DNA from: Anaerocaecibacter muris
Lineage (GTDB): Bacteria; Bacillota; Clostridia; Christensenellales; Pumilibacteraceae
Assembly (NCBI RefSeq): GCF_943192945.1
Contig: NZ_CALPCE010000001.1
Location: 124,001 to 188,000 of the forward strand
DNA: 64,000 bases
Direction: 5' to 3'
Below the pieces are notes generated by a model that searched no databases, was not told where the DNA came from, and was given only the letters and a program-made list of their open reading frames with translations. The stretch's first letter is position 1. The number at the start of each line of letters is the position of its first letter. A program made the translations under genes and the position numbers. Positions 1 through 64,000 of this stretch are shown piece after piece.

Positions 1-486
1 CCCGTCGTCACGCGCAAAGTGCGCCTGTCGCCGCGGCTTTACGTCAATCGCGACGACTTTATGGTCGAACCGCCCAAGGGCTATCACAGGCTTGTGCCTA
101 ACGGTTTGGCGCGGCTTAAAAATTCGTTTATCGTGCGTTGCGTGGGTTATGAAACGGACGACAGCGGCAAGGTTACGAAAATACTTTGCGAAAAGACGGA
201 CGAGGTCAAGGCGAAAGGCGTTATTCAGTGGGTGGACAGGGATACAGCCGCGGATATTAAGATACGCTATCTTACGCCCGTTGTTCCCGACGGCGACGGC
301 TCTATCGAGGAGCGCATTGACAAAAATTCGCTGTCCGTCGGCACCGCGAAAGCGGAAGCGGCGGTCAAGGATTTGCCTGTCGGCGAGGGCGTGCAGTTTT
401 TCCGTATAGGGTATTTTGCGCGCGACGCAAAGTTCCCCGACGAATTCAATCGCGTCGTCGAGTTAAAGAGCAGTTACAAAGCATAG
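1..486 (+). CDS. glnS: Glutaminyl-tRNA synthetase, C-terminal part (5' end outside window)
   Basis: Partial gene. The reading frame is open from base 1, so the GTG at 19 is internal. The 161 visible residues match the C-terminal anticodon-binding beta-barrels of class I GlnRS: the strand YVNRDDF followed by YHRLVPNGLARLKNSFIV, then the GVIQWV segment, and the closing FFRIGYF...FNRVVELKSSY block, close to the end of E. coli GlnS. GlnRS charges tRNA-Gln directly in the cytoplasm. Most Gram-positive bacteria use the GatCAB route instead, but some clostridia carry GlnRS. The catalytic domain lies upstream and cannot be checked. An SDR gene follows after 31 nt, then two more tRNA synthetases. Confidence 0.9.
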   Translation, partial: PVVTRKVRLSPRLYVNRDDFMVEPPKGYHRLVPNGLARLKNSFIVRCVGYETDDSGKVTKILCEKTDEVKAKGVIQWVDRDTAADIKIRYLTPVVPDGDGSIEERIDKNSLSVGTAKAEAAVKDLPVGEGVQFFRIGYFARDAKFPDEFNRVVELKSSYKA

Positions 487-517
487 CTTGAAACACGGGC
501 ATTAAAGGAGAAGCGGA

Positions 518-1357
518 ATGATGAAAATACTTGTTACGGGCGGAAGCGGATTTATAGGCAAAGCGTTTATCAAGCGTTGTCGCAAGCAGTTCGACATTGT
601 CGCGCCCACGCACGAACAAATGGACTTAACCGACGCGCGGTCGGTTCAAAGGCAGTTCGCGGCGCAAAAATTCGACGCGGTCTTGCATCTCGCGGGGCTG
701 TCGGAACGCGGTAAGCACGAAACGCTCGAAGCGGACAACCTAATAATGTTCAAAAATATCCAGTACATGGCTATCGCTCACGGCGTTAAAAAACTGATAA
801 CCGTGGGCGAGGGCGTCGAGTTCGACCGCAGTCGTCCGATAATCGATTATACGGAGAGCATGTTCGGCAAGTACATACCGACCGACGGTTACGGGCTGGG
901 CAGATACCTTATCAACCTGCTCGCGAGCAAGGACAAAATAACTACCGTCCTGCGCATTTTCAACGTGTACGGCGCGGGCGGCGGACTGACCCGTCCCATA
1001 AACAAAATAGTCGCGGCGGGCGCGCGCGGCAAAAAGCAAATCACCATCGATCGCGACAAAGTAGTCAGCGGAATTTCGGTGGACGACGCGGTTAAAGTCA
1101 TTGCCGAATTTTTGCGCGGCGACTATCCGCGCGGCGATTACAATCTTGTCGCGCCCGATAAAATGAGCTATGTGGAAATAGCCAAGGTAGTGCGGCGGCT
1201 TGTGCGCAAGGACGGCGGAAATATCGATATAATCGTAAAAAATACGACGCAGGACAACGAATACAGCGCGAGCAATCAAAAGTTGGCAAACACTTTGCCC
1301 GTGCGCATTACGTCCATGCAAAACGGCGTAAAAAAGCTGTACGAAGAACTTAAATAG
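518..1357 (+). CDS. NAD-dependent epimerase/dehydratase family (extended SDR) protein
   Basis: 279 residues. Start chosen at 518 because AAAGGAG lies 7 nt upstream; a second ATG follows directly. The N-terminus has the Rossmann nucleotide-binding signature TGGSGFIG (residues 7-14), then DLTD and HLAG, as in extended short-chain dehydrogenases such as UDP-sugar epimerases. The usual catalytic YxxxK is changed: the matching site is Tyr125-GLG-Arg129, and the usual Ser/Thr-rich segment before it reads TVGEGVEF. NAD(P) binding is therefore likely but classical epimerase chemistry is doubtful. It lies between glnS and alaS with no obvious functional link. Substrate unknown; sugar nucleotide modification is only a guess. 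Confidence 0.8.
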   Translation: MMKILVTGGSGFIGKAFIKRCRKQFDIVAPTHEQMDLTDARSVQRQFAAQKFDAVLHLAGLSERGKHETLEADNLIMFKNIQYMAIAHGVKKLITVGEGVEFDRSRPIIDYTESMFGKYIPTDGYGLGRYLINLLASKDKITTVLRIFNVYGAGGGLTRPINKIVAAGARGKKQITIDRDKVVSGISVDDAVKVIAEFLRGDYPRGDYNLVAPDKMSYVEIAKVVRRLVRKDGGNIDIIVKNTTQDNEYSASNQKLANTLPVRITSMQNGVKKLYEELK

Positions 1358-1466
1358 TATAACGGTTTGCCGTGTCGCGCGCGTTGTCGCGCGGTTGTAA
1401 ATAAAAAAACTGAAAGCGGCGCGCAGTAAGATGTAGCGCGGCGCGCATTGCATAAAGGAGTTTTAT

Positions 1467-3245
1467 ATGAAACTTACGAGCGACGAGCTTCGCAAAAAAT
1501 GGATTAACTTTTTTAAAGAACGCGGACACACACCTATATCGTCCGCGTCGCTCATACCCGAAAACGATCCGACGGTGCTGTTTACGACGGCGGGCATGCA
1601 CCCGCTTGTGCCGTATCTTTTGGGTCAGCCGCACCCCGCGGGCAAGCGGCTGTGCGACACGCAAAAGTGCGTGCGCACGGGCGACATTGACGAAGTGGGC
1701 GACGCGTCGCACTGCACGTTTTTTGAAATGCTCGGGAATTGGAGCTTGGGCGATTATTTCAAAGACGAAATGGTGCCTTGGAGCTACGAGTTTTTGACCG
1801 AGCAGTTGGGGCTTGACCCCGCGCGGCTTGCGGTCACGGTGTTCGAGGGCGACAGCGATTGTCCGCGCGACGAGCAGACTGCGGCGCTTTGGGAAAAGTG
1901 CGGCATTAAAAAAGAGAATATATTTTACCTCGGCAAAAAACACAACTGGTGGGGACCCGCGGGGCAGACCGGTCCGTGCGGATCGGACACGGAAATGTTT
2001 TACGACACCGGTAAGCCCAAATGCTGCGCCGAGTGTTCGCCCGCGTGCGATTGCGGCAAGTACGTCGAGATCTGGAACGACGTGTTTATGCAGTTCAATA
2101 AGAACGCCGACGGCAGTTTTTCGCCGCTCAAACAGAAGAACGTCGATACGGGCATGGGCTTGGAACGCGCGCTCATGAACGTGCAGGGCTTAAAATCCGT
2201 ATACGATACGGACGTGTTTGTGCCCATAGTTAAAAAGATAGAGCAGCTCTCCGGCAAGTCCGTTACGGACGAAAACTCGGTGCGCGCTATACGCGTTGTC
2301 GCCGATCATATTCGCACATCCACATTTATCATAGGCGACGAGCGCGGCGTAACTCCGTCCAACGTCGATCAGGGTTATATACTGCGCAGGCTTCTTCGCA
2401 GAGCGATACGGTTCGGCGCGGGGTTGGGCTTAAAGAGCGGGGATTATTCCGCGATTGCCGGCGTGGTTGTCGATATTTACGCCGAAGCGTATCCCGAACT
2501 CGCCGCCGCGCGCGAAAAGATCATGCACGAAATCGACGAGGAGCAGGCGCGGTTCGAGCGCACTCTCGAAAACGGAATGAAAGAGTTTGACAAGCTGTGC
2601 AAATATTTGCAGACCGACATAATTGCGGGCAAATCGGCGTTCAGACTTTACGACACTTACGGTTTCCCTTTGGAAATGACGGTAGAGCTTGCCAAAGAGC
2701 GCGGGTTCAAGGTAGATGTAGACGGGTTTAACGCGCGGTTCGAGGAGCACCGCAATCTGTCGCACGCGGGCGCGGAACAGCGGTTTAAAGGCGGGCTTGC
2801 CGATACGGGCGAACTCACTGCGCGGCTACACACCGCAACTCACCTCATGCACAAGGCGTTAAAAGACGTGCTTAACGACCCGACAGTCAATCAGCGCGGA
2901 TCGAATATTACGCCCGAGCGCCTGCGTTTCGATTTTTCGTTCGGCAGAGCAATGACGGCGGAGGAAGTAAAAGCGGTAGAGGACAAAGTCAACGCGGCGA
3001 TTAAAGCGGACGTGCCCGTGACGTGCGAGGAAATGACGGTTGACGAGGCAAAAGCGCAAGGCGCGGTCGGATTGTTTGCAAGCAAGTACGGCGAAAAAGT
3101 CAAAGTCTACACTATGGGCGAATACAGCAAGGAAATTTGCGGCGGACCGCACGCCAACCGCACGGGCGAACTGGGGCATTTTAAAATAGTAAAAGAACAG
3201 TCGAGCAGTGCGGGCGTGCGCAGAATTAAAGCGGTTTTGGAATAA
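1467..3245 (+). CDS. alaS: Alanyl-tRNA synthetase, short form without C-Ala domain
   Basis: 592 residues, against about 870 for standard bacterial AlaRS. The class II catalytic core is complete at the N-terminus (RKKWINFF, then FTTAGMHPLVPYLLG, then CTFFEMLGNWSLGDYF). The editing domain is present, with zinc-ligand motifs HTATHLMH (about residue 456) and CGGPHANRTGELG (about 558). The protein stops at RRIKAVLE, so the coiled-coil and DHHA1-type C-Ala region is absent. The next ORF (leuS) begins 73 nt later and contains no missing part, so this is a natural short form and not a recent frameshift. AAAGGAG lies upstream of the ATG. A second full-length alaS elsewhere in the genome cannot be excluded. 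Confidence 0.92.
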   Translation: MKLTSDELRKKWINFFKERGHTPISSASLIPENDPTVLFTTAGMHPLVPYLLGQPHPAGKRLCDTQKCVRTGDIDEVGDASHCTFFEMLGNWSLGDYFKDEMVPWSYEFLTEQLGLDPARLAVTVFEGDSDCPRDEQTAALWEKCGIKKENIFYLGKKHNWWGPAGQTGPCGSDTEMFYDTGKPKCCAECSPACDCGKYVEIWNDVFMQFNKNADGSFSPLKQKNVDTGMGLERALMNVQGLKSVYDTDVFVPIVKKIEQLSGKSVTDENSVRAIRVVADHIRTSTFIIGDERGVTPSNVDQGYILRRLLRRAIRFGAGLGLKSGDYSAIAGVVVDIYAEAYPELAAAREKIMHEIDEEQARFERTLENGMKEFDKLCKYLQTDIIAGKSAFRLYDTYGFPLEMTVELAKERGFKVDVDGFNARFEEHRNLSHAGAEQRFKGGLADTGELTARLHTATHLMHKALKDVLNDPTVNQRGSNITPERLRFDFSFGRAMTAEEVKAVEDKVNAAIKADVPVTCEEMTVDEAKAQGAVGLFASKYGEKVKVYTMGEYSKEICGGPHANRTGELGHFKIVKEQSSSAGVRRIKAVLE

Positions 3246-3318
3246 GCAAAAAACAATAAACGGTTTGGCATAACGCATACGCGATTGAATTTTATAATCC
3301 TATAAACACAGGTGTTTT

Positions 3319-5739
3319 ATGAACCACAACGAAATAGAAAGCAAATGGCAGGGCGTGTGGAACGCCGACGGTATAAATACGTTCAATCCCGAAGCGGACG
3401 GCGAAAAGCGGTACGTTTTGGAAATGTTGCCTTATCCGTCGGGTGCAAAGTTGCACATGGGGCATTGGTACAATTACGGCGTTGCCGATTCGTATGCGCG
3501 GTATTTGCGCATGAACGGGTATAACGTGTTTCAGCCGATGGGGTTCGACGCGTTCGGTCTGCCCGCGGAAAATTACGCGATAAAGACGGGCGTTCACCCC
3601 AAAGCCTCCACCGACGCTAATATCGCCACTATGGAACGTCAGTTGCGCGACATGGGCACTATGGTAGATTGGTCGCACGAGTTCCGCACCTGCGCGCCCG
3701 ATTATTACAAGTGGACGCAATGGTTGTTTTTACAGCTTTATAAAAACGGACTCGCTTACCAAAAGAAAGCGCCCGTCAATTTCTGTCCGTCCTGTCAGAC
3801 CGTAATAGCCAACGAGCAGGTCGTGGACGGCAAGTGCGAGCGGTGCAAGACCGAAGTCGTGCGCAAGGAAATGACGCAGTGGTTCTTTAAAATAACCGAT
3901 TACGCCGAAAAATTATTGCAAGGCATAGATGCGTTGGACTGGCCCGAAAAGACCAAAATCATGCAACGCAACTGGATAGGTAAGTCGGTCGGCGGCGAGG
4001 TTGTGTTTGACCTTTGCGTGCCCAAGGGCGATATTAAAAGCGTTACGGTATTCACGACGCGCGCCGACACGCTGTTCGGCGTGAGTTACGTTGTGCTCGC
4101 GCCCGAACACCCATACGTGTCCGAACTTGTTTCGCCCGAACAAAAAGCCGCGGTGCAAGCGTATGTCGCGGCGGCGGCTAAACAGAGCGAGATAGAACGC
4201 ACGTCCACGTCCAAGGACAAGACGGGCGTGTTTTTGGGTTGCTATTGCTTAAACCCGGTAAACGGCGAAAAAGTGCCGCTGTACGTTGCCGATTACTGCC
4301 TATCCACTTACGGCACGGGCGCGGTTATGGGCGTTGCGGCGCACGATACGCGCGATTATGCGTTTGCCGTTAAAAACGGTATGCCCGTCAAGCGCGTTAT
4401 AAAAGGCGAAAACGGTAACGACGATTTGCCGTTTACCGATTACGGGATTATGATTAACAGCGGTAAATTCGACGGCATGTCGAGCGCGCAAGGCAAACTC
4501 GCCGTACTCGACGCGCTTGCCGAAACCGGTCACGGCGGGCGGAAAATAAATTACCGCATGCGTGATTGGTCTGTGTCGCGCCAACGTTACTGGGGCGCGC
4601 CCATACCTATTATATACTGCGAACATTGCGGCGCGGTGCCCGTTCCCGAAAAAGACTTGCCCGTAACGCTCCCGCAGGACGTCAACTTCACGCCCGACGG
4701 CAAGTCGCCGCTTACAAAGTGCAAAGAATTTATCGAAACGGTTTGCCCGATTTGCGGCAAGCCCGCGCGCAGGGAATCGGACACACTCGACACGTTTGTA
4801 TGTTCGTCATGGTACTATTTGCGTTATCCCGACGCGCATAACGACAAGGCGGCGTTCGATAAAAATACGGTCAATAAAATGTTGCCCGTCGATTGTTATG
4901 TCGGCGGCGCGGAACACGCATGCACGCACTTGCTGTATTCGCGGTTTATTACAAAGGTCTTGCACGACCTCGGCTATCTCGATTTCGACGAGCCGTTTAC
5001 GCGGCTTGTGCATCAGGGCGTAATTCTCGGTCCGGACGGCTATCGCATGAGCAAGACGCGCGGCAACGTTATTTCCGCCGACCCGTTAATCGAAAAGTAC
5101 GGATCGGACGCGCTTCGACTGTATCTTATGTTCGGGTTCGATTACGTCGAGGGCGGACCGTGGTCGGACGGCGGTATAGCGTCGTGCGCCAAGTTCATGG
5201 ACAGGATAGAACGGCTTGTCGTGGAGGTCAAGGACGAAAATGTCGACCCCGCGCCCGCCGCGCTCGATTACGAGCTTAACTATTGCATTAAGCAGGTCGC
5301 GGAGGATTTGCCCGCGTTCCGCTTTAACACCGCGGTCGCGCGGCTTATGGAACTTGTAAACGCAATGTACAAATACCGTGCGGACGGCGACTATAAACCC
5401 GCGTATTTAAAACATGCGCTTATCGCGCTTGTCAAACTTATGGCGCCGCTCGCGCCGCATTTTTGCGAGGAGTTAAACCAACTGCTTGGCGGCACGCGGT
5501 CGGTGTTCCTCGAAAAATATCCCGTTTGCGACGAGAGCAAACTTGTGCGCGCGACAACCGAATACGCCGTGCAGGTCAACTCCAAAATCAGATGCAAGAT
5601 TGTATTGCCGCAAGGCTTGGAACGCGACAGGGCGGCGGAACTCGCGCTCGGCAACGCCGACGTTACGGCGGCGCTCGGCGGCGCGACGCCCAAAAAAGTT
5701 ATAGTTATTCCCGAACGGCTGATCAACATACTGATTTAG
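3319..5739 (+). CDS. leuS: Leucyl-tRNA synthetase
   Basis: 806 residues, full length for a bacterial LeuRS. It charges tRNA-Leu in the cytoplasm. Visible class I motifs are HMGH (residues 46-49, the HIGH equivalent) and MSKTR (about 578, the KMSKS equivalent). The editing (CP1) domain shows TTRADTLFG and GTGAVMGVAAHDTRDYAFA, including the conserved aspartate. Two zinc-type Cys clusters occur (CPSCQ...CERC near 160, and CEHC...CPIC near 435-475). The gene follows alaS by 73 nt and probably shares its transcript. No T-box leader was found before either gene. A tRNA-Leu gene occurs in the same window at 53765. Confidence 0.97.
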   Translation: MNHNEIESKWQGVWNADGINTFNPEADGEKRYVLEMLPYPSGAKLHMGHWYNYGVADSYARYLRMNGYNVFQPMGFDAFGLPAENYAIKTGVHPKASTDANIATMERQLRDMGTMVDWSHEFRTCAPDYYKWTQWLFLQLYKNGLAYQKKAPVNFCPSCQTVIANEQVVDGKCERCKTEVVRKEMTQWFFKITDYAEKLLQGIDALDWPEKTKIMQRNWIGKSVGGEVVFDLCVPKGDIKSVTVFTTRADTLFGVSYVVLAPEHPYVSELVSPEQKAAVQAYVAAAAKQSEIERTSTSKDKTGVFLGCYCLNPVNGEKVPLYVADYCLSTYGTGAVMGVAAHDTRDYAFAVKNGMPVKRVIKGENGNDDLPFTDYGIMINSGKFDGMSSAQGKLAVLDALAETGHGGRKINYRMRDWSVSRQRYWGAPIPIIYCEHCGAVPVPEKDLPVTLPQDVNFTPDGKSPLTKCKEFIETVCPICGKPARRESDTLDTFVCSSWYYLRYPDAHNDKAAFDKNTVNKMLPVDCYVGGAEHACTHLLYSRFITKVLHDLGYLDFDEPFTRLVHQGVILGPDGYRMSKTRGNVISADPLIEKYGSDALRLYLMFGFDYVEGGPWSDGGIASCAKFMDRIERLVVEVKDENVDPAPAALDYELNYCIKQVAEDLPAFRFNTAVARLMELVNAMYKYRADGDYKPAYLKHALIALVKLMAPLAPHFCEELNQLLGGTRSVFLEKYPVCDESKLVRATTEYAVQVNSKIRCKIVLPQGLERDRAAELALGNADVTAALGGATPKKVIVIPERLINILI

Positions 5740-5838
5740 CGCGCCGCGTAAAGTTGCGGCGGTTCGCGTCCGCAGTGTCTTTATATTATCGACAGTAACA
5801 TATTTTGCTCGGTTTGTGTCAAATTTGTGTTAAACTAC

Positions 5839-5867
5839 TTGACATTAGGGGGGTGGGGGTATATTAT
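5839..5867 (+). promoter_or_regulatory. Promoter for the 25-kb AAA/surface-protein operon
   Basis: TTGACA (5839-5844), a 17-bp spacer containing a G-run, and TATTAT (5862-5867). Transcription would start near 5874, about 24 nt before the ATG at 5898. This is the only strong sigma-A-type promoter I see before the eight-gene run, whose gaps are all under 90 nt. Confidence 0.7.
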
Positions 5868-5897
5868 AATATAGACGGTGCGGACAAGGGAGTAGAT

Positions 5898-6596
5898 ATG
5901 GCAGTTTGGATTGTGGCGTTAATAGCGATAGCGGCGGCGTTTGTGACGTTGTCGGGTTTCGTGTTGCCGCGACTGCTGTTTTACACCAAGTACGACGTAA
6001 ACGGGTCGAGCGACCGAGGTATCAAAAAAGTGGACGACGAAGGAAGCGTCGTTTTCGAGCCGTCGCCCGAAGTGAAAAAGTTTATAAGCGGGTACGCGCT
6101 GTCCGTGCGCGACGGCAAGCGCGTGCTTGTTTGCAAGCTCGCCCAAAAATTAGCGTACATAGATTACGACGTTATCGTTTTCGATAAAGACGATAAAGTT
6201 TTGCGCGTGTTCAATATTAAAGAGAACGTTACGGACGGCGAGTATACGCGGGTCGTGGAACTGCCCGACGTTACCGAATACGTTTCGCTTATGATAAACG
6301 AAGCGGACGGGCAAACGTTTAAGCATAAAGTCGTAAAAAACGTTTCGGCGGGACGGGTGTGCGCGTTTATCGCATGCACGGCGGCGTTGATAGCGGCGGC
6401 GGTTTTCGGCATTAAAATTTGTTGTGCGTACCTGTTTGCGGGTTTGTTCCGCGAAAGTTTTATCGTGCTCGGCAAAAGCAATACGGTCACTGCGATAATC
6501 GCGGCGATAGCTGTTGTAATAGATATTATATTTACGGTAATTGCGTTTGCCGTCAGGCGCGCGACGACAAAGGGCGGGAAGTATGGCGGACGTTAA
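5898..6596 (+). CDS. Small membrane protein, first gene of the AAA/surface-protein operon
   Basis: 232 residues from the ATG at 5898, preferred over an upstream in-frame TTG because GGGAG lies just before it and the promoter sits at 5839-5867. There is one hydrophobic segment at the N-terminus (MAVWIVALIAIAAAF onward), a polar region of about 120 residues, and two more hydrophobic segments near residues 155-222, ending in the basic tail RRATTKGGKYGGR. The positive-inside rule suggests the polar domain is cytoplasmic. That domain (DGKRVLVCKL...VIVFDKDDKVLRVF...LPDVTEYVSLMI) resembles in layout the cytoplasmic head of the next protein (DGRKYLVPRF...VCITQYAADGAEL). No known family recognised. 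Overlaps the next gene by 14 nt, suggesting translational coupling. Confidence 0.75.
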   Translation: MAVWIVALIAIAAAFVTLSGFVLPRLLFYTKYDVNGSSDRGIKKVDDEGSVVFEPSPEVKKFISGYALSVRDGKRVLVCKLAQKLAYIDYDVIVFDKDDKVLRVFNIKENVTDGEYTRVVELPDVTEYVSLMINEADGQTFKHKVVKNVSAGRVCAFIACTAALIAAAVFGIKICCAYLFAGLFRESFIVLGKSNTVTAIIAAIAVVIDIIFTVIAFAVRRATTKGGKYGGR

Positions 6597-9500
6597 GGTT
6601 TTACATAAAAAATCGTGTTCTGTTCCGTCGTCGGACAAACTTGTATACGTCAAGCAGTTTATGATTGTCGAGGAGGACGGGCGCAAGTATCTTGTGCCGA
6701 GGTTTGTCAATTCCCGTGCGGAACAAGTCACTGCGGTGCGCGTGTGCATTACGCAGTACGCCGCTGACGGTGCGGAATTGTCACGTTCCGAAACGAGGTT
6801 GCGCGCTAACGGCGCGGCGGGCAAACCGTTTGTAGCCGACGGAAAAATACCGTTGTCCGACGACGCGGAAGATTGCAAAATAAAAGTGCTTGCCGCGGAG
6901 TACGGCAAGTATATGTACAAGCCCGACGGCAACACCGTCGCAATCGATTACAACGCGCATGCGGACGAACTTGACGATACGGACGGCGCGACGCGCGCGG
7001 CGTTAGCCGCAAAAGCGGGCAAGTCGGGCATAACGATAACGCGCCGCACGGCTAAAATGCCCGTGCTTGTTATTTTTGCGCTTATCGTCGCGCTTGCGCT
7101 CGCGGCGGGCGCGGTGTTTGCGCACCTTAAATATTTTGTAGCGCACGAAAAAACGTTTTTGTATTCGGGCGTAGAGTATGCGTTCGAGGACGACGACAAA
7201 TCGAACGGCAGTAATATTTACGTCGTAGGTTTTCACGGCGGCAGATCACGCATTGTTATTCCGGACGCGATAGAGGGGCACAAGGTTATTGCGATTGCCG
7301 ATAGCGCGTTTGCGGGCAACAAGAGTCTTACGAGCATAGGCTTTAAGTCGGAAATTCCCGTCGGCGCGAGCGCGTTTGAAAACTGTGTCAACCTGCGCGA
7401 AGTCGAGTTCGACAAGATTACGAGCATAGGCGCGGGCGCGTTCAAAAACTGCGTAAAGCTGGAAAACGTCGTAATAAACAATAATATTTCGCTCGTTCCG
7501 AAGGACGCGTTTAACGGCTGTGCCGCGCTTACTACCGTCATCGTTACCGACGGCGAAACCGACATAGAAATCGGGTCGCGCGCATTTGCAAACTGCAAGA
7601 GTTTGAAAAACGTTGAGTTTTTGCGCAATATCGATTATTCGTATAATCGCGGACAGCGCGATTGGTTTACGGGATCGACGGTGCAACGACTACGCATAAA
7701 CAATTACGAACTCAATCCTTACGGAATCAACGCTATATCTTTGATGTTCGGTAAGAGCGGCGCAAACACGCTGTCGGACGTCTTGCTAAAAGAGCTTGTT
7801 ATAGACAACCTCGATCGCATACCTGTCGAATTTTGCGCTAATTTGCCGCTCACGGCGTTTGAAGTAAAGAACATAAACTCTACCGAGATAAACAGCCGCG
7901 CGTTTTTAAACTGCAAATATTTGAGCAAATTCGCATTTCCCAAAGCTATTACAGCCGTTTACGACAGCGCGTTTTACAACACCGCAATCACCGCGTTTAA
8001 CGGCAGCGCGCTAACCGCGATAGGAAACGACGCGTTCGGTAGATGCGTCGACCTTAAAACTTTTACGACTGCGGGCAACACTCTTTTACAGGAAGTGGGC
8101 GAGCGGGCGTTTGCGGGGTGCGAGTCGCTTGTTTCGTTTACAGTGCCGAGCGGAGTAACCGAGTTTTCGTTGTTAATGTTTGAAAACTGCACGTCGCTCG
8201 CGGAAATCAAATACGCGCGCGGAACGTCAATCGGCAAGATTCACAACGGCGCGTTTTACGGTTGCACGGCGTTGGAAAAATTCGATCTTCCCGACGGCGG
8301 TCTTACGACAATCGGCGATCAAGCGTTTGCAAACTGTTCCGCGCTCCAACGCTTTGACGTTACCGAGGCGGTGGCGTATATCGGCGATTTTGCGTTTAGC
8401 GGTTGCAAGTCGTTTACTTCGTTTACCGTGCCGGACAGCGTTTATTCGTTCGGCAACGGCGCGCTTCGCGGTTGCGACTCGCTTACCGAATTGACCGTGC
8501 CGTTTTTGGGCAATTCGCGCGGATACGAGTCGTATATCGCTTATACGTTCGGCGCGACAAACAGATTTTCGGACGGTAAGAATTACTTGCCGTCGTCGCT
8601 CGCTACCGTAAACGTTACGGGCGGAAACGTTATAGACAGCTATGCTTTTAACGGCTGTTCGGATATAATCGAAATCAATCTGCCGCAAACAATCGATACA
8701 ATAGGCGCAAATGCGTTTGCCGCGTGCGCGTCGCTTAAAGAATCGAATATTCCGGTCGGCGTTACAACAATAGGCGAGCGCGCGTTTAACGGTTGTTCGG
8801 CATTGACCGAACTTATAGTGCCGCGCGGCGTTACGAGCATTGGCTTGGATGCGTTCGGCGGGTGTACCGCGCTTAAAAAGTTGATCGTGCCGTTTGTCGG
8901 CGGAACTGCCGACGCGTATAGCTATTTGGAATACGTGTTCGGCAAGCAGGATATCTGGACGGACGGAAACGTTTACGTTCCGTCGTCGCTCGAAAGCGTC
9001 GAGGTTACAGCCGCGACGAGGTTGGGCAGTTATGCGTTTGCGAACTGCGCGGGCGTTCGCGAAATCAGCTTGCCCGACAGTCTTTTGAATATAGGTTCGC
9101 ATGCGTTTGCCGACTGTGACGCCTTGATTTCGCTAACGGTTCCGAACAGCGTTACTCAATTAGACAGAGGCGCGTTTTACGGCACGTCGTTTGAGGAGTT
9201 GACGTTGCCGTTTGTCGGTCGGGCGCGCGCAGAGTACGCCGACGACGGCGACGAGACAAAGAGATTATCGTATTTGTTTAACGGCGACAATTATTTTATT
9301 CCGCAACGGCTTAAAAAGATAACTCTGACCGACACCGAATATATCGCAGACAATGCTTTTTCGGGTTTTGGATATATCGAACAAATAGCGCTCGATTGTG
9401 CCGTCGAGCATATTTCCGCAAATGCGTTTAACGATTGTTACAGACTGTTCGAGGTGTTTAATTACGGCAGTCGGCTTAATATTGTAAAAGGATCGGATGA

Positions 9501-12500
9501 TAACGGCGGTATTGCGCGTTACGCGTTGAAAGTACATACGGACAGAACGGAAGAACCGTTGCCGCAGTACAAGTCCGACCATTACAGATTTGTCCGCGAC
9601 GACGACGGTAATACGTACATGCTCGATTGCGATAGAGAAGAAAATTTGGTGTTGCCGAGCGTTGTTAACATTGACGGCATAACGATTAACAGCTATTCGG
9701 TGTGGCAATACCTGTTCTATCTTGATTGCGTTATACGGAGCGTTTTTATTCCGGCGAGCGTTACGTATTTGGGCGAATCCGCATTTAATAATTGTTATAA
9801 TTTGGAATCGGTCGAGTTCGAGGCATCGTCGCCGATTACCGAAATAAAAGAAAATACTTTTATGTACTGTCGATTCTTGCACGAACTTATTTTGCCGCAA
9901 CGTCTTAACAAGATAGGCGCGTGGGCGTTCGGTTCATGTTCTCGGCTCAAAAAAGTGACGGTGCCGCGCACTGTCGGGGTTATAGACGATAACGCGTTCT
10001 TCGACTGTAAACGACTTTTCGAGGTGTACAACCGCAGTTCGCTCAATATCGTTGCGGGAAGTGCGACGCACGGCGGAATAGCGGCTAACGCTTACGCTGT
10101 GTATCGCGACGAGTCGCAGAGTATAGAAAGCGTTACGATAAACGGCGTTCAGTACATGAAGTTGTGCGACGGCGGTATAGATTGGTGGGCGGTCGATTAT
10201 TACGGCACGGACGGCGTATTGGAAATTGTGCCGTTCACGCACGACGGCACGACGGTAGGGCGCATTGGCATTTACGAAAGCGCGTTTGTCGAATATTATA
10301 ACGTGGAAAAAGTTACGGTAAGCAATGCGGTCGCGCGCATAAATAACGAGTTTTCCGCTTGCTTTAATTTGCGCGAATTCAAACTGACGGGAGGCGGCGC
10401 GAACGCAAAAGTCGAGATTGCCGACGAAGCGTTTGCTTACTTATCGCTCAATGTGTTTACAGCCGACGCGCCGGTTTCGTCTATCGGCAGACATGCGTTC
10501 AGAACGGACAATATGTCGCGCGCAAACTTTGCGGCGCGAGTGGACAGAGTGTGCGCGGAAGCGTTTTTCAGCGAAACCGATTCGGGTAGCATGTCTGCTC
10601 AATTTGCGGAAGTAGGCATTTTCGAGTCCAACGCCTTTACTTCTGCAAACATCGAATCGCTTAACGTTGCGGGCAGTACGGAAACAATAAACCAAAACGC
10701 ATTTAACGGTCTGGACTTGAAAACAGCCGCGTTTAACGACGTGGGAACAATCGGCACGTATGCTTTTTCCGATTGTTACAATCTCGAAACCGTTACGTTC
10801 GGCAATGTGAATACGATAGACGAATACGCGTTTAAAAATTCGAGAATGAAAAGCGCGAATTTCGGAACGGTCGGAACGATCGGCGCAAACGCGTTTGCGC
10901 GGTGCGGCGCGCTAAATACCGTTTCTTTGGCGCAAGGCGACAATCTTGTTATCGGCAATAATGCGTTTGACACGAGCGGACTATCTTCGTTTGTTTACGG
11001 CGGAAGGATAAGTTCCATAGGCGATTATGCGTTTAATAGATGTTCGAATCTGACCAAAGTCGAGTTAGGCGCAGTAAGCGTTATAGGCGCAAACGCTTTT
11101 ACGGACTGTTCGTCGCTCATGTCCGTCGCATTTACGGGAAACGTCGATGATATAGGCGAGAGCGCGTTTGCAAACACGCCCGTTAATACGCTCGATTTCG
11201 GCGGAAATATAGGGCGTATTCGATCGTATGCTTTTAACCGTACAAGCGTTCAATCATTGGTCTTTGCAAACGACGTCGGCACGATAGACGGTTATGCTTT
11301 TCAATATTGCGTTGCGCTTAAACGCGTGGAGTTTAAAGGCGCGCTCGCGTCGCTCGGCGACGGAGTTTTTTCCGGCTGCAATGGGTTAAATTCCGTTGTT
11401 TTGCCGCGCGGACTGCGCGTGATTGCGCCGCATACGTTTGACGGTTGCTCGTCGATCGAAGAGATTATCGTGCCGCAAGACGTTGTCGAGATCGGCAACT
11501 TGGCGTTCGCCAACTGTTATAATTTGCACAGAGTGGAATTGCCCGCGTCTTTAAGTCGCGTCGTTTCGGGTGCGTTTAGCGGTAGCGATTATATATTCGC
11601 GGTGTACAATCAAAGCGCGCTTGAATTGTCTGGCGATATGTTCGGCGACGTGCTTGTCGTTTCTTCTGACAGAAGTAAAACGCTTTTGACGTATCATACC
11701 GAAAACGAATTTGCTTTTGTCAAGGCGGACGGAACGTGGTACTTGTACAACGTAATGTACACCTCCGATGTTACGACGATATTGCCCGATTATTTTATTG
11801 CGGACGGCGAAAGAATAGAGCGTTACAAAGTGCGCGGCGGCGCGACCGGATTGGCAGGAAGAAACTTGCTCGTTAGCAAGAGCGTAACGGGCTTGCGCCG
11901 CAACGCCTTGCGCGAGAACATATCGATAGTGTACTATGACGGAACGGCGCAACAGTGGCGCAATCTCGACGGGTCGAGTTACGTTACGGCGTCCGTGCTG
12001 TTCAGATCGGACTGTATACACGAGGGGAGCGCAGACGGGCTGTGGCGGTATAGCGACTATAACACCCCGACAACCGCATATACGACTTTTGCGGATAGCG
12101 CGTGGACGGTCGTAAAACAATCGACGTGCAAAGAGAACGGCTTGCGCGAAGCCGATTGTCCGCATTGTAAAAAGAAGATAACGGAAACCATCGCAAAATC
12201 GGCGCACGTTTTCGATAAAGACGGGAAGTGCACCGTGTGCGGTAAGATGCGCACCGTAGTAACTTCGGACAACGTTTCGAGTATCGGCGCGATTAAAAAC
12301 GACAGCGGAAATCCGTTTGAGGTTTCCGCCGACGGCGTTATAAAATCCACTAACAAAAATGACGGTTCATCCTCGACGTTTACTTTGACGGCGGACGGCG
12401 CAATGGATGTGGCGTTTGATATTCGCGTGTCGTCGGAGGATTCATACGATAAATTCAAGGTTGCGTTAAACGGCAGGGAGTTGTACTCGATTTCGGGCAA

Positions 12501-12639
12501 CAACGCGCAAACAGGCATAACGCTGTCGCTTAAAGTAGGCGACAAGATTACGTTTACTTATTCAAAAGACGGTAGCGGCAGTAGCGGCGACGATTGCGGC
12601 TATATTATTAACCTTGCCCTCATCTACGCGGAGGATTAA
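6583..12639 (+). CDS. Giant BspA-like leucine-rich repeat protein, membrane anchored
   Basis: 2018 residues from the ATG at 6583 (longer in-frame starts at 6541 lack a ribosome site). Layout: a polar N-terminal head of about 155 residues with no signal peptide; a basic stretch then one membrane helix (about 160-180, VLVIFALIVALALAAGAVFA); then dozens of LRR_5/BspA repeats of the form IGxxAFxxCxxLxxVxxP to about residue 1750; then a Cys-rich stretch (CPHC...CTVC) and a C-terminal beta-rich domain of about 120 residues. Orientation should be head inside, repeats outside. BspA-type proteins of anaerobes bind host matrix or other cells, so an adhesin or recognition role is plausible but unproven. 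No LPXTG or other sorting signal is present. The next gene starts 7 nt after the stop. Confidence 0.85.
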   Translation: MADVKVLHKKSCSVPSSDKLVYVKQFMIVEEDGRKYLVPRFVNSRAEQVTAVRVCITQYAADGAELSRSETRLRANGAAGKPFVADGKIPLSDDAEDCKIKVLAAEYGKYMYKPDGNTVAIDYNAHADELDDTDGATRAALAAKAGKSGITITRRTAKMPVLVIFALIVALALAAGAVFAHLKYFVAHEKTFLYSGVEYAFEDDDKSNGSNIYVVGFHGGRSRIVIPDAIEGHKVIAIADSAFAGNKSLTSIGFKSEIPVGASAFENCVNLREVEFDKITSIGAGAFKNCVKLENVVINNNISLVPKDAFNGCAALTTVIVTDGETDIEIGSRAFANCKSLKNVEFLRNIDYSYNRGQRDWFTGSTVQRLRINNYELNPYGINAISLMFGKSGANTLSDVLLKELVIDNLDRIPVEFCANLPLTAFEVKNINSTEINSRAFLNCKYLSKFAFPKAITAVYDSAFYNTAITAFNGSALTAIGNDAFGRCVDLKTFTTAGNTLLQEVGERAFAGCESLVSFTVPSGVTEFSLLMFENCTSLAEIKYARGTSIGKIHNGAFYGCTALEKFDLPDGGLTTIGDQAFANCSALQRFDVTEAVAYIGDFAFSGCKSFTSFTVPDSVYSFGNGALRGCDSLTELTVPFLGNSRGYESYIAYTFGATNRFSDGKNYLPSSLATVNVTGGNVIDSYAFNGCSDIIEINLPQTIDTIGANAFAACASLKESNIPVGVTTIGERAFNGCSALTELIVPRGVTSIGLDAFGGCTALKKLIVPFVGGTADAYSYLEYVFGKQDIWTDGNVYVPSSLESVEVTAATRLGSYAFANCAGVREISLPDSLLNIGSHAFADCDALISLTVPNSVTQLDRGAFYGTSFEELTLPFVGRARAEYADDGDETKRLSYLFNGDNYFIPQRLKKITLTDTEYIADNAFSGFGYIEQIALDCAVEHISANAFNDCYRLFEVFNYGSRLNIVKGSDDNGGIARYALKVHTDRTEEPLPQYKSDHYRFVRDDDGNTYMLDCDREENLVLPSVVNIDGITINSYSVWQYLFYLDCVIRSVFIPASVTYLGESAFNNCYNLESVEFEASSPITEIKENTFMYCRFLHELILPQRLNKIGAWAFGSCSRLKKVTVPRTVGVIDDNAFFDCKRLFEVYNRSSLNIVAGSATHGGIAANAYAVYRDESQSIESVTINGVQYMKLCDGGIDWWAVDYYGTDGVLEIVPFTHDGTTVGRIGIYESAFVEYYNVEKVTVSNAVARINNEFSACFNLREFKLTGGGANAKVEIADEAFAYLSLNVFTADAPVSSIGRHAFRTDNMSRANFAARVDRVCAEAFFSETDSGSMSAQFAEVGIFESNAFTSANIESLNVAGSTETINQNAFNGLDLKTAAFNDVGTIGTYAFSDCYNLETVTFGNVNTIDEYAFKNSRMKSANFGTVGTIGANAFARCGALNTVSLAQGDNLVIGNNAFDTSGLSSFVYGGRISSIGDYAFNRCSNLTKVELGAVSVIGANAFTDCSSLMSVAFTGNVDDIGESAFANTPVNTLDFGGNIGRIRSYAFNRTSVQSLVFANDVGTIDGYAFQYCVALKRVEFKGALASLGDGVFSGCNGLNSVVLPRGLRVIAPHTFDGCSSIEEIIVPQDVVEIGNLAFANCYNLHRVELPASLSRVVSGAFSGSDYIFAVYNQSALELSGDMFGDVLVVSSDRSKTLLTYHTENEFAFVKADGTWYLYNVMYTSDVTTILPDYFIADGERIERYKVRGGATGLAGRNLLVSKSVTGLRRNALRENISIVYYDGTAQQWRNLDGSSYVTASVLFRSDCIHEGSADGLWRYSDYNTPTTAYTTFADSAWTVVKQSTCKENGLREADCPHCKKKITETIAKSAHVFDKDGKCTVCGKMRTVVTSDNVSSIGAIKNDSGNPFEVSADGVIKSTNKNDGSSSTFTLTADGAMDVAFDIRVSSEDSYDKFKVALNGRELYSISGNNAQTGITLSLKVGDKITFTYSKDGSGSSGDDCGYIINLALIYAED

Positions 12640-12646
12640 CGGCACG

Positions 12647-15600
12647 ATGATTAACAACGCTCAAATTATACGGAATATGACGGAAGACCAAAAGATCGCG
12701 CTTGTGGCGGACTTCAACGCCGCGGCGGGCGAGGCTTATACCGCGCTCGGACTTCCAAAGACGGAAAGCGCGACCGCGGACGACATTAACCGCGTTTACG
12801 GCGGCGCGACCGCTTATCCCGATTTATCGCGCCTTGCCGAATCGTGGAACGTAAAGCTCGCCGAAAACGTCGTAACCGATTTGTTAAAGCGCAACGGCAC
12901 GGAAAAATTTTCGTTGGTGCGCACGCCGAGCGTTGCCGTAAAACTCAATCCGTATTCTTCGGGCTTGTCCGAAGACCCGTATTTAAACTCCAAGTTTGCG
13001 GGCGCGTTTGCGACCGCGATAGAAAACTGCGGAGGCGCGGCGTGCGTCGGCGGACTGGGTTTGAATAATATCGACGTCGAATATCTTGACCGAGCGCCTA
13101 ACGCCGCGCTGTTGAGCAATGTTGTTGCTCGCCCGTTTTTTTCGGTTGTTAATAACCGCGCGCCGAGCGCGTTGAGTATATCTTATTCGCGCGTAAAGGG
13201 CGAATATAAGGACGTGAATACCGCTGTCGCCGCGCGCATGCTCAATATGAACGCGCTCAAATATGCGATTGCCGAAAACGTTTACGAGGAAGCTATGCGG
13301 TCGGGGCTATCCCAATCCAAACTGCTGTTTGCGGGCGCGTCGGCTTCCGCTATCCGCGCGGCTTTAAAAAACTACTCGCGAATGAAAGAGGACGTTGAGC
13401 GCGGCTCGGTCACTCTCGGCGAGCTTGAAAAAGCCGTTGCCGCAGGCACGGCGATAAGCGACGAAATGCTGTACATGGCTGTCGATAAGGTTATCGATTT
13501 TATCGGCGCGATCGTGCGCGTCCGCGACGTTTACGGAAATTCCGCGGCGGACGGTGACGGCGAGGGAGAAAACGCGCCCGCGCCCCGTCCGGAGGACAGC
13601 GGCAAACAGTTTTCGCTATTGGCTTCGCAGGAATCCATCGTGCTGTTGAAAAACGACGGCGCGCTTCCCGTGACTAATGCGGTAAAGGTTGCGACGTTCG
13701 GGCAAATCGCGCGCGAATATGCCGATTTCGACGGCGCGGTTGCAAGGCTGTGCAATCAGCGCGGCTGTTCGTATTCGGGGCATGCCGACGGCTATGCGCT
13801 TGACGCGGACAGAAGCGACGAGCTGTTGGAAAACGTCGCGGCGCTTGCGCGCTCTGCGGACGTGGTTGTGGCGTTTGTCGGGTTGGGCGCGCGGCGCGAA
13901 GCGCGGTTGGCGGAAACAAAAAGCGTAAAGCTCCCCGCAAACCAGCGCGCGTTGATTGCCGAGCTTGAAAAGTCGGGCAAAACGCTTATCGTCGCGGCGG
14001 CGGGCGGCGTGCTTCCCGACGTTTCGACTTGCGGCGCGCCAAACGCGTTATTGTACGCTCCGCTCGGCGGTTGCCGCGGCGCGGAAGCGTTGTTCAATAT
14101 TATTTTCGGCGTGGTAAGCCCGTCGGGTAAACTCGCGTTTACCGCTTACGCCAATACCGACGAAACTTTTGCGCGGCAAAAATCGGAGGTCGCGGCGGGA
14201 CGGTACAAAATAGGCGAGTTCGTCGGATACAGGCGGTACGCGACCGAGGGCACGAACGTAGGATATCCGTTCGGGCACGGGCTGTCGTATGCGGACTTTG
14301 CGTATTCCAATCTTAAAATAAACGACGGCAGCGTCGAAGTCACGGTGCGCAACAACAGCGCGCGCGCGGGCTTCGAGGTGGCGCAAATGTACGTGGGCAA
14401 ACGCGATTCGGCTATAGTAAGGCCGTTGCGCGAGCTTAAAGGCTTTGCCAAAGTTATGATTGCGCCCAACGCCGCAGTGCAAATAACGTTCCCCATAAAC
14501 GCCGCAATGCTCGAAACTTTTGACGTTGCGGACGGGACGCGCAAGACCGAGGGCGGGGTTTACGACGTTTATATAGGTTCGTCGTCCACAGATATTCGGC
14601 TCAAAGGCGAAATAACCATCGCGGGTGCGACGTTGCAATCGCGCGGCGACATGCTGTCCGACTATCTGCCCGCGATTTCAAATATAGCTTCGGGCGAGTA
14701 TAAACTCAATACGGTGGCAAAATCCGCGCCCGAAAACGGCGGCGGGTTTAAGTCCGCAAGAGCGGGCGACAGCTTTTCTTACGAGCGGTTGTTCGAGGAC
14801 GAGTTCGGCACGGACGAGGACGAAGAAGTTTATTCGGACGGCGACGGGGACGACGATATATCGGTCTACCTCGACGACGGCGTTACGATTAAAACGATTG
14901 CGGACGGGCTTATTTCGTTCGCATCGAGCAAGGGTTGTAAAATCGACGCGGACAGCGCGCGCGAGCTTATAGGCGCAATGACCGCGACGCGCGCTGTGCT
15001 TTTGGACTGCGACGAAAATACGTTCGAGCGCGTTGCGGAAGTCGTTTGCGGGTACTTCGGTTGCCCCGTGTTTAAGGACGATATTTCGGACTGCGAGGAC
15101 GGCGACGCGCTATTCCGCGGCGGCGCGGAAGTCGGCGTTGTCGCGGCGGCTAAATATGCGGCGGGTCGGCGCGAAGCGGCGACGTTTGTCGCGTTGGACG
15201 GGGTCGTTCCGTCGCGGCTGGGAACGGTGTTCGCGCCGTTTATACGCTATTCCACCGCGCCCGACAGTACGGCCGTAACGTTCGGCGCGGCGCGGCGAAC
15301 GCTCGACGTTCCGCCCAACATGTGGTTTTTGATGCGGCTTGCCGACGGCAGAAAACAATTCCCGGCATACGTAGCGGACATGGCGAGCGTGATTTCGCCC
15401 AAGGCGGAAACAGTGCGGGCGACAGAAGATAGCGACGCAGTTGCGCCTAATTACTATCAGTTTATCGCGGCGGCGGAAAGCGCGGAGCGCGAGTACGAAA
15501 TAGACGAGGCGTTGTGGAAAAAAGCAGACAAGCTCGAAAATTACGTCGCGGCGCGCGCGCAGTTTGCGATAGGCAATAAGCTGTGCGTGCAAATGGAAAA

Positions 15601-15808
15601 GATAATAGCCTCGGCTATGGCTTGCGGCGCGGAGCCGACGGACGCGCTCGATTGCGCGGTCGCGGTCAAACTTATTCCGCTTTGCATTTCCGTACTCGAC
15701 GGCGTGTTGACTGCGGACGACGATGATTTTGCGGTCACTGTCGATAACATTTTCGGCGAGGACGTTATGCCGCGTTGCAAGTTCGCCGTAAAACGGACAA
15801 AGGCGTAA
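12647..15808 (+). CDS. GH3-like pseudo-glycosidase fused to a degenerate McrB-like AAA domain
   Basis: 1053 residues; start at 12647 because GAGG lies 9 nt upstream (in-frame ATG at 12614 rejected, it overlaps the previous gene). Residues 1-690 follow the GH3 beta-glucosidase fold order: SEDPYLN, ESIVLLKNDGALPV (about 328), GVVSPSGKLAFTAY, GYPFGHGLSYADF (about 540), and an FnIII-like domain (VRPLRELKGF). Key GH3 residues are missing: the KH motif is replaced by GLGLNN, and the nucleophile segment (usually VMSDW) reads LLFAGAS. After an acidic linker, residues 745-1053 align without obvious gaps to the neighbouring AAA ATPases (TIKTI...ARELI; PPNMWF; IGNKL; FGEDVMPRCK), but Walker A is lost (CDENTFERV) and Walker B LDE is LDG. 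No signal peptide, so cytoplasmic. Probably a non-enzymatic binding or scaffold protein (inference). Confidence 0.75.
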   Translation: MINNAQIIRNMTEDQKIALVADFNAAAGEAYTALGLPKTESATADDINRVYGGATAYPDLSRLAESWNVKLAENVVTDLLKRNGTEKFSLVRTPSVAVKLNPYSSGLSEDPYLNSKFAGAFATAIENCGGAACVGGLGLNNIDVEYLDRAPNAALLSNVVARPFFSVVNNRAPSALSISYSRVKGEYKDVNTAVAARMLNMNALKYAIAENVYEEAMRSGLSQSKLLFAGASASAIRAALKNYSRMKEDVERGSVTLGELEKAVAAGTAISDEMLYMAVDKVIDFIGAIVRVRDVYGNSAADGDGEGENAPAPRPEDSGKQFSLLASQESIVLLKNDGALPVTNAVKVATFGQIAREYADFDGAVARLCNQRGCSYSGHADGYALDADRSDELLENVAALARSADVVVAFVGLGARREARLAETKSVKLPANQRALIAELEKSGKTLIVAAAGGVLPDVSTCGAPNALLYAPLGGCRGAEALFNIIFGVVSPSGKLAFTAYANTDETFARQKSEVAAGRYKIGEFVGYRRYATEGTNVGYPFGHGLSYADFAYSNLKINDGSVEVTVRNNSARAGFEVAQMYVGKRDSAIVRPLRELKGFAKVMIAPNAAVQITFPINAAMLETFDVADGTRKTEGGVYDVYIGSSSTDIRLKGEITIAGATLQSRGDMLSDYLPAISNIASGEYKLNTVAKSAPENGGGFKSARAGDSFSYERLFEDEFGTDEDEEVYSDGDGDDDISVYLDDGVTIKTIADGLISFASSKGCKIDADSARELIGAMTATRAVLLDCDENTFERVAEVVCGYFGCPVFKDDISDCEDGDALFRGGAEVGVVAAAKYAAGRREAATFVALDGVVPSRLGTVFAPFIRYSTAPDSTAVTFGAARRTLDVPPNMWFLMRLADGRKQFPAYVADMASVISPKAETVRATEDSDAVAPNYYQFIAAAESAEREYEIDEALWKKADKLENYVAARAQFAIGNKLCVQMEKIIASAMACGAEPTDALDCAVAVKLIPLCISVLDGVLTADDDDFAVTVDNIFGEDVMPRCKFAVKRTKA

Positions 15809-15819
15809 TGGAGGGAGTT

Positions 15820-17208
15820 ATGGCGAGCGGCTTCGGTTGCGCAACTGAATACTTAAACAGCATGGGCGACGTGTGGGATTATCTATCGTCGGGCTACGCC
15901 TTGCTCATTTACGCCCTGATTATTATCGTGTTGGTGGGGCTTTTGATCGCCTCGGTGCTGATAGCCGACAACAAGTCCAAAATAATAATCGACAAAAACC
16001 CCAACGCGCCGCAAGAGCGCGACGCGCTTGACGGCAAGGATAAGCCCGACGATTCGGACAAAAAATCAAAAGACGAGCGTGCGGCAAAACTTAAAAAAAG
16101 CAAAAATTCCGCGCCCGAAAAAGCAAATAACGGGGAGCGGTTTCCGACGCTAATAAAGATAGACCGCGAAAAAGAGAAGTACGAACGAAGCGACTACGAC
16201 GAAAGTATAACGCTTAAAACTCTGTGCGAAAACTTGCGGAACTACGCGGCGAACCAAAAACTGTATTACGACATAGAGGATATACGACGGTTTATAGCGG
16301 GATTGAGCGTGTCGCATATCATGATACTGCAAGGCATGTCCGGCACTGGAAAAACGTCGCTGGCGTATGTGTTCGGGAAGTATTTGGATAACCCGTCAAC
16401 AGTAATACCGGTACAGCCGATGTGGAAAGAACGCACGGACTTACTGGGCTATTACAACGAGTTTACCAAACAGTTCAACGAAACGCCGTTGCTTGAAAAG
16501 ATGTACGAAGCTAACTACGGGAAGGATATATACGTAACGGTGTTGGACGAAATGAATATAGCGCGAGTGGAGTATTACTTCGCGGAGTTTCTGTCAATGC
16601 TGGAAATACCGGACGCGGAAAAGCGGTATTTGACGGTAGTGTCGAGCCAATGGGAGAAAGACCCGAAACTGTTGAAAGAGGGCATGATAAAACTACCGGA
16701 CAACATGTGGTTCATAGGTACGGCAAACAACGACGACAGCACGTTTGCAATATCCGACAAAGTGTATGACCGAGCAATGGTAATGAACTTGGACAACAAA
16801 GCGGAGCCGTTTATAGCGGCGAAAGAACGGACGGTGCATATAACAGCGGAACGGTTTAACGCAATGGCGACAGCGGCGCGAAAAGAATACCGCATGACAA
16901 AGCGAAACGAACGGCGACTGGAAATGCTGGATAAGTACATGATAGAGCATTTTCACGTGACGTTCGGCAACCGAATAATGACGCAGATACGAAAATATAT
17001 TCCCGTGTATGTAGCGTGCGGCGGGGATGAATTGAACGCGCTTGACGACATACTGTCAAAAAAGGTGTTGAGGAAGATAGAAACGCAAAACCCGATATAT
17101 GTAAAGAACGCGGCGGAAGGTTTTTGCCGCTACCTCGACGACCTGTTCGGCGACGACAAAATGCCGCTGTGCAAACAGCTTATGCGCAGGTTTGAAAAAA
17201 ATATTTAA
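15820..17208 (+). CDS. Membrane-anchored McrB-like AAA+ ATPase, copy 1
   Basis: 462 residues from ATG 15820, preceded by GAGGGAG; an ATG at 15808 overlapping the previous stop (TAATG) is an alternative. One membrane helix at residues 26-49 (YALLIYALIIIVLVGLLIASVLIA), then a charged Lys/Asp linker, then the ATPase. Motifs: Walker A GMSGTGKTS (about 172), Walker B VLDEMNIARVEYYF (about 242, the McrB-type signature), sensor 1 GTANNDDST (about 300), and DRA with a probable arginine finger (318). The ATPase should face the cytoplasm. McrB proteins usually form hexamers that drive an McrC partner; the partner candidate is the next gene. Residues from about 98 onward are encoded by the repeated cassette shared with copy 2. 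Confidence 0.88.
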   Translation: MASGFGCATEYLNSMGDVWDYLSSGYALLIYALIIIVLVGLLIASVLIADNKSKIIIDKNPNAPQERDALDGKDKPDDSDKKSKDERAAKLKKSKNSAPEKANNGERFPTLIKIDREKEKYERSDYDESITLKTLCENLRNYAANQKLYYDIEDIRRFIAGLSVSHIMILQGMSGTGKTSLAYVFGKYLDNPSTVIPVQPMWKERTDLLGYYNEFTKQFNETPLLEKMYEANYGKDIYVTVLDEMNIARVEYYFAEFLSMLEIPDAEKRYLTVVSSQWEKDPKLLKEGMIKLPDNMWFIGTANNDDSTFAISDKVYDRAMVMNLDNKAEPFIAAKERTVHITAERFNAMATAARKEYRMTKRNERRLEMLDKYMIEHFHVTFGNRIMTQIRKYIPVYVACGGDELNALDDILSKKVLRKIETQNPIYVKNAAEGFCRYLDDLFGDDKMPLCKQLMRRFEKNI

Positions 17209-17211
17209 CAG
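16112..17211 (+). repeat. Duplicated ATPase cassette, copy 1 (about 1.1 kb)
   Basis: This 1100-bp stretch recurs at 19877-20976 at a constant offset of 3765 bp with no insertions or deletions. By direct base-by-base reading I count 16 mismatches (about 98.5% identity), six of them clustered in 17028-17044. Only one changes the protein (Asp to Glu). Similarity stops sharply on both sides: upstream at the linker before PEKANNGERF, downstream 3 nt after the stop codon. Confidence 0.95.
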
Positions 17212-17291
17212 TCATTTGCCGATACCCGTTTATTTCGTCGGGTTACCGCAAAAGACAGTAGCCGTATTACAAAAGGAGATTCGTTTAATTC

Positions 17292-19598
17292 ATGAGCTAT
17301 CTTGACACACTCTATCGCGCGTTTGCGGATTTTCGCAGGAATACTGCGGACGACCGCGAATGTGCCGCGCACCGCCGCGACGTTGCCAAGATCGACGCAG
17401 AAAAAGACTGCGTCGAGGTTACGCGCGTAGTTTGCGATATAGAGAACGACTGGATAGACGCGATAGAGGACGGGCTTGCTTTTGTGGAAAAGGCGCTCGC
17501 CGAGGAGCGACAGTTCATACGCGCCGACGGCGAAATAGTGCCGATAGAAAAGGTCAAGCGCGTGTCGCGCGATTCGGTGGAGCACCTATCGCGGCACAGC
17601 AATCTTATAACAAAAAAGAGCACAGGCGACAATCTTATCCCCGAACAGCTTTACACGGTCGAACGGCTTAACGACTATGCGGTGTACGAAAACAGGTTTT
17701 TGTACATGCTTTTGACCTATCTTAACGAGTTTATCGGCATGCGGTATATGCGCATACTCGACTTGACAAATACTTATCAAGGCAGTTTGGATCTTGAAAA
17801 AACAGTGGAAACGCGGCACAAGCAAATCAAGTACAAATTGAGCCTTGACGAAAAGTTGCGCGACGATCCGATCATGCGCGAACTTAATCCAAATAAGGAC
17901 GTGATCGAGCGCATAGGCATGTTGCTTAAAACGGTTAATCATTACATGTCCACGCCGCTCATGGAAGAAGTATCCAAAGCCGCGCTGTTAAAACCGCCCA
18001 TAACCAAGACCAACGTCCTTAAAATGGACAAAAACTTTAAGGGCGCTGTCGCGCTTTACGAATATATTTCGTCGTATGACAAAGACGGGTACACCGTCGA
18101 AACGGTCAAAAAGAAGATGCGGTTTTCCGAGCTTGTCGCGGACGAGTTTGCCGAGGCTTACGCGCTGTCCGCGTTCTTGACGTATCAGTACGGCATGGGC
18201 ATTAAAGACATGCTCAAATCGCGATACGACGAGGAGGAAATGCGGCGCAAGGCGATTGCCGAGCAGGAACACCTTGACAAACTGCGCAAACTTCGCCGCA
18301 GGATAGTCGAGTCGGGCGAAAGTCCCGAGGAATATATGCTGTTGCTCGAAAAGCAGTTGCGCGTGTTCGAGGGCATACATCAAAAACTGTCCGACGCGCT
18401 CGACGAGGTCGATAGGCTCAACGGCGAAATAGAAAACCTGCACGGCGAAATAACCGCGCTTACGCAAAAGACGGACGAGCTTAACGCGGAAATCGCGCGG
18501 TTGGAACGCAAGTACATAGACGATATGGCGGAACTTCGCGCCGAGCATGAGCGCGAGCTGTCGGAACTTAACGACAGCCACCGCGAACAAGTGCAAGCGT
18601 TGTTGCAGTCGCACGCGGAAGAAATTGCCGAGCTTAACGACAACTGGCAAGCGCAAATCGACTACATAGCGCAACAGCACAAAAACGAGCTTGACGAACT
18701 GCGCGAAAAATACGAACGCGAGGCGACCGAGCTTAAAGCGGCGCACGCGGCGGAGCTGGAAAATATCGAGGCGGAGCATGCCGCGCAAATACAACAAAAG
18801 ACCGAGGCAATAGCCGAGCTTACCGCGCGGAACGCACGGCAAGCCAAAACGCACGCCGAGGAGCTTGCCGCGCTCGACGGCAGATATAAACGCGAGATGG
18901 AAACGCTTAACGCGGAAATGGAAAAAAAGGAGCAAGCCGTTCTCGACGTAAAAGCGGAAAACAGGTTGCTCTCCGACCTCAAAACTTTGTCGGACGGACG
19001 GCTTAACGCGTTGCGCCACGAATACGGCTTGACGGACGAGGCGGATGACTTTACGACCGAAGCCGCGTTTAACGAGCTCGAACATCAATATAATTCGTTC
19101 AGGCGGTTTTTCAAAGGCGAGTGGAAAAAAACCAAAAAGAAAATTCGCGCCGAGCTATTGCACGCTTATAGCATTGCGGACGGGGTGCTCGGCGAGGACG
19201 GCGCGACCGCGAATAACGTTTCGGGCGTGTACTCTATTGTCAACGTCAAAAAGTCGGAAGCGACCGACGCGGGCGCAGATTTTTCGAGTATAAAAGATAA
19301 AGTCGGCAATAATGCGGACAGCGTCGAGAACGTCGGCGAGGATAGCGCGCAAGGCGCGACCGAGCGGCAAAACGCGACGGAAGAACGTGTCGGCGACAAA
19401 AAGCCGAGCGCGCAAAAAAACGCGCAACGCAAATCGACTGCTTCTGCGCGCACTGTAAAACGTCCCGCGCAGGCGGAAAAACAGGTCGAGCAAGACGGTA
19501 AGACAGCGTATAGCGAAGTGCCTATACGCGCTACGGTTGCGGAGAATTCTATGCCCGACGCGAACGGCAAGGAGGACGGCGGTACGGACAATGCGTAA
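17292..19598 (+). CDS. Coiled-coil protein with DUF2357/McrC-like N-terminal region
   Basis: 768 residues, ATG with AAGGAGA upstream (spacing somewhat long). Residues about 40-180 resemble the DUF2357 region found beside McrB-like ATPases, including WIDAIEDGL and the motif VYENRFLYMLL. Residues about 313-575 form a long charged coiled coil (heptads of AEL, EEIAEL, LDELREKYERE). A basic helical block follows (FFKGEWKKTKKKIRAELL) and then a low-complexity Ala/Lys/Glu tail of about 140 residues. No signal peptide or membrane helix is visible, and no PD-(D/E)xK nuclease motif as found in McrC. It sits exactly between the two McrB-like ATPase genes and overlaps the second by 8 nt. Likely an adaptor or stator for those ATPases (inference). 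The DUF2357 link rests on motif recognition only. Confidence 0.7.
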   Translation: MSYLDTLYRAFADFRRNTADDRECAAHRRDVAKIDAEKDCVEVTRVVCDIENDWIDAIEDGLAFVEKALAEERQFIRADGEIVPIEKVKRVSRDSVEHLSRHSNLITKKSTGDNLIPEQLYTVERLNDYAVYENRFLYMLLTYLNEFIGMRYMRILDLTNTYQGSLDLEKTVETRHKQIKYKLSLDEKLRDDPIMRELNPNKDVIERIGMLLKTVNHYMSTPLMEEVSKAALLKPPITKTNVLKMDKNFKGAVALYEYISSYDKDGYTVETVKKKMRFSELVADEFAEAYALSAFLTYQYGMGIKDMLKSRYDEEEMRRKAIAEQEHLDKLRKLRRRIVESGESPEEYMLLLEKQLRVFEGIHQKLSDALDEVDRLNGEIENLHGEITALTQKTDELNAEIARLERKYIDDMAELRAEHERELSELNDSHREQVQALLQSHAEEIAELNDNWQAQIDYIAQQHKNELDELREKYEREATELKAAHAAELENIEAEHAAQIQQKTEAIAELTARNARQAKTHAEELAALDGRYKREMETLNAEMEKKEQAVLDVKAENRLLSDLKTLSDGRLNALRHEYGLTDEADDFTTEAAFNELEHQYNSFRRFFKGEWKKTKKKIRAELLHAYSIADGVLGEDGATANNVSGVYSIVNVKKSEATDAGADFSSIKDKVGNNADSVENVGEDSAQGATERQNATEERVGDKKPSAQKNAQRKSTASARTVKRPAQAEKQVEQDGKTAYSEVPIRATVAENSMPDANGKEDGGTDNA

Positions 19599-20973
19599 AG
19601 CAAAGCGAATAAAATACGCCGTCTGTATTACGACGTTCGTCATAGTGAGCGCGCTATTGTTAGCGGCGCTCGGCACGTACATAGGCGGAGAGCGCGCGTT
19701 CGATTTTGCGCTTGTGCGCTCCGAAACGATGTACGTGTGCGTTACGCTCGCGGTTATTTTGCCGCTTTTGATAGTCGCGTTTATTTTTGTCAACCTGCGG
19801 CGCAAAACGCACATAACGCGTATTAGCGACACGTCCGCGCCCGAAGTTCAAGCGGGCGACGTATCGGACGAGCCTACGCCCGAAAAAGCAAATAACGGGG
19901 AGCGGTTTCCGACGCTAATAAAGATAGACCGCGAAAAAGAGAAGTACGAACGAAGCGACTACGACGAAAGTATAACGCTTAAAACCCTGTGCGAAAACTT
20001 GCGGAACTACGCGGCGAACCAAAAACTGTATTACGACATAGAGGATATACGACGGTTCATAGCGGGATTGAGCGTGTCGCATATCATGATACTGCAAGGC
20101 ATGTCCGGCACGGGAAAAACGTCGCTGGCGTATGTGTTCGGGAAGTATTTGGATAACCCGTCAACAGTAATACCGGTACAGCCGATGTGGAAAGAACGGA
20201 CGGACTTACTGGGCTATTACAACGAGTTTACCAAACAGTTCAACGAAACGCCGTTGCTTGAAAAGATGTACGAAGCAAACTACGGGAAGGATATATACGT
20301 AACGGTGTTGGACGAAATGAATATAGCGCGAGTGGAGTATTACTTCGCGGAGTTTCTGTCAATGCTGGAAATACCGGACGCGGAAAAGCGGTATTTGACG
20401 GTAGTGTCGAGCCAATGGGAGAAAGACCCGAAACTGTTGAAAGAGGGCATGATAAAACTGCCGGACAACATGTGGTTCATAGGTACGGCAAACAACGACG
20501 ACAGCACGTTTGCAATATCCGACAAAGTGTACGACCGAGCAATGGTAATGAACTTGGACAACAAAGCGGAGCCGTTTATAGCGGCGAAAGAACGGACGGT
20601 GCATATAACAGCGGAACGGTTTAACGCAATGGCGACAGCGGCGCGAAAAGAATACCGCATGACAAAGCGGAACGAACGGCGACTGGAAATGCTGGATAAG
20701 TACATGATAGAGCATTTTCACGTGACGTTCGGCAACCGAATAATGACGCAGATACGAAAATATATCCCCGTGTATGTCGCGTGCGGCGGGGAGGAACTTA
20801 ACGCATTGGACGACATACTGTCAAAAAAGGTGTTGAGGAAGATAGAAACGCAAAACCCGATATATGTAAAGAACGCGGCGGAAGGTTTTTGCCGCTACCT
20901 CGACGACCTGTTCGGCGACGACAAAATGCCGCTGTGCAAACAGCTTATGCGCAGGTTTGAAAAAAATATTTAA
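19591..20973 (+). CDS. Membrane-anchored McrB-like AAA+ ATPase, copy 2
   Basis: 460 residues from the ATG at 19591, which overlaps the previous stop (ATGCGTAA). AAGGAGGA lies upstream at 15-nt spacing, so coupling is likely. Unlike copy 1 it has two membrane helices (residues 8-31 and 47-69) forming a hairpin, again placing the ATPase in the cytoplasm. From PEKANNGERF (about residue 96) to the end it differs from copy 1 by one residue (Glu for Asp in CGGEEL). All ATPase motifs are intact: GMSGTGKTS (about 170), LDEMNIAR, GTANNDDS and DRAM. Two ATPases with the same motor and different anchors suggest a mixed hexamer or two related complexes (inference). Confidence 0.88.
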   Translation: MRKAKRIKYAVCITTFVIVSALLLAALGTYIGGERAFDFALVRSETMYVCVTLAVILPLLIVAFIFVNLRRKTHITRISDTSAPEVQAGDVSDEPTPEKANNGERFPTLIKIDREKEKYERSDYDESITLKTLCENLRNYAANQKLYYDIEDIRRFIAGLSVSHIMILQGMSGTGKTSLAYVFGKYLDNPSTVIPVQPMWKERTDLLGYYNEFTKQFNETPLLEKMYEANYGKDIYVTVLDEMNIARVEYYFAEFLSMLEIPDAEKRYLTVVSSQWEKDPKLLKEGMIKLPDNMWFIGTANNDDSTFAISDKVYDRAMVMNLDNKAEPFIAAKERTVHITAERFNAMATAARKEYRMTKRNERRLEMLDKYMIEHFHVTFGNRIMTQIRKYIPVYVACGGEELNALDDILSKKVLRKIETQNPIYVKNAAEGFCRYLDDLFGDDKMPLCKQLMRRFEKNI

Positions 20974-20976
20974 CAG
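19877..20976 (+). repeat. Duplicated ATPase cassette, copy 2 (about 1.1 kb)
   Basis: Second copy of the 16112-17211 cassette, in direct orientation, with 16 mismatches and no gaps. It starts inside the linker before the ATPase domain and ends at the TAACAG that includes the stop codon. Both copies favour CCG for proline and CGA for arginine, while flanking genes favour CCC and CGC. Confidence 0.95.
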
Positions 20977-21054
20977 AATTGCCGCAGTGCGGCGAGTAAA
21001 CCGCAACGCTTTGCAAACGAAATTCGCAAACAAAAACCTTAAAAGGAGGTAACC

Positions 21055-24000
21055 GTGAATAAAAGCAAAACAGTAAAAAAATCGAAATCGGTATATATTA
21101 TCGGATCGATAACTATCGGCATTATCGCGCTTCTCGCGGTGTACCTCATACTCATAGCGACTGGCGTAATATCCGCCGAGCCCATACGCATAACCGTGTC
21201 GACAGAATCCGCCGTATCGGAATACGACGGCGAAAAATTGACCGCCGACGGTTGGGAACTTTCGGACGGCAAACTCAAAGACGGGCACACGCTTAAAGTG
21301 ACGGTCACGGGCGGGCAAACGGAAGCGGGCGCAAGCAAAAACACCGCCGTCGCAACCGTGCTCGACGAAAAGGGTTACGACGTTACGGACAGCTATAAAA
21401 TCACTTTCGATGCGGGCACGCTCGAAGTCACACCGCGCATGATTGTCGTGCGGTCGGCAAGCGCGGAAAAAATATACGACGGCACGCCGCTCACTGCGGA
21501 CAGCTGTTCGCTTGCGGAAGGCGAATTGCTTGCGGGGCACGAAATTAAATACACCGTAAACGGCACGCTGACGGGATCGGGAAAAACAAACAACACTTTT
21601 GTCGCGACGGTGACGGACGGCGCTCGCGACGTGTCGCACAACTACAATATAAATTACCTGTACGGCACGCTGTACGTGCACGGCGAAAAGCTGGAAATTT
21701 TGACGCACACGGCGCAAAAGACTTACGACGGCGCCGCGCTCACTTGCGATAAATGGACGCTGTCGAGCGGCGTTTTGCGCAACGGCGATAAGTTATCCGT
21801 TACTGTGCTCGGCAGTCAGACCGAAGTCGGCACATCGCAAAACATAGCTTCGTGCGTGGTTACAAACGCGTCGGGCGAAAACGTGACCGACTATTACGAG
21901 CCTGTGTTCACTTACGGCACGCTCACCGTCGAGCCTATAATCATACTTATAGAAACTCGACCCGCGTACAAAGTTTACGACGGCACGCCGCTCGCGAGTG
22001 ACGGCTGGCGTGTAGTAACCGACGATACGCTCGCTACCGACGATTGGAACGCGTCGGGCGACAGCGTTACGGTCGGCGAATACACGGTTACGGCAAACGT
22101 CGTCGGCAGTCGCACGGACGTCGGAATATCGGACAACAATGTTTCGGGCGTGTCGGTCATGTCGAACGGGCAGGTTGCCGACTGGGTGGAAGTGCGCTAC
22201 AAGTTGGGCTTGCTCAACGTTACGGCGCGCAATCTTACAGTCAAGTCGGGCACGGCGAGCAAACCGTTTGACGGCACGCCGCTCACTTGCGACGAATACG
22301 AAGTGGTGTCAATGACAAAAGTTGCGGACGGTCAAACTCTGACTGTTATAATTTCGGGCACTGCTACTTTTGTCGGAACGGTTGCCAACACCATTGCGGA
22401 AGTGATTATAAAAGACCAAAACGGCGAGGACGTTACGCGTAACTACAACATTAAATTGCAAGAGGGGCAACTTGCTATACTCGGCGATGACGGAGGCACA
22501 GGCGGTAACGAGGGCGGCGACGGTTCGGGTGATTTAGGCGACGACGGGAGTTTGGGCGGCGACGAACAGGACGAGCCGAAGCTCGCGCTTAAACTGCGTT
22601 CCGATCGCGACGGCGAGGTCTATTTGCGGTACAAGAGTTTCGGTGCGTACAACGGCGGCGGGTTTGACGAAGCCGCGGAGTACGGCGGTACGGGGTTAGG
22701 CGACGGACTGGGTATGAACTATTTGACGGGCGCGGCGCTCGCTGTGGCGGGGTACGAATACTATCGCGCAGAGCTCGAACTTGTAAACACGTCGCAATAT
22801 TTCTTGCCGTACTATTTGAGCGTCGAACAGCTTGGCAGTACGCCGCAGGCGAGCGACGTTGTGTATACGGGCAATCAGTCCGTATATGCGGCATACTATT
22901 ATGCGTATAACTACATAGCGGACGGGGGCGCGGCGACGGAGGGCGTTGCGCTCGGATCGTTGTCGGCGGCGGAACTTGCTTACCGCGCGTTTGCGTATGC
23001 CGAGTATTGCGGGCTGCCCGATTTTACGCGCGAATACGTCGATAAACTGATTGCCGATAACGGTTTTGCGGATTTGCCGCTTGCCCAAAAAATTTCCGCG
23101 GTGGCGAACTATGTGCGCAATGCGGCGAAGTACAATAAAAAATACGACGTTGCACTCGACGCCGAAGCGGACGTAGCGGTCGCGTTTTTGGATAGATATA
23201 AAGAGGGCGTTTGTCGGCATTACGCGGCGGCGGCGACGGTTATATTTCGCGCGCTCGGTATTCCGTCGCGGTATGTCATAGGCTACACGGCGCAAGCCAA
23301 AAACGGCGAGTGGGTGGAAGTCACTACGGACAAAGCGCACGCGTGGACGGAAGTGTATATCGACGGTGCGGGCTGGGTGTTTATAGAGGTCACGGGCGGC
23401 GGCGCGGGCTTCGACGGCACGGGCGGATCGGGTTCTACCGGAATAGGCAATCCCGACAGCGATAAAAAACTCAATATAAAACCGTTCGACGTGTATTTGA
23501 ACGTCGCCGATTTCGACGGTTCGCCACTTACATATACGCTCGACAGATTGCAGGGCTTGTCCGATTTGGAAGCCGCGGGCTGTCGTTATGAGTTTGCGGT
23601 CGAGGGATCGCAAAGCAAGGTCGGCATAGGCGAGAGCAAAATAACCGAATTTAAACTGATTGACGGGTACGGCAACGACGTTACCGACGAATACAATATA
23701 ACGCTGTCAACAGGCAAACTTCACATTTACGTGCAGGAGATCACGGTGCGCACGGAGTCGCTCGAAAAGGTTTACGACGGCGGTGCGTTGCGATCGGCGG
23801 AGGGCGAAGGCTATTCGTGCGCGGGCACTATGCTCGACGGGCACAGCATTGCTTCGGTCGTCATGACGGGTAGCCGTAAAAACGTCGGGCGCAGTTCCAA
23901 CACGTTTGAAATAACCGTGATCGACGCGAGCGGCGCGGACGTGACGTATATGTACAAAGTTAATGCGGAGTTGGGCGTTTTGCGCGTTACTGCGCGCACT

Positions 24001-24301
24001 ATAACCGTCACGGCGGATTCCGCAGTGGGATATTTTAACGAACTTAACGGCGCGGCGCTTGTTTGCGGCGAATATACCGTAACGGGCGAGGACGGCGGAC
24101 TTGCCGACGGCGACGAAGCGACGGTCACTATCAGAGGCGAGCAAAGCGTTATAGGCAGGAGCGAGAACACCGTGGAAAAGGTGGTAATCAACAATGCCGA
24201 CGGCGAGGACGTTACGTCCAATTACGTTATTAAATGCGTAAGCGGAACGCTTACCGTAGTGCCGCGCCGTCCCGCAAATACCGCGGAGGAGGTTGTAAAC
24301 T

Positions 24302-24321
<20 letters not shown>
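21055..24321 (+). CDS. MBG/YDG-repeat surface protein with transglutaminase-like domain
   Basis: 1088 residues with a GTG start, supported by the perfect ribosome site AAGGAGGT at 21043-21050. A basic N-terminus and one membrane helix (13-39) anchor it with the rest outside. Five MBG/YDG-type repeats follow, each starting near a KxYDGTPLT motif and ending GTLxVTPR. Then a Gly/Asp linker, a domain of about 90 residues, and a transglutaminase-like core: Cys720 (GVCRHYAAA), His762 (AHAWTEVY) and, where Asp is usual, Glu778 (WVFIEVTGG). About three more repeats close the protein. The domain could be a peptidase or cross-linking enzyme acting on the cell surface. No sorting signal. Its C-terminus overlaps the start of the next, larger homologue by 20 nt. 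Confidence 0.85.
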
Positions 24322-30859
<6,538 letters not shown>

Positions 30860-30876
30860 GCGGTTTACAAACAACT

Positions 30877-30924
30877 ACCCGTTGCGCTCGGCGGTAATGT
30901 CGCGGCGCGGCGGGTTTTGTTTTG
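30877..30924 (+). terminator. Rho-independent terminator after the AAA/surface-protein operon
   Basis: Arms ACCCGTTGCGC (30877-30887) and GCGCGGCGGGT (30905-30915) pair over 11 bp with two G-U pairs, followed by the T-rich tail TTTGTTTTG. It lies 18 nt after the stop of the 2185-residue protein gene. Confidence 0.7.
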
Positions 30925-31047
30925 CTTTGTATTATAGTTGCGGGCGCGGCGTGACTGTATAAATACGTTAAAACATAAGATGCCGTACGGCGGCGCGACT
31001 CGATTTATTGTCGAAAACGGCATATAAATCCGACAATGTTTTGCATA

Positions 31048-31063
31048 TCGCAATATATTGCGA
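31048..31063. promoter_or_regulatory. Perfect 16-bp palindrome upstream of the peptidase lipoprotein gene
   Basis: TCGCAATA followed by TATTGCGA, a perfect 8+8 inverted repeat, 36 nt before the ATG at 31099. A possible -35 box (TTGCAT, 31041-31046) sits directly upstream and AT-rich -10-like sequence (TATCAT, 31066-31071) directly downstream. It looks like an operator for an unknown dimeric regulator. The -10 assignment is weak. Confidence 0.5.
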
Positions 31064-31098
31064 CATATCATTAAACGATACCAATTAAGGAGTGTGAT

Positions 31099-32565
31099 AT
31101 GCGAAAAAAGATAACGGCTTTACTGATTGCGGCGGCGATGGCTCTGTCGCTTTGCGCGTGCTCCGCGCCCGAAAAGGAGCAGAGGACAAAATACGATATT
31201 AAAGCGACTTTGTCCGACGATTACGTGTTGACGGCTTCCGTGACGTGCGAATACGTCAACAACACCGACGTGCCGCTCGGCGAGCTTTGGTTCCACTTAT
31301 ATCCCAACGCCTACCGTGCGGGCGCGAAGTTTGCGCCCGTTCCGCAAAATCGCGTGACCGAAGCGTACCCCGACGGGCGCAGTTACAGCAAGCTCGATAT
31401 TACGAGCGTGTCCGTTAAAGGCAATCCCGTCGAAATTACAATCACGGGCGAGGACGAAAATATCCTGTCGGTTGCGCTCGGCTCCAAGCTCGACCCGACC
31501 GAAAAGACTTCGGTCAATATCGAATACACCGTTAAACTGCCCAAGGTGCGCCACCGCTTCGGCTATACCGACAAGTCGGTAAACCTTGCAAACTTCTATC
31601 CGATAGCGTGCATGTACCGCGGCGGTTCGTTTGTCGCCGATCCGTACTACTCGACGGGCGATCCGTTTTTCAGCGATTGCGCCGATTATTCGGTGACGCT
31701 CACCGTTCCGAGCAAGTACGAGTGCGCGTTCACGGGCGAGGTTAAGTCCAAGACCGACGGCGAGAACGGCACGGCGACTTACGAGGTGAAAGCCGATAAC
31801 GTGCGCGATTTTGCGGCGGTGCTCGGCGGCTATCAAAAAATGAGCGGGGTTTCCGGCGAAACGATTGTAAACTACATGTATTACAACGACTCCGATCCCG
31901 AGCGCGCGCTCAACACCGCGATTGAAGCGGTCAAGATTTTCGGCAATATGTTCGGCGCGTATCCGTACAAGGAATACACCGTTGTGCAAACGGGATTCTT
32001 GCAGGGCGGTATGGAATATCCCTGCCTGTCCATGATTTCCGACGCGTACACGGGCGACGCCAAACTCGACATAATAGTGCACGAAACGGCGCACCAATGG
32101 TGGTACGGAGTGGTCGGCAACGACGAAGTCAAAAACGCGTGGCTGGACGAAGGTCTTGCCGAATACTCGACGATGATGTTTTACGAGCATGCCGAAGGCT
32201 ACGCCTACACCTTTGACGGCAAGCGCGGCGACGCGTTGAGCGCATACGTGCTGTATTGCGAAACGTACAAAAACAACGGCTTGGGCGATACGTCTATGAA
32301 CCGTCCCGTAAACGAATACGAGGGCGAAACCGAATATTCGTACATGACTTACGTCAAAGGCGCGCTCATGCTCGACGATATACGCAACACCGTCGGAACG
32401 ACCGCGTTCTTATCCGGACTTAAACGTTATTACGCCGACAACAAGTATAAGATTGCCGAGCCGCAAAACCTTGTCGGCGCGATGGAACGCAGTTCTAAAC
32501 GCAGTCTTAACGAGTTGTTCGATTCGTGGCTCAACGGCAACGTCAAGCTGTTTTCGTCCAACTGA
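31099..32565 (+). CDS. M1-family metallopeptidase lipoprotein
   Basis: 488 residues, AAGGAG before the ATG. An N-terminal lipoprotein signal ends at the lipobox LCAC, giving lipidated Cys21 and attachment to the outer face of the membrane. The gluzincin core is complete: the exopeptidase loop GGMEYP (GxMEN-like), zinc motif HETAHQWW (about residue 328) and the downstream zinc Glu in WLDEGLAEY. The typical N-terminal beta-domain of M1 aminopeptidases precedes it. It probably trims peptides outside the cell. Single-gene unit: a terminator lies upstream and a hairpin downstream. Confidence 0.9.
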   Translation: MRKKITALLIAAAMALSLCACSAPEKEQRTKYDIKATLSDDYVLTASVTCEYVNNTDVPLGELWFHLYPNAYRAGAKFAPVPQNRVTEAYPDGRSYSKLDITSVSVKGNPVEITITGEDENILSVALGSKLDPTEKTSVNIEYTVKLPKVRHRFGYTDKSVNLANFYPIACMYRGGSFVADPYYSTGDPFFSDCADYSVTLTVPSKYECAFTGEVKSKTDGENGTATYEVKADNVRDFAAVLGGYQKMSGVSGETIVNYMYYNDSDPERALNTAIEAVKIFGNMFGAYPYKEYTVVQTGFLQGGMEYPCLSMISDAYTGDAKLDIIVHETAHQWWYGVVGNDEVKNAWLDEGLAEYSTMMFYEHAEGYAYTFDGKRGDALSAYVLYCETYKNNGLGDTSMNRPVNEYEGETEYSYMTYVKGALMLDDIRNTVGTTAFLSGLKRYYADNKYKIAEPQNLVGAMERSSKRSLNELFDSWLNGNVKLFSSN

Positions 32566-32577
32566 CAAATAAAAAAT

Positions 32578-32616
32578 CGCCCCTCTCGGTCGTACATATA
32601 GGCGATCGAGAGGGCG
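32578..32616. other. Inverted repeat after the M1 peptidase gene
   Basis: CGCCCCTCTCG (32578-32588) pairs with CGAGAGGGCG (32607-32616) with one bulged base. On the plus strand no T-run follows, but on the minus strand the stem is followed by ATTTTTTATTTG. It could block antisense transcription or stabilise the 3' end of the peptidase mRNA. Confidence 0.5.
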
Positions 32617-32693
32617 CAATATACAAAGTTATGCACTTATGCACAAAGTTATGAACAATAGCTGTGCGTATAATTGTAGAAAAAGGTGGAAGT

Positions 32694-33383
32694 ATGGCGT
32701 TTGTCACAATAAGAAAGAGGACTGTGGTCATAGTGCTGTCGGCGGTGCTCGCGCTTGTTACTGTTTTCGCGACGGCTGCGACGGTTATCGCCTCGACTCG
32801 CGCGACGGGGAACATTACGATAGTAATCGACGCAGGGCACGGCGGCGCGGACGGCGGAGTTACGGGAATAACCACGGGCACAAAAGAGAGCGACATAAAC
32901 TTATCCATAGCCAAGTATCTGATGAAATATCTTCAAGACGGCGGGTATAACGTCGTAATGACGCGGTCGGATTCGGCGGCGGTGTGCGGCGGGATTAAGT
33001 ACAACAAACGCGAGGATATGCGAGTGCGGAGGGATATAGTCAAAGCGGCTAAACCCGACCTCGTTATCAGCGTGCATTGCAATGCATATCCGGTGTCGTC
33101 TGTAAAGGGCGCGCAAGCGTTTTTTGCGGGCAATTCGGAGGGCGAGCGGTACGCTTTGACCGTGCAGAACTATTTTAACGACGTGCTCAACGACAAGCCG
33201 CGTAAAGCCGCGGTGGGCGATTACTATATACTTAATTGCAGCGAGTATCCTTCGGTGCTCTGCGAGTGCGGGTTTTTGTCAAACTCCAAAGAAGAAAACC
33301 TGCTAATCACGGCGAGCTATCAAGAGAAAGTGGCGTACACTATTTATTCGGCGGTCAATTCGGTATTCGGCGAAAAAACTTAA
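32694..33383 (+). CDS. N-acetylmuramoyl-L-alanine amidase, CwlD-like
   Basis: 229 residues from ATG 32694 with AGGTGG upstream. One N-terminal membrane helix or uncleaved signal (VVIVLSAVLALVTVFATAA) leads into an Amidase_3 domain: zinc His in IDAGHGGADGG, zinc Glu in TKESDINL, zinc His in SVHCNAY, catalytic Glu in LCECGFLSN. Length and single-helix layout match the sporulation amidase CwlD, which removes stem peptides so that muramic lactam can form in spore cortex; no CwlD-specific residue was verified. A weak -10 (TATAAT, 32669-32674) lies upstream. If it is CwlD the organism may be a spore former, but no other sporulation gene is in view. Confidence 0.88.
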   Translation: MAFVTIRKRTVVIVLSAVLALVTVFATAATVIASTRATGNITIVIDAGHGGADGGVTGITTGTKESDINLSIAKYLMKYLQDGGYNVVMTRSDSAAVCGGIKYNKREDMRVRRDIVKAAKPDLVISVHCNAYPVSSVKGAQAFFAGNSEGERYALTVQNYFNDVLNDKPRKAAVGDYYILNCSEYPSVLCECGFLSNSKEENLLITASYQEKVAYTIYSAVNSVFGEKT

Positions 33384-33425
33384 TCGTACTTTAATGCTCG
33401 CTTAATTTAATTTTCACTAAAATAC

Positions 33426-33454
33426 TTGCAATCGCGTCGCATATATGCTAAAAT
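33426..33454 (+). promoter_or_regulatory. Promoter for lemA-DUF2207, possibly extending into the aro genes
   Basis: TTGCAA (33426-33431), 17-bp spacer, TAAAAT (33449-33454) with an extended TG at 33446-33447. It lies 24 nt before the lemA ATG. No other clear promoter occurs before aroC. Confidence 0.65.
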
Positions 33455-33478
33455 TGAAACAGCGGAGGAATTACATAT

Positions 33479-34069
33479 ATGCAATTTCTATCAATGTCAA
33501 ACGGTTTAATAGCGGTATGCGCGGTTGTTCCGATAGTCGCGCTTGCGCTAATCTATTTTATTTGGTACTTTGTGACGAAGAACGGTCTTATATCGTTGGT
33601 CAACGACGTGGACGAATCGTTTTCCGCCATGGATATTCACATGAAAAAACGTTACGACCTGATTCCCAATCTTGTCGAAACGTGCAAGGGCTACACCAAG
33701 CACGAACACGAAACGCTTGCCCGCGTGACCGAAGCGCGCAACAATGCTATGCGCGCCGCGCCCGCCGACAAGCCCGAAGCGGAAAAGGAATTGACGTCGT
33801 CGCTTCGCGTGCTATTTAACAAAGTTCACGAAGCGTATCCCGAACTCAAAGCTAACGGACAATTCAACAATTTGTCCTCGCAGCTCGAACAAGCCGAGCA
33901 CGAAATAGCGCAAAGCAGAAAATATTACAACGCGAAAATCAAACTACTCAACAACAGAATACAAAAATTCCCTTCGTGTTTTGTTGCAAAGCGCATGGGC
34001 TTGGAACGTAAACCGTTCTATGAACTTGACGATATTACGGAACGCCAAACGCCCAAAGTCAGTTTTTAA
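33479..34069 (+). CDS. lemA: LemA family membrane protein
   Basis: 196 residues, GGAGG upstream of ATG. An N-terminal hydrophobic helix (residues about 8-32) is followed by the all-helical LemA domain: DVDESFSAMDIHMKKRYDLIPNL, CKGYTKHEHETL, LKANGQFNNLSSQL, ARKYYN-like SRKYYNAKIKLLNN and FPSCFVAKRMG. LemA proteins are membrane-anchored helical bundles of unclear function, often paired with DUF2207 or TPM-domain proteins, and that pairing is seen here: the DUF2207 gene starts 3 nt after the stop. Confidence 0.92.
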   Translation: MQFLSMSNGLIAVCAVVPIVALALIYFIWYFVTKNGLISLVNDVDESFSAMDIHMKKRYDLIPNLVETCKGYTKHEHETLARVTEARNNAMRAAPADKPEAEKELTSSLRVLFNKVHEAYPELKANGQFNNLSSQLEQAEHEIAQSRKYYNAKIKLLNNRIQKFPSCFVAKRMGLERKPFYELDDITERQTPKVSF

Positions 34070-34072
34070 TTT

Positions 34073-36016
34073 ATGCAATCAAGTAAAAAATCCGCCGTCG
34101 CGGTATGCGTACTCGCCGCCGCGGCGGTAATATTTTTTCTATCGATAATAATCGTTGCTTCGATTGTTCCCGACGCGTCGCAAAACGATGTTGCGCCCGA
34201 TTACGGCTTGCGTTACAACTATATGCAAGCGGACGTCGAGTGGAAAAACGACAGGTCGTGTCACGTGTCGCAAAAACTGGAAGCGGAGTTTTTGGACTAC
34301 TCGCCCTCTCACGGCATTTTCATGGACATACCCGTCAACTCGGGCGAAAAAGTGCGCAACCTAAAAGTAAAAGCGACGAGCGCGTCGCGTCGCGGCGATA
34401 TTCCATATTCGTTAAAACACGAAAGCGGGTTTTCGCTTGTAAGAATAGTAGTAGGCGACCCCGATAAAACGTTCAGCCGCGGCGATGCGTTGACATGCGC
34501 GATAGAATACGACTATATAACGCCCGTACACCCCGACGGCGCGGATATTCTGGATATAAATCCCATAGGTTACGGCTGGGCGAGTTCGATAGAGTCTGCG
34601 ACCGTTACAGTGACGTTTCCCGTCGCGCCGCAGTCCGCAGGTAGCGAATACGGCGTGTGGGTGAGCGAAAACAAACTGCCCGCAGATAGAATTACGGTGA
34701 GTAACGACGGACGCACTTTTACCGTGGACGCGGGCGCGCTCGAACCGTTTAACGGCGTGCGCGTAAAATACCGCATGCCGAGCGGCACGCTTACAAACTA
34801 TTCGGACAGCGAACCTATCTTGACCATTGTGTTGGGTTGCGCACTTGTTGCGATAGCGGTCTTGCTGATGCTTACGGTCGGACGCGATAAACCGTTGTCG
34901 CCGATTGTTGATTTTTATCCGCCGAGAATACAGTGTGCGGACGGACGGAAACGGAGCATGTTGCCCGTGCAAATGGGCAAAATCATTGACGGAAAATGCT
35001 CGAATAACGACGTTACGTCGTTGATATTTTATTGGGCAAACAACGGGTATCTTGCAATAGACGAACGCGACGACGATATATATTTGGAAAAACTGTGCGA
35101 TGTCGACGCGGTTACGGCATACGAAAAAGCTATGTTCGACAAGATGTTTTCCCACGCGACGACGGACAAAGACGGCAAAAAGGTTGTTGCGATCGGCAGT
35201 CTGTCGGGCAAGTTCGCAGGTACTGTAAACGCGACTAAAACCGCCGTAAACAGCGAATACAAAGGCAAGCTGTACAAACGCGGATTTAATTTACTTTCCG
35301 CGACGTTTACGGCGCTGTGCTTAATTTACGGTTTGGGATTTGCCGTGTTTACTTCGTTGCGGATAGGCAGTTGCTTTTTTCACTGGTTGGGGCTGATAAC
35401 GGTAATCCCCGCATTGATAGCGACGGGCTTGGGCGCGACGCTCAATTCGCAGTACGTCAAGCTGTCAGTCGCAAGGCGCAGAATACTGCTCGCAGTGCTG
35501 TTTGCGGCGACGTTGCTCGCTTCCGTCGGCGTCATGTTCCTCGTTCCGCCCGACGTAATGAGCGTGGCGGAACGGATTGTGTGCGCGTTGTGCCTCGGCG
35601 CGGGGTCGGCTGTTTCGCCGTTTTTGCGGGTGCGGACGCAGTTTTACAACAGTCAACTTAACGAAATTATCGGGTTCAGAAACTTTTTGCGCGACGCGGA
35701 AAAAGATAGGCTGGAAACAATGCTCAAAGACAACCCGCAGTATTATTACGACATTTTGCCTTACGCCAACGTTTTGGGCGTGTCCGAAATTTGGGCGGAT
35801 AAGTTTAAAGATCTCACAATGGATCCGCCCGAGTATTACAGGGGCAGAGGTATTTCTATGTTCGATATTTTCCTGCTGTCGCGCATTTCAACTAACGTGG
35901 GCAGGTCGCTGACGTATGTGCCGAGCAAAAGTAGCGGCAGAAGTTTTTCGGGCAAGGGCTTTGGCGGCGGCGGAGGTTTCGGCGGATTCGGCGGCGGAGG
36001 CGGAGGACGCTGGTAG
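34073..36016 (+). CDS. DUF2207 family membrane protein
   Basis: 647 residues. Layout: an N-terminal membrane helix (about 8-30); an extracellular beta-rich DUF2207 domain with the typical HGIFMDIPV and DYITPVHPDGADILDINPIG-like stretch; a helix (about 245-265); a cytoplasmic segment with winged-helix-like features (VTSLIFYWANNGYLAID); then two pairs of membrane helices and a cytoplasmic region (GFRNFLRDAEKDRL, YYDILPYANVLGV); and a Gly-rich C-terminus ending GGGGGGRW, typical of the family. Function unknown; partner of LemA by conserved adjacency. aroC starts 16 nt later, so the aro operon may be co-transcribed. Confidence 0.9.
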   Translation: MQSSKKSAVAVCVLAAAAVIFFLSIIIVASIVPDASQNDVAPDYGLRYNYMQADVEWKNDRSCHVSQKLEAEFLDYSPSHGIFMDIPVNSGEKVRNLKVKATSASRRGDIPYSLKHESGFSLVRIVVGDPDKTFSRGDALTCAIEYDYITPVHPDGADILDINPIGYGWASSIESATVTVTFPVAPQSAGSEYGVWVSENKLPADRITVSNDGRTFTVDAGALEPFNGVRVKYRMPSGTLTNYSDSEPILTIVLGCALVAIAVLLMLTVGRDKPLSPIVDFYPPRIQCADGRKRSMLPVQMGKIIDGKCSNNDVTSLIFYWANNGYLAIDERDDDIYLEKLCDVDAVTAYEKAMFDKMFSHATTDKDGKKVVAIGSLSGKFAGTVNATKTAVNSEYKGKLYKRGFNLLSATFTALCLIYGLGFAVFTSLRIGSCFFHWLGLITVIPALIATGLGATLNSQYVKLSVARRRILLAVLFAATLLASVGVMFLVPPDVMSVAERIVCALCLGAGSAVSPFLRVRTQFYNSQLNEIIGFRNFLRDAEKDRLETMLKDNPQYYYDILPYANVLGVSEIWADKFKDLTMDPPEYYRGRGISMFDIFLLSRISTNVGRSLTYVPSKSSGRSFSGKGFGGGGGFGGFGGGGGGRW

Positions 36017-36032
36017 CGTACAAAGGACTGTT

Positions 36033-37160
36033 ATGGCAATAAGATATGTAACGGCAGGCGAGTCGCACGGCGTTGCGCTCGTCGGAATATTGGAAAACGT
36101 GCCCGCGGGGTTAGACATCGACTTCGATTTTGTCAATGCGGAACTTAATCGGCGCATGGGCGGATACGGTCGAAGCTCGCGCATGGCGACGGAAAACGAC
36201 CGCGCGATGTTTTTGTCGGGCGTGATTTCGGGGCGGACGATAGGCAGTCCTATCGCCGTGCAAATACAAAACGCCGACTGTCGGTTTGACTGCGAAAGCG
36301 CGTGCGGTTGCGAGGAAGTGACCGCGGTGCGACCCGGGCATGCGGATTTATCGGGCGCGGTCAAGTACGGATTTGACGGCGCGCGCAACGTGCTGGAACG
36401 CGCGTCGGCGCGTAGTACGGCAATGACGGTCGCGCTCGGCGCGGTTGCAAAGCTGTATTTGAAGCGGCTGGGTATACAAGTTTGCAGTCACACTCTTGCG
36501 ATAGGCGGAGTGATAGCCAAAGTAACCGACTATTCGCATATTAACGCGCGAGCGGACAAAGACCGCGTGCGCTGTTTGAACAGCGTCGCGAGCGAAAAAA
36601 TGATAGAAAAGATAGACGGCGCGCGCAATAGCGGCGATACGCTGGGCGGTGTTGCCGAAATAATCGTGCTCGGGTGCAAGTCGGGCATAGGCAGTTACGT
36701 TTCGGCGGACAAGCGGTTGGACGGACTTATTATGCGCGCGGTCGGGTGCGTTCCGTCCGTCAAGGCTGTGGAAATAGGCGACGGGATAGCGGGTAGCGCG
36801 CTGTTCGGATCTTTGTTTCACGACGAAATTTATACATCGGACAGCGGCGCGCCGTGCAGAAAAACCAACCGCGCGGGCGGCATAGAGGGCGGCATGACCA
36901 ACGGCGAACCGATTGTCGTGCGCGCGTACTTTAAACCGATCCCCACGCTTCGCAACGGACTGAACACTGTGGATATTTCGAGCGGACTTGCCGCAAAGTC
37001 GGCGCGCGAACGAAGCGACGTTTGCGCCGTTCCGTCGGGCGGCGTGGTGTGCGAAGCGGCTGTCGCGCTTGCGCTCGCCGAAGCGATTTCTGACATGCTC
37101 GGCGGCGACAGTATGGAAGAAGTCGTTAAGCGGTACAACGACAAAGCGAGCGCGGTATGA
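36033..37160 (+). CDS. aroC: Chorismate synthase
   Basis: 375 residues from ATG 36033 (AAAGGA upstream; an upstream in-frame start lies inside the previous gene). It makes chorismate from EPSP using reduced FMN, the last step of the shikimate pathway. Conserved motifs: GESHG near the N-terminus, RMGGYGRSSRM, TAVRPGHADLSGAVKYG, ERASARSTA and EGGMTNGEPI. First gene of a tightly packed aro run whose ATG-stop overlaps (ATGA with aroB) indicate coupling. Confidence 0.96.
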   Translation: MAIRYVTAGESHGVALVGILENVPAGLDIDFDFVNAELNRRMGGYGRSSRMATENDRAMFLSGVISGRTIGSPIAVQIQNADCRFDCESACGCEEVTAVRPGHADLSGAVKYGFDGARNVLERASARSTAMTVALGAVAKLYLKRLGIQVCSHTLAIGGVIAKVTDYSHINARADKDRVRCLNSVASEKMIEKIDGARNSGDTLGGVAEIIVLGCKSGIGSYVSADKRLDGLIMRAVGCVPSVKAVEIGDGIAGSALFGSLFHDEIYTSDSGAPCRKTNRAGGIEGGMTNGEPIVVRAYFKPIPTLRNGLNTVDISSGLAAKSARERSDVCAVPSGGVVCEAAVALALAEAISDMLGGDSMEEVVKRYNDKASAV

Positions 37161-38164
37161 GTAATATACATTACGGAAAAGACCTGTCAAGCGACATAAT
37201 AAACGCGCTGTCGCTGTGCTCTGCGATAGTGACGGACGAAAACGTCGTGCGGCTGTATCCGCAGTTTACGCGCGACGCGATTGTCATTCCTGCGGGCGAA
37301 AGCTCCAAAACTCCCGAAACGGTTTTGAACATACTCTCCGAACTGTCGGCGCGCGGACTGTCGCGGCGCGACAGAATAGCCGCGGTAGGCGGCGGAGTCG
37401 TGGGCGACGTTGCGGGGCTTGCCGCGGCGTTGTACATGCGCGGCATAGAGTGGGTGAGCGTTCCCACGACGTTGCTTGCAATGGCGGACGCGGGGCTGGG
37501 CGGAAAGACCGCCGTAAACTTTTCGGGCATTAAAAATCTGATAGGCGCGTTTCATGCGCCGAGCGAAGTTATCGTGTCGTATGACTTTATCAAGACGCTG
37601 TCGGCGCGCGACAGGTTGTGCGGAATCGGTGAGGTTATTAAAACCTGTCTGCTCACAAAACGCGCTTATGCCGTGTTAAGAAGCAATATCGACGGGCTTG
37701 CGGAGTTTGACGGCGACGCGGTGTGTCCGCTTATCGAGCAGTGTATCGAAATCAAAAACGCCGTTGTGACAGCAGACCCCCGAGAGAAAGGCTTGCGCAA
37801 AATTCTTAACGTCGGACACACGGTCGGGCATGCGCTCGAAAGCGCGGACGGCTATAAATTGAGCCACGGCGAATATGTGTTAAAGGGTATGGCGGCGGAG
37901 TGCGCCATGTGTAAAGACTTGATAGACGGCGATTATTACGCGGAGCTTATCGCTGTTTTCAAGCGGTTCGTCACGCCGCCGCGCACGTCGGCGAACGCGG
38001 TTTTCGACCGCGCCGTTAAGGACAAAAAGAACGCCGACGGCAAAATAAATATCATGCTTCCCGTTGCAGCGGGAGAAGCGCTTGACGTGAGTATGGAACG
38101 CGCGGACTTTTCGGCACGGTACGACCGCGCATTAAAGGAGCTTAAAAGAGCATGGGCGGAGTAG
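37157..38164 (+). CDS. aroB: 3-dehydroquinate synthase
   Basis: 335 residues, slightly short for AroB (about 350-360), with a trimmed N-terminus. Converts DAHP to 3-dehydroquinate with NAD and a metal. Visible: GGGVVGDVAGLAAALYMRG, VPTTLLAMADAGLGGKTAVN (NAD and substrate binding), the active-site segment IGEVIKTCLL, and metal-binding GHTVGHALE. Starts at the ATGA overlap with aroC and overlaps aroA by 13 nt. DAHP synthase, which makes its substrate, is not in this window. Confidence 0.95.
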   Translation: MSNIHYGKDLSSDIINALSLCSAIVTDENVVRLYPQFTRDAIVIPAGESSKTPETVLNILSELSARGLSRRDRIAAVGGGVVGDVAGLAAALYMRGIEWVSVPTTLLAMADAGLGGKTAVNFSGIKNLIGAFHAPSEVIVSYDFIKTLSARDRLCGIGEVIKTCLLTKRAYAVLRSNIDGLAEFDGDAVCPLIEQCIEIKNAVVTADPREKGLRKILNVGHTVGHALESADGYKLSHGEYVLKGMAAECAMCKDLIDGDYYAELIAVFKRFVTPPRTSANAVFDRAVKDKKNADGKINIMLPVAAGEALDVSMERADFSARYDRALKELKRAWAE

Positions 38165-39402
38165 TCGTTCCCAAACTAACCGAATACCGCAAAACCGTTG
38201 ATTGCGCGCCCGATAAAAGCGTGTCGGTGCGGGCCGTCATATTCAACGGTTATGCGACTGGAAGCGCGACCGTCAAAAACATTTCACGGTGCGCCGACGT
38301 AATGTCCGCCGCACAGTGTATGCGCGAGCTCGGCGCGAGCGTCCGATTCGACGGCGACAGCGCGCACATTACGGGCGCGGCTTTTCGCGGAGCAAAGTTG
38401 AATTGCGGCAATTCCGCGACGACGGCGCGGCTGTTGATAGGGCTGTTGTCGGGGCTTAACGGCGTGTTCGAGTTGGACGGCGATACGTCGTTGCGCGCTC
38501 GCCCCATGCGCAGAGTGACGGATCCTTTGCGCGAAATGGGCGCGGAAATTACGGACACGGACGGACAGTTGCCGATAAAAATTATCGGCGCGCCTTTAAA
38601 AGGCGGCGAGTTCGATTTGACCGTGCCGTCCGCGCAGGTAAAAAGCGCGCTATTGCTTGCGGGGATTAATGCGAGCGGCACGGTGCGCGTCACCGAAAAA
38701 GCAAAGACGCGCGACCACACCGAAATAATGTTGCGCGAAATGAACGGGCGAATTTCCTCCGACGGCAATACCGTAACGGTTGCGCCGAGCGTGATTTACG
38801 CGCGCGATATGACGGTTGTCGGCGACGCGTCCGCCGCGGTTTATCTCGTTTGCCTCGCGCTCGGCATAAAGGGCGGCGCATGCACGGTTAAAAACGTCGG
38901 GCTCAATCCCACGCGAACGGCTGTTTTCGACGTTTTGCGAGCGAGCGGCGCAAATATAAAAACGGACAACGTGCGAGGCGGGGCAGAGCCTTGCGGCGAT
39001 ATTACGGCGGAATACGGCGGACTGCGCCCAATTACGGTAAGCGCGGACGTCGCGCCGTTGGTTATTGACGAAATCCCCGCGCTTTGCGCGCTCGCTTGCG
39101 CGATTGACGGAGTAAGCGAATTTGCGGGCGTGGGAGAATTGCGCGTCAAGGAAACGGACAGAATTAAAACTACGGTAGCAGCGCTTAAAAGTCTGGGCGC
39201 GGACATAAGCGCGACTGCGGATAAAATTACAGTGCGCGGCGGCAAGCGGCTGTTGTTCGGCGAAGTGGACACGCGGGGCGATCACAGGATAGCAATGGCG
39301 GCTTCGGTTGCGGGCGCAATCGGCGCGGGCGCGTATATTGCGGACGGCGAGTGCGTAGCCGTAAGCTATCCCGATTTTTTCAAAGAGGTGATAGGTGTTT
39401 AA
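38152..39402 (+). CDS. aroA: EPSP synthase (3-phosphoshikimate 1-carboxyvinyltransferase)
   Basis: 416 residues. Joins shikimate 3-phosphate and PEP. Motifs: DKSVSVRA at the N-terminus (usual DKSISHRA), LNCGNSATTARLL, the GDTSLRARPM segment, PSAQVKSALLLAG, and C-terminal VKETDRI and GDHRIAMA. The start overlaps aroB by 13 nt, after AAAGGAG. The usual Gly-Asp-Lys in the first motif is Pro-Asp-Lys, a mild variation. Confidence 0.95.
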   Translation: MGGVVVPKLTEYRKTVDCAPDKSVSVRAVIFNGYATGSATVKNISRCADVMSAAQCMRELGASVRFDGDSAHITGAAFRGAKLNCGNSATTARLLIGLLSGLNGVFELDGDTSLRARPMRRVTDPLREMGAEITDTDGQLPIKIIGAPLKGGEFDLTVPSAQVKSALLLAGINASGTVRVTEKAKTRDHTEIMLREMNGRISSDGNTVTVAPSVIYARDMTVVGDASAAVYLVCLALGIKGGACTVKNVGLNPTRTAVFDVLRASGANIKTDNVRGGAEPCGDITAEYGGLRPITVSADVAPLVIDEIPALCALACAIDGVSEFAGVGELRVKETDRIKTTVAALKSLGADISATADKITVRGGKRLLFGEVDTRGDHRIAMAASVAGAIGAGAYIADGECVAVSYPDFFKEVIGV

Positions 39403-40174
39403 ACTTGCATTGCTCGGCAGAGATATAAGCTATACTCAATCCCCGTCGGTGCACTCGGCTATCGCGCTTGCGACGGGCGAACGAATACAGTTCGACATTG
39501 CCGACGTACAGTATGACATGCTCGGCGACGCGGTGCAAAAACTGCTCGACGGATACGACGGTTTTTTTGTGACCAAGCCGTACAAAACTGACGTTAAAAA
39601 GTATATCGCTTGCGACGCTTACGGTGCGATAAACGTCGTAAGGTGCATGGATCGCGCGACGTTCAACACCGACGGCGCGGGGTTTATACGCGCGCTCGAT
39701 ATAAACTTTTCCGAGTGGCGCGGCGACGTAAACGGCGCGCTTATACTCGGCGCGGGCGGCGCGGCGTATTCGGTTGCGCGCGAACTGTGCGCGCTCGGTA
39801 AGCGCGTTTACGTTTTAAACCGCACGCTCAAACATGCGTTAAAACTTTGCACGCAGTGTCGCGGCGCGGAGTTGTACGTCAACCAGCCTGCGGAACTTAT
39901 AGTCAACTGCACGAGTTTGGGCTTTAACGGCGAGGACGTTTTGCGCGAGCTGTGCGTGTTGCCCGATTTCAAATACGCGTTCGACCTTGTGTACGGCGCG
40001 GGCAACACTCCGTTTTTGTACAGGTGCGGCGCGGACGGCGCGCGCACGGCGGACGGCAAAGACATGCTTATTTTGCAGGCGATAGAGGGCGATAAAATTC
40101 TTTTGGGGCGCGACTGGGACGTTATGTCGGTGTTCTCGAAAGTGCGGGAAATTTTGGAAAACCAAGGAGCTTAA
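39395..40174 (+). CDS. aroE: Shikimate dehydrogenase
   Basis: 259 residues with a GTG start (AAAGAGGTG upstream), overlapping aroA by 8 nt. Reduces 3-dehydroshikimate with NADPH. Substrate site YTQSPSVHSAI; catalytic Lys in FVTKPYKTDV; nucleotide-binding GAGGAAYSVAREL; NCTSLGFNG; and the C-terminal GKDMLILQAIEG. Somewhat shorter than the typical 270-290 residues but all functional elements are present. Confidence 0.93.
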   Translation: MFKLALLGRDISYTQSPSVHSAIALATGERIQFDIADVQYDMLGDAVQKLLDGYDGFFVTKPYKTDVKKYIACDAYGAINVVRCMDRATFNTDGAGFIRALDINFSEWRGDVNGALILGAGGAAYSVARELCALGKRVYVLNRTLKHALKLCTQCRGAELYVNQPAELIVNCTSLGFNGEDVLRELCVLPDFKYAFDLVYGAGNTPFLYRCGADGARTADGKDMLILQAIEGDKILLGRDWDVMSVFSKVREILENQGA

Positions 40175-40176
40175 AC

Positions 40177-40596
40177 ATGAAAATTTTGGTTGTCAACGGC
40201 GTAAACATCAATATGACGGGCATGCGCGAAAGCATTTACGGTACGGAAACTTTGGACGAAATAAACGCGCGGCTCAAAGCATTTGTTCAAAACAAGGGCT
40301 GTGTAATAGATTTTTTCCAATCCAATTCGGAAGGGGAAATCGTGGACAGATTACAGCGCGGCGACTTTGACGGACTTATAATAAACGCGGGCGCGTACTC
40401 GCATTACTCTTATGCGATAGCCGACGCATTAAAATACGTCAAGGCAAAAAAGATAGAGGTGCATATATCAAACATCTTGGCGCGCGAGCCGTTTCGCCGC
40501 ACGAGCGTGACTTCCGAAAGTTGCGACGGGTGCGTTACGGGCATGGGCGCGGACGGATATTTGCTTGCGGCGGAGTATCTTACATGGCAGAAATAA
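40177..40596 (+). CDS. aroQ: 3-dehydroquinate dehydratase, type II
   Basis: 139 residues, typical for the small dodecameric type II enzyme. It dehydrates 3-dehydroquinate. The N-terminal NGVNINMTGMRESIYG corresponds to the family's GPNLNLLGxREPxxYG with catalytic Tyr; QSNSEGEIVDRLQ and INAGAYSHYSYAIADAL are conserved; VHISNILAREPFRRTS contains the catalytic His and Arg. CAAGGAG upstream. Overlaps the kinase fusion gene by 13 nt. Confidence 0.95.
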   Translation: MKILVVNGVNINMTGMRESIYGTETLDEINARLKAFVQNKGCVIDFFQSNSEGEIVDRLQRGDFDGLIINAGAYSHYSYAIADALKYVKAKKIEVHISNILAREPFRRTSVTSESCDGCVTGMGADGYLLAAEYLTWQK

Positions 40597-41756
40597 TAGG
40601 GCGAAAGATTGCGTTGATAGGCGCGATGGGTAGCGGAAAAAGCACGCTTGCACGCGCGTATGCGGCGCGGTTCGGCGGAACGGTTTGCGATACCGACGAA
40701 CTGTTTTCGCGGCGTTACGGCGAAATAAACGCATATTTCGAGGCGCACGGGGAGCGCGCGTTCAGAATTGCGGAGGACGAACTGCTTGCGGAAGCGGCGC
40801 AATCGGAAGCGACTGTAATCGCTTGCGGCGGCGGCGCGGTGTTGAACAAACGCGGCATGAACGCGCTTCGGGCGCACTGCGACATTGTGTATTTGACCGC
40901 GCCCGAAAATATTTTGTTAGAGCGCATTGCGCCGAGCGCGCGCCCGCTCAAAGACGGGGCGCAACGACTTATTGTCGAGCGTGCGCCGCTGTACAAGCGT
41001 TATGCCGACTATACCGTCTATGCGGATAATTCTGTTGACGGCGCGGTCGAAGCGTTGGCGGCGACGTTGCGGTCGCCGCGACCCAACAGATACGACGTTG
41101 TGTTGTGCGACGCGGACGATACTGTATTGGACTATCAAGCCGCAATGACGCACAGCTTGACTGTCGCGGCGCGCGCCGCGGGAATAAAAAGTTCGGACGA
41201 CGTATTGTTTGCAAAGTACAAGATTGTTTCGGACGAAATTTGGGGCAGGCTGGAAAAGGGCGAAATAACGCACGCCCAACTAAACGATTTGCGGTTTAAG
41301 CTGTTGAGCGACCTTTTACATGAAAAAATCGACGCGCCCAAAATGAATGATATTTATTTTGCGGAAATGAAAAAAACGCGTTATACGGTAGACGGCGCGA
41401 AAGAGTTTTTGGCGGAGTTGCGCAACCGCGGCGTTAAGACGTACATAGCGACCAACGCGTTCGAGAGTATCGCGCGCGAGCGGTTAAAGGCTGTGGGCGG
41501 GTTGACCGACGGCGCGTTCATATCCGAAACGGTGGGGTTCGACAAGCCCAATCCCAAATACTTTGAACATATACATGCGGCAATAGGCGAGCCGAACAAG
41601 GACAGAATATTGATGTTCGGCGACGGAGTTACTTCGGACATTGCGGGCGGCAAGGCGTTCGGCATAGATACGTGTTTGTTTGACAGGCGTGGCAACAAAA
41701 CGTCCGATGCGGATTTTACTGTGCGGAGCTTTGCCGAACTTCTCGATATACTGTGA
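40584..41756 (+). CDS. aroK: Shikimate kinase fused to a YjjG-like HAD phosphatase
   Basis: 390 residues from ATG 40584 (upstream in-frame codons lie inside aroQ). Residues 1-165 are shikimate kinase: P-loop GAMGSGKST, CDTDELF, the FRIAEDELL substrate site, ACGGGAV, and the ARPL lid. Residues 170-390 are a complete HAD hydrolase of the YjjG/YfnB type: motif I CDADDT with nucleophile Asp176, the cap with IVSDEIWGRLEKGEIT, motif II ATNAF, motif III Lys in GFDKPNPKYF, and motif IV GDGVTSDI. No stop or frameshift separates them. YjjG-like enzymes remove phosphate from non-canonical nucleotides, so the fusion may be fortuitous, or the phosphatase may act on a pathway intermediate (speculative). 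Last gene of the aro operon. Confidence 0.92.
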   Translation: MAEIIGRKIALIGAMGSGKSTLARAYAARFGGTVCDTDELFSRRYGEINAYFEAHGERAFRIAEDELLAEAAQSEATVIACGGGAVLNKRGMNALRAHCDIVYLTAPENILLERIAPSARPLKDGAQRLIVERAPLYKRYADYTVYADNSVDGAVEALAATLRSPRPNRYDVVLCDADDTVLDYQAAMTHSLTVAARAAGIKSSDDVLFAKYKIVSDEIWGRLEKGEITHAQLNDLRFKLLSDLLHEKIDAPKMNDIYFAEMKKTRYTVDGAKEFLAELRNRGVKTYIATNAFESIARERLKAVGGLTDGAFISETVGFDKPNPKYFEHIHAAIGEPNKDRILMFGDGVTSDIAGGKAFGIDTCLFDRRGNKTSDADFTVRSFAELLDIL

Positions 41757-41835
41757 CAATTGCCGCGCTTTTGGCGCGAAACGTGAAAAATATGTAATTT
41801 GCGCCGTTAAATTGACGAAAACGCGCGCAAAGCAT

Positions 41836-41864
41836 TTGTCAAACGCGACAAAAAGCGTTATAAT
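41836..41864 (+). promoter_or_regulatory. Promoter for the phosphohexomutase-transketolase operon
   Basis: TTGTCA (41836-41841), 17-bp spacer, TATAAT (41859-41864), followed by a short leader to the ATG at 41891. Confidence 0.7.
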
Positions 41865-41890
41865 ATTCGAGAGCCTTATTGGGAGGACTT

Positions 41891-43429
41891 ATGAACGATT
41901 ACGGCAAATTGAAGAGCGGCACGGATATTCGCGGACGCGCGATTGCGTCGGAGGGTAAGCCCGCCGTACTGACAGAGCAAGCCGTATCCGATATTGCGAG
42001 CGCGTTTGCGCTTTGGATATCGCGGCGCATAGGAAAAACGCGTTGCAAAATCGCGGTAGGCAGGGACAGTCGCCTTACGGGCGAAGCGTTTACCCGTACC
42101 GTTATTGCCGCGCTTAAATATTCCGGTTTGGAAATATTCGATTGCGGGCTGTTTTCCACGCCTGCGGCTTTCCTTACCACGCAGTTCCCGTCGATGTCGG
42201 CGGACGGCGCGATTATGATAACGGCGAGCCACCACCCCAAAGATATTAACGGTCTTAAATTTTTCACGCCCGACGGCGGAGTCAATTCCTCGGAATTGAA
42301 CGAAATAATAGAGCTTGCCAACGCGGGCGAAAAACTATCGACTATTTCGGTGTCGACTATTGTGCGCCGCGATTTTATGCGGTTGTACTGCGACGCCATG
42401 ACCGACGCTATACGCAAGGGCACGGGTTTGTTTTTGCCGCTTAAAGGCATGAATATAGTAGTGGACGCGGGACACGGCGCGGGCGGATTTTTTGCCAAGC
42501 GCGTGCTTGAACCGCTCGGCGCGGACACTTCCGCTTCGCAATTTTTGGAGCCGGACGGAACGTTCCCCGCGCATCCGCCCAATCCCGAAAATGCGGAGGC
42601 CATGCAGTCGCTTAAATCGCGAGTGACGGAGTCGGGCGCGGATCTCGGCATAATATTCGACGCGGACGTCGATAGGTGCGCCGTAGTAACGTCGGACGGC
42701 ACGGAAGTAAACAGGTGCAGACTTATCGCGCTTGCCGCTGCCATGATATTGCCCGAACATCGGGGCGCGACGATTGTAACCGATTCGGTCACGACGGAGG
42801 GGTTGCGACGGTTTATAGAGAGCAGGGGCGGAGTGCAAAAGCGGTTCCGTCGCGGCTACCGCAATGTCATTGACGAAGCGAAACGGCTGTGCGATAGCGG
42901 TGTCGATGCGCCGCTCGCAATCGAGAGCAGCGGACACGTCGCGTTTGCCGAACATTACTTCTTGGACGACGGCGCGTATTTTATCGCCAAAATTCTTATC
43001 ACGTTTGCCAACCTCAAAAAACAGGGCAAGGACTTGACCGATCTTATCGCAGATCTTTCGTCGCCGCTCGAAGAAGCGGACATACGTCTTAATTTCACTT
43101 GCGAAAACTGGCGCGAGCTTGCCGACAAAATAATGCCGCGGCTCAACGGTTTGGCGGAGCGGCTTTTGCGGCTTTCCGAGGATAATTACGAGGGCGTGCG
43201 CGCTTACGTATCGCATGCCGACGGATATTTTATAGTGCGCACGAGCGTGCACGATCCCGTTTTACCTATATATATAGAGTCCGACAAGGTCGGCGGAGCG
43301 CGCTCAATCGCGCGGTTCCTGTATTCGTTCCTCAACGGGTTTACGGGTATAGACTGCTCGCCGCTTGCGGAGTTTATCGGCGAGGACGAAATTGCGGAAA
43401 ACGTCGAGGGCTACGACGTCGCGCCGTAA
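41891..43429 (+). CDS. Phosphohexomutase (phosphomannomutase/phosphoglucomutase family)
   Basis: 512 residues, start after GGGAGGAC. Interconverts hexose 1- and 6-phosphates through a phosphoserine. Visible: GTDIRG at the N-terminus, the phosphoserine loop TASHHPKDINGLKFF, magnesium loop DADVDRC, sugar-binding ESSGHVAF, and a C-terminal phosphate-binding domain. Sequence alone does not separate glucose from mannose specificity. Followed after 58 nt by transketolase, which suggests one carbohydrate operon. Confidence 0.9.
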   Translation: MNDYGKLKSGTDIRGRAIASEGKPAVLTEQAVSDIASAFALWISRRIGKTRCKIAVGRDSRLTGEAFTRTVIAALKYSGLEIFDCGLFSTPAAFLTTQFPSMSADGAIMITASHHPKDINGLKFFTPDGGVNSSELNEIIELANAGEKLSTISVSTIVRRDFMRLYCDAMTDAIRKGTGLFLPLKGMNIVVDAGHGAGGFFAKRVLEPLGADTSASQFLEPDGTFPAHPPNPENAEAMQSLKSRVTESGADLGIIFDADVDRCAVVTSDGTEVNRCRLIALAAAMILPEHRGATIVTDSVTTEGLRRFIESRGGVQKRFRRGYRNVIDEAKRLCDSGVDAPLAIESSGHVAFAEHYFLDDGAYFIAKILITFANLKKQGKDLTDLIADLSSPLEEADIRLNFTCENWRELADKIMPRLNGLAERLLRLSEDNYEGVRAYVSHADGYFIVRTSVHDPVLPIYIESDKVGGARSIARFLYSFLNGFTGIDCSPLAEFIGEDEIAENVEGYDVAP

Positions 43430-43487
43430 CGCCCGCGCGTTGCGCAACGGACATAAACTTATCAACCACCTTAAAAGGAGTACATAA

Positions 43488-45506
43488 ATGACTAACGAAG
43501 AACTTACCGTATCGACTTTAAGAATGTTATCGACGGAAGCTATCGAAAAGGCGAAGAGCGGACACCCCGGTATTTGCCTCGGCGCCGCGCCTATCGGCTT
43601 TACTCTGTTTGCAAAGCACTTGAAGCATAACCCCAAAGACCCTGCGTTTTTCGACAGGGACAGGTTTGTTCTTTCTGCCGGACACGGATCGGCGTTGTTG
43701 TATTCGCTGTTCCACGTTTTCGGCTACGGTCTTACCAAAGAGGACTTAATGCGGTTTCGTCAGCATACGTCCAAGACCCCCGGTCATCCCGAATACGGCG
43801 TGACGGCCGGCGTGGAAGTTTCCACGGGTCCGCTCGGACAGGGCGTTGCGAACGCCGTCGGGTTTGCGCTTGCCGAACGCGTGCTCGCGCGCAGATTCAA
43901 TAAACCCGATTGCACGATTGTCGATCATTACACTTATGCGCTGTGCGGCGACGGGTGTATGATGGAGGGTATCGAGAACGAAGCGGCGTCGTTTGCGGGC
44001 ACGCAAAAACTCGATAAACTTATCGTGTTGTACGACAGCAACCGCATAACGATAGAGGGAAGTACCGACCTTGCGTTCACGGAGGACGTCGGCAAACGTC
44101 ACGAGGCGCTCGGCTGGCAGGTTCTTCGCGTAAACGACGGCGAGAGCATAGACCAGATTTCCGCGGCGATAACGCTTGCCAAAGCGGAAAAACAAAAGCC
44201 GTCGCTTATTATCATCAATACGACTATCGGATACGGGTCGCCGCTTGCGGGCACGTGCAAGTGCCACGGCGCGCCGCTCGGTGCGGACAATATTAAAGCG
44301 CTTCGCAAGGCGCTCGGCTACAAAACGCCTGCGTTCGACGTTGCGCCGCAAGTCACGGATTATATAGCGGAGCTTGCGCCCGCGTTTGCCAAGTACGAGT
44401 CCGACTGGAACAAAGCGGTTAAGACGTACAAAACCAAATATCCCGAGGATTACGAGGAGTTTCAGCGTTGGCGCAAAGGCAATATCGATTTTGCCGAGCT
44501 CGATTGCATTTACGACAAGCCGCAAAAGGACGAGGCGACGCGTGCGTCGTCGCAACGCATACTTAACGCCATTGCGGAAAAGAACCCGTTTGTAGTGGGC
44601 GGGTCGGCAGACCTTGCCACGTCCAACATGGTCGTAATCAACGACGGCGGCGATATGTCCGCCGAGGAAGGTGGACGCAATATTCACTTCGGCATACGCG
44701 AACACGCTATGGGCGCGATATGCAACGGCATGTATTTGCACGGTGGACTGTTGCCGTTCTGCGCGACGTTTACCGTTTTTGCCGATTATATGAAATCGGC
44801 GATACGCATGAGCGCGCTTATGAATATTCCCGTTGTGTACATACTTTCGCACGATTCTATCGGCGTTGGCGAGGACGGACCGACGCATCAGCCGATAGAA
44901 CAGTTGGAAATGTTGCGTTCTATTCCCAATATAAAAGTATTCCGCCCTGCGGATTCCAAGGAAACCGCCGCGGCTTACGAGTCCGCATGGACGGGCAAGA
45001 GTCCCACTGCGATAGTGCTGTCCCGCCAATCGCTCAAACAGCTCGACTGCACGGGTACCGACGCGCTTTACGGCGGATATATCGCCGCCGACAGCGATAA
45101 GGAAACGCCCGACGTTATACTTATTTCCAACGGTTCGGAACTTGCGCTCGCACTCGACGCGAAAAAGCGGCTTGCCGCGGACAAGATCGACGCGCGAGTC
45201 GTGAGCATGCCGTGCAAAGAATTGTTTGATATTCAGACCGTCAAATACCGCGAATCCATACTGCCGAGCAACGTGCGCGCACGTGTGGCGGTAGAGGCGG
45301 GGCGTTCCGTCGGTTGGTATAAATATGTAGGCTTGGACGGCGAGTGCTGTTGTATAGACACGTTCGGCATGTCCGCGCCCGCAAACATCATGTTTGAAAT
45401 TTGCGGATTTAATACCGACACCGTGATTAAGCTCGCTAAAAAGACCATTAAAAACTGTGCGAAAGCGGAAGCTCTTATAGGCGCGGCGAAAGAAAATGAC
45501 CAGTAA
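43488..45506 (+). CDS. tkt: Transketolase
   Basis: 672 residues, full-length single-chain transketolase of the non-oxidative pentose phosphate pathway. AAAAGGAG precedes the ATG. Motifs: [33 protein letters not shown], the thiamine diphosphate motif GDGCMMEG, the [12 protein letters not shown] pyrimidine-domain motif with catalytic histidine, and DLATSN. It also supplies erythrose 4-phosphate, a substrate of the shikimate pathway encoded just upstream. Overlaps the YfbR-like gene by 11 nt. Confidence 0.97.
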
Positions 45507-46077
45507 ATTTTTTGCGTTTCTCGACAGAATGAAACTGATCGACAGGTGGGCGCTTATGCGCAACACGTCGGTCGAGGACGTCGCGCAACACACTATGCAA
45601 GTCGCAATGATAGCGCATGCGCTATGCGTTATCGAAAACACTCTGTGCGGCGGTAAGCTCGACGCGAATAAAGCGGCGGTGCTTGCGCTGTATCACGAAA
45701 GCGCGGAGGTCGTGACAGGCGACTTGCCCACGCCCGTCAAGTATTACGACGACGATATAAACAGAGCGTACAAAAATATCGAACACCGCGCCGAGCAAAA
45801 GTTGATAAACACTTTGCCCGAAGAACTTAAAGCGGCGTTCGCGCCGTGCGTAACGCCCGAAAAGTCGAGCGCGGAATACGTGTTTGTAAAGCGTGCGGAC
45901 AAGATGAGCGCGCTCATTAAATGCGTCGAGGAATTATCGGTCGGCAATAAGGAGTTTGAAAAAGCATACGAGGCGACTGCGGAGAGTTTAAAGTCCGTGC
46001 CCGAAAAATCCGTCGCGTACTTTTTAGACACGTTTATCCCCGCGTATTCCATGAGTTTGGACAGCTTGCTCGATTGA
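45496..46077 (+). CDS. yfbR: YfbR-like 5'-deoxynucleotidase (HD domain), with HE in place of HD
   Basis: 193 residues. It removes the 5'-phosphate from deoxyribonucleoside monophosphates in characterised relatives. Good match along its length to E. coli Yfb[32 protein letters not shown], and the C-terminal [13 protein letters not shown]. The metal-binding HD pair is His67-Glu68 (YHESAE) where YfbR has YHDASE; the later conserved Asp (KRADKM) is kept. Activity may be retained with an altered metal site. Weak ribosome site, so it probably relies on coupling with tkt. A terminator follows at 46135. Confidence 0.88.
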
Positions 46078-46134
46078 AATCGCTTTATCGAAGTGACTTT
46101 TATAGCAAGTAACGGCAATTAAAATCAAAGTAAC

Positions 46135-46175
46135 GAGGTTATTCCGTTAAGTAACGGGATAACCTCTTTATTTTG
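46135..46175 (+). terminator. Terminator of the phosphohexomutase-tkt-yfbR operon
   Basis: GAGGTTATTCCGTTA (46135-46149) pairs with TAACGGGATAACCTC (46152-46166), a 15-bp stem with one G-U pair, followed by TTTATTTTG. Confidence 0.85.
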
Positions 46176-46185
46176 TAGGTTTTTG

Positions 46186-46194
46186 TGTTATGAT
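46186..46194 (+). promoter_or_regulatory. Extended -10 promoter of a tiny transcription unit
   Basis: TGTTATGAT: an extended TG then TATGAT at 46189-46194. No good -35 at 17 bp (CTTTAT). A start near 46201 would place the AAAGGAGGT ribosome site at 46212-46220 in a short leader. Confidence 0.5.
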
Positions 46195-46224
46195 GTAGGT
46201 GAGTTCGAGATAAAGGAGGTTTGT

Positions 46225-46293
46225 ATGCGGTTTAACGAAAAATTAAAGGAACTGCTTGGAGTGGGGGATCTTATCGCTTTGGGTATGATTTGA
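46225..46293 (+). CDS. Possible 22-residue peptide or gene remnant
   Basis: ATG at 46225 with a near-perfect ribosome site (AAAGGAGGT, 4-nt spacing) opens a 22-codon frame reading MRFNEKLKELLGVGDLIALGMI. It begins like many XRE-type helix-turn-helix proteins (MxFNEKLKEL), then stops. A shift to the frame of 46284 would continue as YDLTVFEAKTVNEV to a TAG at 46325, so a frameshifted remnant is as likely as a true peptide. It lies between two terminators behind its own -10, so it may be expressed alone. The whole 46078-46403 gap holds only this unit and the two terminators. No function can be assigned. Confidence 0.35.
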   Translation: MRFNEKLKELLGVGDLIALGMI

Positions 46294-46362
46294 CTGTTTT
46301 TGAGGCTAAAACCGTAAACGAGGTGTAGAGAAATGACTGAATGAACAAAAAGATCGCAAAGC

Positions 46363-46390
46363 AAAACCGTGTTGACGAAACACGGTTTTT
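46363..46390. terminator. Bidirectional terminator
   Basis: AAAACCGTGTT (46363-46373) and AACACGGTTTT (46379-46389) form a perfect 11-bp stem with a 5-nt loop. T-runs lie on both strands: TTTTT on plus, ending the small unit, and TTTTG on minus, ending degV. Confidence 0.85.
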
Positions 46391-46403
46391 AGTTTACAAA
46401 TTA

Positions 46404-47270
46404 TTATTTTTCCGTTCGGCTGTCGCCTGTAAAGAACAGTGCGACAGTGCCCGGTCCAGAGTGACTGCCTATAACAAAGCCGAGCGGCATTATTTTTACG
46501 AGAAGCCCGAATTTTTCGGTTATCGCGTCGGCTACGAACTTTGCGTCGTCAAAACAATCGCCGTGGGTGATGTAAATGGTTTCGCTCTCTTTGTTGTAGC
46601 GTTCGGAAATTTTATCGATTAACGCAACGAGCGATTTTTTGCGCCCGACGACTTTTTTAATAGGCACGAGCCGACCGAGTTCGTCAACGTGTAAAACGGG
46701 TTTTATGTTGAGCAGGTTGCCGAAAAACGCCGAGCCTTTGCTCAAACGCCCGCCGCGCGCCAAGTATTTTAAATCGTCAACTACAAAGTAGTGTATTACG
46801 CGGTCGCGTATTTCGTCGGCGTACTTGCACGCTTCGTCAAACGTTAAGCCGCTTTTGCATTTTTCCGCGACGAGCGTAACGAACAAGCCTTCGCCGCCCG
46901 ACGCGCATTTGGAATCGACGACGTAAACTTTATTCGTGTTTGCCGCATTAAGTTCTTCGGCGACGCGTTTAAAGTTTTCGTAAGTGCCCGAAAGCACGCT
47001 CGCAAACGATAAATAAAGCACGTCTTTGCCTTGCGCAAGCAGGTCGGTCAAAAACTCGCGCGCGGTTTGTTCGTTTATCATGGACGTGCTTGTGCGCGCG
47101 CCGTTGCGCATAGCGTCGTAAAACTCATGAAATTCGAGCTGATTGGCGTCGTCCTTGCCGTAACCTATGTCGTTGACGAAATACATCATGTCCAGCGATT
47201 GAACTTGCATTTCGCGCAACAGTGTTTTGGGCAGGTCGCACGTACTGTCGGTAGCAATAACGTAATCCAT
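46404..47270 (-). CDS. DegV family fatty-acid-binding protein
   Basis: 288 residues; AAAGAGGT before the ATG. DegV/FakB proteins bind a fatty acid and present it to the FakA kinase so that exogenous fatty acids enter lipid synthesis. Hallmarks: TDSTCDLP at the N-terminus, RTSTSMI (lipid head-group site), LSGTYENF, VDSKCASGGEG, DDLKYLARGGRLS, ITHGDC, and the C-terminal IGSHSGPGTVALFF. Last gene of the minus-strand group; fakA is not in the window. Confidence 0.93.
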   Translation of the reverse strand: MDYVIATDSTCDLPKTLLREMQVQSLDMMYFVNDIGYGKDDANQLEFHEFYDAMRNGARTSTSMINEQTAREFLTDLLAQGKDVLYLSFASVLSGTYENFKRVAEELNAANTNKVYVVDSKCASGGEGLFVTLVAEKCKSGLTFDEACKYADEIRDRVIHYFVVDDLKYLARGGRLSKGSAFFGNLLNIKPVLHVDELGRLVPIKKVVGRKKSLVALIDKISERYNKESETIYITHGDCFDDAKFVADAITEKFGLLVKIMPLGFVIGSHSGPGTVALFFTGDSRTEK

Positions 47271-47330
47271 AAAATACCTCTTTAATAAATTTTTAGGGGC
47301 GGGTTGCGCCGACGGTTTAATCCATAAGCG

Positions 47331-47840
47331 TTATTGCAAGAAAGCGGGGGACAGATCAACGCCGGCGTTTTGTTCGAGTTCGAGCACGAACAACGCGCGG
47401 ACATAGCCGCGGTCGAACGTCGTGGAGTGGACGTAAAACTGTTTGCCGTAATAGTATCGGGCAAGACTGTAATACTTGGAGTTGGTGTGTAGCGCGACTG
47501 CTTTTGCGCCGTTATCTTTGGCGTAAGTAATAGCGGCGTCCAACAGAGCGGATCCGAAGCCCGTATTGGATATTTGCGGGCTTACGCCGAACCTATAAAC
47601 GTACCACAGTTCGTTGGACAGCTTTTTGATGCGTATTGCGCCGACGAGCGATCCAAACCGCTCGACGACGAATACCGCGTTTTCCCGTATGTCGTGCAAC
47701 GTGGATTCTATGGTCTCCTTTAACGCTTTAACTTCGTACTTGACATGCAAGTCCTCTTGATACAGCGAAAAAGATTCTTTGGTTATTTTAAGCACGCTGT
47801 CCGTGTCTTCGTCCGTGGCGCGCCGTATGGCAAGATACAT
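47331..47840 (-). CDS. GNAT family N-acetyltransferase
   Basis: 169 residues, GGAG before the ATG. A GNAT fold is suggested by the N-terminal IRRATDEDTDSVLKIT, the central FVVERFGSLVGAIRIK, and the acetyl-CoA-binding stretch RFGVSPQISNTGFGSALLDAAITYAKDNGAKAVAL. Substrate unknown. It lies between argF and degV in the arginine cluster, where neither argJ nor argA is seen, so a glutamate N-acetyltransferase role is possible but speculative. Housekeeping protein or small-molecule acetylation is equally open. Confidence 0.82.
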   Translation of the reverse strand: MYLAIRRATDEDTDSVLKITKESFSLYQEDLHVKYEVKALKETIESTLHDIRENAVFVVERFGSLVGAIRIKKLSNELWYVYRFGVSPQISNTGFGSALLDAAITYAKDNGAKAVALHTNSKYYSLARYYYGKQFYVHSTTFDRGYVRALFVLELEQNAGVDLSPAFLQ

Positions 47841-47913
47841 TGTTTTCTCCGTTTAAAGAGTAGGGTGCGGCGGCTCGGCAACATACAGCCGAACGCCGAC
47901 TGTTACGGCACGG

Positions 47914-48861
47914 TTATTTTTTGCCCATCAACAGGCACATAACGGCTTTTTGCACGTGCAGGCGGTTTTCTGCTTCTTGAAAAATTATGGAGTGCGTGGA
48001 GTCTATAACGTCCTCCGTGACTTCCTCGCCGCGGTGCGCAGGCAGGCAGTGCATAAACACCGCGTCTTTTTTAGCCATGCCCAAAACTTTTGCGTTGACC
48101 TGATAGGGCATAAGCGCCTTTTCTTTTGCGGGGTCTTTGGCTTGTCCCATAGAAAAGAACACGTCGGTATACAGCGCGTCTGCGTCGGTCGCGGCTTCCT
48201 CAACGTTGTCGGTGACTGTGACATTGCCGAATTTTTGCGCCGCTTCCGTAATTTCGGGATTGGGCTGGAAACCTTTGGGCGCGCAAATACAAACGTTCAT
48301 GCCCGTTTTTGCGCCTGCGAGCATAAGCGAGTGCGCCATATTGTTGCCGTCGCCGAAGTAGGCGAGTTTTACGCCGTTAAGCTGACCGTAGGTTTCGTAT
48401 AAGGTGAAAATGTCCGCAAGCGCTTGGCAGGGGTGAAAATCGTCGGTAAGCCCGTTTATGACCGAAAAACTTCCGTACTTGGCAAGTTCTTCTACGTCCG
48501 ACTGTTTGAACGTGCGTATCATAACGCCGTCAATGCCGTACCGCGAAAGCACGCAAGCGGTGTCGTGTATGGTTTCGCCTCTGCCGAGCTGAATATCGTT
48601 GCTCGATAAAAACAAAGAGTTTCCGCCCAGTTGTTTAATACCCATTTCAAACGACACGCGCGTGCGCGTGGACGATTTGGTGAATATCATGGCGAGGGTT
48701 TTGTTCTTTAAAAGTTCGTGTTTTTTGCCGCGATGAAACGCGGTTTTGAGCGAGTTGGATAAATGCAAAATTTCGTATATGTCTGCGGCGGAATAATCCA
48801 AAAGGTTGAGCAGGTGTTTGTGCTCGATTCTGCCCTTGGGCTTGTAGGATGAAACGTCCAT
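47914..48861 (-). CDS. argF: Ornithine carbamoyltransferase
   Basis: 315 residues; GAGGAG before the ATG. Makes citrulline from ornithine and carbamoyl phosphate. Carbamoyl-phosphate site SSTRTRVSFE; DDFHPCQALADI; and HCLPAHRGEEV for ornithine binding, with the catalytic Cys. It has its own promoter (48958-48986) downstream of the argD terminator, so it can be expressed apart from argCBD. An anabolic role is inferred from context, since no arcA or arcC is nearby. Confidence 0.96.
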   Translation of the reverse strand: MDVSSYKPKGRIEHKHLLNLLDYSAADIYEILHLSNSLKTAFHRGKKHELLKNKTLAMIFTKSSTRTRVSFEMGIKQLGGNSLFLSSNDIQLGRGETIHDTACVLSRYGIDGVMIRTFKQSDVEELAKYGSFSVINGLTDDFHPCQALADIFTLYETYGQLNGVKLAYFGDGNNMAHSLMLAGAKTGMNVCICAPKGFQPNPEITEAAQKFGNVTVTDNVEEAATDADALYTDVFFSMGQAKDPAKEKALMPYQVNAKVLGMAKKDAVFMHCLPAHRGEEVTEDVIDSTHSIIFQEAENRLHVQKAVMCLLMGKK

Positions 48862-48907
48862 AATGCTCCTCGTATATGTAGATGTTGATAGGAATTAGCA
48901 AAATTAA

Positions 48908-48986
48908 AATTGCCGCGAAACATCGGCAATTAACGACTTTTTAAGTCTTATGTTATCATTATAACATTTAAAACAGAATAAGGCAA
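48908..48986 (-). promoter_or_regulatory. argF promoter, overlapping inverted repeat and leader hairpin
   Basis: Read on the minus strand: -35 TTGCCT (48981-48986), 17-bp spacer, -10 TATAAT (48958-48963). A perfect 7-bp inverted repeat (ATGTTAT, 4-nt gap, ATAACAT; 48950-48967) overlaps the -10 and could be an operator. Further down the leader, AATTGCCG and CGGCAATT (48908-48931) form an 8-bp stem followed by T-rich sequence, resembling a weak attenuator. An ArgR/AhrC box is plausible by context only; the bases do not match a consensus I can state with confidence. Confidence 0.55.
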
Positions 48987-48997
48987 CCGAAATAGCA

Positions 48998-49040
48998 AAC
49001 AAAACCCGCGCTTTTTGCCGTTGCGACGACGGGCGCGGGT
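48998..49040 (-). terminator. Terminator after argD
   Basis: On the minus strand ACCCGCGC (49033-49040) pairs with GCGCGGGT (49004-49011), with TTTTGTTT after the stem. It lies just beyond the argD stop and separates argCBD from argF. Confidence 0.7.
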
Positions 49041-49051
49041 CAAATTGCTTA

Positions 49052-50245
49052 TTATACGTTGGTAGCGGCGCAAATTTCGTCGAGCGCGGCTATAAGCCCG
49101 TCGATCTCCTCGCGCGTGATAGTAAGCGGCGGAACAAGTCTTATCGTGTTATTGCCCGCAACGTTTACCAAGTACCCGCGTTCGCGCAGTTTGCCCTCGA
49201 ACGCCGCGGCGGGGATTTTGGGAGAGAGCTGTATTCCGCGCATAAGTCCTATTCCGCGAATATCCGTGATAAAGTTGTACTTGGAAAAATGCGCGAGCCG
49301 TTCGCCCAAATATTGTCCGACTTCCGCCGAGCGTTCGAGCAGTCCGCCCTCGGTCAAGATCGTGAGCACCGCGTCAGCCGCGGCGCAGGCGAGCGCGTTG
49401 CCGCCGAACGTCGAGCCGTGATCGCCGAGCGCAAACGCCGTTCCGACTTCCTCGGAAGCGAGGCATGCGCCCATGGGTATGCCGCCCGCTATCGCTTTTG
49501 CCAGCGTTATTATATCGGGCTTTATTCCGAAATGACTGAAAGAAAACAGTTTGCCCGTTCTGCCCATGCCGGTCTGCACTTCGTCGAGTATAAACAGAAC
49601 GCCTTTGGACTTGCAAAGCGCGTATGCGTTTACGAGGAAATCATTGGAAAACGGTCTTACGCCGCACTCGCCCTGCACCGTTTCGAGTATTACCGCGCCA
49701 ACGTCGTCGGTGAGCTTGGTTTTAAAATCGTCGAAATCGTTGTATTTGAATGTTCCGAACCCGTCGGGAAGCGGGGAATATACGCGGTGTTGATTGGCGT
49801 TGCCCGTAGCGGTAAGCGTGGCGAGCGTTCTGCCGTGGAACGCGCCCTCGGCGGACAGTATGCGCTTTTCTCCGCCGTTGTTTTTAAAATATCGGCGAGC
49901 CAGCTTGATTGCACATTCGTTGGCTTCCGCGCCCGAATTGCACAAAAAAACGCGCGAAAATCCGGACGCTTCGCACAGCTTGGTTATATATTCCGATTGC
50001 ACGGCGGTATAGTAATGATTGGATACGTGCATGAGTTTGTGCACTTGATCGCATACCACTCGGGTGTATTCGGGGTGGTTATATCCGAGTATGTTGGTCG
50101 CTATGCCCGCAACGAAATCGACGTACTTGTTGCCGTGTACGTCGTACAGGCAGTTGCCTTCGCCGCGCTCGATAGCGATGTTGTCGCGCGTGAAAACGGG
50201 CATGTAGTGCGTCGCTTCGGCTTCTTTGATTTTATTGAAATTCAT
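49052..50245 (-). CDS. argD: Acetylornithine aminotransferase
   Basis: 397 residues; AAAGGTG before the ATG. PLP enzyme converting N-acetylglutamate semialdehyde to N-acetylornithine. Class III aminotransferase marks: FVAGIATNILGYNHPE, NSGAEANECAIKLAR, LDEVQTGMGRTG, and the PLP lysine in ITLAKAIAGGIPMGA. It follows argB by 9 nt in the order C-B-D common in clostridia. Confidence 0.96.
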   Translation of the reverse strand: MNFNKIKEAEATHYMPVFTRDNIAIERGEGNCLYDVHGNKYVDFVAGIATNILGYNHPEYTRVVCDQVHKLMHVSNHYYTAVQSEYITKLCEASGFSRVFLCNSGAEANECAIKLARRYFKNNGGEKRILSAEGAFHGRTLATLTATGNANQHRVYSPLPDGFGTFKYNDFDDFKTKLTDDVGAVILETVQGECGVRPFSNDFLVNAYALCKSKGVLFILDEVQTGMGRTGKLFSFSHFGIKPDIITLAKAIAGGIPMGACLASEEVGTAFALGDHGSTFGGNALACAAADAVLTILTEGGLLERSAEVGQYLGERLAHFSKYNFITDIRGIGLMRGIQLSPKIPAAAFEGKLRERGYLVNVAGNNTIRLVPPLTITREEIDGLIAALDEICAATNV

Positions 50246-50254
50246 TATTCACCT

Positions 50255-51124
50255 TTAATTGTCTTTTTCGATCATAGTTCCCACGCCGTCGTCGGTAAAC
50301 AGTTCCAAAAGTATGGAGTGGGGAAGCGTGCCGTTAAGTATGAATACGCTGTTTATGCCGCGTTCGATTGCGTCTATACAGCTTTTGGCTTTGGGTACCA
50401 TGCCGCCCGAAACGGACCCGTCATCTATCATTTTGCGCAACGCCGACACGTTGATGCGCTTGATGAGCGAATCGGAATTGTCCTTGTTTGCCATAATTCC
50501 GTCAATGTCGGACAGAAACAGCAGTTTTTCGGCGTGCATAGCCGCGCCGATAGCCGCCGCCGCAACGTCCGCGTTTACGTTGTAACTGTTGCCCTTGTCG
50601 TCAGTCGCAATGGACGCTATAACGGGGATAAACTCGTCCTTTGCGAGTATTTCCAAAAGTTTGGCGTTGATTTCGGTTATTTTCCCGACAAAGCCGAGTT
50701 CGGGGTCAAGGTTTTCCGCTTTTATAAGCTGCGAATCCTTGCCGCAAAGCCCTATCGCTTTTACGCCCATGGAGTTTAGCTCGCCGACAATGTTTTTGTT
50801 TATTTTTCCGCACAAAATCATCTGCGCGACTTCCATTGTCTGTTCGTCTGTGACGCGCAAGCCGTTTTTGAACTTGGACTGTATGCCCAGCCTGTCGAGC
50901 AGTCTGTTTATTTCGGGTCCGCCGCCGTGCACGAGTATGGGATTAACCCCCACTATTTTAAGCGCGGCGATGTCTTGCAATATCGTCGTCGTTACGGCTT
51001 CGTCGTTCATGGCGTTGCCGCCGTACTTGATGACCAGCGTTTTGCCCGAATATTTGCGTATGTAGGGCAGTACTTCGCAAATTATGTTTGCGCGTTCTAT
51101 CGTGGATTTGTATGCGTCGTTCAT
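50255..51124 (-). CDS. argB: Acetylglutamate kinase
   Basis: 289 residues. Phosphorylates N-acetylglutamate, the second step of arginine synthesis. Motifs: VIKYGGNAMND, VHGGGPEIN, and the C-terminal SGGMVPKAKSCIDAIERG. The ribosome site is weak (GAGAACG). The 103-nt gap to argC holds two direct repeats and no gene. Confidence 0.95.
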   Translation of the reverse strand: MNDAYKSTIERANIICEVLPYIRKYSGKTLVIKYGGNAMNDEAVTTTILQDIAALKIVGVNPILVHGGGPEINRLLDRLGIQSKFKNGLRVTDEQTMEVAQMILCGKINKNIVGELNSMGVKAIGLCGKDSQLIKAENLDPELGFVGKITEINAKLLEILAKDEFIPVIASIATDDKGNSYNVNADVAAAAIGAAMHAEKLLFLSDIDGIMANKDNSDSLIKRINVSALRKMIDDGSVSGGMVPKAKSCIDAIERGINSVFILNGTLPHSILLELFTDDGVGTMIEKDN

Positions 51125-51190
51125 GTCGTTCTCGCTTGCGATTGAATTTGTTTATTTGGTTGGTCGTCACCGAGTATTCGTAAAAGTTCG

Positions 51191-51222
51191 GTTGTCGTAA
51201 CGTGTTATCTGTTGTTGTAACG
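51191..51222. repeat. Two 12-bp direct repeats in the argC-argB gap
   Basis: GTTGTCGTAACG (51191-51202) and GTTGTTGTAACG (51211-51222) differ at one base and are spaced exactly 20 bp, about two helix turns, so a protein could bind both on one DNA face. No gene or clear promoter lies in this 103-bp gap, where argJ often sits in related arg operons. Confidence 0.5.
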
Positions 51223-51227
51223 GTCTG

Positions 51228-52223
51228 TCAGATAGGCGCGTAACGCGGAAGCCCCGCGGCTTCGTCCAGTCCGAACATTATGTTCATGTTTTGTACCGCC
51301 TGTCCCGCCGCGCCTTTTAAGAGGTTGTCTATAACCGACACGACTATGCCGCGGTTGCCGTCGAACCGTGCGGAAAATACGCAACGGTTGGTGTGCGCCA
51401 CGGTCGTAATTTCGGGGAACGTTTCCGAATATTCGACAAACTTTTCGCCCGTGTACGCGGTTTTAAGCGCGTCGAGCGCGGCAGTCGCGTCGGGCGTTTT
51501 AAAATACACCGTGGAAAGTATACCGCGCTTAATGGGTAAAAGGTGGGGGGTAAACAGAATTTCCGCGCCTGTCTTTTCGCTCATTTCGGGCGCGTGGCGG
51601 TGGTTGAATACGCCGTATGCCTTAAAGTTTTCGTCGAGCGCGCAAAACCCGTATGCCTCGTCGCTTTTTCTCCCCGCACCGCTCACTCCGCTTTTGCTGT
51701 CGGCGATAATATCCGACGCAAGCCCCGCTTTGCACAGCGGGAGCATGGGTAAAAGCACGCTCGTAACATAGCAGCCGGGATTGGCTACAAGTTTAGCCGC
51801 GCGTATTTTGTCGCGGTTGTATTCGCAAAGCCCGTAAACGGCAAGCGCGTTTAGGTCGGGTCGGGGGTGCGTGACTTTGTAAACGCGTTCGTATAGCGCA
51901 ACGTCGTCGAAACGGTAGTCTGCGGACAAATCGACAACGCGCACACCCGCGTCGATAAGTTCGCCGACAAGCGCCGCGCCCGCCGTTTGCGGCAGAGCGA
52001 CAAATACGACGTCGCAGGTTTTGAGAACGTTGTCCGCCATATCTGTAAAAGCGAGTTCGCAAGGTAAAGCGGGGAACACGTCGCAAACGCGCTTGCCGTA
52101 ATGCGCTCTGCTTGTTACGGCGGTAAGTTGCGCGTTGGGGTGCGCCGCTATCAGTCTTAAAACTTCTGCGCCCGCATAGCCGTTTGCGCCGACTATGCCG
52201 ACTTTTACGATGTTGTTTTTCAT
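51228..52223 (-). CDS. argC: N-acetyl-gamma-glutamyl-phosphate reductase
   Basis: 331 residues from the ATG at 52223 (an upstream in-frame start at 52265 would overlap the promoter). Reduces N-acetylglutamyl phosphate with NADPH. Rossmann start VGIVGANGYAGAEVLRL; active-site Cys in NPGCYVTSVLLPMLPL; GVSGAGRKSDEAYGF; FNHRHAPEM; FTPHLLPIKRGILSTVY. First gene of the arg run, divergent from the zinc-ribbon membrane protein gene. Confidence 0.95.
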   Translation of the reverse strand: MKNNIVKVGIVGANGYAGAEVLRLIAAHPNAQLTAVTSRAHYGKRVCDVFPALPCELAFTDMADNVLKTCDVVFVALPQTAGAALVGELIDAGVRVVDLSADYRFDDVALYERVYKVTHPRPDLNALAVYGLCEYNRDKIRAAKLVANPGCYVTSVLLPMLPLCKAGLASDIIADSKSGVSGAGRKSDEAYGFCALDENFKAYGVFNHRHAPEMSEKTGAEILFTPHLLPIKRGILSTVYFKTPDATAALDALKTAYTGEKFVEYSETFPEITTVAHTNRCVFSARFDGNRGIVVSVIDNLLKGAAGQAVQNMNIMFGLDEAAGLPRYAPI

Positions 52224-52253
52224 TGTCAGTCCGTTTAATATATTTAGACTACT

Positions 52254-52282
52254 ATTATAATACATTTAAATATAAAACGCAA
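52254..52282 (-). promoter_or_regulatory. Probable argC promoter
   Basis: On the minus strand: TTGCGT (52277-52282), 17-bp spacer, TATAAT (52254-52259), inside a strongly AT-rich stretch with the palindrome ATTTAAAT. The -35 is weak. An arginine-repressor site could lie here but none was proven. Confidence 0.45.
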
Positions 52283-52354
52283 CAGAAATGCCAAAGTTCG
52301 AGCGTTCGATTGAATATCGGCATAATTGCGCTCCAATGCGTTTCGGAAAAATGA

Positions 52355-52383
52355 TTGACAAACGATTGTAAAAATGTTATAAC
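52355..52383 (+). promoter_or_regulatory. Promoter for the zinc-ribbon membrane protein gene
   Basis: TTGACA (52355-52360), 17-bp spacer, TATAAC (52378-52383), 19 nt before the ATG at 52403. Confidence 0.75.
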
Positions 52384-52402
52384 TCAATCAAAGGAGCTTG
52401 AT

Positions 52403-53692
52403 ATGGCAAAAAGCGGAACTTGCGAGCTGTGCGGACTGCCCGACAACAGCTATTCGGTAGAGGATAACGGTAACGTATTTAAGGTATGTAAGCTGTGCTA
52501 TGACGGTTTTATCGCAAAGCACGGCAGCGATTCCATTGACGGCGCGGCGACGGACGACGTGGACGCGTTGGCGGAACAGATAAAAGCCACGCCCGAAACA
52601 GGCGCAAAGCCCGAAACTCTTTCGCCCGACCAAATGGCAAAGTTGCTCACGCCGACCAGCGAGGAGAGGCGTAAGCTCAACAATGCTATGAAGCGCGCGG
52701 CGTCTACATCTTCGGAAGAAGAGGACGAAGCCAAAGAGGAACGGCGCAAATTGAGCGAATCGCTCAAACGCACGACTGCTATGCTCACCGCCGACACGGA
52801 AGATATTCGGCGCGAACTTCTCGAAGCCAAAGAGCAGATAGCGGAAGAAGAGCGTATTGTAGTCAAGCAGAAAGAAAAAGACAAGGCGAAACAGGCGCAA
52901 AAAAGTCCGTCGGAAACCGAGCAGGATAAACTCGACGGGCAACTGCACGCCCAGCGCGCCGAAGAAAAACGCCGCGCGGCGATAGAAAGAATGCGCAAAG
53001 CGGCAAACCCGACTATCGACGACGAGCGTATCAAGATAACCAGTCCGGAAGTGGAATTGCAAAAGGACACGCGTCCCAAAACCAACTTTGACGTTGCGAC
53101 AAAGGAGCATGTCAGTTCGGTTCGGTTTATTCAGGCGTTTAAGTATGTAGTTCACCCCGCGGTGTACGCCGTTTTTGCGGGGCTTGTCGTGTTGGCGGTT
53201 GCCACCGCGCTCATGATAACCATGACGTGGAAGGAAGCGGTAATAGATTTTTGCGCGGGCGCAGGCGCGGTTTCCGTCGGGTTCTTGCTTGTGTGGTATT
53301 TAAAACGTAGGCTGGAAGTGGACAGGCGCACATACTTGCTTCGCATACGACAGGAACAAATAGCTTTCGACAGCATGACGACGACTTGTTACCGCGAACT
53401 TAAAACCAAATATCCCATGATAAAAGCGTTGGCATGGCTGTTGAGCAAACTCTCGATCATACTTACGGTTGCGACGATAATAGGCGGAACTGCGGCTGCT
53501 GTAATACTGTCGTTCTTGGCTAAGTGGTGGTTGCTTGCGCCCGTGATTGTCGGCGCGGCTATCGGTGGCGTGCTTATGTACTATATATTCAAGTTCGCCG
53601 CGGACTTTGTCAGCTACAAACTCGATATAGAACGCAATCAACAGATTATGCAACAAACTTTTCTGGATATTCTGTCCAAAAAAGGAAAATAA
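52403..53692 (+). CDS. Zinc-ribbon, four-helix membrane protein of unknown function
   Basis: 429 residues from ATG 52403 with AAAGGAG; an upstream ATG at 52355 coincides with the promoter -35 and is rejected. The N-terminus has two Cys pairs (CELC and CKLC, about 20 residues apart), typical of a small zinc ribbon. A long charged, mostly helical stretch follows (residues about 60-240, rich in Glu, Lys and Arg). Then two hydrophobic hairpins (about 262-315 and 362-412) give four membrane helices, with a short cytoplasmic C-terminus. No family recognised. Monocistronic, divergent from argC. The zinc ribbon and charged arm probably face the cytoplasm. Confidence 0.8.
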   Translation: MAKSGTCELCGLPDNSYSVEDNGNVFKVCKLCYDGFIAKHGSDSIDGAATDDVDALAEQIKATPETGAKPETLSPDQMAKLLTPTSEERRKLNNAMKRAASTSSEEEDEAKEERRKLSESLKRTTAMLTADTEDIRRELLEAKEQIAEEERIVVKQKEKDKAKQAQKSPSETEQDKLDGQLHAQRAEEKRRAAIERMRKAANPTIDDERIKITSPEVELQKDTRPKTNFDVATKEHVSSVRFIQAFKYVVHPAVYAVFAGLVVLAVATALMITMTWKEAVIDFCAGAGAVSVGFLLVWYLKRRLEVDRRTYLLRIRQEQIAFDSMTTTCYRELKTKYPMIKALAWLLSKLSIILTVATIIGGTAAAVILSFLAKWWLLAPVIVGAAIGGVLMYYIFKFAADFVSYKLDIERNQQIMQQTFLDILSKKGK

Positions 53693-53724
53693 CCCGTCAT
53701 ACTGTATTGTGTACTACAAAACGC

Positions 53725-53753
53725 TTGACAAATAAGCATAAATGATGTACAAT
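53725..53753 (+). promoter_or_regulatory. Promoter of tRNA-Leu
   Basis: TTGACA (53725-53730), 17-bp spacer, TACAAT (53748-53753), 11 nt before the tRNA 5' end. Confidence 0.75.
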
Positions 53754-53764
53754 CATTTTGCTTT

Positions 53765-53852
53765 GCCGGTGTGGTGGAATTGGCAGACGCGCCGGACTCA
53801 AAATCCGGTGGGCTAATAACCCGTATCGGTTCGACTCCGATCACCGGCACCA
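53765..53852 (+). tRNA. tRNA-Leu (anticodon CAA)
   Basis: 88 nt including encoded CCA. Acceptor arms GCCGGTG and CACCGGC pair over 7 bp. The anticodon stem CCGGA/TCCGG holds loop CTCAAAA with anticodon CAA, reading UUG. A long variable arm (GGGCTAATAACCC type) is typical of class II tRNA-Leu, and the T arm contains GGTTCGACTCC. Confidence 0.97.
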
Positions 53853-53860
53853 ATTAAAAA

Positions 53861-53886
53861 GGCAGGACGTTACGCCCTGTCTTTTT
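53861..53886 (+). terminator. Terminator after tRNA-Leu
   Basis: GGCAGG (53861-53866) pairs with CCTGTC (53876-53881), extended by CGT/ACG inside, followed by TTTTTG. Confidence 0.75.
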
Positions 53887-53999
53887 GATTATAAAAACAA
53901 AAAAACGTTCGCCGAGATTAGACGGTTAAAATATATATAATAAGATTGTCGCATAAATCGATTGTTGATAAGTCAAGCAATTTATTAGTATAAAAACGA

Positions 54000-54028
54000 T
54001 TGACAATCGAAGTTTAAAAGCATATAAT
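54000..54028 (+). promoter_or_regulatory. Perfect-consensus promoter for the 1076-residue surface protein
   Basis: TTGACA (54000-54005), 17-bp spacer, TATAAT (54023-54028). The -35 sits inside a 5-3-5 inverted repeat (CGATTGACAATCG, 53997-54009), a possible repressor site. Confidence 0.85.
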
Positions 54029-54059
54029 TGCCCATGAATATACTATCTTCGGAGGTTAT

Positions 54060-57000
54060 ATGTATTCGAGTAAAGCAAAACGCAAACCGTTTATAGCGGT
54101 TATGATCCTTGTCGCGGCGCTGTTTATATCGGCGCTTTTTGTCGGAATCAAATTCGGCGTGAGCGCGGCGGCGGACGAGGGTAATGTCGGAACGAGTTTC
54201 TACTATAAGGAACTTAAAGCAAGTCCCATGGCGGAGAAGTTTTACGGCGTTATTAAAGATATGTCCGAAAAAGGACATTTGGATAACGGCACTTACGAAT
54301 ATGATTTGTCCGCAGTGCTTACCGAAAGAGAAATTTCGGATTATGTGGACAATGCTTCGCCTAAAATTCCCGTTGCGTTCGGCGCGGCGCGCGACGCGTT
54401 CTATATGGATCACCCCGATCTGTTCTATATAGACGTTTACAAACTGTATTTGAGCGCCGGCATGAAAAACGGCAAGTATGTGGCTTATGTCGGCACGGGC
54501 AACGCCGATAATTATTACACCGATTACACGGTTAATAATGCTACGGAAGTCGCGCAGGTGAAAACCGCATACGAAACCGAAATTCAAAAAGCCGTTGCTG
54601 CCGCTAAAATAAATAACGCGGACGTCGTGACGCAGATTAGAAACGTAAACAATTACATAATGAGCAAAACGTCTTACGATTACGGCGCGTATGAGGACGC
54701 CATGAGCGGCAAGGTTACATACAACGGTTATGTCAACACTGCTTACGGCGCGCTTGTCGAGGGCAAGGCTATGTGCGGCGGTTATGCGCGCGCGTTCAAA
54801 GCCGTTATGGATAGGCTCGATATTCCGTGCGTGCTCATACAGGGCTCGGCGTATTCGGGCAAAGGCGTTGTTTCGGATAGTACGTCCGAGGAACTAAAAG
54901 CGGGTTTTGTCGCGCATATGTGGAACGCCGTCGAAGTTGACGGCATGTGGTACGGCGTGGACGTTACTTATAACGACGGCGCGAACAATCCCGAAAAATA
55001 TATGCTTGTCGGCGACGAATATCTTTCGCAAACGCATATCGCCGACGGTGTTATTTCGTCGTCCGGTTTCGAGCTTAAATATCCCGCGCTTCGTCCTCTC
55101 GATTACGGCGATTTTACCGATATGAGCGGGTTTACTTTTAAAGACACCGGTAATATCGGCGATAAAGAATTCGGCTATTACAATAGCGGCGAACATGAAG
55201 ATAATTACTCGCTCACGCTCGGCGTAAGCTATCTCGGCAAGAACTCCAAGCAGTTGGCGGAAGAAAACAAATATTTGGCTTTCCGCATGGGCGACAACGT
55301 GATGTGGATCGGCTTCGAGGCGTATGTCGAGTATATGAGCGCCAACATCGATATGAGCGACGCGAATATTAACGAATATTCCACGTTCTTTCTTAACTAT
55401 TCCGTGTCCAAAATTCAGTGCGCGGTGTTCGACATTGCGCCCAATTTGGAAGTAAAGGACTTTTTGGGTTCTGCTATTATGGGTTATGAAGCCGATAGCC
55501 TCACTCCCGATCACATTATAGCGGTAAGTGCGGTTTACGGCAACAAGGCTTTCGGCAATTATGTGCCTGCGCCTTATGTCAAGAAATTGACACCCGACAA
55601 CAAAGGCAATATAACCAACTTCGACCCTATGAAGGTCACGATTGAATACAGTGAAAAGTTGGTATACGCCGACGAAAACGATAAGACGGTCGGCGTGTCG
55701 GTTACGGGAACAAGCCCCGATCTCGGCGAAAAAGTCAAGATTTCCGATGTAGTTTGGAACGAGCAAACCAACACAATATCTTTTACTCTTACGCCGAGCA
55801 AGTATTATGCGCATTTCTCCGAGGCATATAACATGGTTCCCACCAACCTTGTAGGCGAGAAGAGCCGAAAAGTACCCGAGGCTGCGCACCTGTCGTTCAA
55901 GATGAAGCAAGTCGTTTGTCCCAAAGTATTCAACGACGGCAGACTGTATATGCAAGTGTTCGGTCAACCGCAGTTCGTCAGCGCGAGCGACGAATCGCTT
56001 AACGGATTTGCGGACGCCGACGGCAAACCTATTGTCGGCGACCAAAGAAGTCAGCTTATGCTTGTCGTTAACGAGCCGTCCGAGTCGGATAGCGCGGAAA
56101 TGAAAGACGCCGCGCTCGATCCCTCCAACAACACGGGTTTGACGAACAGCGACGATATTAAAGCAAGCTCCACTTACGAAATAGATCTGCTTATGTGCGG
56201 ACTTGTTCAAAAGGTTCCCACCGGCAGCTATATGCAAGTCGGCTTCGGATTCCCCAAGGGCTACGGTCCCGAGAGCGCGGGCGTAACGTTTACGGTTTAC
56301 CACTACACGCGCAATCCCGACGGCACTATTAAGAGCGTTGACGCAGTGCCGTGCGTAGTTACCGAATACGGCATTATTGCTACCGTCAAGAGTTTCAGCC
56401 CGTTCATGATTTGCGTTATTGACGAAGCAAAAGCTCCCAAGTACAAAACTTTGTACGTCAATGTCAACGGCGAGGGCGGCAAGATAAGCGACGGAGAAAT
56501 CCGTACGTTCGAACAGGGCGACAGCCGCACTTATACCGTTACGCCCGAAGAAGGGTATAAAGTAGATAAAGTTATCCTTAACGGTGTGGCGCAACAGCTT
56601 ACGGGCAATGCGCTTACAGTAAAATACGACCAACTCAACGGCAAAAATAACAGCAACGAACTCGAAGTTACTTTTGTCGCGGAACGCGTTTCGACCTATC
56701 GCGCCGAGAACAACTTGGAAATCAAACAGCCCAAAGTAGTTGTGCGTCAAAGCGATATGATAGAAGCCGTCGCACCGAACGCTCCCGTAGTGCCCACTAC
56801 GCCCGGCGCGGCGCAAAATGACAGCAATGTCGTCGGTATAGTCGTCGGTGTTGTAGTTGCTATCGTGGTCGTGTTAGTCGGCGGATGCCTTGCGTTCTAC
56901 TTCGTAATGCGTAATAAGAAAAAGGCGGCTACCGCCAACGGCGCGTCCGCTAACGGAACGAAGCGCGCCGAGGTCAAAGCGCAACCCGCAAAAACGGAAC

Positions 57001-57290
57001 AGCCGCGCAAGACCGAAACGACGGCAACCCGTCCCGTTGCGCAAAATCGTCCCGCGCCGCAGAACAGACCGACGCCGCCCGTAAATCGCAATACGGCAAC
57101 GCCGACTGCCAACGCGCCGCGCAATGCGCCTCCCGCAAAGCCCGCCGCGACTACTCGTCCCGTCGCGCAAAACAGACCGACGGCAAACGGTAACGGTCAA
57201 CAGCGTCCGCCCGTAAGTCGCAATGTACGGCAGGACGGCGCAAATACCGCACGTCCCAATGGCAACAAGCCGACGAACAATCGTAAATAA
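54060..57290 (+). CDS. Transglutaminase-like surface protein with C-terminal membrane anchor
   Basis: 1076 residues; GGAGG before the ATG. A signal peptide or membrane helix (about 10-32) leads to an extracellular transglutaminase-like domain with a complete triad: Cys239 (GKAMCGGYARAF), His286 (AHMWNAV) and Asp301 (YGVDVTYND). A long beta-rich region follows, including an Ig-like stretch (about 510-580) and a VTPEEGYKVDKVILNG bacterial repeat-type domain. A second membrane helix (about 923-950) precedes a cytoplasmic tail of about 125 residues rich in Pro, Asn, Arg, Thr and Ala (RPVAQNRPAPQNRP). The tail is basic and disordered. Probably a membrane-fixed cell-surface protease or cross-linking enzyme. 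Unlike the two MBG proteins it has no YDG repeats. Confidence 0.85.
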   Translation: MYSSKAKRKPFIAVMILVAALFISALFVGIKFGVSAAADEGNVGTSFYYKELKASPMAEKFYGVIKDMSEKGHLDNGTYEYDLSAVLTEREISDYVDNASPKIPVAFGAARDAFYMDHPDLFYIDVYKLYLSAGMKNGKYVAYVGTGNADNYYTDYTVNNATEVAQVKTAYETEIQKAVAAAKINNADVVTQIRNVNNYIMSKTSYDYGAYEDAMSGKVTYNGYVNTAYGALVEGKAMCGGYARAFKAVMDRLDIPCVLIQGSAYSGKGVVSDSTSEELKAGFVAHMWNAVEVDGMWYGVDVTYNDGANNPEKYMLVGDEYLSQTHIADGVISSSGFELKYPALRPLDYGDFTDMSGFTFKDTGNIGDKEFGYYNSGEHEDNYSLTLGVSYLGKNSKQLAEENKYLAFRMGDNVMWIGFEAYVEYMSANIDMSDANINEYSTFFLNYSVSKIQCAVFDIAPNLEVKDFLGSAIMGYEADSLTPDHIIAVSAVYGNKAFGNYVPAPYVKKLTPDNKGNITNFDPMKVTIEYSEKLVYADENDKTVGVSVTGTSPDLGEKVKISDVVWNEQTNTISFTLTPSKYYAHFSEAYNMVPTNLVGEKSRKVPEAAHLSFKMKQVVCPKVFNDGRLYMQVFGQPQFVSASDESLNGFADADGKPIVGDQRSQLMLVVNEPSESDSAEMKDAALDPSNNTGLTNSDDIKASSTYEIDLLMCGLVQKVPTGSYMQVGFGFPKGYGPESAGVTFTVYHYTRNPDGTIKSVDAVPCVVTEYGIIATVKSFSPFMICVIDEAKAPKYKTLYVNVNGEGGKISDGEIRTFEQGDSRTYTVTPEEGYKVDKVILNGVAQQLTGNALTVKYDQLNGKNNSNELEVTFVAERVSTYRAENNLEIKQPKVVVRQSDMIEAVAPNAPVVPTTPGAAQNDSNVVGIVVGVVVAIVVVLVGGCLAFYFVMRNKKKAATANGASANGTKRAEVKAQPAKTEQPRKTETTATRPVAQNRPAPQNRPTPPVNRNTATPTANAPRNAPPAKPAATTRPVAQNRPTANGNGQQRPPVSRNVRQDGANTARPNGNKPTNNRK

Positions 57291-57304
57291 TAGTAAGGTC
57301 AAGC

Positions 57305-57335
57305 AATCCCGTCGCAAAATCGCGGCGGGATTTTT
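57305..57335 (+). terminator. Terminator after the 1076-residue surface protein gene
   Basis: AATCCCGTCGC (57305-57315) pairs with GCGGCGGGATT (57322-57332), 11 bp with one G-U, then TTT. Confidence 0.8.
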
Positions 57336-57345
57336 GCGTACCGTG

Positions 57346-57374
57346 TTGACTTTTTACGCGCGGCGTGATATTAT
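57346..57374 (+). promoter_or_regulatory. Promoter giving a leaderless PHP phosphatase mRNA
   Basis: TTGACT (57346-57351), 17-bp spacer, TATTAT (57369-57374). Only six bases separate the -10 from the ATG at 57381, so transcription should begin at or next to the start codon. Confidence 0.7.
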
Positions 57375-57380
57375 TGGGCT

Positions 57381-58172
57381 ATGACGGATTTGCACATGCA
57401 TACTAACTTTTCGTTCGACAGCGACGAATTGCCCGAAAATTACTTAAAGCAAGCGACGGCGCGCGGCGATACTCATATAGGGTTTACGGATCATTGCGAA
57501 TATAATAATCCGTCATTTCCGACTATTGTCGATTTCGATTTGTATTTTTCAGTTTGGAATGATTTGGCGAACAAGTACCCGAATATAAAGATATTAAAGG
57601 GCGTGGAGTTCGGATATGCGGACGGCGTGATTGGGAAGTATAAACAGATATTAAAAAAATATCCGTTCGATTATTGCATTTTGAGTATTCACACCGTCGG
57701 CACGCGAGGGGATTGTTTCGATTTAAAGTATTACGACGGGCTCGACAAACACGCCGCTTACGGACAGTATCTCGACGAAACGCTTAAAGCCGTGCGGTCC
57801 GATATAGATTTTAAAATATTGGGGCATATAGGATACATAACCAGATATGCGCCGTATGCCGATAAAAGTCTTGTTTACGGCGATTTTGCGAGCGAAATAG
57901 ATAAAATTTTGATCGCGCTTATTGACCGCGGGGCGGCGTTGGAAATTAACACTAGCGCGGCGGGCTTGCCGACCAAAACAGTTACCGATATAAGTATAAT
58001 AGCTCGATATGTCGAACTGGGCGGCAAAACTTTTACGTTCGGTAGTGACGCTCACTCCGTCGTGAGATACGCGCAAAACGCGGAGTTTGTCAAAAATCTT
58101 TTGACCTCTTTGGGAATAAATTACGTCGTGCGTTACGAAAACGGCATGCAGATTAAAGAATTTTTTGAATAA
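57381..58172 (+). CDS. hisK: PHP-family histidinol-phosphatase (HisJ/HisK type)
   Basis: 263 residues. PHP metal-site motifs in order: DLHMHTNFSFDSDE, the FTDHCEY segment, LKGVEFGY, SIHTVG, LGHIGYI, LEINTSA and FGSDAHSV. These fit the HisJ/HisK histidinol-phosphate phosphatases of Gram-positive bacteria, which complete the step after HisC. Adjacency to the his operon supports the assignment. No ribosome site precedes the ATG; the promoter position implies leaderless translation. It has its own promoter and terminator, separate from the his operon. Confidence 0.85.
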   Translation: MTDLHMHTNFSFDSDELPENYLKQATARGDTHIGFTDHCEYNNPSFPTIVDFDLYFSVWNDLANKYPNIKILKGVEFGYADGVIGKYKQILKKYPFDYCILSIHTVGTRGDCFDLKYYDGLDKHAAYGQYLDETLKAVRSDIDFKILGHIGYITRYAPYADKSLVYGDFASEIDKILIALIDRGAALEINTSAAGLPTKTVTDISIIARYVELGGKTFTFGSDAHSVVRYAQNAEFVKNLLTSLGINYVVRYENGMQIKEFFE

Positions 58173-58187
58173 ACTATAAAGTAAAAG

Positions 58188-58223
58188 ATTCCGCCGATTC
58201 AGTCGATAACGCGGAATTTTTTA
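58188..58223 (+). terminator. Terminator after the histidinol-phosphatase gene
   Basis: ATTCCGC (58188-58194) pairs with GCGGAAT (58211-58217), followed by TTTTTTATTTT. Confidence 0.85.
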
Positions 58224-58247
58224 TTTTGATTTTTTATGTTAAAACGC

Positions 58248-58284
58248 TTTACTAATTTAGCGCGATAAAGTATAATGATTATAC
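58248..58284 (+). promoter_or_regulatory. his operon promoter with palindrome over the -10 (candidate HisR operator)
   Basis: TTTACT (58248-58253), 17-bp spacer, TATAAT (58271-58276). A perfect palindrome, GTATAAT-G-ATTATAC (58270-58284), covers the -10. Binding there would block RNA polymerase. The first gene downstream encodes a TrpR-like HisR/YerC regulator, the obvious candidate to bind it. Confidence 0.6.
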
Positions 58285-58302
58285 AGTACGCAAATACAGA
58301 TA

Positions 58303-58380
58303 TTGCACTATACGCGAATAAATTTTTAAAGCGTGCAACCGCAAAAACGGTATCGCATAAATCGGATCGTATAGTTGCAA
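58303..58380 (+). other. Structured his leader region
   Basis: TTGCACTATACG (58303-58314) can pair with CGTATAGTTGCAA (58368-58380), with one bulge, closing a region that contains a second small stem (ACCG/CGGT around 58338-58352). The leader is about 140 nt. No T-box signature and no His-rich leader peptide was found. Confidence 0.4.
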
Positions 58381-58419
58381 AATACGCGGTCTGTTTGACG
58401 GTAAAAGGAGAGTGCGCTC

Positions 58420-58743
58420 ATGGATAAGACCAAGATGTCGGAACATATACAAGAATTGTGCGAGGCGATATTGCGGCTCGAAAACGCCGAGCAGTGCCGC
58501 GCGTTTTTGGACGATCTTTGCACGTACAAGGAAGTCGAGCAAATGGCAATGCGCATATATGCGGCAAAGCTGTTTTTGCGCGGTAGCACATACAACGACA
58601 TAATAGACAAGACCGAGCTGTCGAGCGCGACTATAAGCCGCGTATCGCGCGCGCTGTCGCACGGAAGCGGCGGCTACCGCTCTGTGTTGGACGGAAATGC
58701 GCGCGGCGCGTCGGTAGAGGCGGGTAATATAAATGAAGATTAA
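58420..58743 (+). CDS. hisR: TrpR-like regulator of the his operon (YerC/HisR family)
   Basis: 107 residues; AAAAGGAG upstream. The TrpR-fold DNA-binding region matches the YerC/YecD family: ILRLENAEQCRAFLDDLCTYKEVEQMAMR, AKLFLRGSTYNDIIDKTELSSATISRVSRAL, GSGGYRSVL. Known relatives repress histidine synthesis genes in response to histidine. The gene leads the his operon and overlaps hisZ by 11 nt, so it probably controls its own operon through the palindrome at 58270. Confidence 0.9.
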   Translation: MDKTKMSEHIQELCEAILRLENAEQCRAFLDDLCTYKEVEQMAMRIYAAKLFLRGSTYNDIIDKTELSSATISRVSRALSHGSGGYRSVLDGNARGASVEAGNINED

Positions 58744-59821
58744 CGGCATACGGACGGACAGTCTTAAAAGCGAGGAACGCGCGGCTTTGGCGCTTAAAGC
58801 GTTGTATCGCAGTTACGGTTACGGCGAATATAAACTTTCGGGGTTCGAGGATTATTCGCTGTATTCGGATAACAGCAGTTTCCTCGACGGCAAGGGCGTA
58901 TTGTCGTTCGGCGTAAACGGCAGATTGCTCGCGCTTCGCCCCGATGTGACTTTGAGCGTTGTTAAAAACGTAAATGCGATCGGCGCAACCGATAAATTGT
59001 TTTACGACGAGCGTGTGTATCGCAAGGCGGCGGGAAGCGGCGAATTTTCGGAACTGCGGCAGATAGGCGTGGAAGTTATAGGCAATATCGACGGTGTTAC
59101 GGAAACGGAGGTTTGCGAGCTTGCGCTCAAAACTCTCGATTGCGTGAGCGACGGATATATTCTCGACGTGTCGCATGCGGGTATTATAGAAAAACTGTTG
59201 AACGGCATGGGGCTTACGGGCGGCGCGCGCGCGGCGGCGACGGCGTGTTTGCAAAACAAGAACGCGCACGATTTTTTGCGGGTTGCGCACGATTGTCGCG
59301 ACAGCATTTTTGCCGACGAGTTCGTCAAACTGATAACGCTGCCCGTACAGCCCGAAGCCGCGATTGCGGCGTTAAGCAAAAACGCCGCGACCGTCGGAAT
59401 ACAGTCGGAGCTTGATGAATTGTCGCGCATAGCGGCGACCGATCCAAAACACATGGAAATAGATTTTTCCATAGGCGGTGATGCGGACTATTACAGCGGT
59501 GTTGTGTTTAAAGGTTTTACGCGCGGCGTGCCTTACGCGACGCTATCGGGCGGGCGGTACGATAAGTTGCTTAAAAAGTTCGGAAAGTCGTCCGCCGCCG
59601 TCGGCTTTGCTCTGTACCTCGGCGAGCTGTGCGACTGTTTTTCGGACGCGCCCGATCGCCCCGACGCCGTGGTCGTTTACGACCGAACGACAGCGGAACA
59701 AGCGGTTAAAAAGGCGGCGGAATTGCGTGCGCGCGGGCTTAACGTGCTGTTGAGCGGCGAAAAGCGCGACTACGGCGACGGCGTTAAAGTTTACGGAACG
59801 GAGGGCGAATACGGTGATTAA
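58733..59821 (+). CDS. hisZ: ATP phosphoribosyltransferase regulatory subunit
   Basis: 362 residues. A paralogue of histidyl-tRNA synthetase that lacks tRNA charging and forms a complex with short HisG, giving it activity and feedback control by histidine. Class II synthetase-like stretches: ALRPDVTLSVVKN, ELRQIGVEVIG, and PYATLSGGRYDKLLKKFG. The start overlaps hisR and the end overlaps hisG by 8 nt. The tRNA anticodon-binding domain of HisRS is reduced, as expected for HisZ. Confidence 0.93.
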   Translation: MKINGIRTDSLKSEERAALALKALYRSYGYGEYKLSGFEDYSLYSDNSSFLDGKGVLSFGVNGRLLALRPDVTLSVVKNVNAIGATDKLFYDERVYRKAAGSGEFSELRQIGVEVIGNIDGVTETEVCELALKTLDCVSDGYILDVSHAGIIEKLLNGMGLTGGARAAATACLQNKNAHDFLRVAHDCRDSIFADEFVKLITLPVQPEAAIAALSKNAATVGIQSELDELSRIAATDPKHMEIDFSIGGDADYYSGVVFKGFTRGVPYATLSGGRYDKLLKKFGKSSAAVGFALYLGELCDCFSDAPDRPDAVVVYDRTTAEQAVKKAAELRARGLNVLLSGEKRDYGDGVKVYGTEGEYGD

Positions 59822-60437
59822 TATCGCGTTGCCAAAGGGCAGGCTGGGCGAAAAAGCATACGCATTGTTTACCGCCGCGGGTTACGGCGACGGGCGGTCG
59901 GATATAGGCAGGCGGTTGTCGTTCCGCGACGAAAAAAGCGGGTTCAATTATTTTTGGGTCAAGCCGTCGGACGTTGCGATTTACGTCGAGCGCGGCGCGG
60001 CGGATGTCGGGGTTGTCGGTAAAGACGTTTTGGACGAGGACAGACCCGACGTGTACGAACTGACCGATTTAAAAATAGGCAAGTGCAAGATGTGCGTTGC
60101 GGCGCGCGCCGATTTTAAAGACGATTTTTCGCGTCCGCTACGCGTTGCGAGCAAGTTTGTGCGCAGTGCGGAGCAATACTATTCGTCGGTCGGTCGGCGC
60201 ATTACGGTTATAAAGCTCAACGGGTCGGTCGAGCTTGCGCCCATACTCGGACTGTCCGACGTTATCTTCGACATAGTGGAAACGGGCGACACGCTAAAAG
60301 CCAACGGCTTGCGAGTGATCGCGCAGGCAAACGAAATAAGCGCGCGCTTTATCGCCAACAAAGCGGCGTATAAATTCAAGCGCGATATAATTTCGCGGCT
60401 TGTCAAGCAACTGGACGGAGTGACCGAAAATGATTAA
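59814..60437 (+). CDS. hisG: ATP phosphoribosyltransferase, short form
   Basis: 207 residues with a GTG start after GGAGG. Catalyses the first step of histidine synthesis. The N-terminus reads INIALPKGRL; DVGVVGKDVL and the PRPP-binding ELAPILGLSDVIFDIVETGDTLKANGL region are conserved. The C-terminal regulatory domain of the long form is absent, which matches the HisZ partner just upstream. Confidence 0.95.
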   Translation: MINIALPKGRLGEKAYALFTAAGYGDGRSDIGRRLSFRDEKSGFNYFWVKPSDVAIYVERGAADVGVVGKDVLDEDRPDVYELTDLKIGKCKMCVAARADFKDDFSRPLRVASKFVRSAEQYYSSVGRRITVIKLNGSVELAPILGLSDVIFDIVETGDTLKANGLRVIAQANEISARFIANKAAYKFKRDIISRLVKQLDGVTEND

Positions 60438-61707
60438 ACCTGTAATTTATAACGGCGAAAAAGCCGAGGCGTTGTTCGGCGCGCGCGAGGAAGCGAGCGA
60501 CAAAGCGGAACAAACCGTCAAGGCTATAATATCGGACGTGCGCGACCGCGGCGACGCGGCGTTGCGCGAATATTCCGCCAAGTTCGACGGGTATACGGGC
60601 GCGGAACTCGAAGTTACGCAAGCGGAGTCAGACCGAGCGGAACGCGAAGTCGCGCCCGAATTCAAAGAAACGCTTTTGCGCGCCGCGGACAACATACGCG
60701 CTTTTCACGCGCGGCAAAAGCGCGACGGGTTCGAGCTTAATGCGGACGGTCGGATCGTCGGGCAAAAGGTGATACCGCTTGCGCGCGCGGCGATTTACGT
60801 TCCCGGCGGCACGGCGGCGTATCCGTCTACCGTGCTTATGAACGCTATTCCCGCGAAGATAGCGGGCGTGGGCGAGGTGATTATGGCGACACCCGTGAAA
60901 GCGGACGGCAAAGTCAAGCCCGAAGTGCTTGCCGCAGCGCGCGTTTGCGGCGTTGACAGGGTGTTTAAAATGGGCGGCGCGCAGGCGATAGCCGCGCTCG
61001 CATACGGCACGGAAAGCGTGCCCAAGGTCGATAAAATAACGGGGCCGGGAAACATATTTGTAGCGACTGCGAAACGACTTGTTGCGGGCGTTGCGTGCGG
61101 AATAGACATGATAGCGGGTCCGAGCGAAATATTGGTTGTGGCGGACGGCGGCGCAATTGCGGAACACGTCGCGGCGGATTTGCTGTCGCAAGCGGAACAC
61201 GATGCGCTTGCTTCCGCGGTGCTTATCTGTGACGACGTAAAGTTTGCCGAGCGCGTTATTTCGTGCATGTACAGGCGATTGGAGCGATTGCCGCGCCGCG
61301 AAATTGCGACGGCGTCCGTCGAGAACAACAGCAAGGTTATAATTACCGACAGCGTGGCGACTGCCGTCGGGCTTGCCGACGAATATGCGCCCGAGCATTT
61401 GGAACTGTGCGTAAAAGACCCGTTCGCTTTGCTCGATAAAGTGCGCAATGCGGGGTCGGTGTTCCTCGGCTACAACACGCCCGAAGCGGTGGGCGACTAC
61501 TTTGCGGGCGCAAATCACACACTGCCGACAAACGGCACGGCTCGGTTTTCGTCGCCGCTCGGCGTGGAGGATTTTGTAAAAACAACGCAGTACATATACT
61601 ACGACGAGAGTGCGATTTGCCGCGCCGCGGACGATGTTGCTCGGTTCGCAAGAGCGGAAGGGCTGACGGCGCACGCGGAGAGCGTGGAGGTGCGGGCGGA
61701 GAAATGA
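60430..61707 (+). CDS. hisD: Histidinol dehydrogenase
   Basis: 425 residues, overlapping hisG by 8 nt. Zinc enzyme performing the last two oxidations to histidine. Motifs: IYVPGGTAAYPSTVLMNAIPA, KITGPGNIFVATAKRLV, GPSEILVVAD, QAEHD, EYAPEHLEL, and GANHTLPTNGTARFSSPLGVEDF. Complete. Confidence 0.96.
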   Translation: MIKPVIYNGEKAEALFGAREEASDKAEQTVKAIISDVRDRGDAALREYSAKFDGYTGAELEVTQAESDRAEREVAPEFKETLLRAADNIRAFHARQKRDGFELNADGRIVGQKVIPLARAAIYVPGGTAAYPSTVLMNAIPAKIAGVGEVIMATPVKADGKVKPEVLAAARVCGVDRVFKMGGAQAIAALAYGTESVPKVDKITGPGNIFVATAKRLVAGVACGIDMIAGPSEILVVADGGAIAEHVAADLLSQAEHDALASAVLICDDVKFAERVISCMYRRLERLPRREIATASVENNSKVIITDSVATAVGLADEYAPEHLELCVKDPFALLDKVRNAGSVFLGYNTPEAVGDYFAGANHTLPTNGTARFSSPLGVEDFVKTTQYIYYDESAICRAADDVARFARAEGLTAHAESVEVRAEK

Positions 61708-62765
61708 GCGAGTATTTTTCTCAAAGGCTGGCGGAGCTAAAACCGTATACTGCGGGCGAACAGCCCAAAGACGGACGGTATATAAAACTAAATACCAACG
61801 AAAATCCTTACTTCCCGTCGCGCTATGCGGTCGGTAAAATAGACGGAGCACGGCTTGACGGATTGCGGCTGTATTCCGATCCCGATTGCGAACAGCTTAC
61901 GACGGCGATTGCGCGGTATTATAACGTAAAGCCGAGCAACGTTTTGCCCTCTAACGGGTCGGACGAAGCGCTTGCGTTTTGCTTTGCGGCGTTCGGCGAC
62001 TGCGGCGTTGTTTTTCCGGACGTTACTTACGGGTTTTATAAAGTTTTCGCGCGACTGTTCGGCGTGAGTTACGACGAGATCCCGCTCGATTCGGATTTCT
62101 CGGTGCGAGTAGACGACTATATCGGCGTGGGCAAAACCGTTGTGCTTGCCAACCCCAACGCGCAGACGGGTATGTATTTGCCGTTAAAAGAAATAGAACG
62201 CATTGTTGCGGGCAATCCCGACAACGTCGTGATTATCGACGAAGCGTATATCGACTTCGGCGGCGAGAGCGCGGCGCGATTGACGGAGAAGTACGGTAAT
62301 CTGATTGTCGTCCAAACATTTTCAAAATCGCGTTCGCTCGCGGGCGCGCGCGTCGGGTACGCAATTGCTTGCGACGCGCTTATAGCGGACTTGCAGCGCG
62401 TAAAGTTTTCGTTTAACCCGTACAACGTCAACAGTTTGTCATGTGCGCTTGCTTCGGCGGCTATGGACGACAAAGCGTATTTCGAGCAGTGCACGGCTAA
62501 AATAATCGCGACGCGCGCCGACTTGACAAAAAGATTGCTCGCGCTCGGTTATACGGTTATTCCGTCGTCGGCGAATTTCGTGCTTGCCAAAAGCCCTGAA
62601 ATAGGCGGCGCGGAGCTGTACGCGTTACTTAAAAAAGCGGGTATACTCGTCAGGCATTTCGACGACGCGCGCATTGCGGATTATATAAGGATTACGGTAG
62701 GCACGGACGAACAAACGGCGGCGCTTCTTAAAGCCGTCGGAGAATTGGAGGAAAAATATGCGTAA
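61704..62765 (+). CDS. hisC: Histidinol-phosphate aminotransferase
   Basis: 353 residues from the ATG at 61704, which overlaps the hisD stop (ATGA), with GGCGGAG upstream; longer in-frame starts lie within hisD. PLP class II aminotransferase: [21 protein letters not shown], the ANPNAQTG segment (usually NPNNPTG), [11 protein letters not shown] Lys in [15 protein letters not shown], and the arginine in the C-terminal YIRITVGT. Confidence 0.95.
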
Positions 62766-63369
62766 CGCACAAATAAGCCGAAAGACGGCGGAAACGGATA
62801 TAACTTTGTCGCTCGATTTAGACGGCGGCGCGCGCGCTATCGGTACTGGGTGCGGGTTCTTGAACCACATGTTGGAACTGTTCGCCGTACATTCGGGTTA
62901 CGGTTTTACGGTGTGTTGCGTAGGCGACAGCGACGTGGATTTTCACCACACGACGGAGGACGTCGGAATTGCGCTCGGTCAGGCGTTTAAAGCGGCGCTC
63001 GGCGACAAACGCGGCATTGCGCGATATGCGGATATAACTTTGCCAATGGACGAAGCGTTGGTGCTGTGCGCCGCGGACGTAAGCGGGCGCGCGTATCTTA
63101 ATTTCGACGTGGAGTTGCCCGCCGCAAAGGTGTTTGACGGCGAGGACGAAATAACCGTTAAAAAAGTGGGGTTGTTCGACAGCGAACTTGTCGAGGAATT
63201 TTTTATAGCGTTCACGCGCGAAGCGGGCGTCACGTTGCATTTTAAAAAGTTGTACGGAAAGAATACTCACCATATTATAGAGTGCGTGTTTAAAGCGTTT
63301 GCGCGCGTTATGCGCGCGGCGACTGTAATTGTCGGCGGCGGCGTGCCGTCGAGCAAGGGCGTGTTATGA
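62758..63369 (+). CDS. hisB: Imidazoleglycerol-phosphate dehydratase
   Basis: 203 residues, single-function form without a phosphatase domain, which agrees with the separate PHP phosphatase gene at 57381. Metal-binding motifs: [30 protein letters not shown], the SGRAYLNF segment and [15 protein letters not shown]. Overlaps hisC by 8 nt and hisH by 4 nt. Confidence 0.96.
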
Positions 63370-63971
63370 CGGTCGGGATCATAGATTACGGTTGCGGAAA
63401 TTTGTTTTCGCTCCGCAGTTCGTTTAGCAGAATAGGCGCGCGCGCGACTGTCACGTCGGACAAAGCCGAGCTTATTAAGTGCGACAGAATTGTCCTCCCG
63501 GGGGTGGGCGCGTTCCCCGAAGCAATGCAAAAACTTAACGGAGCGGAGCTTGTCGGCACGGTAAGAGACATGGCGGCAGGCACGCCGCTACTCGGAATTT
63601 GCCTCGGCATGCAAATGCTTTTCGACAGAAGTTCGGAGTTCGGCGAGTGCGACGGATTGGGCATGATAAAAGGCAACGTCGTGCCGCTCGACTGTGCGGC
63701 TGTCGGACTTAAAGTGCCGCAGATGGGCTGGAACGCGCTTAAAATCGACAAGGGCTGCCCGCTGTTCAAGTATACGCGCAACGGCGACTATGTTTATTTC
63801 GTGCACTCTTATCACGCTGTCAACTGCGGCGAGAGCGTGACGGCGACCGTCGATTACGGCGGCGACGTGACGGCGGCGGTTTCTTGCGGACATGTGTTCG
63901 GAACACAGTTCCACCCCGAAAAAAGCGGCGAAGTCGGGCTGAATATTTTGCGCGCGTTTACGGAGTTATGA
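63366..63971 (+). CDS. hisH: Imidazole glycerol phosphate synthase, glutaminase subunit
   Basis: 201 residues. Class I glutamine amidotransferase that feeds ammonia to HisF. N-terminal [15 protein letters not shown]; oxyanion [10 protein letters not shown]; nucleophile Cys in [11 protein letters not shown]; and His-Glu pair in [13 protein letters not shown]. Starts at the ATGA overlap with hisB. HisF is presumably downstream of the window. Confidence 0.96.
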
Positions 63972-63975
63972 TGTT

Positions 63976-64000
63976 ATGAAAATTTTTCCTGCGATAGATA
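63976..64000 (+). CDS. hisA: HisA isomerase, first codons only (cut by window end)
   Basis: ATG at 63976 opens MKIFPAID, the typical N-terminus of phosphoribosylformimino-AICAR isomerase HisA, 4 nt after the hisH stop. Gene order (hisH then hisA) supports this. Only eight codons are visible. Confidence 0.7.

Follow-up and report, generated by a model that had tools for sequence, protein, structure and literature searches.

An anciently inactivated McrB-type AAA+ domain fused to a GH3-like protein beside two active paralogues in Clostridia

The GH3-like fusion gene and its neighbours

The locus considered here encodes two intact McrB-like ATPases and, at the C-terminus of the GH3-like protein that precedes them, a third relative in which the catalytic motifs are degenerate. 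What would such a copy do beside its active paralogues, and is it a working domain or a decaying one? We addressed this question in a stretch of 64,000 nucleotides of Anaerocaecibacter muris (the window), whose relevant features are as follows.

5805–6596, + strand: small membrane protein with ~3 TM helices, a conserved upstream gene
6541–12639, + strand: TM-anchored BspA-type leucine-rich repeat protein, a conserved upstream gene
12647–15808, + strand: GH3-like/pseudo-AAA fusion gene, 1053 aa (open reading frame; ATG 12647 and TAA 15806–15808 read directly)
13637–14290, + strand: Glyco_hydro_3_C domain (PF01915, Pfam)
14375–14587, + strand: Fn3-like domain of GH3 (PF14310, Pfam)
14864–15805, + strand: pseudo-AAA domain, an inactivated McrB-type AAA+ large subdomain with a C-terminal lid
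14996–15034, + strand: degenerate Walker A segment, VLLDCDENTFERV compared with MILQGMSGTGKTSL in the active copies
15185–15205, + strand: degenerate Walker B segment FVALDGV, catalytic Glu gone and Asp retained
15311–15391, + strand: PPNMWF sensor-1 strand retained; sensor-1 Asn/NxD motif and YDR arginine gone (VADMASV)
15506–15529, + strand: lid signature ExxWKxxD
15820–17208, + strand: active McrB-like AAA gene 1 (AAA1), with one N-terminal TM helix and an intact P-loop
17292–19598, + strand: protein with a DUF2357 (McrC N-terminal-like) domain and a long coiled coil, in which no nuclease domain was detected
19591–20973, + strand: active McrB-like AAA gene 2 (AAA2), with an N-terminal TM hairpin
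21055–24321, + strand: TM-anchored transglutaminase-core protein with repeated domains, the conserved next gene
24302–30859, + strand: another large TM-anchored protein carrying a Transglut_core domain, likewise a conserved cassette gene

ATG 12647 is most likely the start codon of the fusion protein, and the resulting length of 1053 residues means that the residue numbers of the original prediction match ours. The pseudo-AAA domain covers residues ~745–1053, the C-terminal third of the protein. In the GH3-like part, the TIM-barrel region upstream of Glyco_hydro_3_C is degenerate and lacks the KHF motif and the nucleophile Asp, and neither is conserved across 30 aligned GH3-like proteins. An active GH3 glycosidase is ruled out by these losses; for this part, a role in binding or as a spacer is more likely than catalysis. 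It probably lies in the cytoplasm; inspection by eye revealed no signal peptide in the protein. With a GH3 part (12647–14590) that also lacks its catalytic motifs, the protein is a double pseudoenzyme.

The two active ATPases have nearly the same core and different membrane parts. AAA1 has a probable start at ATG 15820, preceded by ggaggg, and hydropathy gives one TM helix for AAA1 and two for AAA2. In the window the cores share 98.4% DNA identity; 12 of 22 genomes have cores that are 98–100% identical, although the genomes differ by 15–35% in protein. This points to concerted evolution of the cores, probably by gene conversion. The protein encoded between them matches DUF2357 (PF09823) just over the threshold, with 24.7 bits against a cut-off of 23.3. 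In its AF2 model, which is of low confidence (pTM 0.39), the N-terminal part is folded, a single helix spans ~230 residues and the tail is disordered; a Foldseek search with this model gave no match below E 0.1, the McrC finger domain included. Thus, the Pfam domain and the neighbourhood are the basis for linking this protein to McrC. No Pfam match to a PD-(D/E)xK nuclease domain was obtained for it, and no nuclease, RNase or toxin domain was found among the cassette genes scanned. The consecutive transglutaminase-core/repeat proteins (21055–24321 and 24302–30859) are 31% alike in part.

Homology to McrB and loss of the catalytic motifs

We compared the pseudo-AAA domain with the active ATPases at the levels of sequence, profile and fold. 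BLASTP aligns it with AAA1 at 74.7 bits (E = 6e-19, 22% identity, 390 columns). A chance alignment is ruled out, since against a score of 73 bits for the true sequence the best of 1000 shuffled sequences reaches ~31 bits (30.8) and the other window proteins score at most 23 bits. An hhalign comparison of 10 pseudo-AAA orthologues with 11 active ATPases gives a probability of 99.9% (E = 5e-31, 307 columns), in agreement with the original prediction that this region aligns with both neighbouring ATPases. The motifs quoted in that prediction were located as well: TIKTI at 14885, CDENTFERV within 14996–15034, LDG within 15185–15205, PPNMWF at 15311, IGNKL at 15569 and FGEDVMPRCK at 15752, all of them in columns shared with the ATPase motifs.

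The AF2 model of the domain (pLDDT 79.8, pTM 0.81) has McrB (6hz4) as its top PDB match in Foldseek (probability 1.00, E = 1.3e-4), followed by NorQ/MoxR and dynein AAA modules, so that profile and structure comparison both find an AAA fold. Whole-chain TM-scores against the PDB matches are low (0.3–0.5) because the core and lid differ in orientation; the model therefore supports the fold family, but neither the precise placement of the two subdomains relative to each other nor the details of assembly. Searches of Pfam, NCBIfam and PADLOC gave no named family for the domain, and its membership in the McrB family follows from sequence and fold homology via the active paralogues, which align with Escherichia coli McrB at E = 1.3e-7. 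We conclude that the last ~310 residues form a true AAA+ domain of the McrB type that lost its activity long ago.

To describe the inactivation, motif residues were counted in an alignment of 34 pseudo-AAA domains and 54 active relatives. The Walker A Lys, the Walker B Asp and Glu, the sensor-1 Asn and the YDR Arg are present in all 54 active copies. Their Asn belongs to an N-x-D-[DE] motif and their Arg to VYDRAM; all 54, NRDE forms included, carry this NxD motif (N.D[DE]) instead of NxxD. The pseudo copies, by comparison, have the Walker A Lys in 0/34, the sensor-1 Asn of the NxxD/NxD signature in 0/34 and the trans Arg finger in 0/34, with Met at the last position in the window. The Walker B column holds Glu in a single pseudo copy (1/34; LDG in the window) and its Asp in 11/34, the window included. 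The last positions of the P-loop are gapped in 8/34, and no residue of the nucleotide pocket is conserved among the 34. The claim of a dead McrB-like AAA domain, made from the missing Walker A Lys and Walker B Glu, is thus strongly supported, and the sensor-1 Asn/NxD motif and the YDR arginine are to be added to its list of losses.

In McrB structures, the arginine acts in trans on the nucleotide of the next subunit (PMC6624300). Its retention in the pseudo copy to complete the site of a neighbour is ruled out by its absence from all 34 domains; the pseudo copy has therefore lost both its own function and the one that serves the neighbour. Since residues acting in cis and in trans are both gone, the domain is very unlikely to hydrolyse ATP, a prediction that is well founded on the motif counts.

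A degraded P-loop does not by itself imply complete inactivity. PcdA of Staphylococcus aureus belongs to the McrB family and has degraded Walker motifs, yet it is weakly active, hydrolysing nucleotide slowly, and it retains a remnant Walker A Lys, the Walker B Asp and one Arg finger (PMC10602043). The pseudo-AAA domain could likewise be a degenerate, nucleotide-responsive regulator that still binds or slowly turns over NTP, as the Walker B Asp kept in the window and in 10/33 other copies might suggest. However, of the three remnant residues of PcdA the window protein has only this Asp, and the uniform absence of Lys, Asn and Arg, the gapped P-loop ends and the unconserved pocket make such a regulator quite improbable.

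Selection, distribution and descent

The pseudo-AAA domain gives dN/dS values of 0.16, 0.19, 0.10 and 0.25 in four genome pairs, similar to or below those of the GH3 part in the same genes; in the one comparable pair, the active copies are under tighter constraint (0.06–0.09). The domain is kept by purifying selection and is not decaying. Conservation is also distributed differently: in the active copies the core exceeds the lid (61% versus 41%), whereas in the pseudo copies the lid is slightly above the core (28% versus 24%). All 34 pseudo-AAA lids carry ExxWKxxD and a later Glu, and WKxxD occurs in 0/54 active copies. In the window the conserved positions are E965, W968, K969 and D972 when counted from the beginning of the open reading frame at 12614, each number being 11 lower when counted from ATG 12647. 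Judged by this pattern, the signature ExxWKxxD...E is the strongest candidate binding surface of the domain. Free drift of the catalytic residues is what a decaying, roleless third copy would display, but neutral decay is ruled out by the dN/dS range of 0.10–0.25 together with the invariant signature (34/34), and a neutral remnant is barely conceivable given that several families of the order have retained the domain.

Two copies depart from the common form. An in-frame TAA at 15080–15082 of L036 lies within the pseudo-AAA domain of G028 and is either an error or a true truncation. In L037 (11122–15306, G030), an insert of ~200 residues, acidic and with 'QFDQNGxPIPxFD' repeats, stands between the AAA core and the lid.

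At least 34 related gene sets carry the pseudo-AAA domain, and almost all of these sets come from gut bacteria. The domain spans several families of one order of Clostridia, as found in one genus-/family-wide and one order-wide search; the order-wide count of 110/396 includes active relatives as well as pseudo-AAA domains. A phylum-wide sample gave matches in 0/397 other genomes, only the window's own genome being matched. The named carriers are MAGs of uncultured gut bacteria, several of them from horse, deer and goat to judge by the record titles, and Acholeplasma equifetale. The last, which is outside the order, has a stand-alone TM-hairpin pseudo-AAA beside an active AAA (L061, 9128–10429), and horizontal transfer is possible in this case. 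Plasmid carriage was rejected, as tblastn with the domain found no match in a plasmid collection.

The arrangement of the genes is conserved together with the domain. Pseudo-AAA is followed by AAA1–DUF2357–AAA2 in 19 of the 21 readable loci, so that the set of two active relatives and one inactive relative, predicted from the window, is strongly supported by its repetition. The 19 complete loci (the window, L030, L032, L033, L053, L056, L116–L127 and L129) are those in which the contig continues far enough. L028 and L059 have one AAA followed by the transglutaminase gene, and a whole-genome search did not recover the missing DUF2357 gene of the cassette. Because the AAA1/AAA2 repeats are nearly identical and many contigs end there, assembly collapse is likely at L028 and L059; assemblies break or seem collapsed at this repeat in L028 (8575–10038), in L059 (11058–12437) and at many contig ends.

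The two-AAA cassettes L038, L128 and L130 were searched for a hidden pseudo-AAA upstream of AAA1 and none was seen; thus, the domain is not essential to every two-AAA machine. No adjacent pseudo-AAA was found in the inspected sets of a single AAA with DUF2357, and the BspA leucine-rich repeat gene is absent or short at some loci. L086, L093, L094 and L095 represent a different, single-AAA membrane variant, in which an active AAA carries ~8–10 TM helices as a fusion (951 aa and similar lengths), followed in L086 and L093 by a DUF2357 gene.

The 34 pseudo copies comprise 31 GH3-like fusions, one fusion to a ~9-TM protein (L080) and two stand-alone domains (L061 and L127), each behind a TM hairpin. 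In a tree of pseudo and active copies, a branch supported at 100/99 has all 34 on the same side. Since the tree is midpoint-rooted and the stand-alone domains of L061 and L127 sit on very long branches, it does not fix the order of the fusion events. Hydropathy places TM helices between GH3 and pseudo-AAA in 16 of the first 22 GH3 fusions and in all those examined later; the six of 22 without them are the window's own clade, which has lost the TM hairpin. In most GH3 fusions outside this clade, the helices are just N-terminal of the pseudo-AAA domain and resemble those of AAA2, and the domain may well descend from an AAA2-like, hairpin-bearing third copy.

Proposed role and comparison with known systems

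We propose that the inactivated third AAA copy, fused to varied modules, is a constitutive non-hydrolysing subunit or dock of the membrane AAA1/AAA2 machine, a reading to which we assign a probability of about 60%. Fixed co-occurrence, shared layout and selection suggest a joint function of the pseudo-AAA domain with the AAA1/AAA2/DUF2357 machine. A third copy of the AAA gene in the operon, bearing a TM hairpin, would have lost catalysis and become fused to different N-terminal modules. The pseudo-AAA domain would then couple the non-catalytic GH3-like module to the membrane-anchored assembly of AAA1 and AAA2, which the DUF2357 protein would stimulate and which may act on envelope or surface proteins. 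Contact with the assembly, entry into its ring and this choice of target are all steps that we infer.

Inactive modules that fix ring geometry occur in hetero-oligomeric AAA+ machines such as the clamp loader, ORC and dynein (AAA5/6), although these belong to unrelated AAA clades and ring entry of the pseudo-AAA domain is hypothetical. In a ring, the domain would silence its own site and the arginine-dependent site of its neighbour. McrB hexamers have two loose, non-catalytic interfaces (F/A and A/B) flanking one subunit (PMC7680126), and a subunit without the cis and trans residues would fit this place, making the asymmetry permanent. A mixed ring with AAA1/AAA2 is thus a plausible idea, which the data allow rather than demonstrate. 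In its fullest form, which we put forward tentatively, the machine could be a membrane hetero-AAA+ ring in which an obligate dead subunit joins two active McrB-like copies with cores that stay identical in many genomes; the dead subunit would hard-wire an asymmetry that is only structural in homohexameric McrB and would tie the ring, via the GH3-like module, to an envelope or surface-protein task.

The domain may equally stay outside the ring, since the residues of the McrB tight interface (SDK/YDR region) are lost in the pseudo copy. In such an arrangement, the ring would consist of active AAA1/AAA2 only, and the lid of an external adaptor would bind the ring or the DUF2357 coiled coil. The loss of the active-copy interface residues together with the catalytic ones, the position of the conserved surface in the lid and the two-AAA cassettes that function without pseudo-AAA are consistent with this arrangement. 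However, the domain retains the full two-subdomain AAA architecture, and it has its operon, layout and, mostly, membrane hairpin in common with the active copies. The data are almost as compatible with a dock outside the ring as with a mixed ring, and we regard the purely external adaptor as possible but doubtful.

The ancestry of the ATPases also raises the possibility that the whole cassette is an anti-phage defence system with the pseudo-AAA/GH3 protein as its sensor. Besides McrB descent and an NxD motif as in CoCoNuTs (PMC11090510), this view can draw on the match of AAA1/AAA2 to the PADLOC candidate PDC-M26A (E = 1.6e-50), which covers part of the profile and is silent on function; a literature search on PDC-M26 found no paper. 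The composition and distribution of the cassette argue against it. No nuclease or toxin domain was found in the cassette, the partners are envelope proteins (BspA leucine-rich repeats and transglutaminases), and the DUF2357 and GH3 proteins have no relevant PADLOC family, only a weak DpdB match. Moreover, the cassette is common within one order and matched in none of the 397 other genomes of the phylum sample, and a defence system is accordingly an unlikely explanation.

Returning to the proposed subunit or dock, we compared the gene set with known systems. McrB of McrBC (6hz4, 6ut6; PMC6624300, PMC7680126) shares the AAA+ fold and a DUF2357/McrC-like operon partner; here, however, the pseudo copy lacks every catalytic motif, the active copies are membrane-anchored, and there is neither a nuclease nor a DNA reader domain. 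Among McrB relatives, it is the NxD branch that the active copies match, and the set resembles the CoCoPALM systems of that branch (PMC11090510) in the NxD[DE] motif, the TM segment on the AAA, the coiled coil on DUF2357 and the lack of a nuclease. It differs in the extra pseudo-AAA, the duplicated AAA genes and the leucine-rich repeat and transglutaminase proteins of the cassette, and the signal-peptidase family gene expected in a CoCoPALM operon was not found among the flanking genes scanned. The tandem of coiled coil and associated RNase or nuclease that marks CoCoNuT was likewise not seen, as the cassette genes scanned gave no nuclease domain.

PcdA shares the degraded Walker A, the lost Walker B Glu and a role other than restriction, and offers, by analogy, an earlier case of a degraded McrB-family AAA whose task lies outside defence (PMC10602043). 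It has tandem EVE domains, has lost its lid (the C-terminal helical bundle) and functions without an McrC, whereas the protein described here has active paralogues adjoining it, a lid that is its most conserved part, and no Pfam match to an EVE domain. By analogy of layout, the nearest system that may work in a similar way is that of the MoxR–DUF58–transglutaminase operons, such as bifidobacterial PFNA (PMC6803598), which share an AAA+ protein, a partner, a membrane transglutaminase and a surface repeat protein. MoxR is not of the McrB family, DUF58 is not DUF2357, and an inactive AAA partner is not described there. A literature search found no description of the present gene set.

McrB-family type IV restriction motors are rarely known outside defence. 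The cassette is a nuclease-less, membrane-bound McrBC derivative beside genes for surface leucine-rich repeat and transglutaminase proteins, and selection has maintained its inactive AAA partner in many species of a single order of Clostridia. Should the dead subunit enter the ring, it would open the steering of McrB-type motors by asymmetry to genetic study; should it be a dock instead, it would exemplify the re-targeting of such motors through domain fusion. That selection maintains the dead copy suggests that it is a fixed component of a membrane machine that does no work itself.
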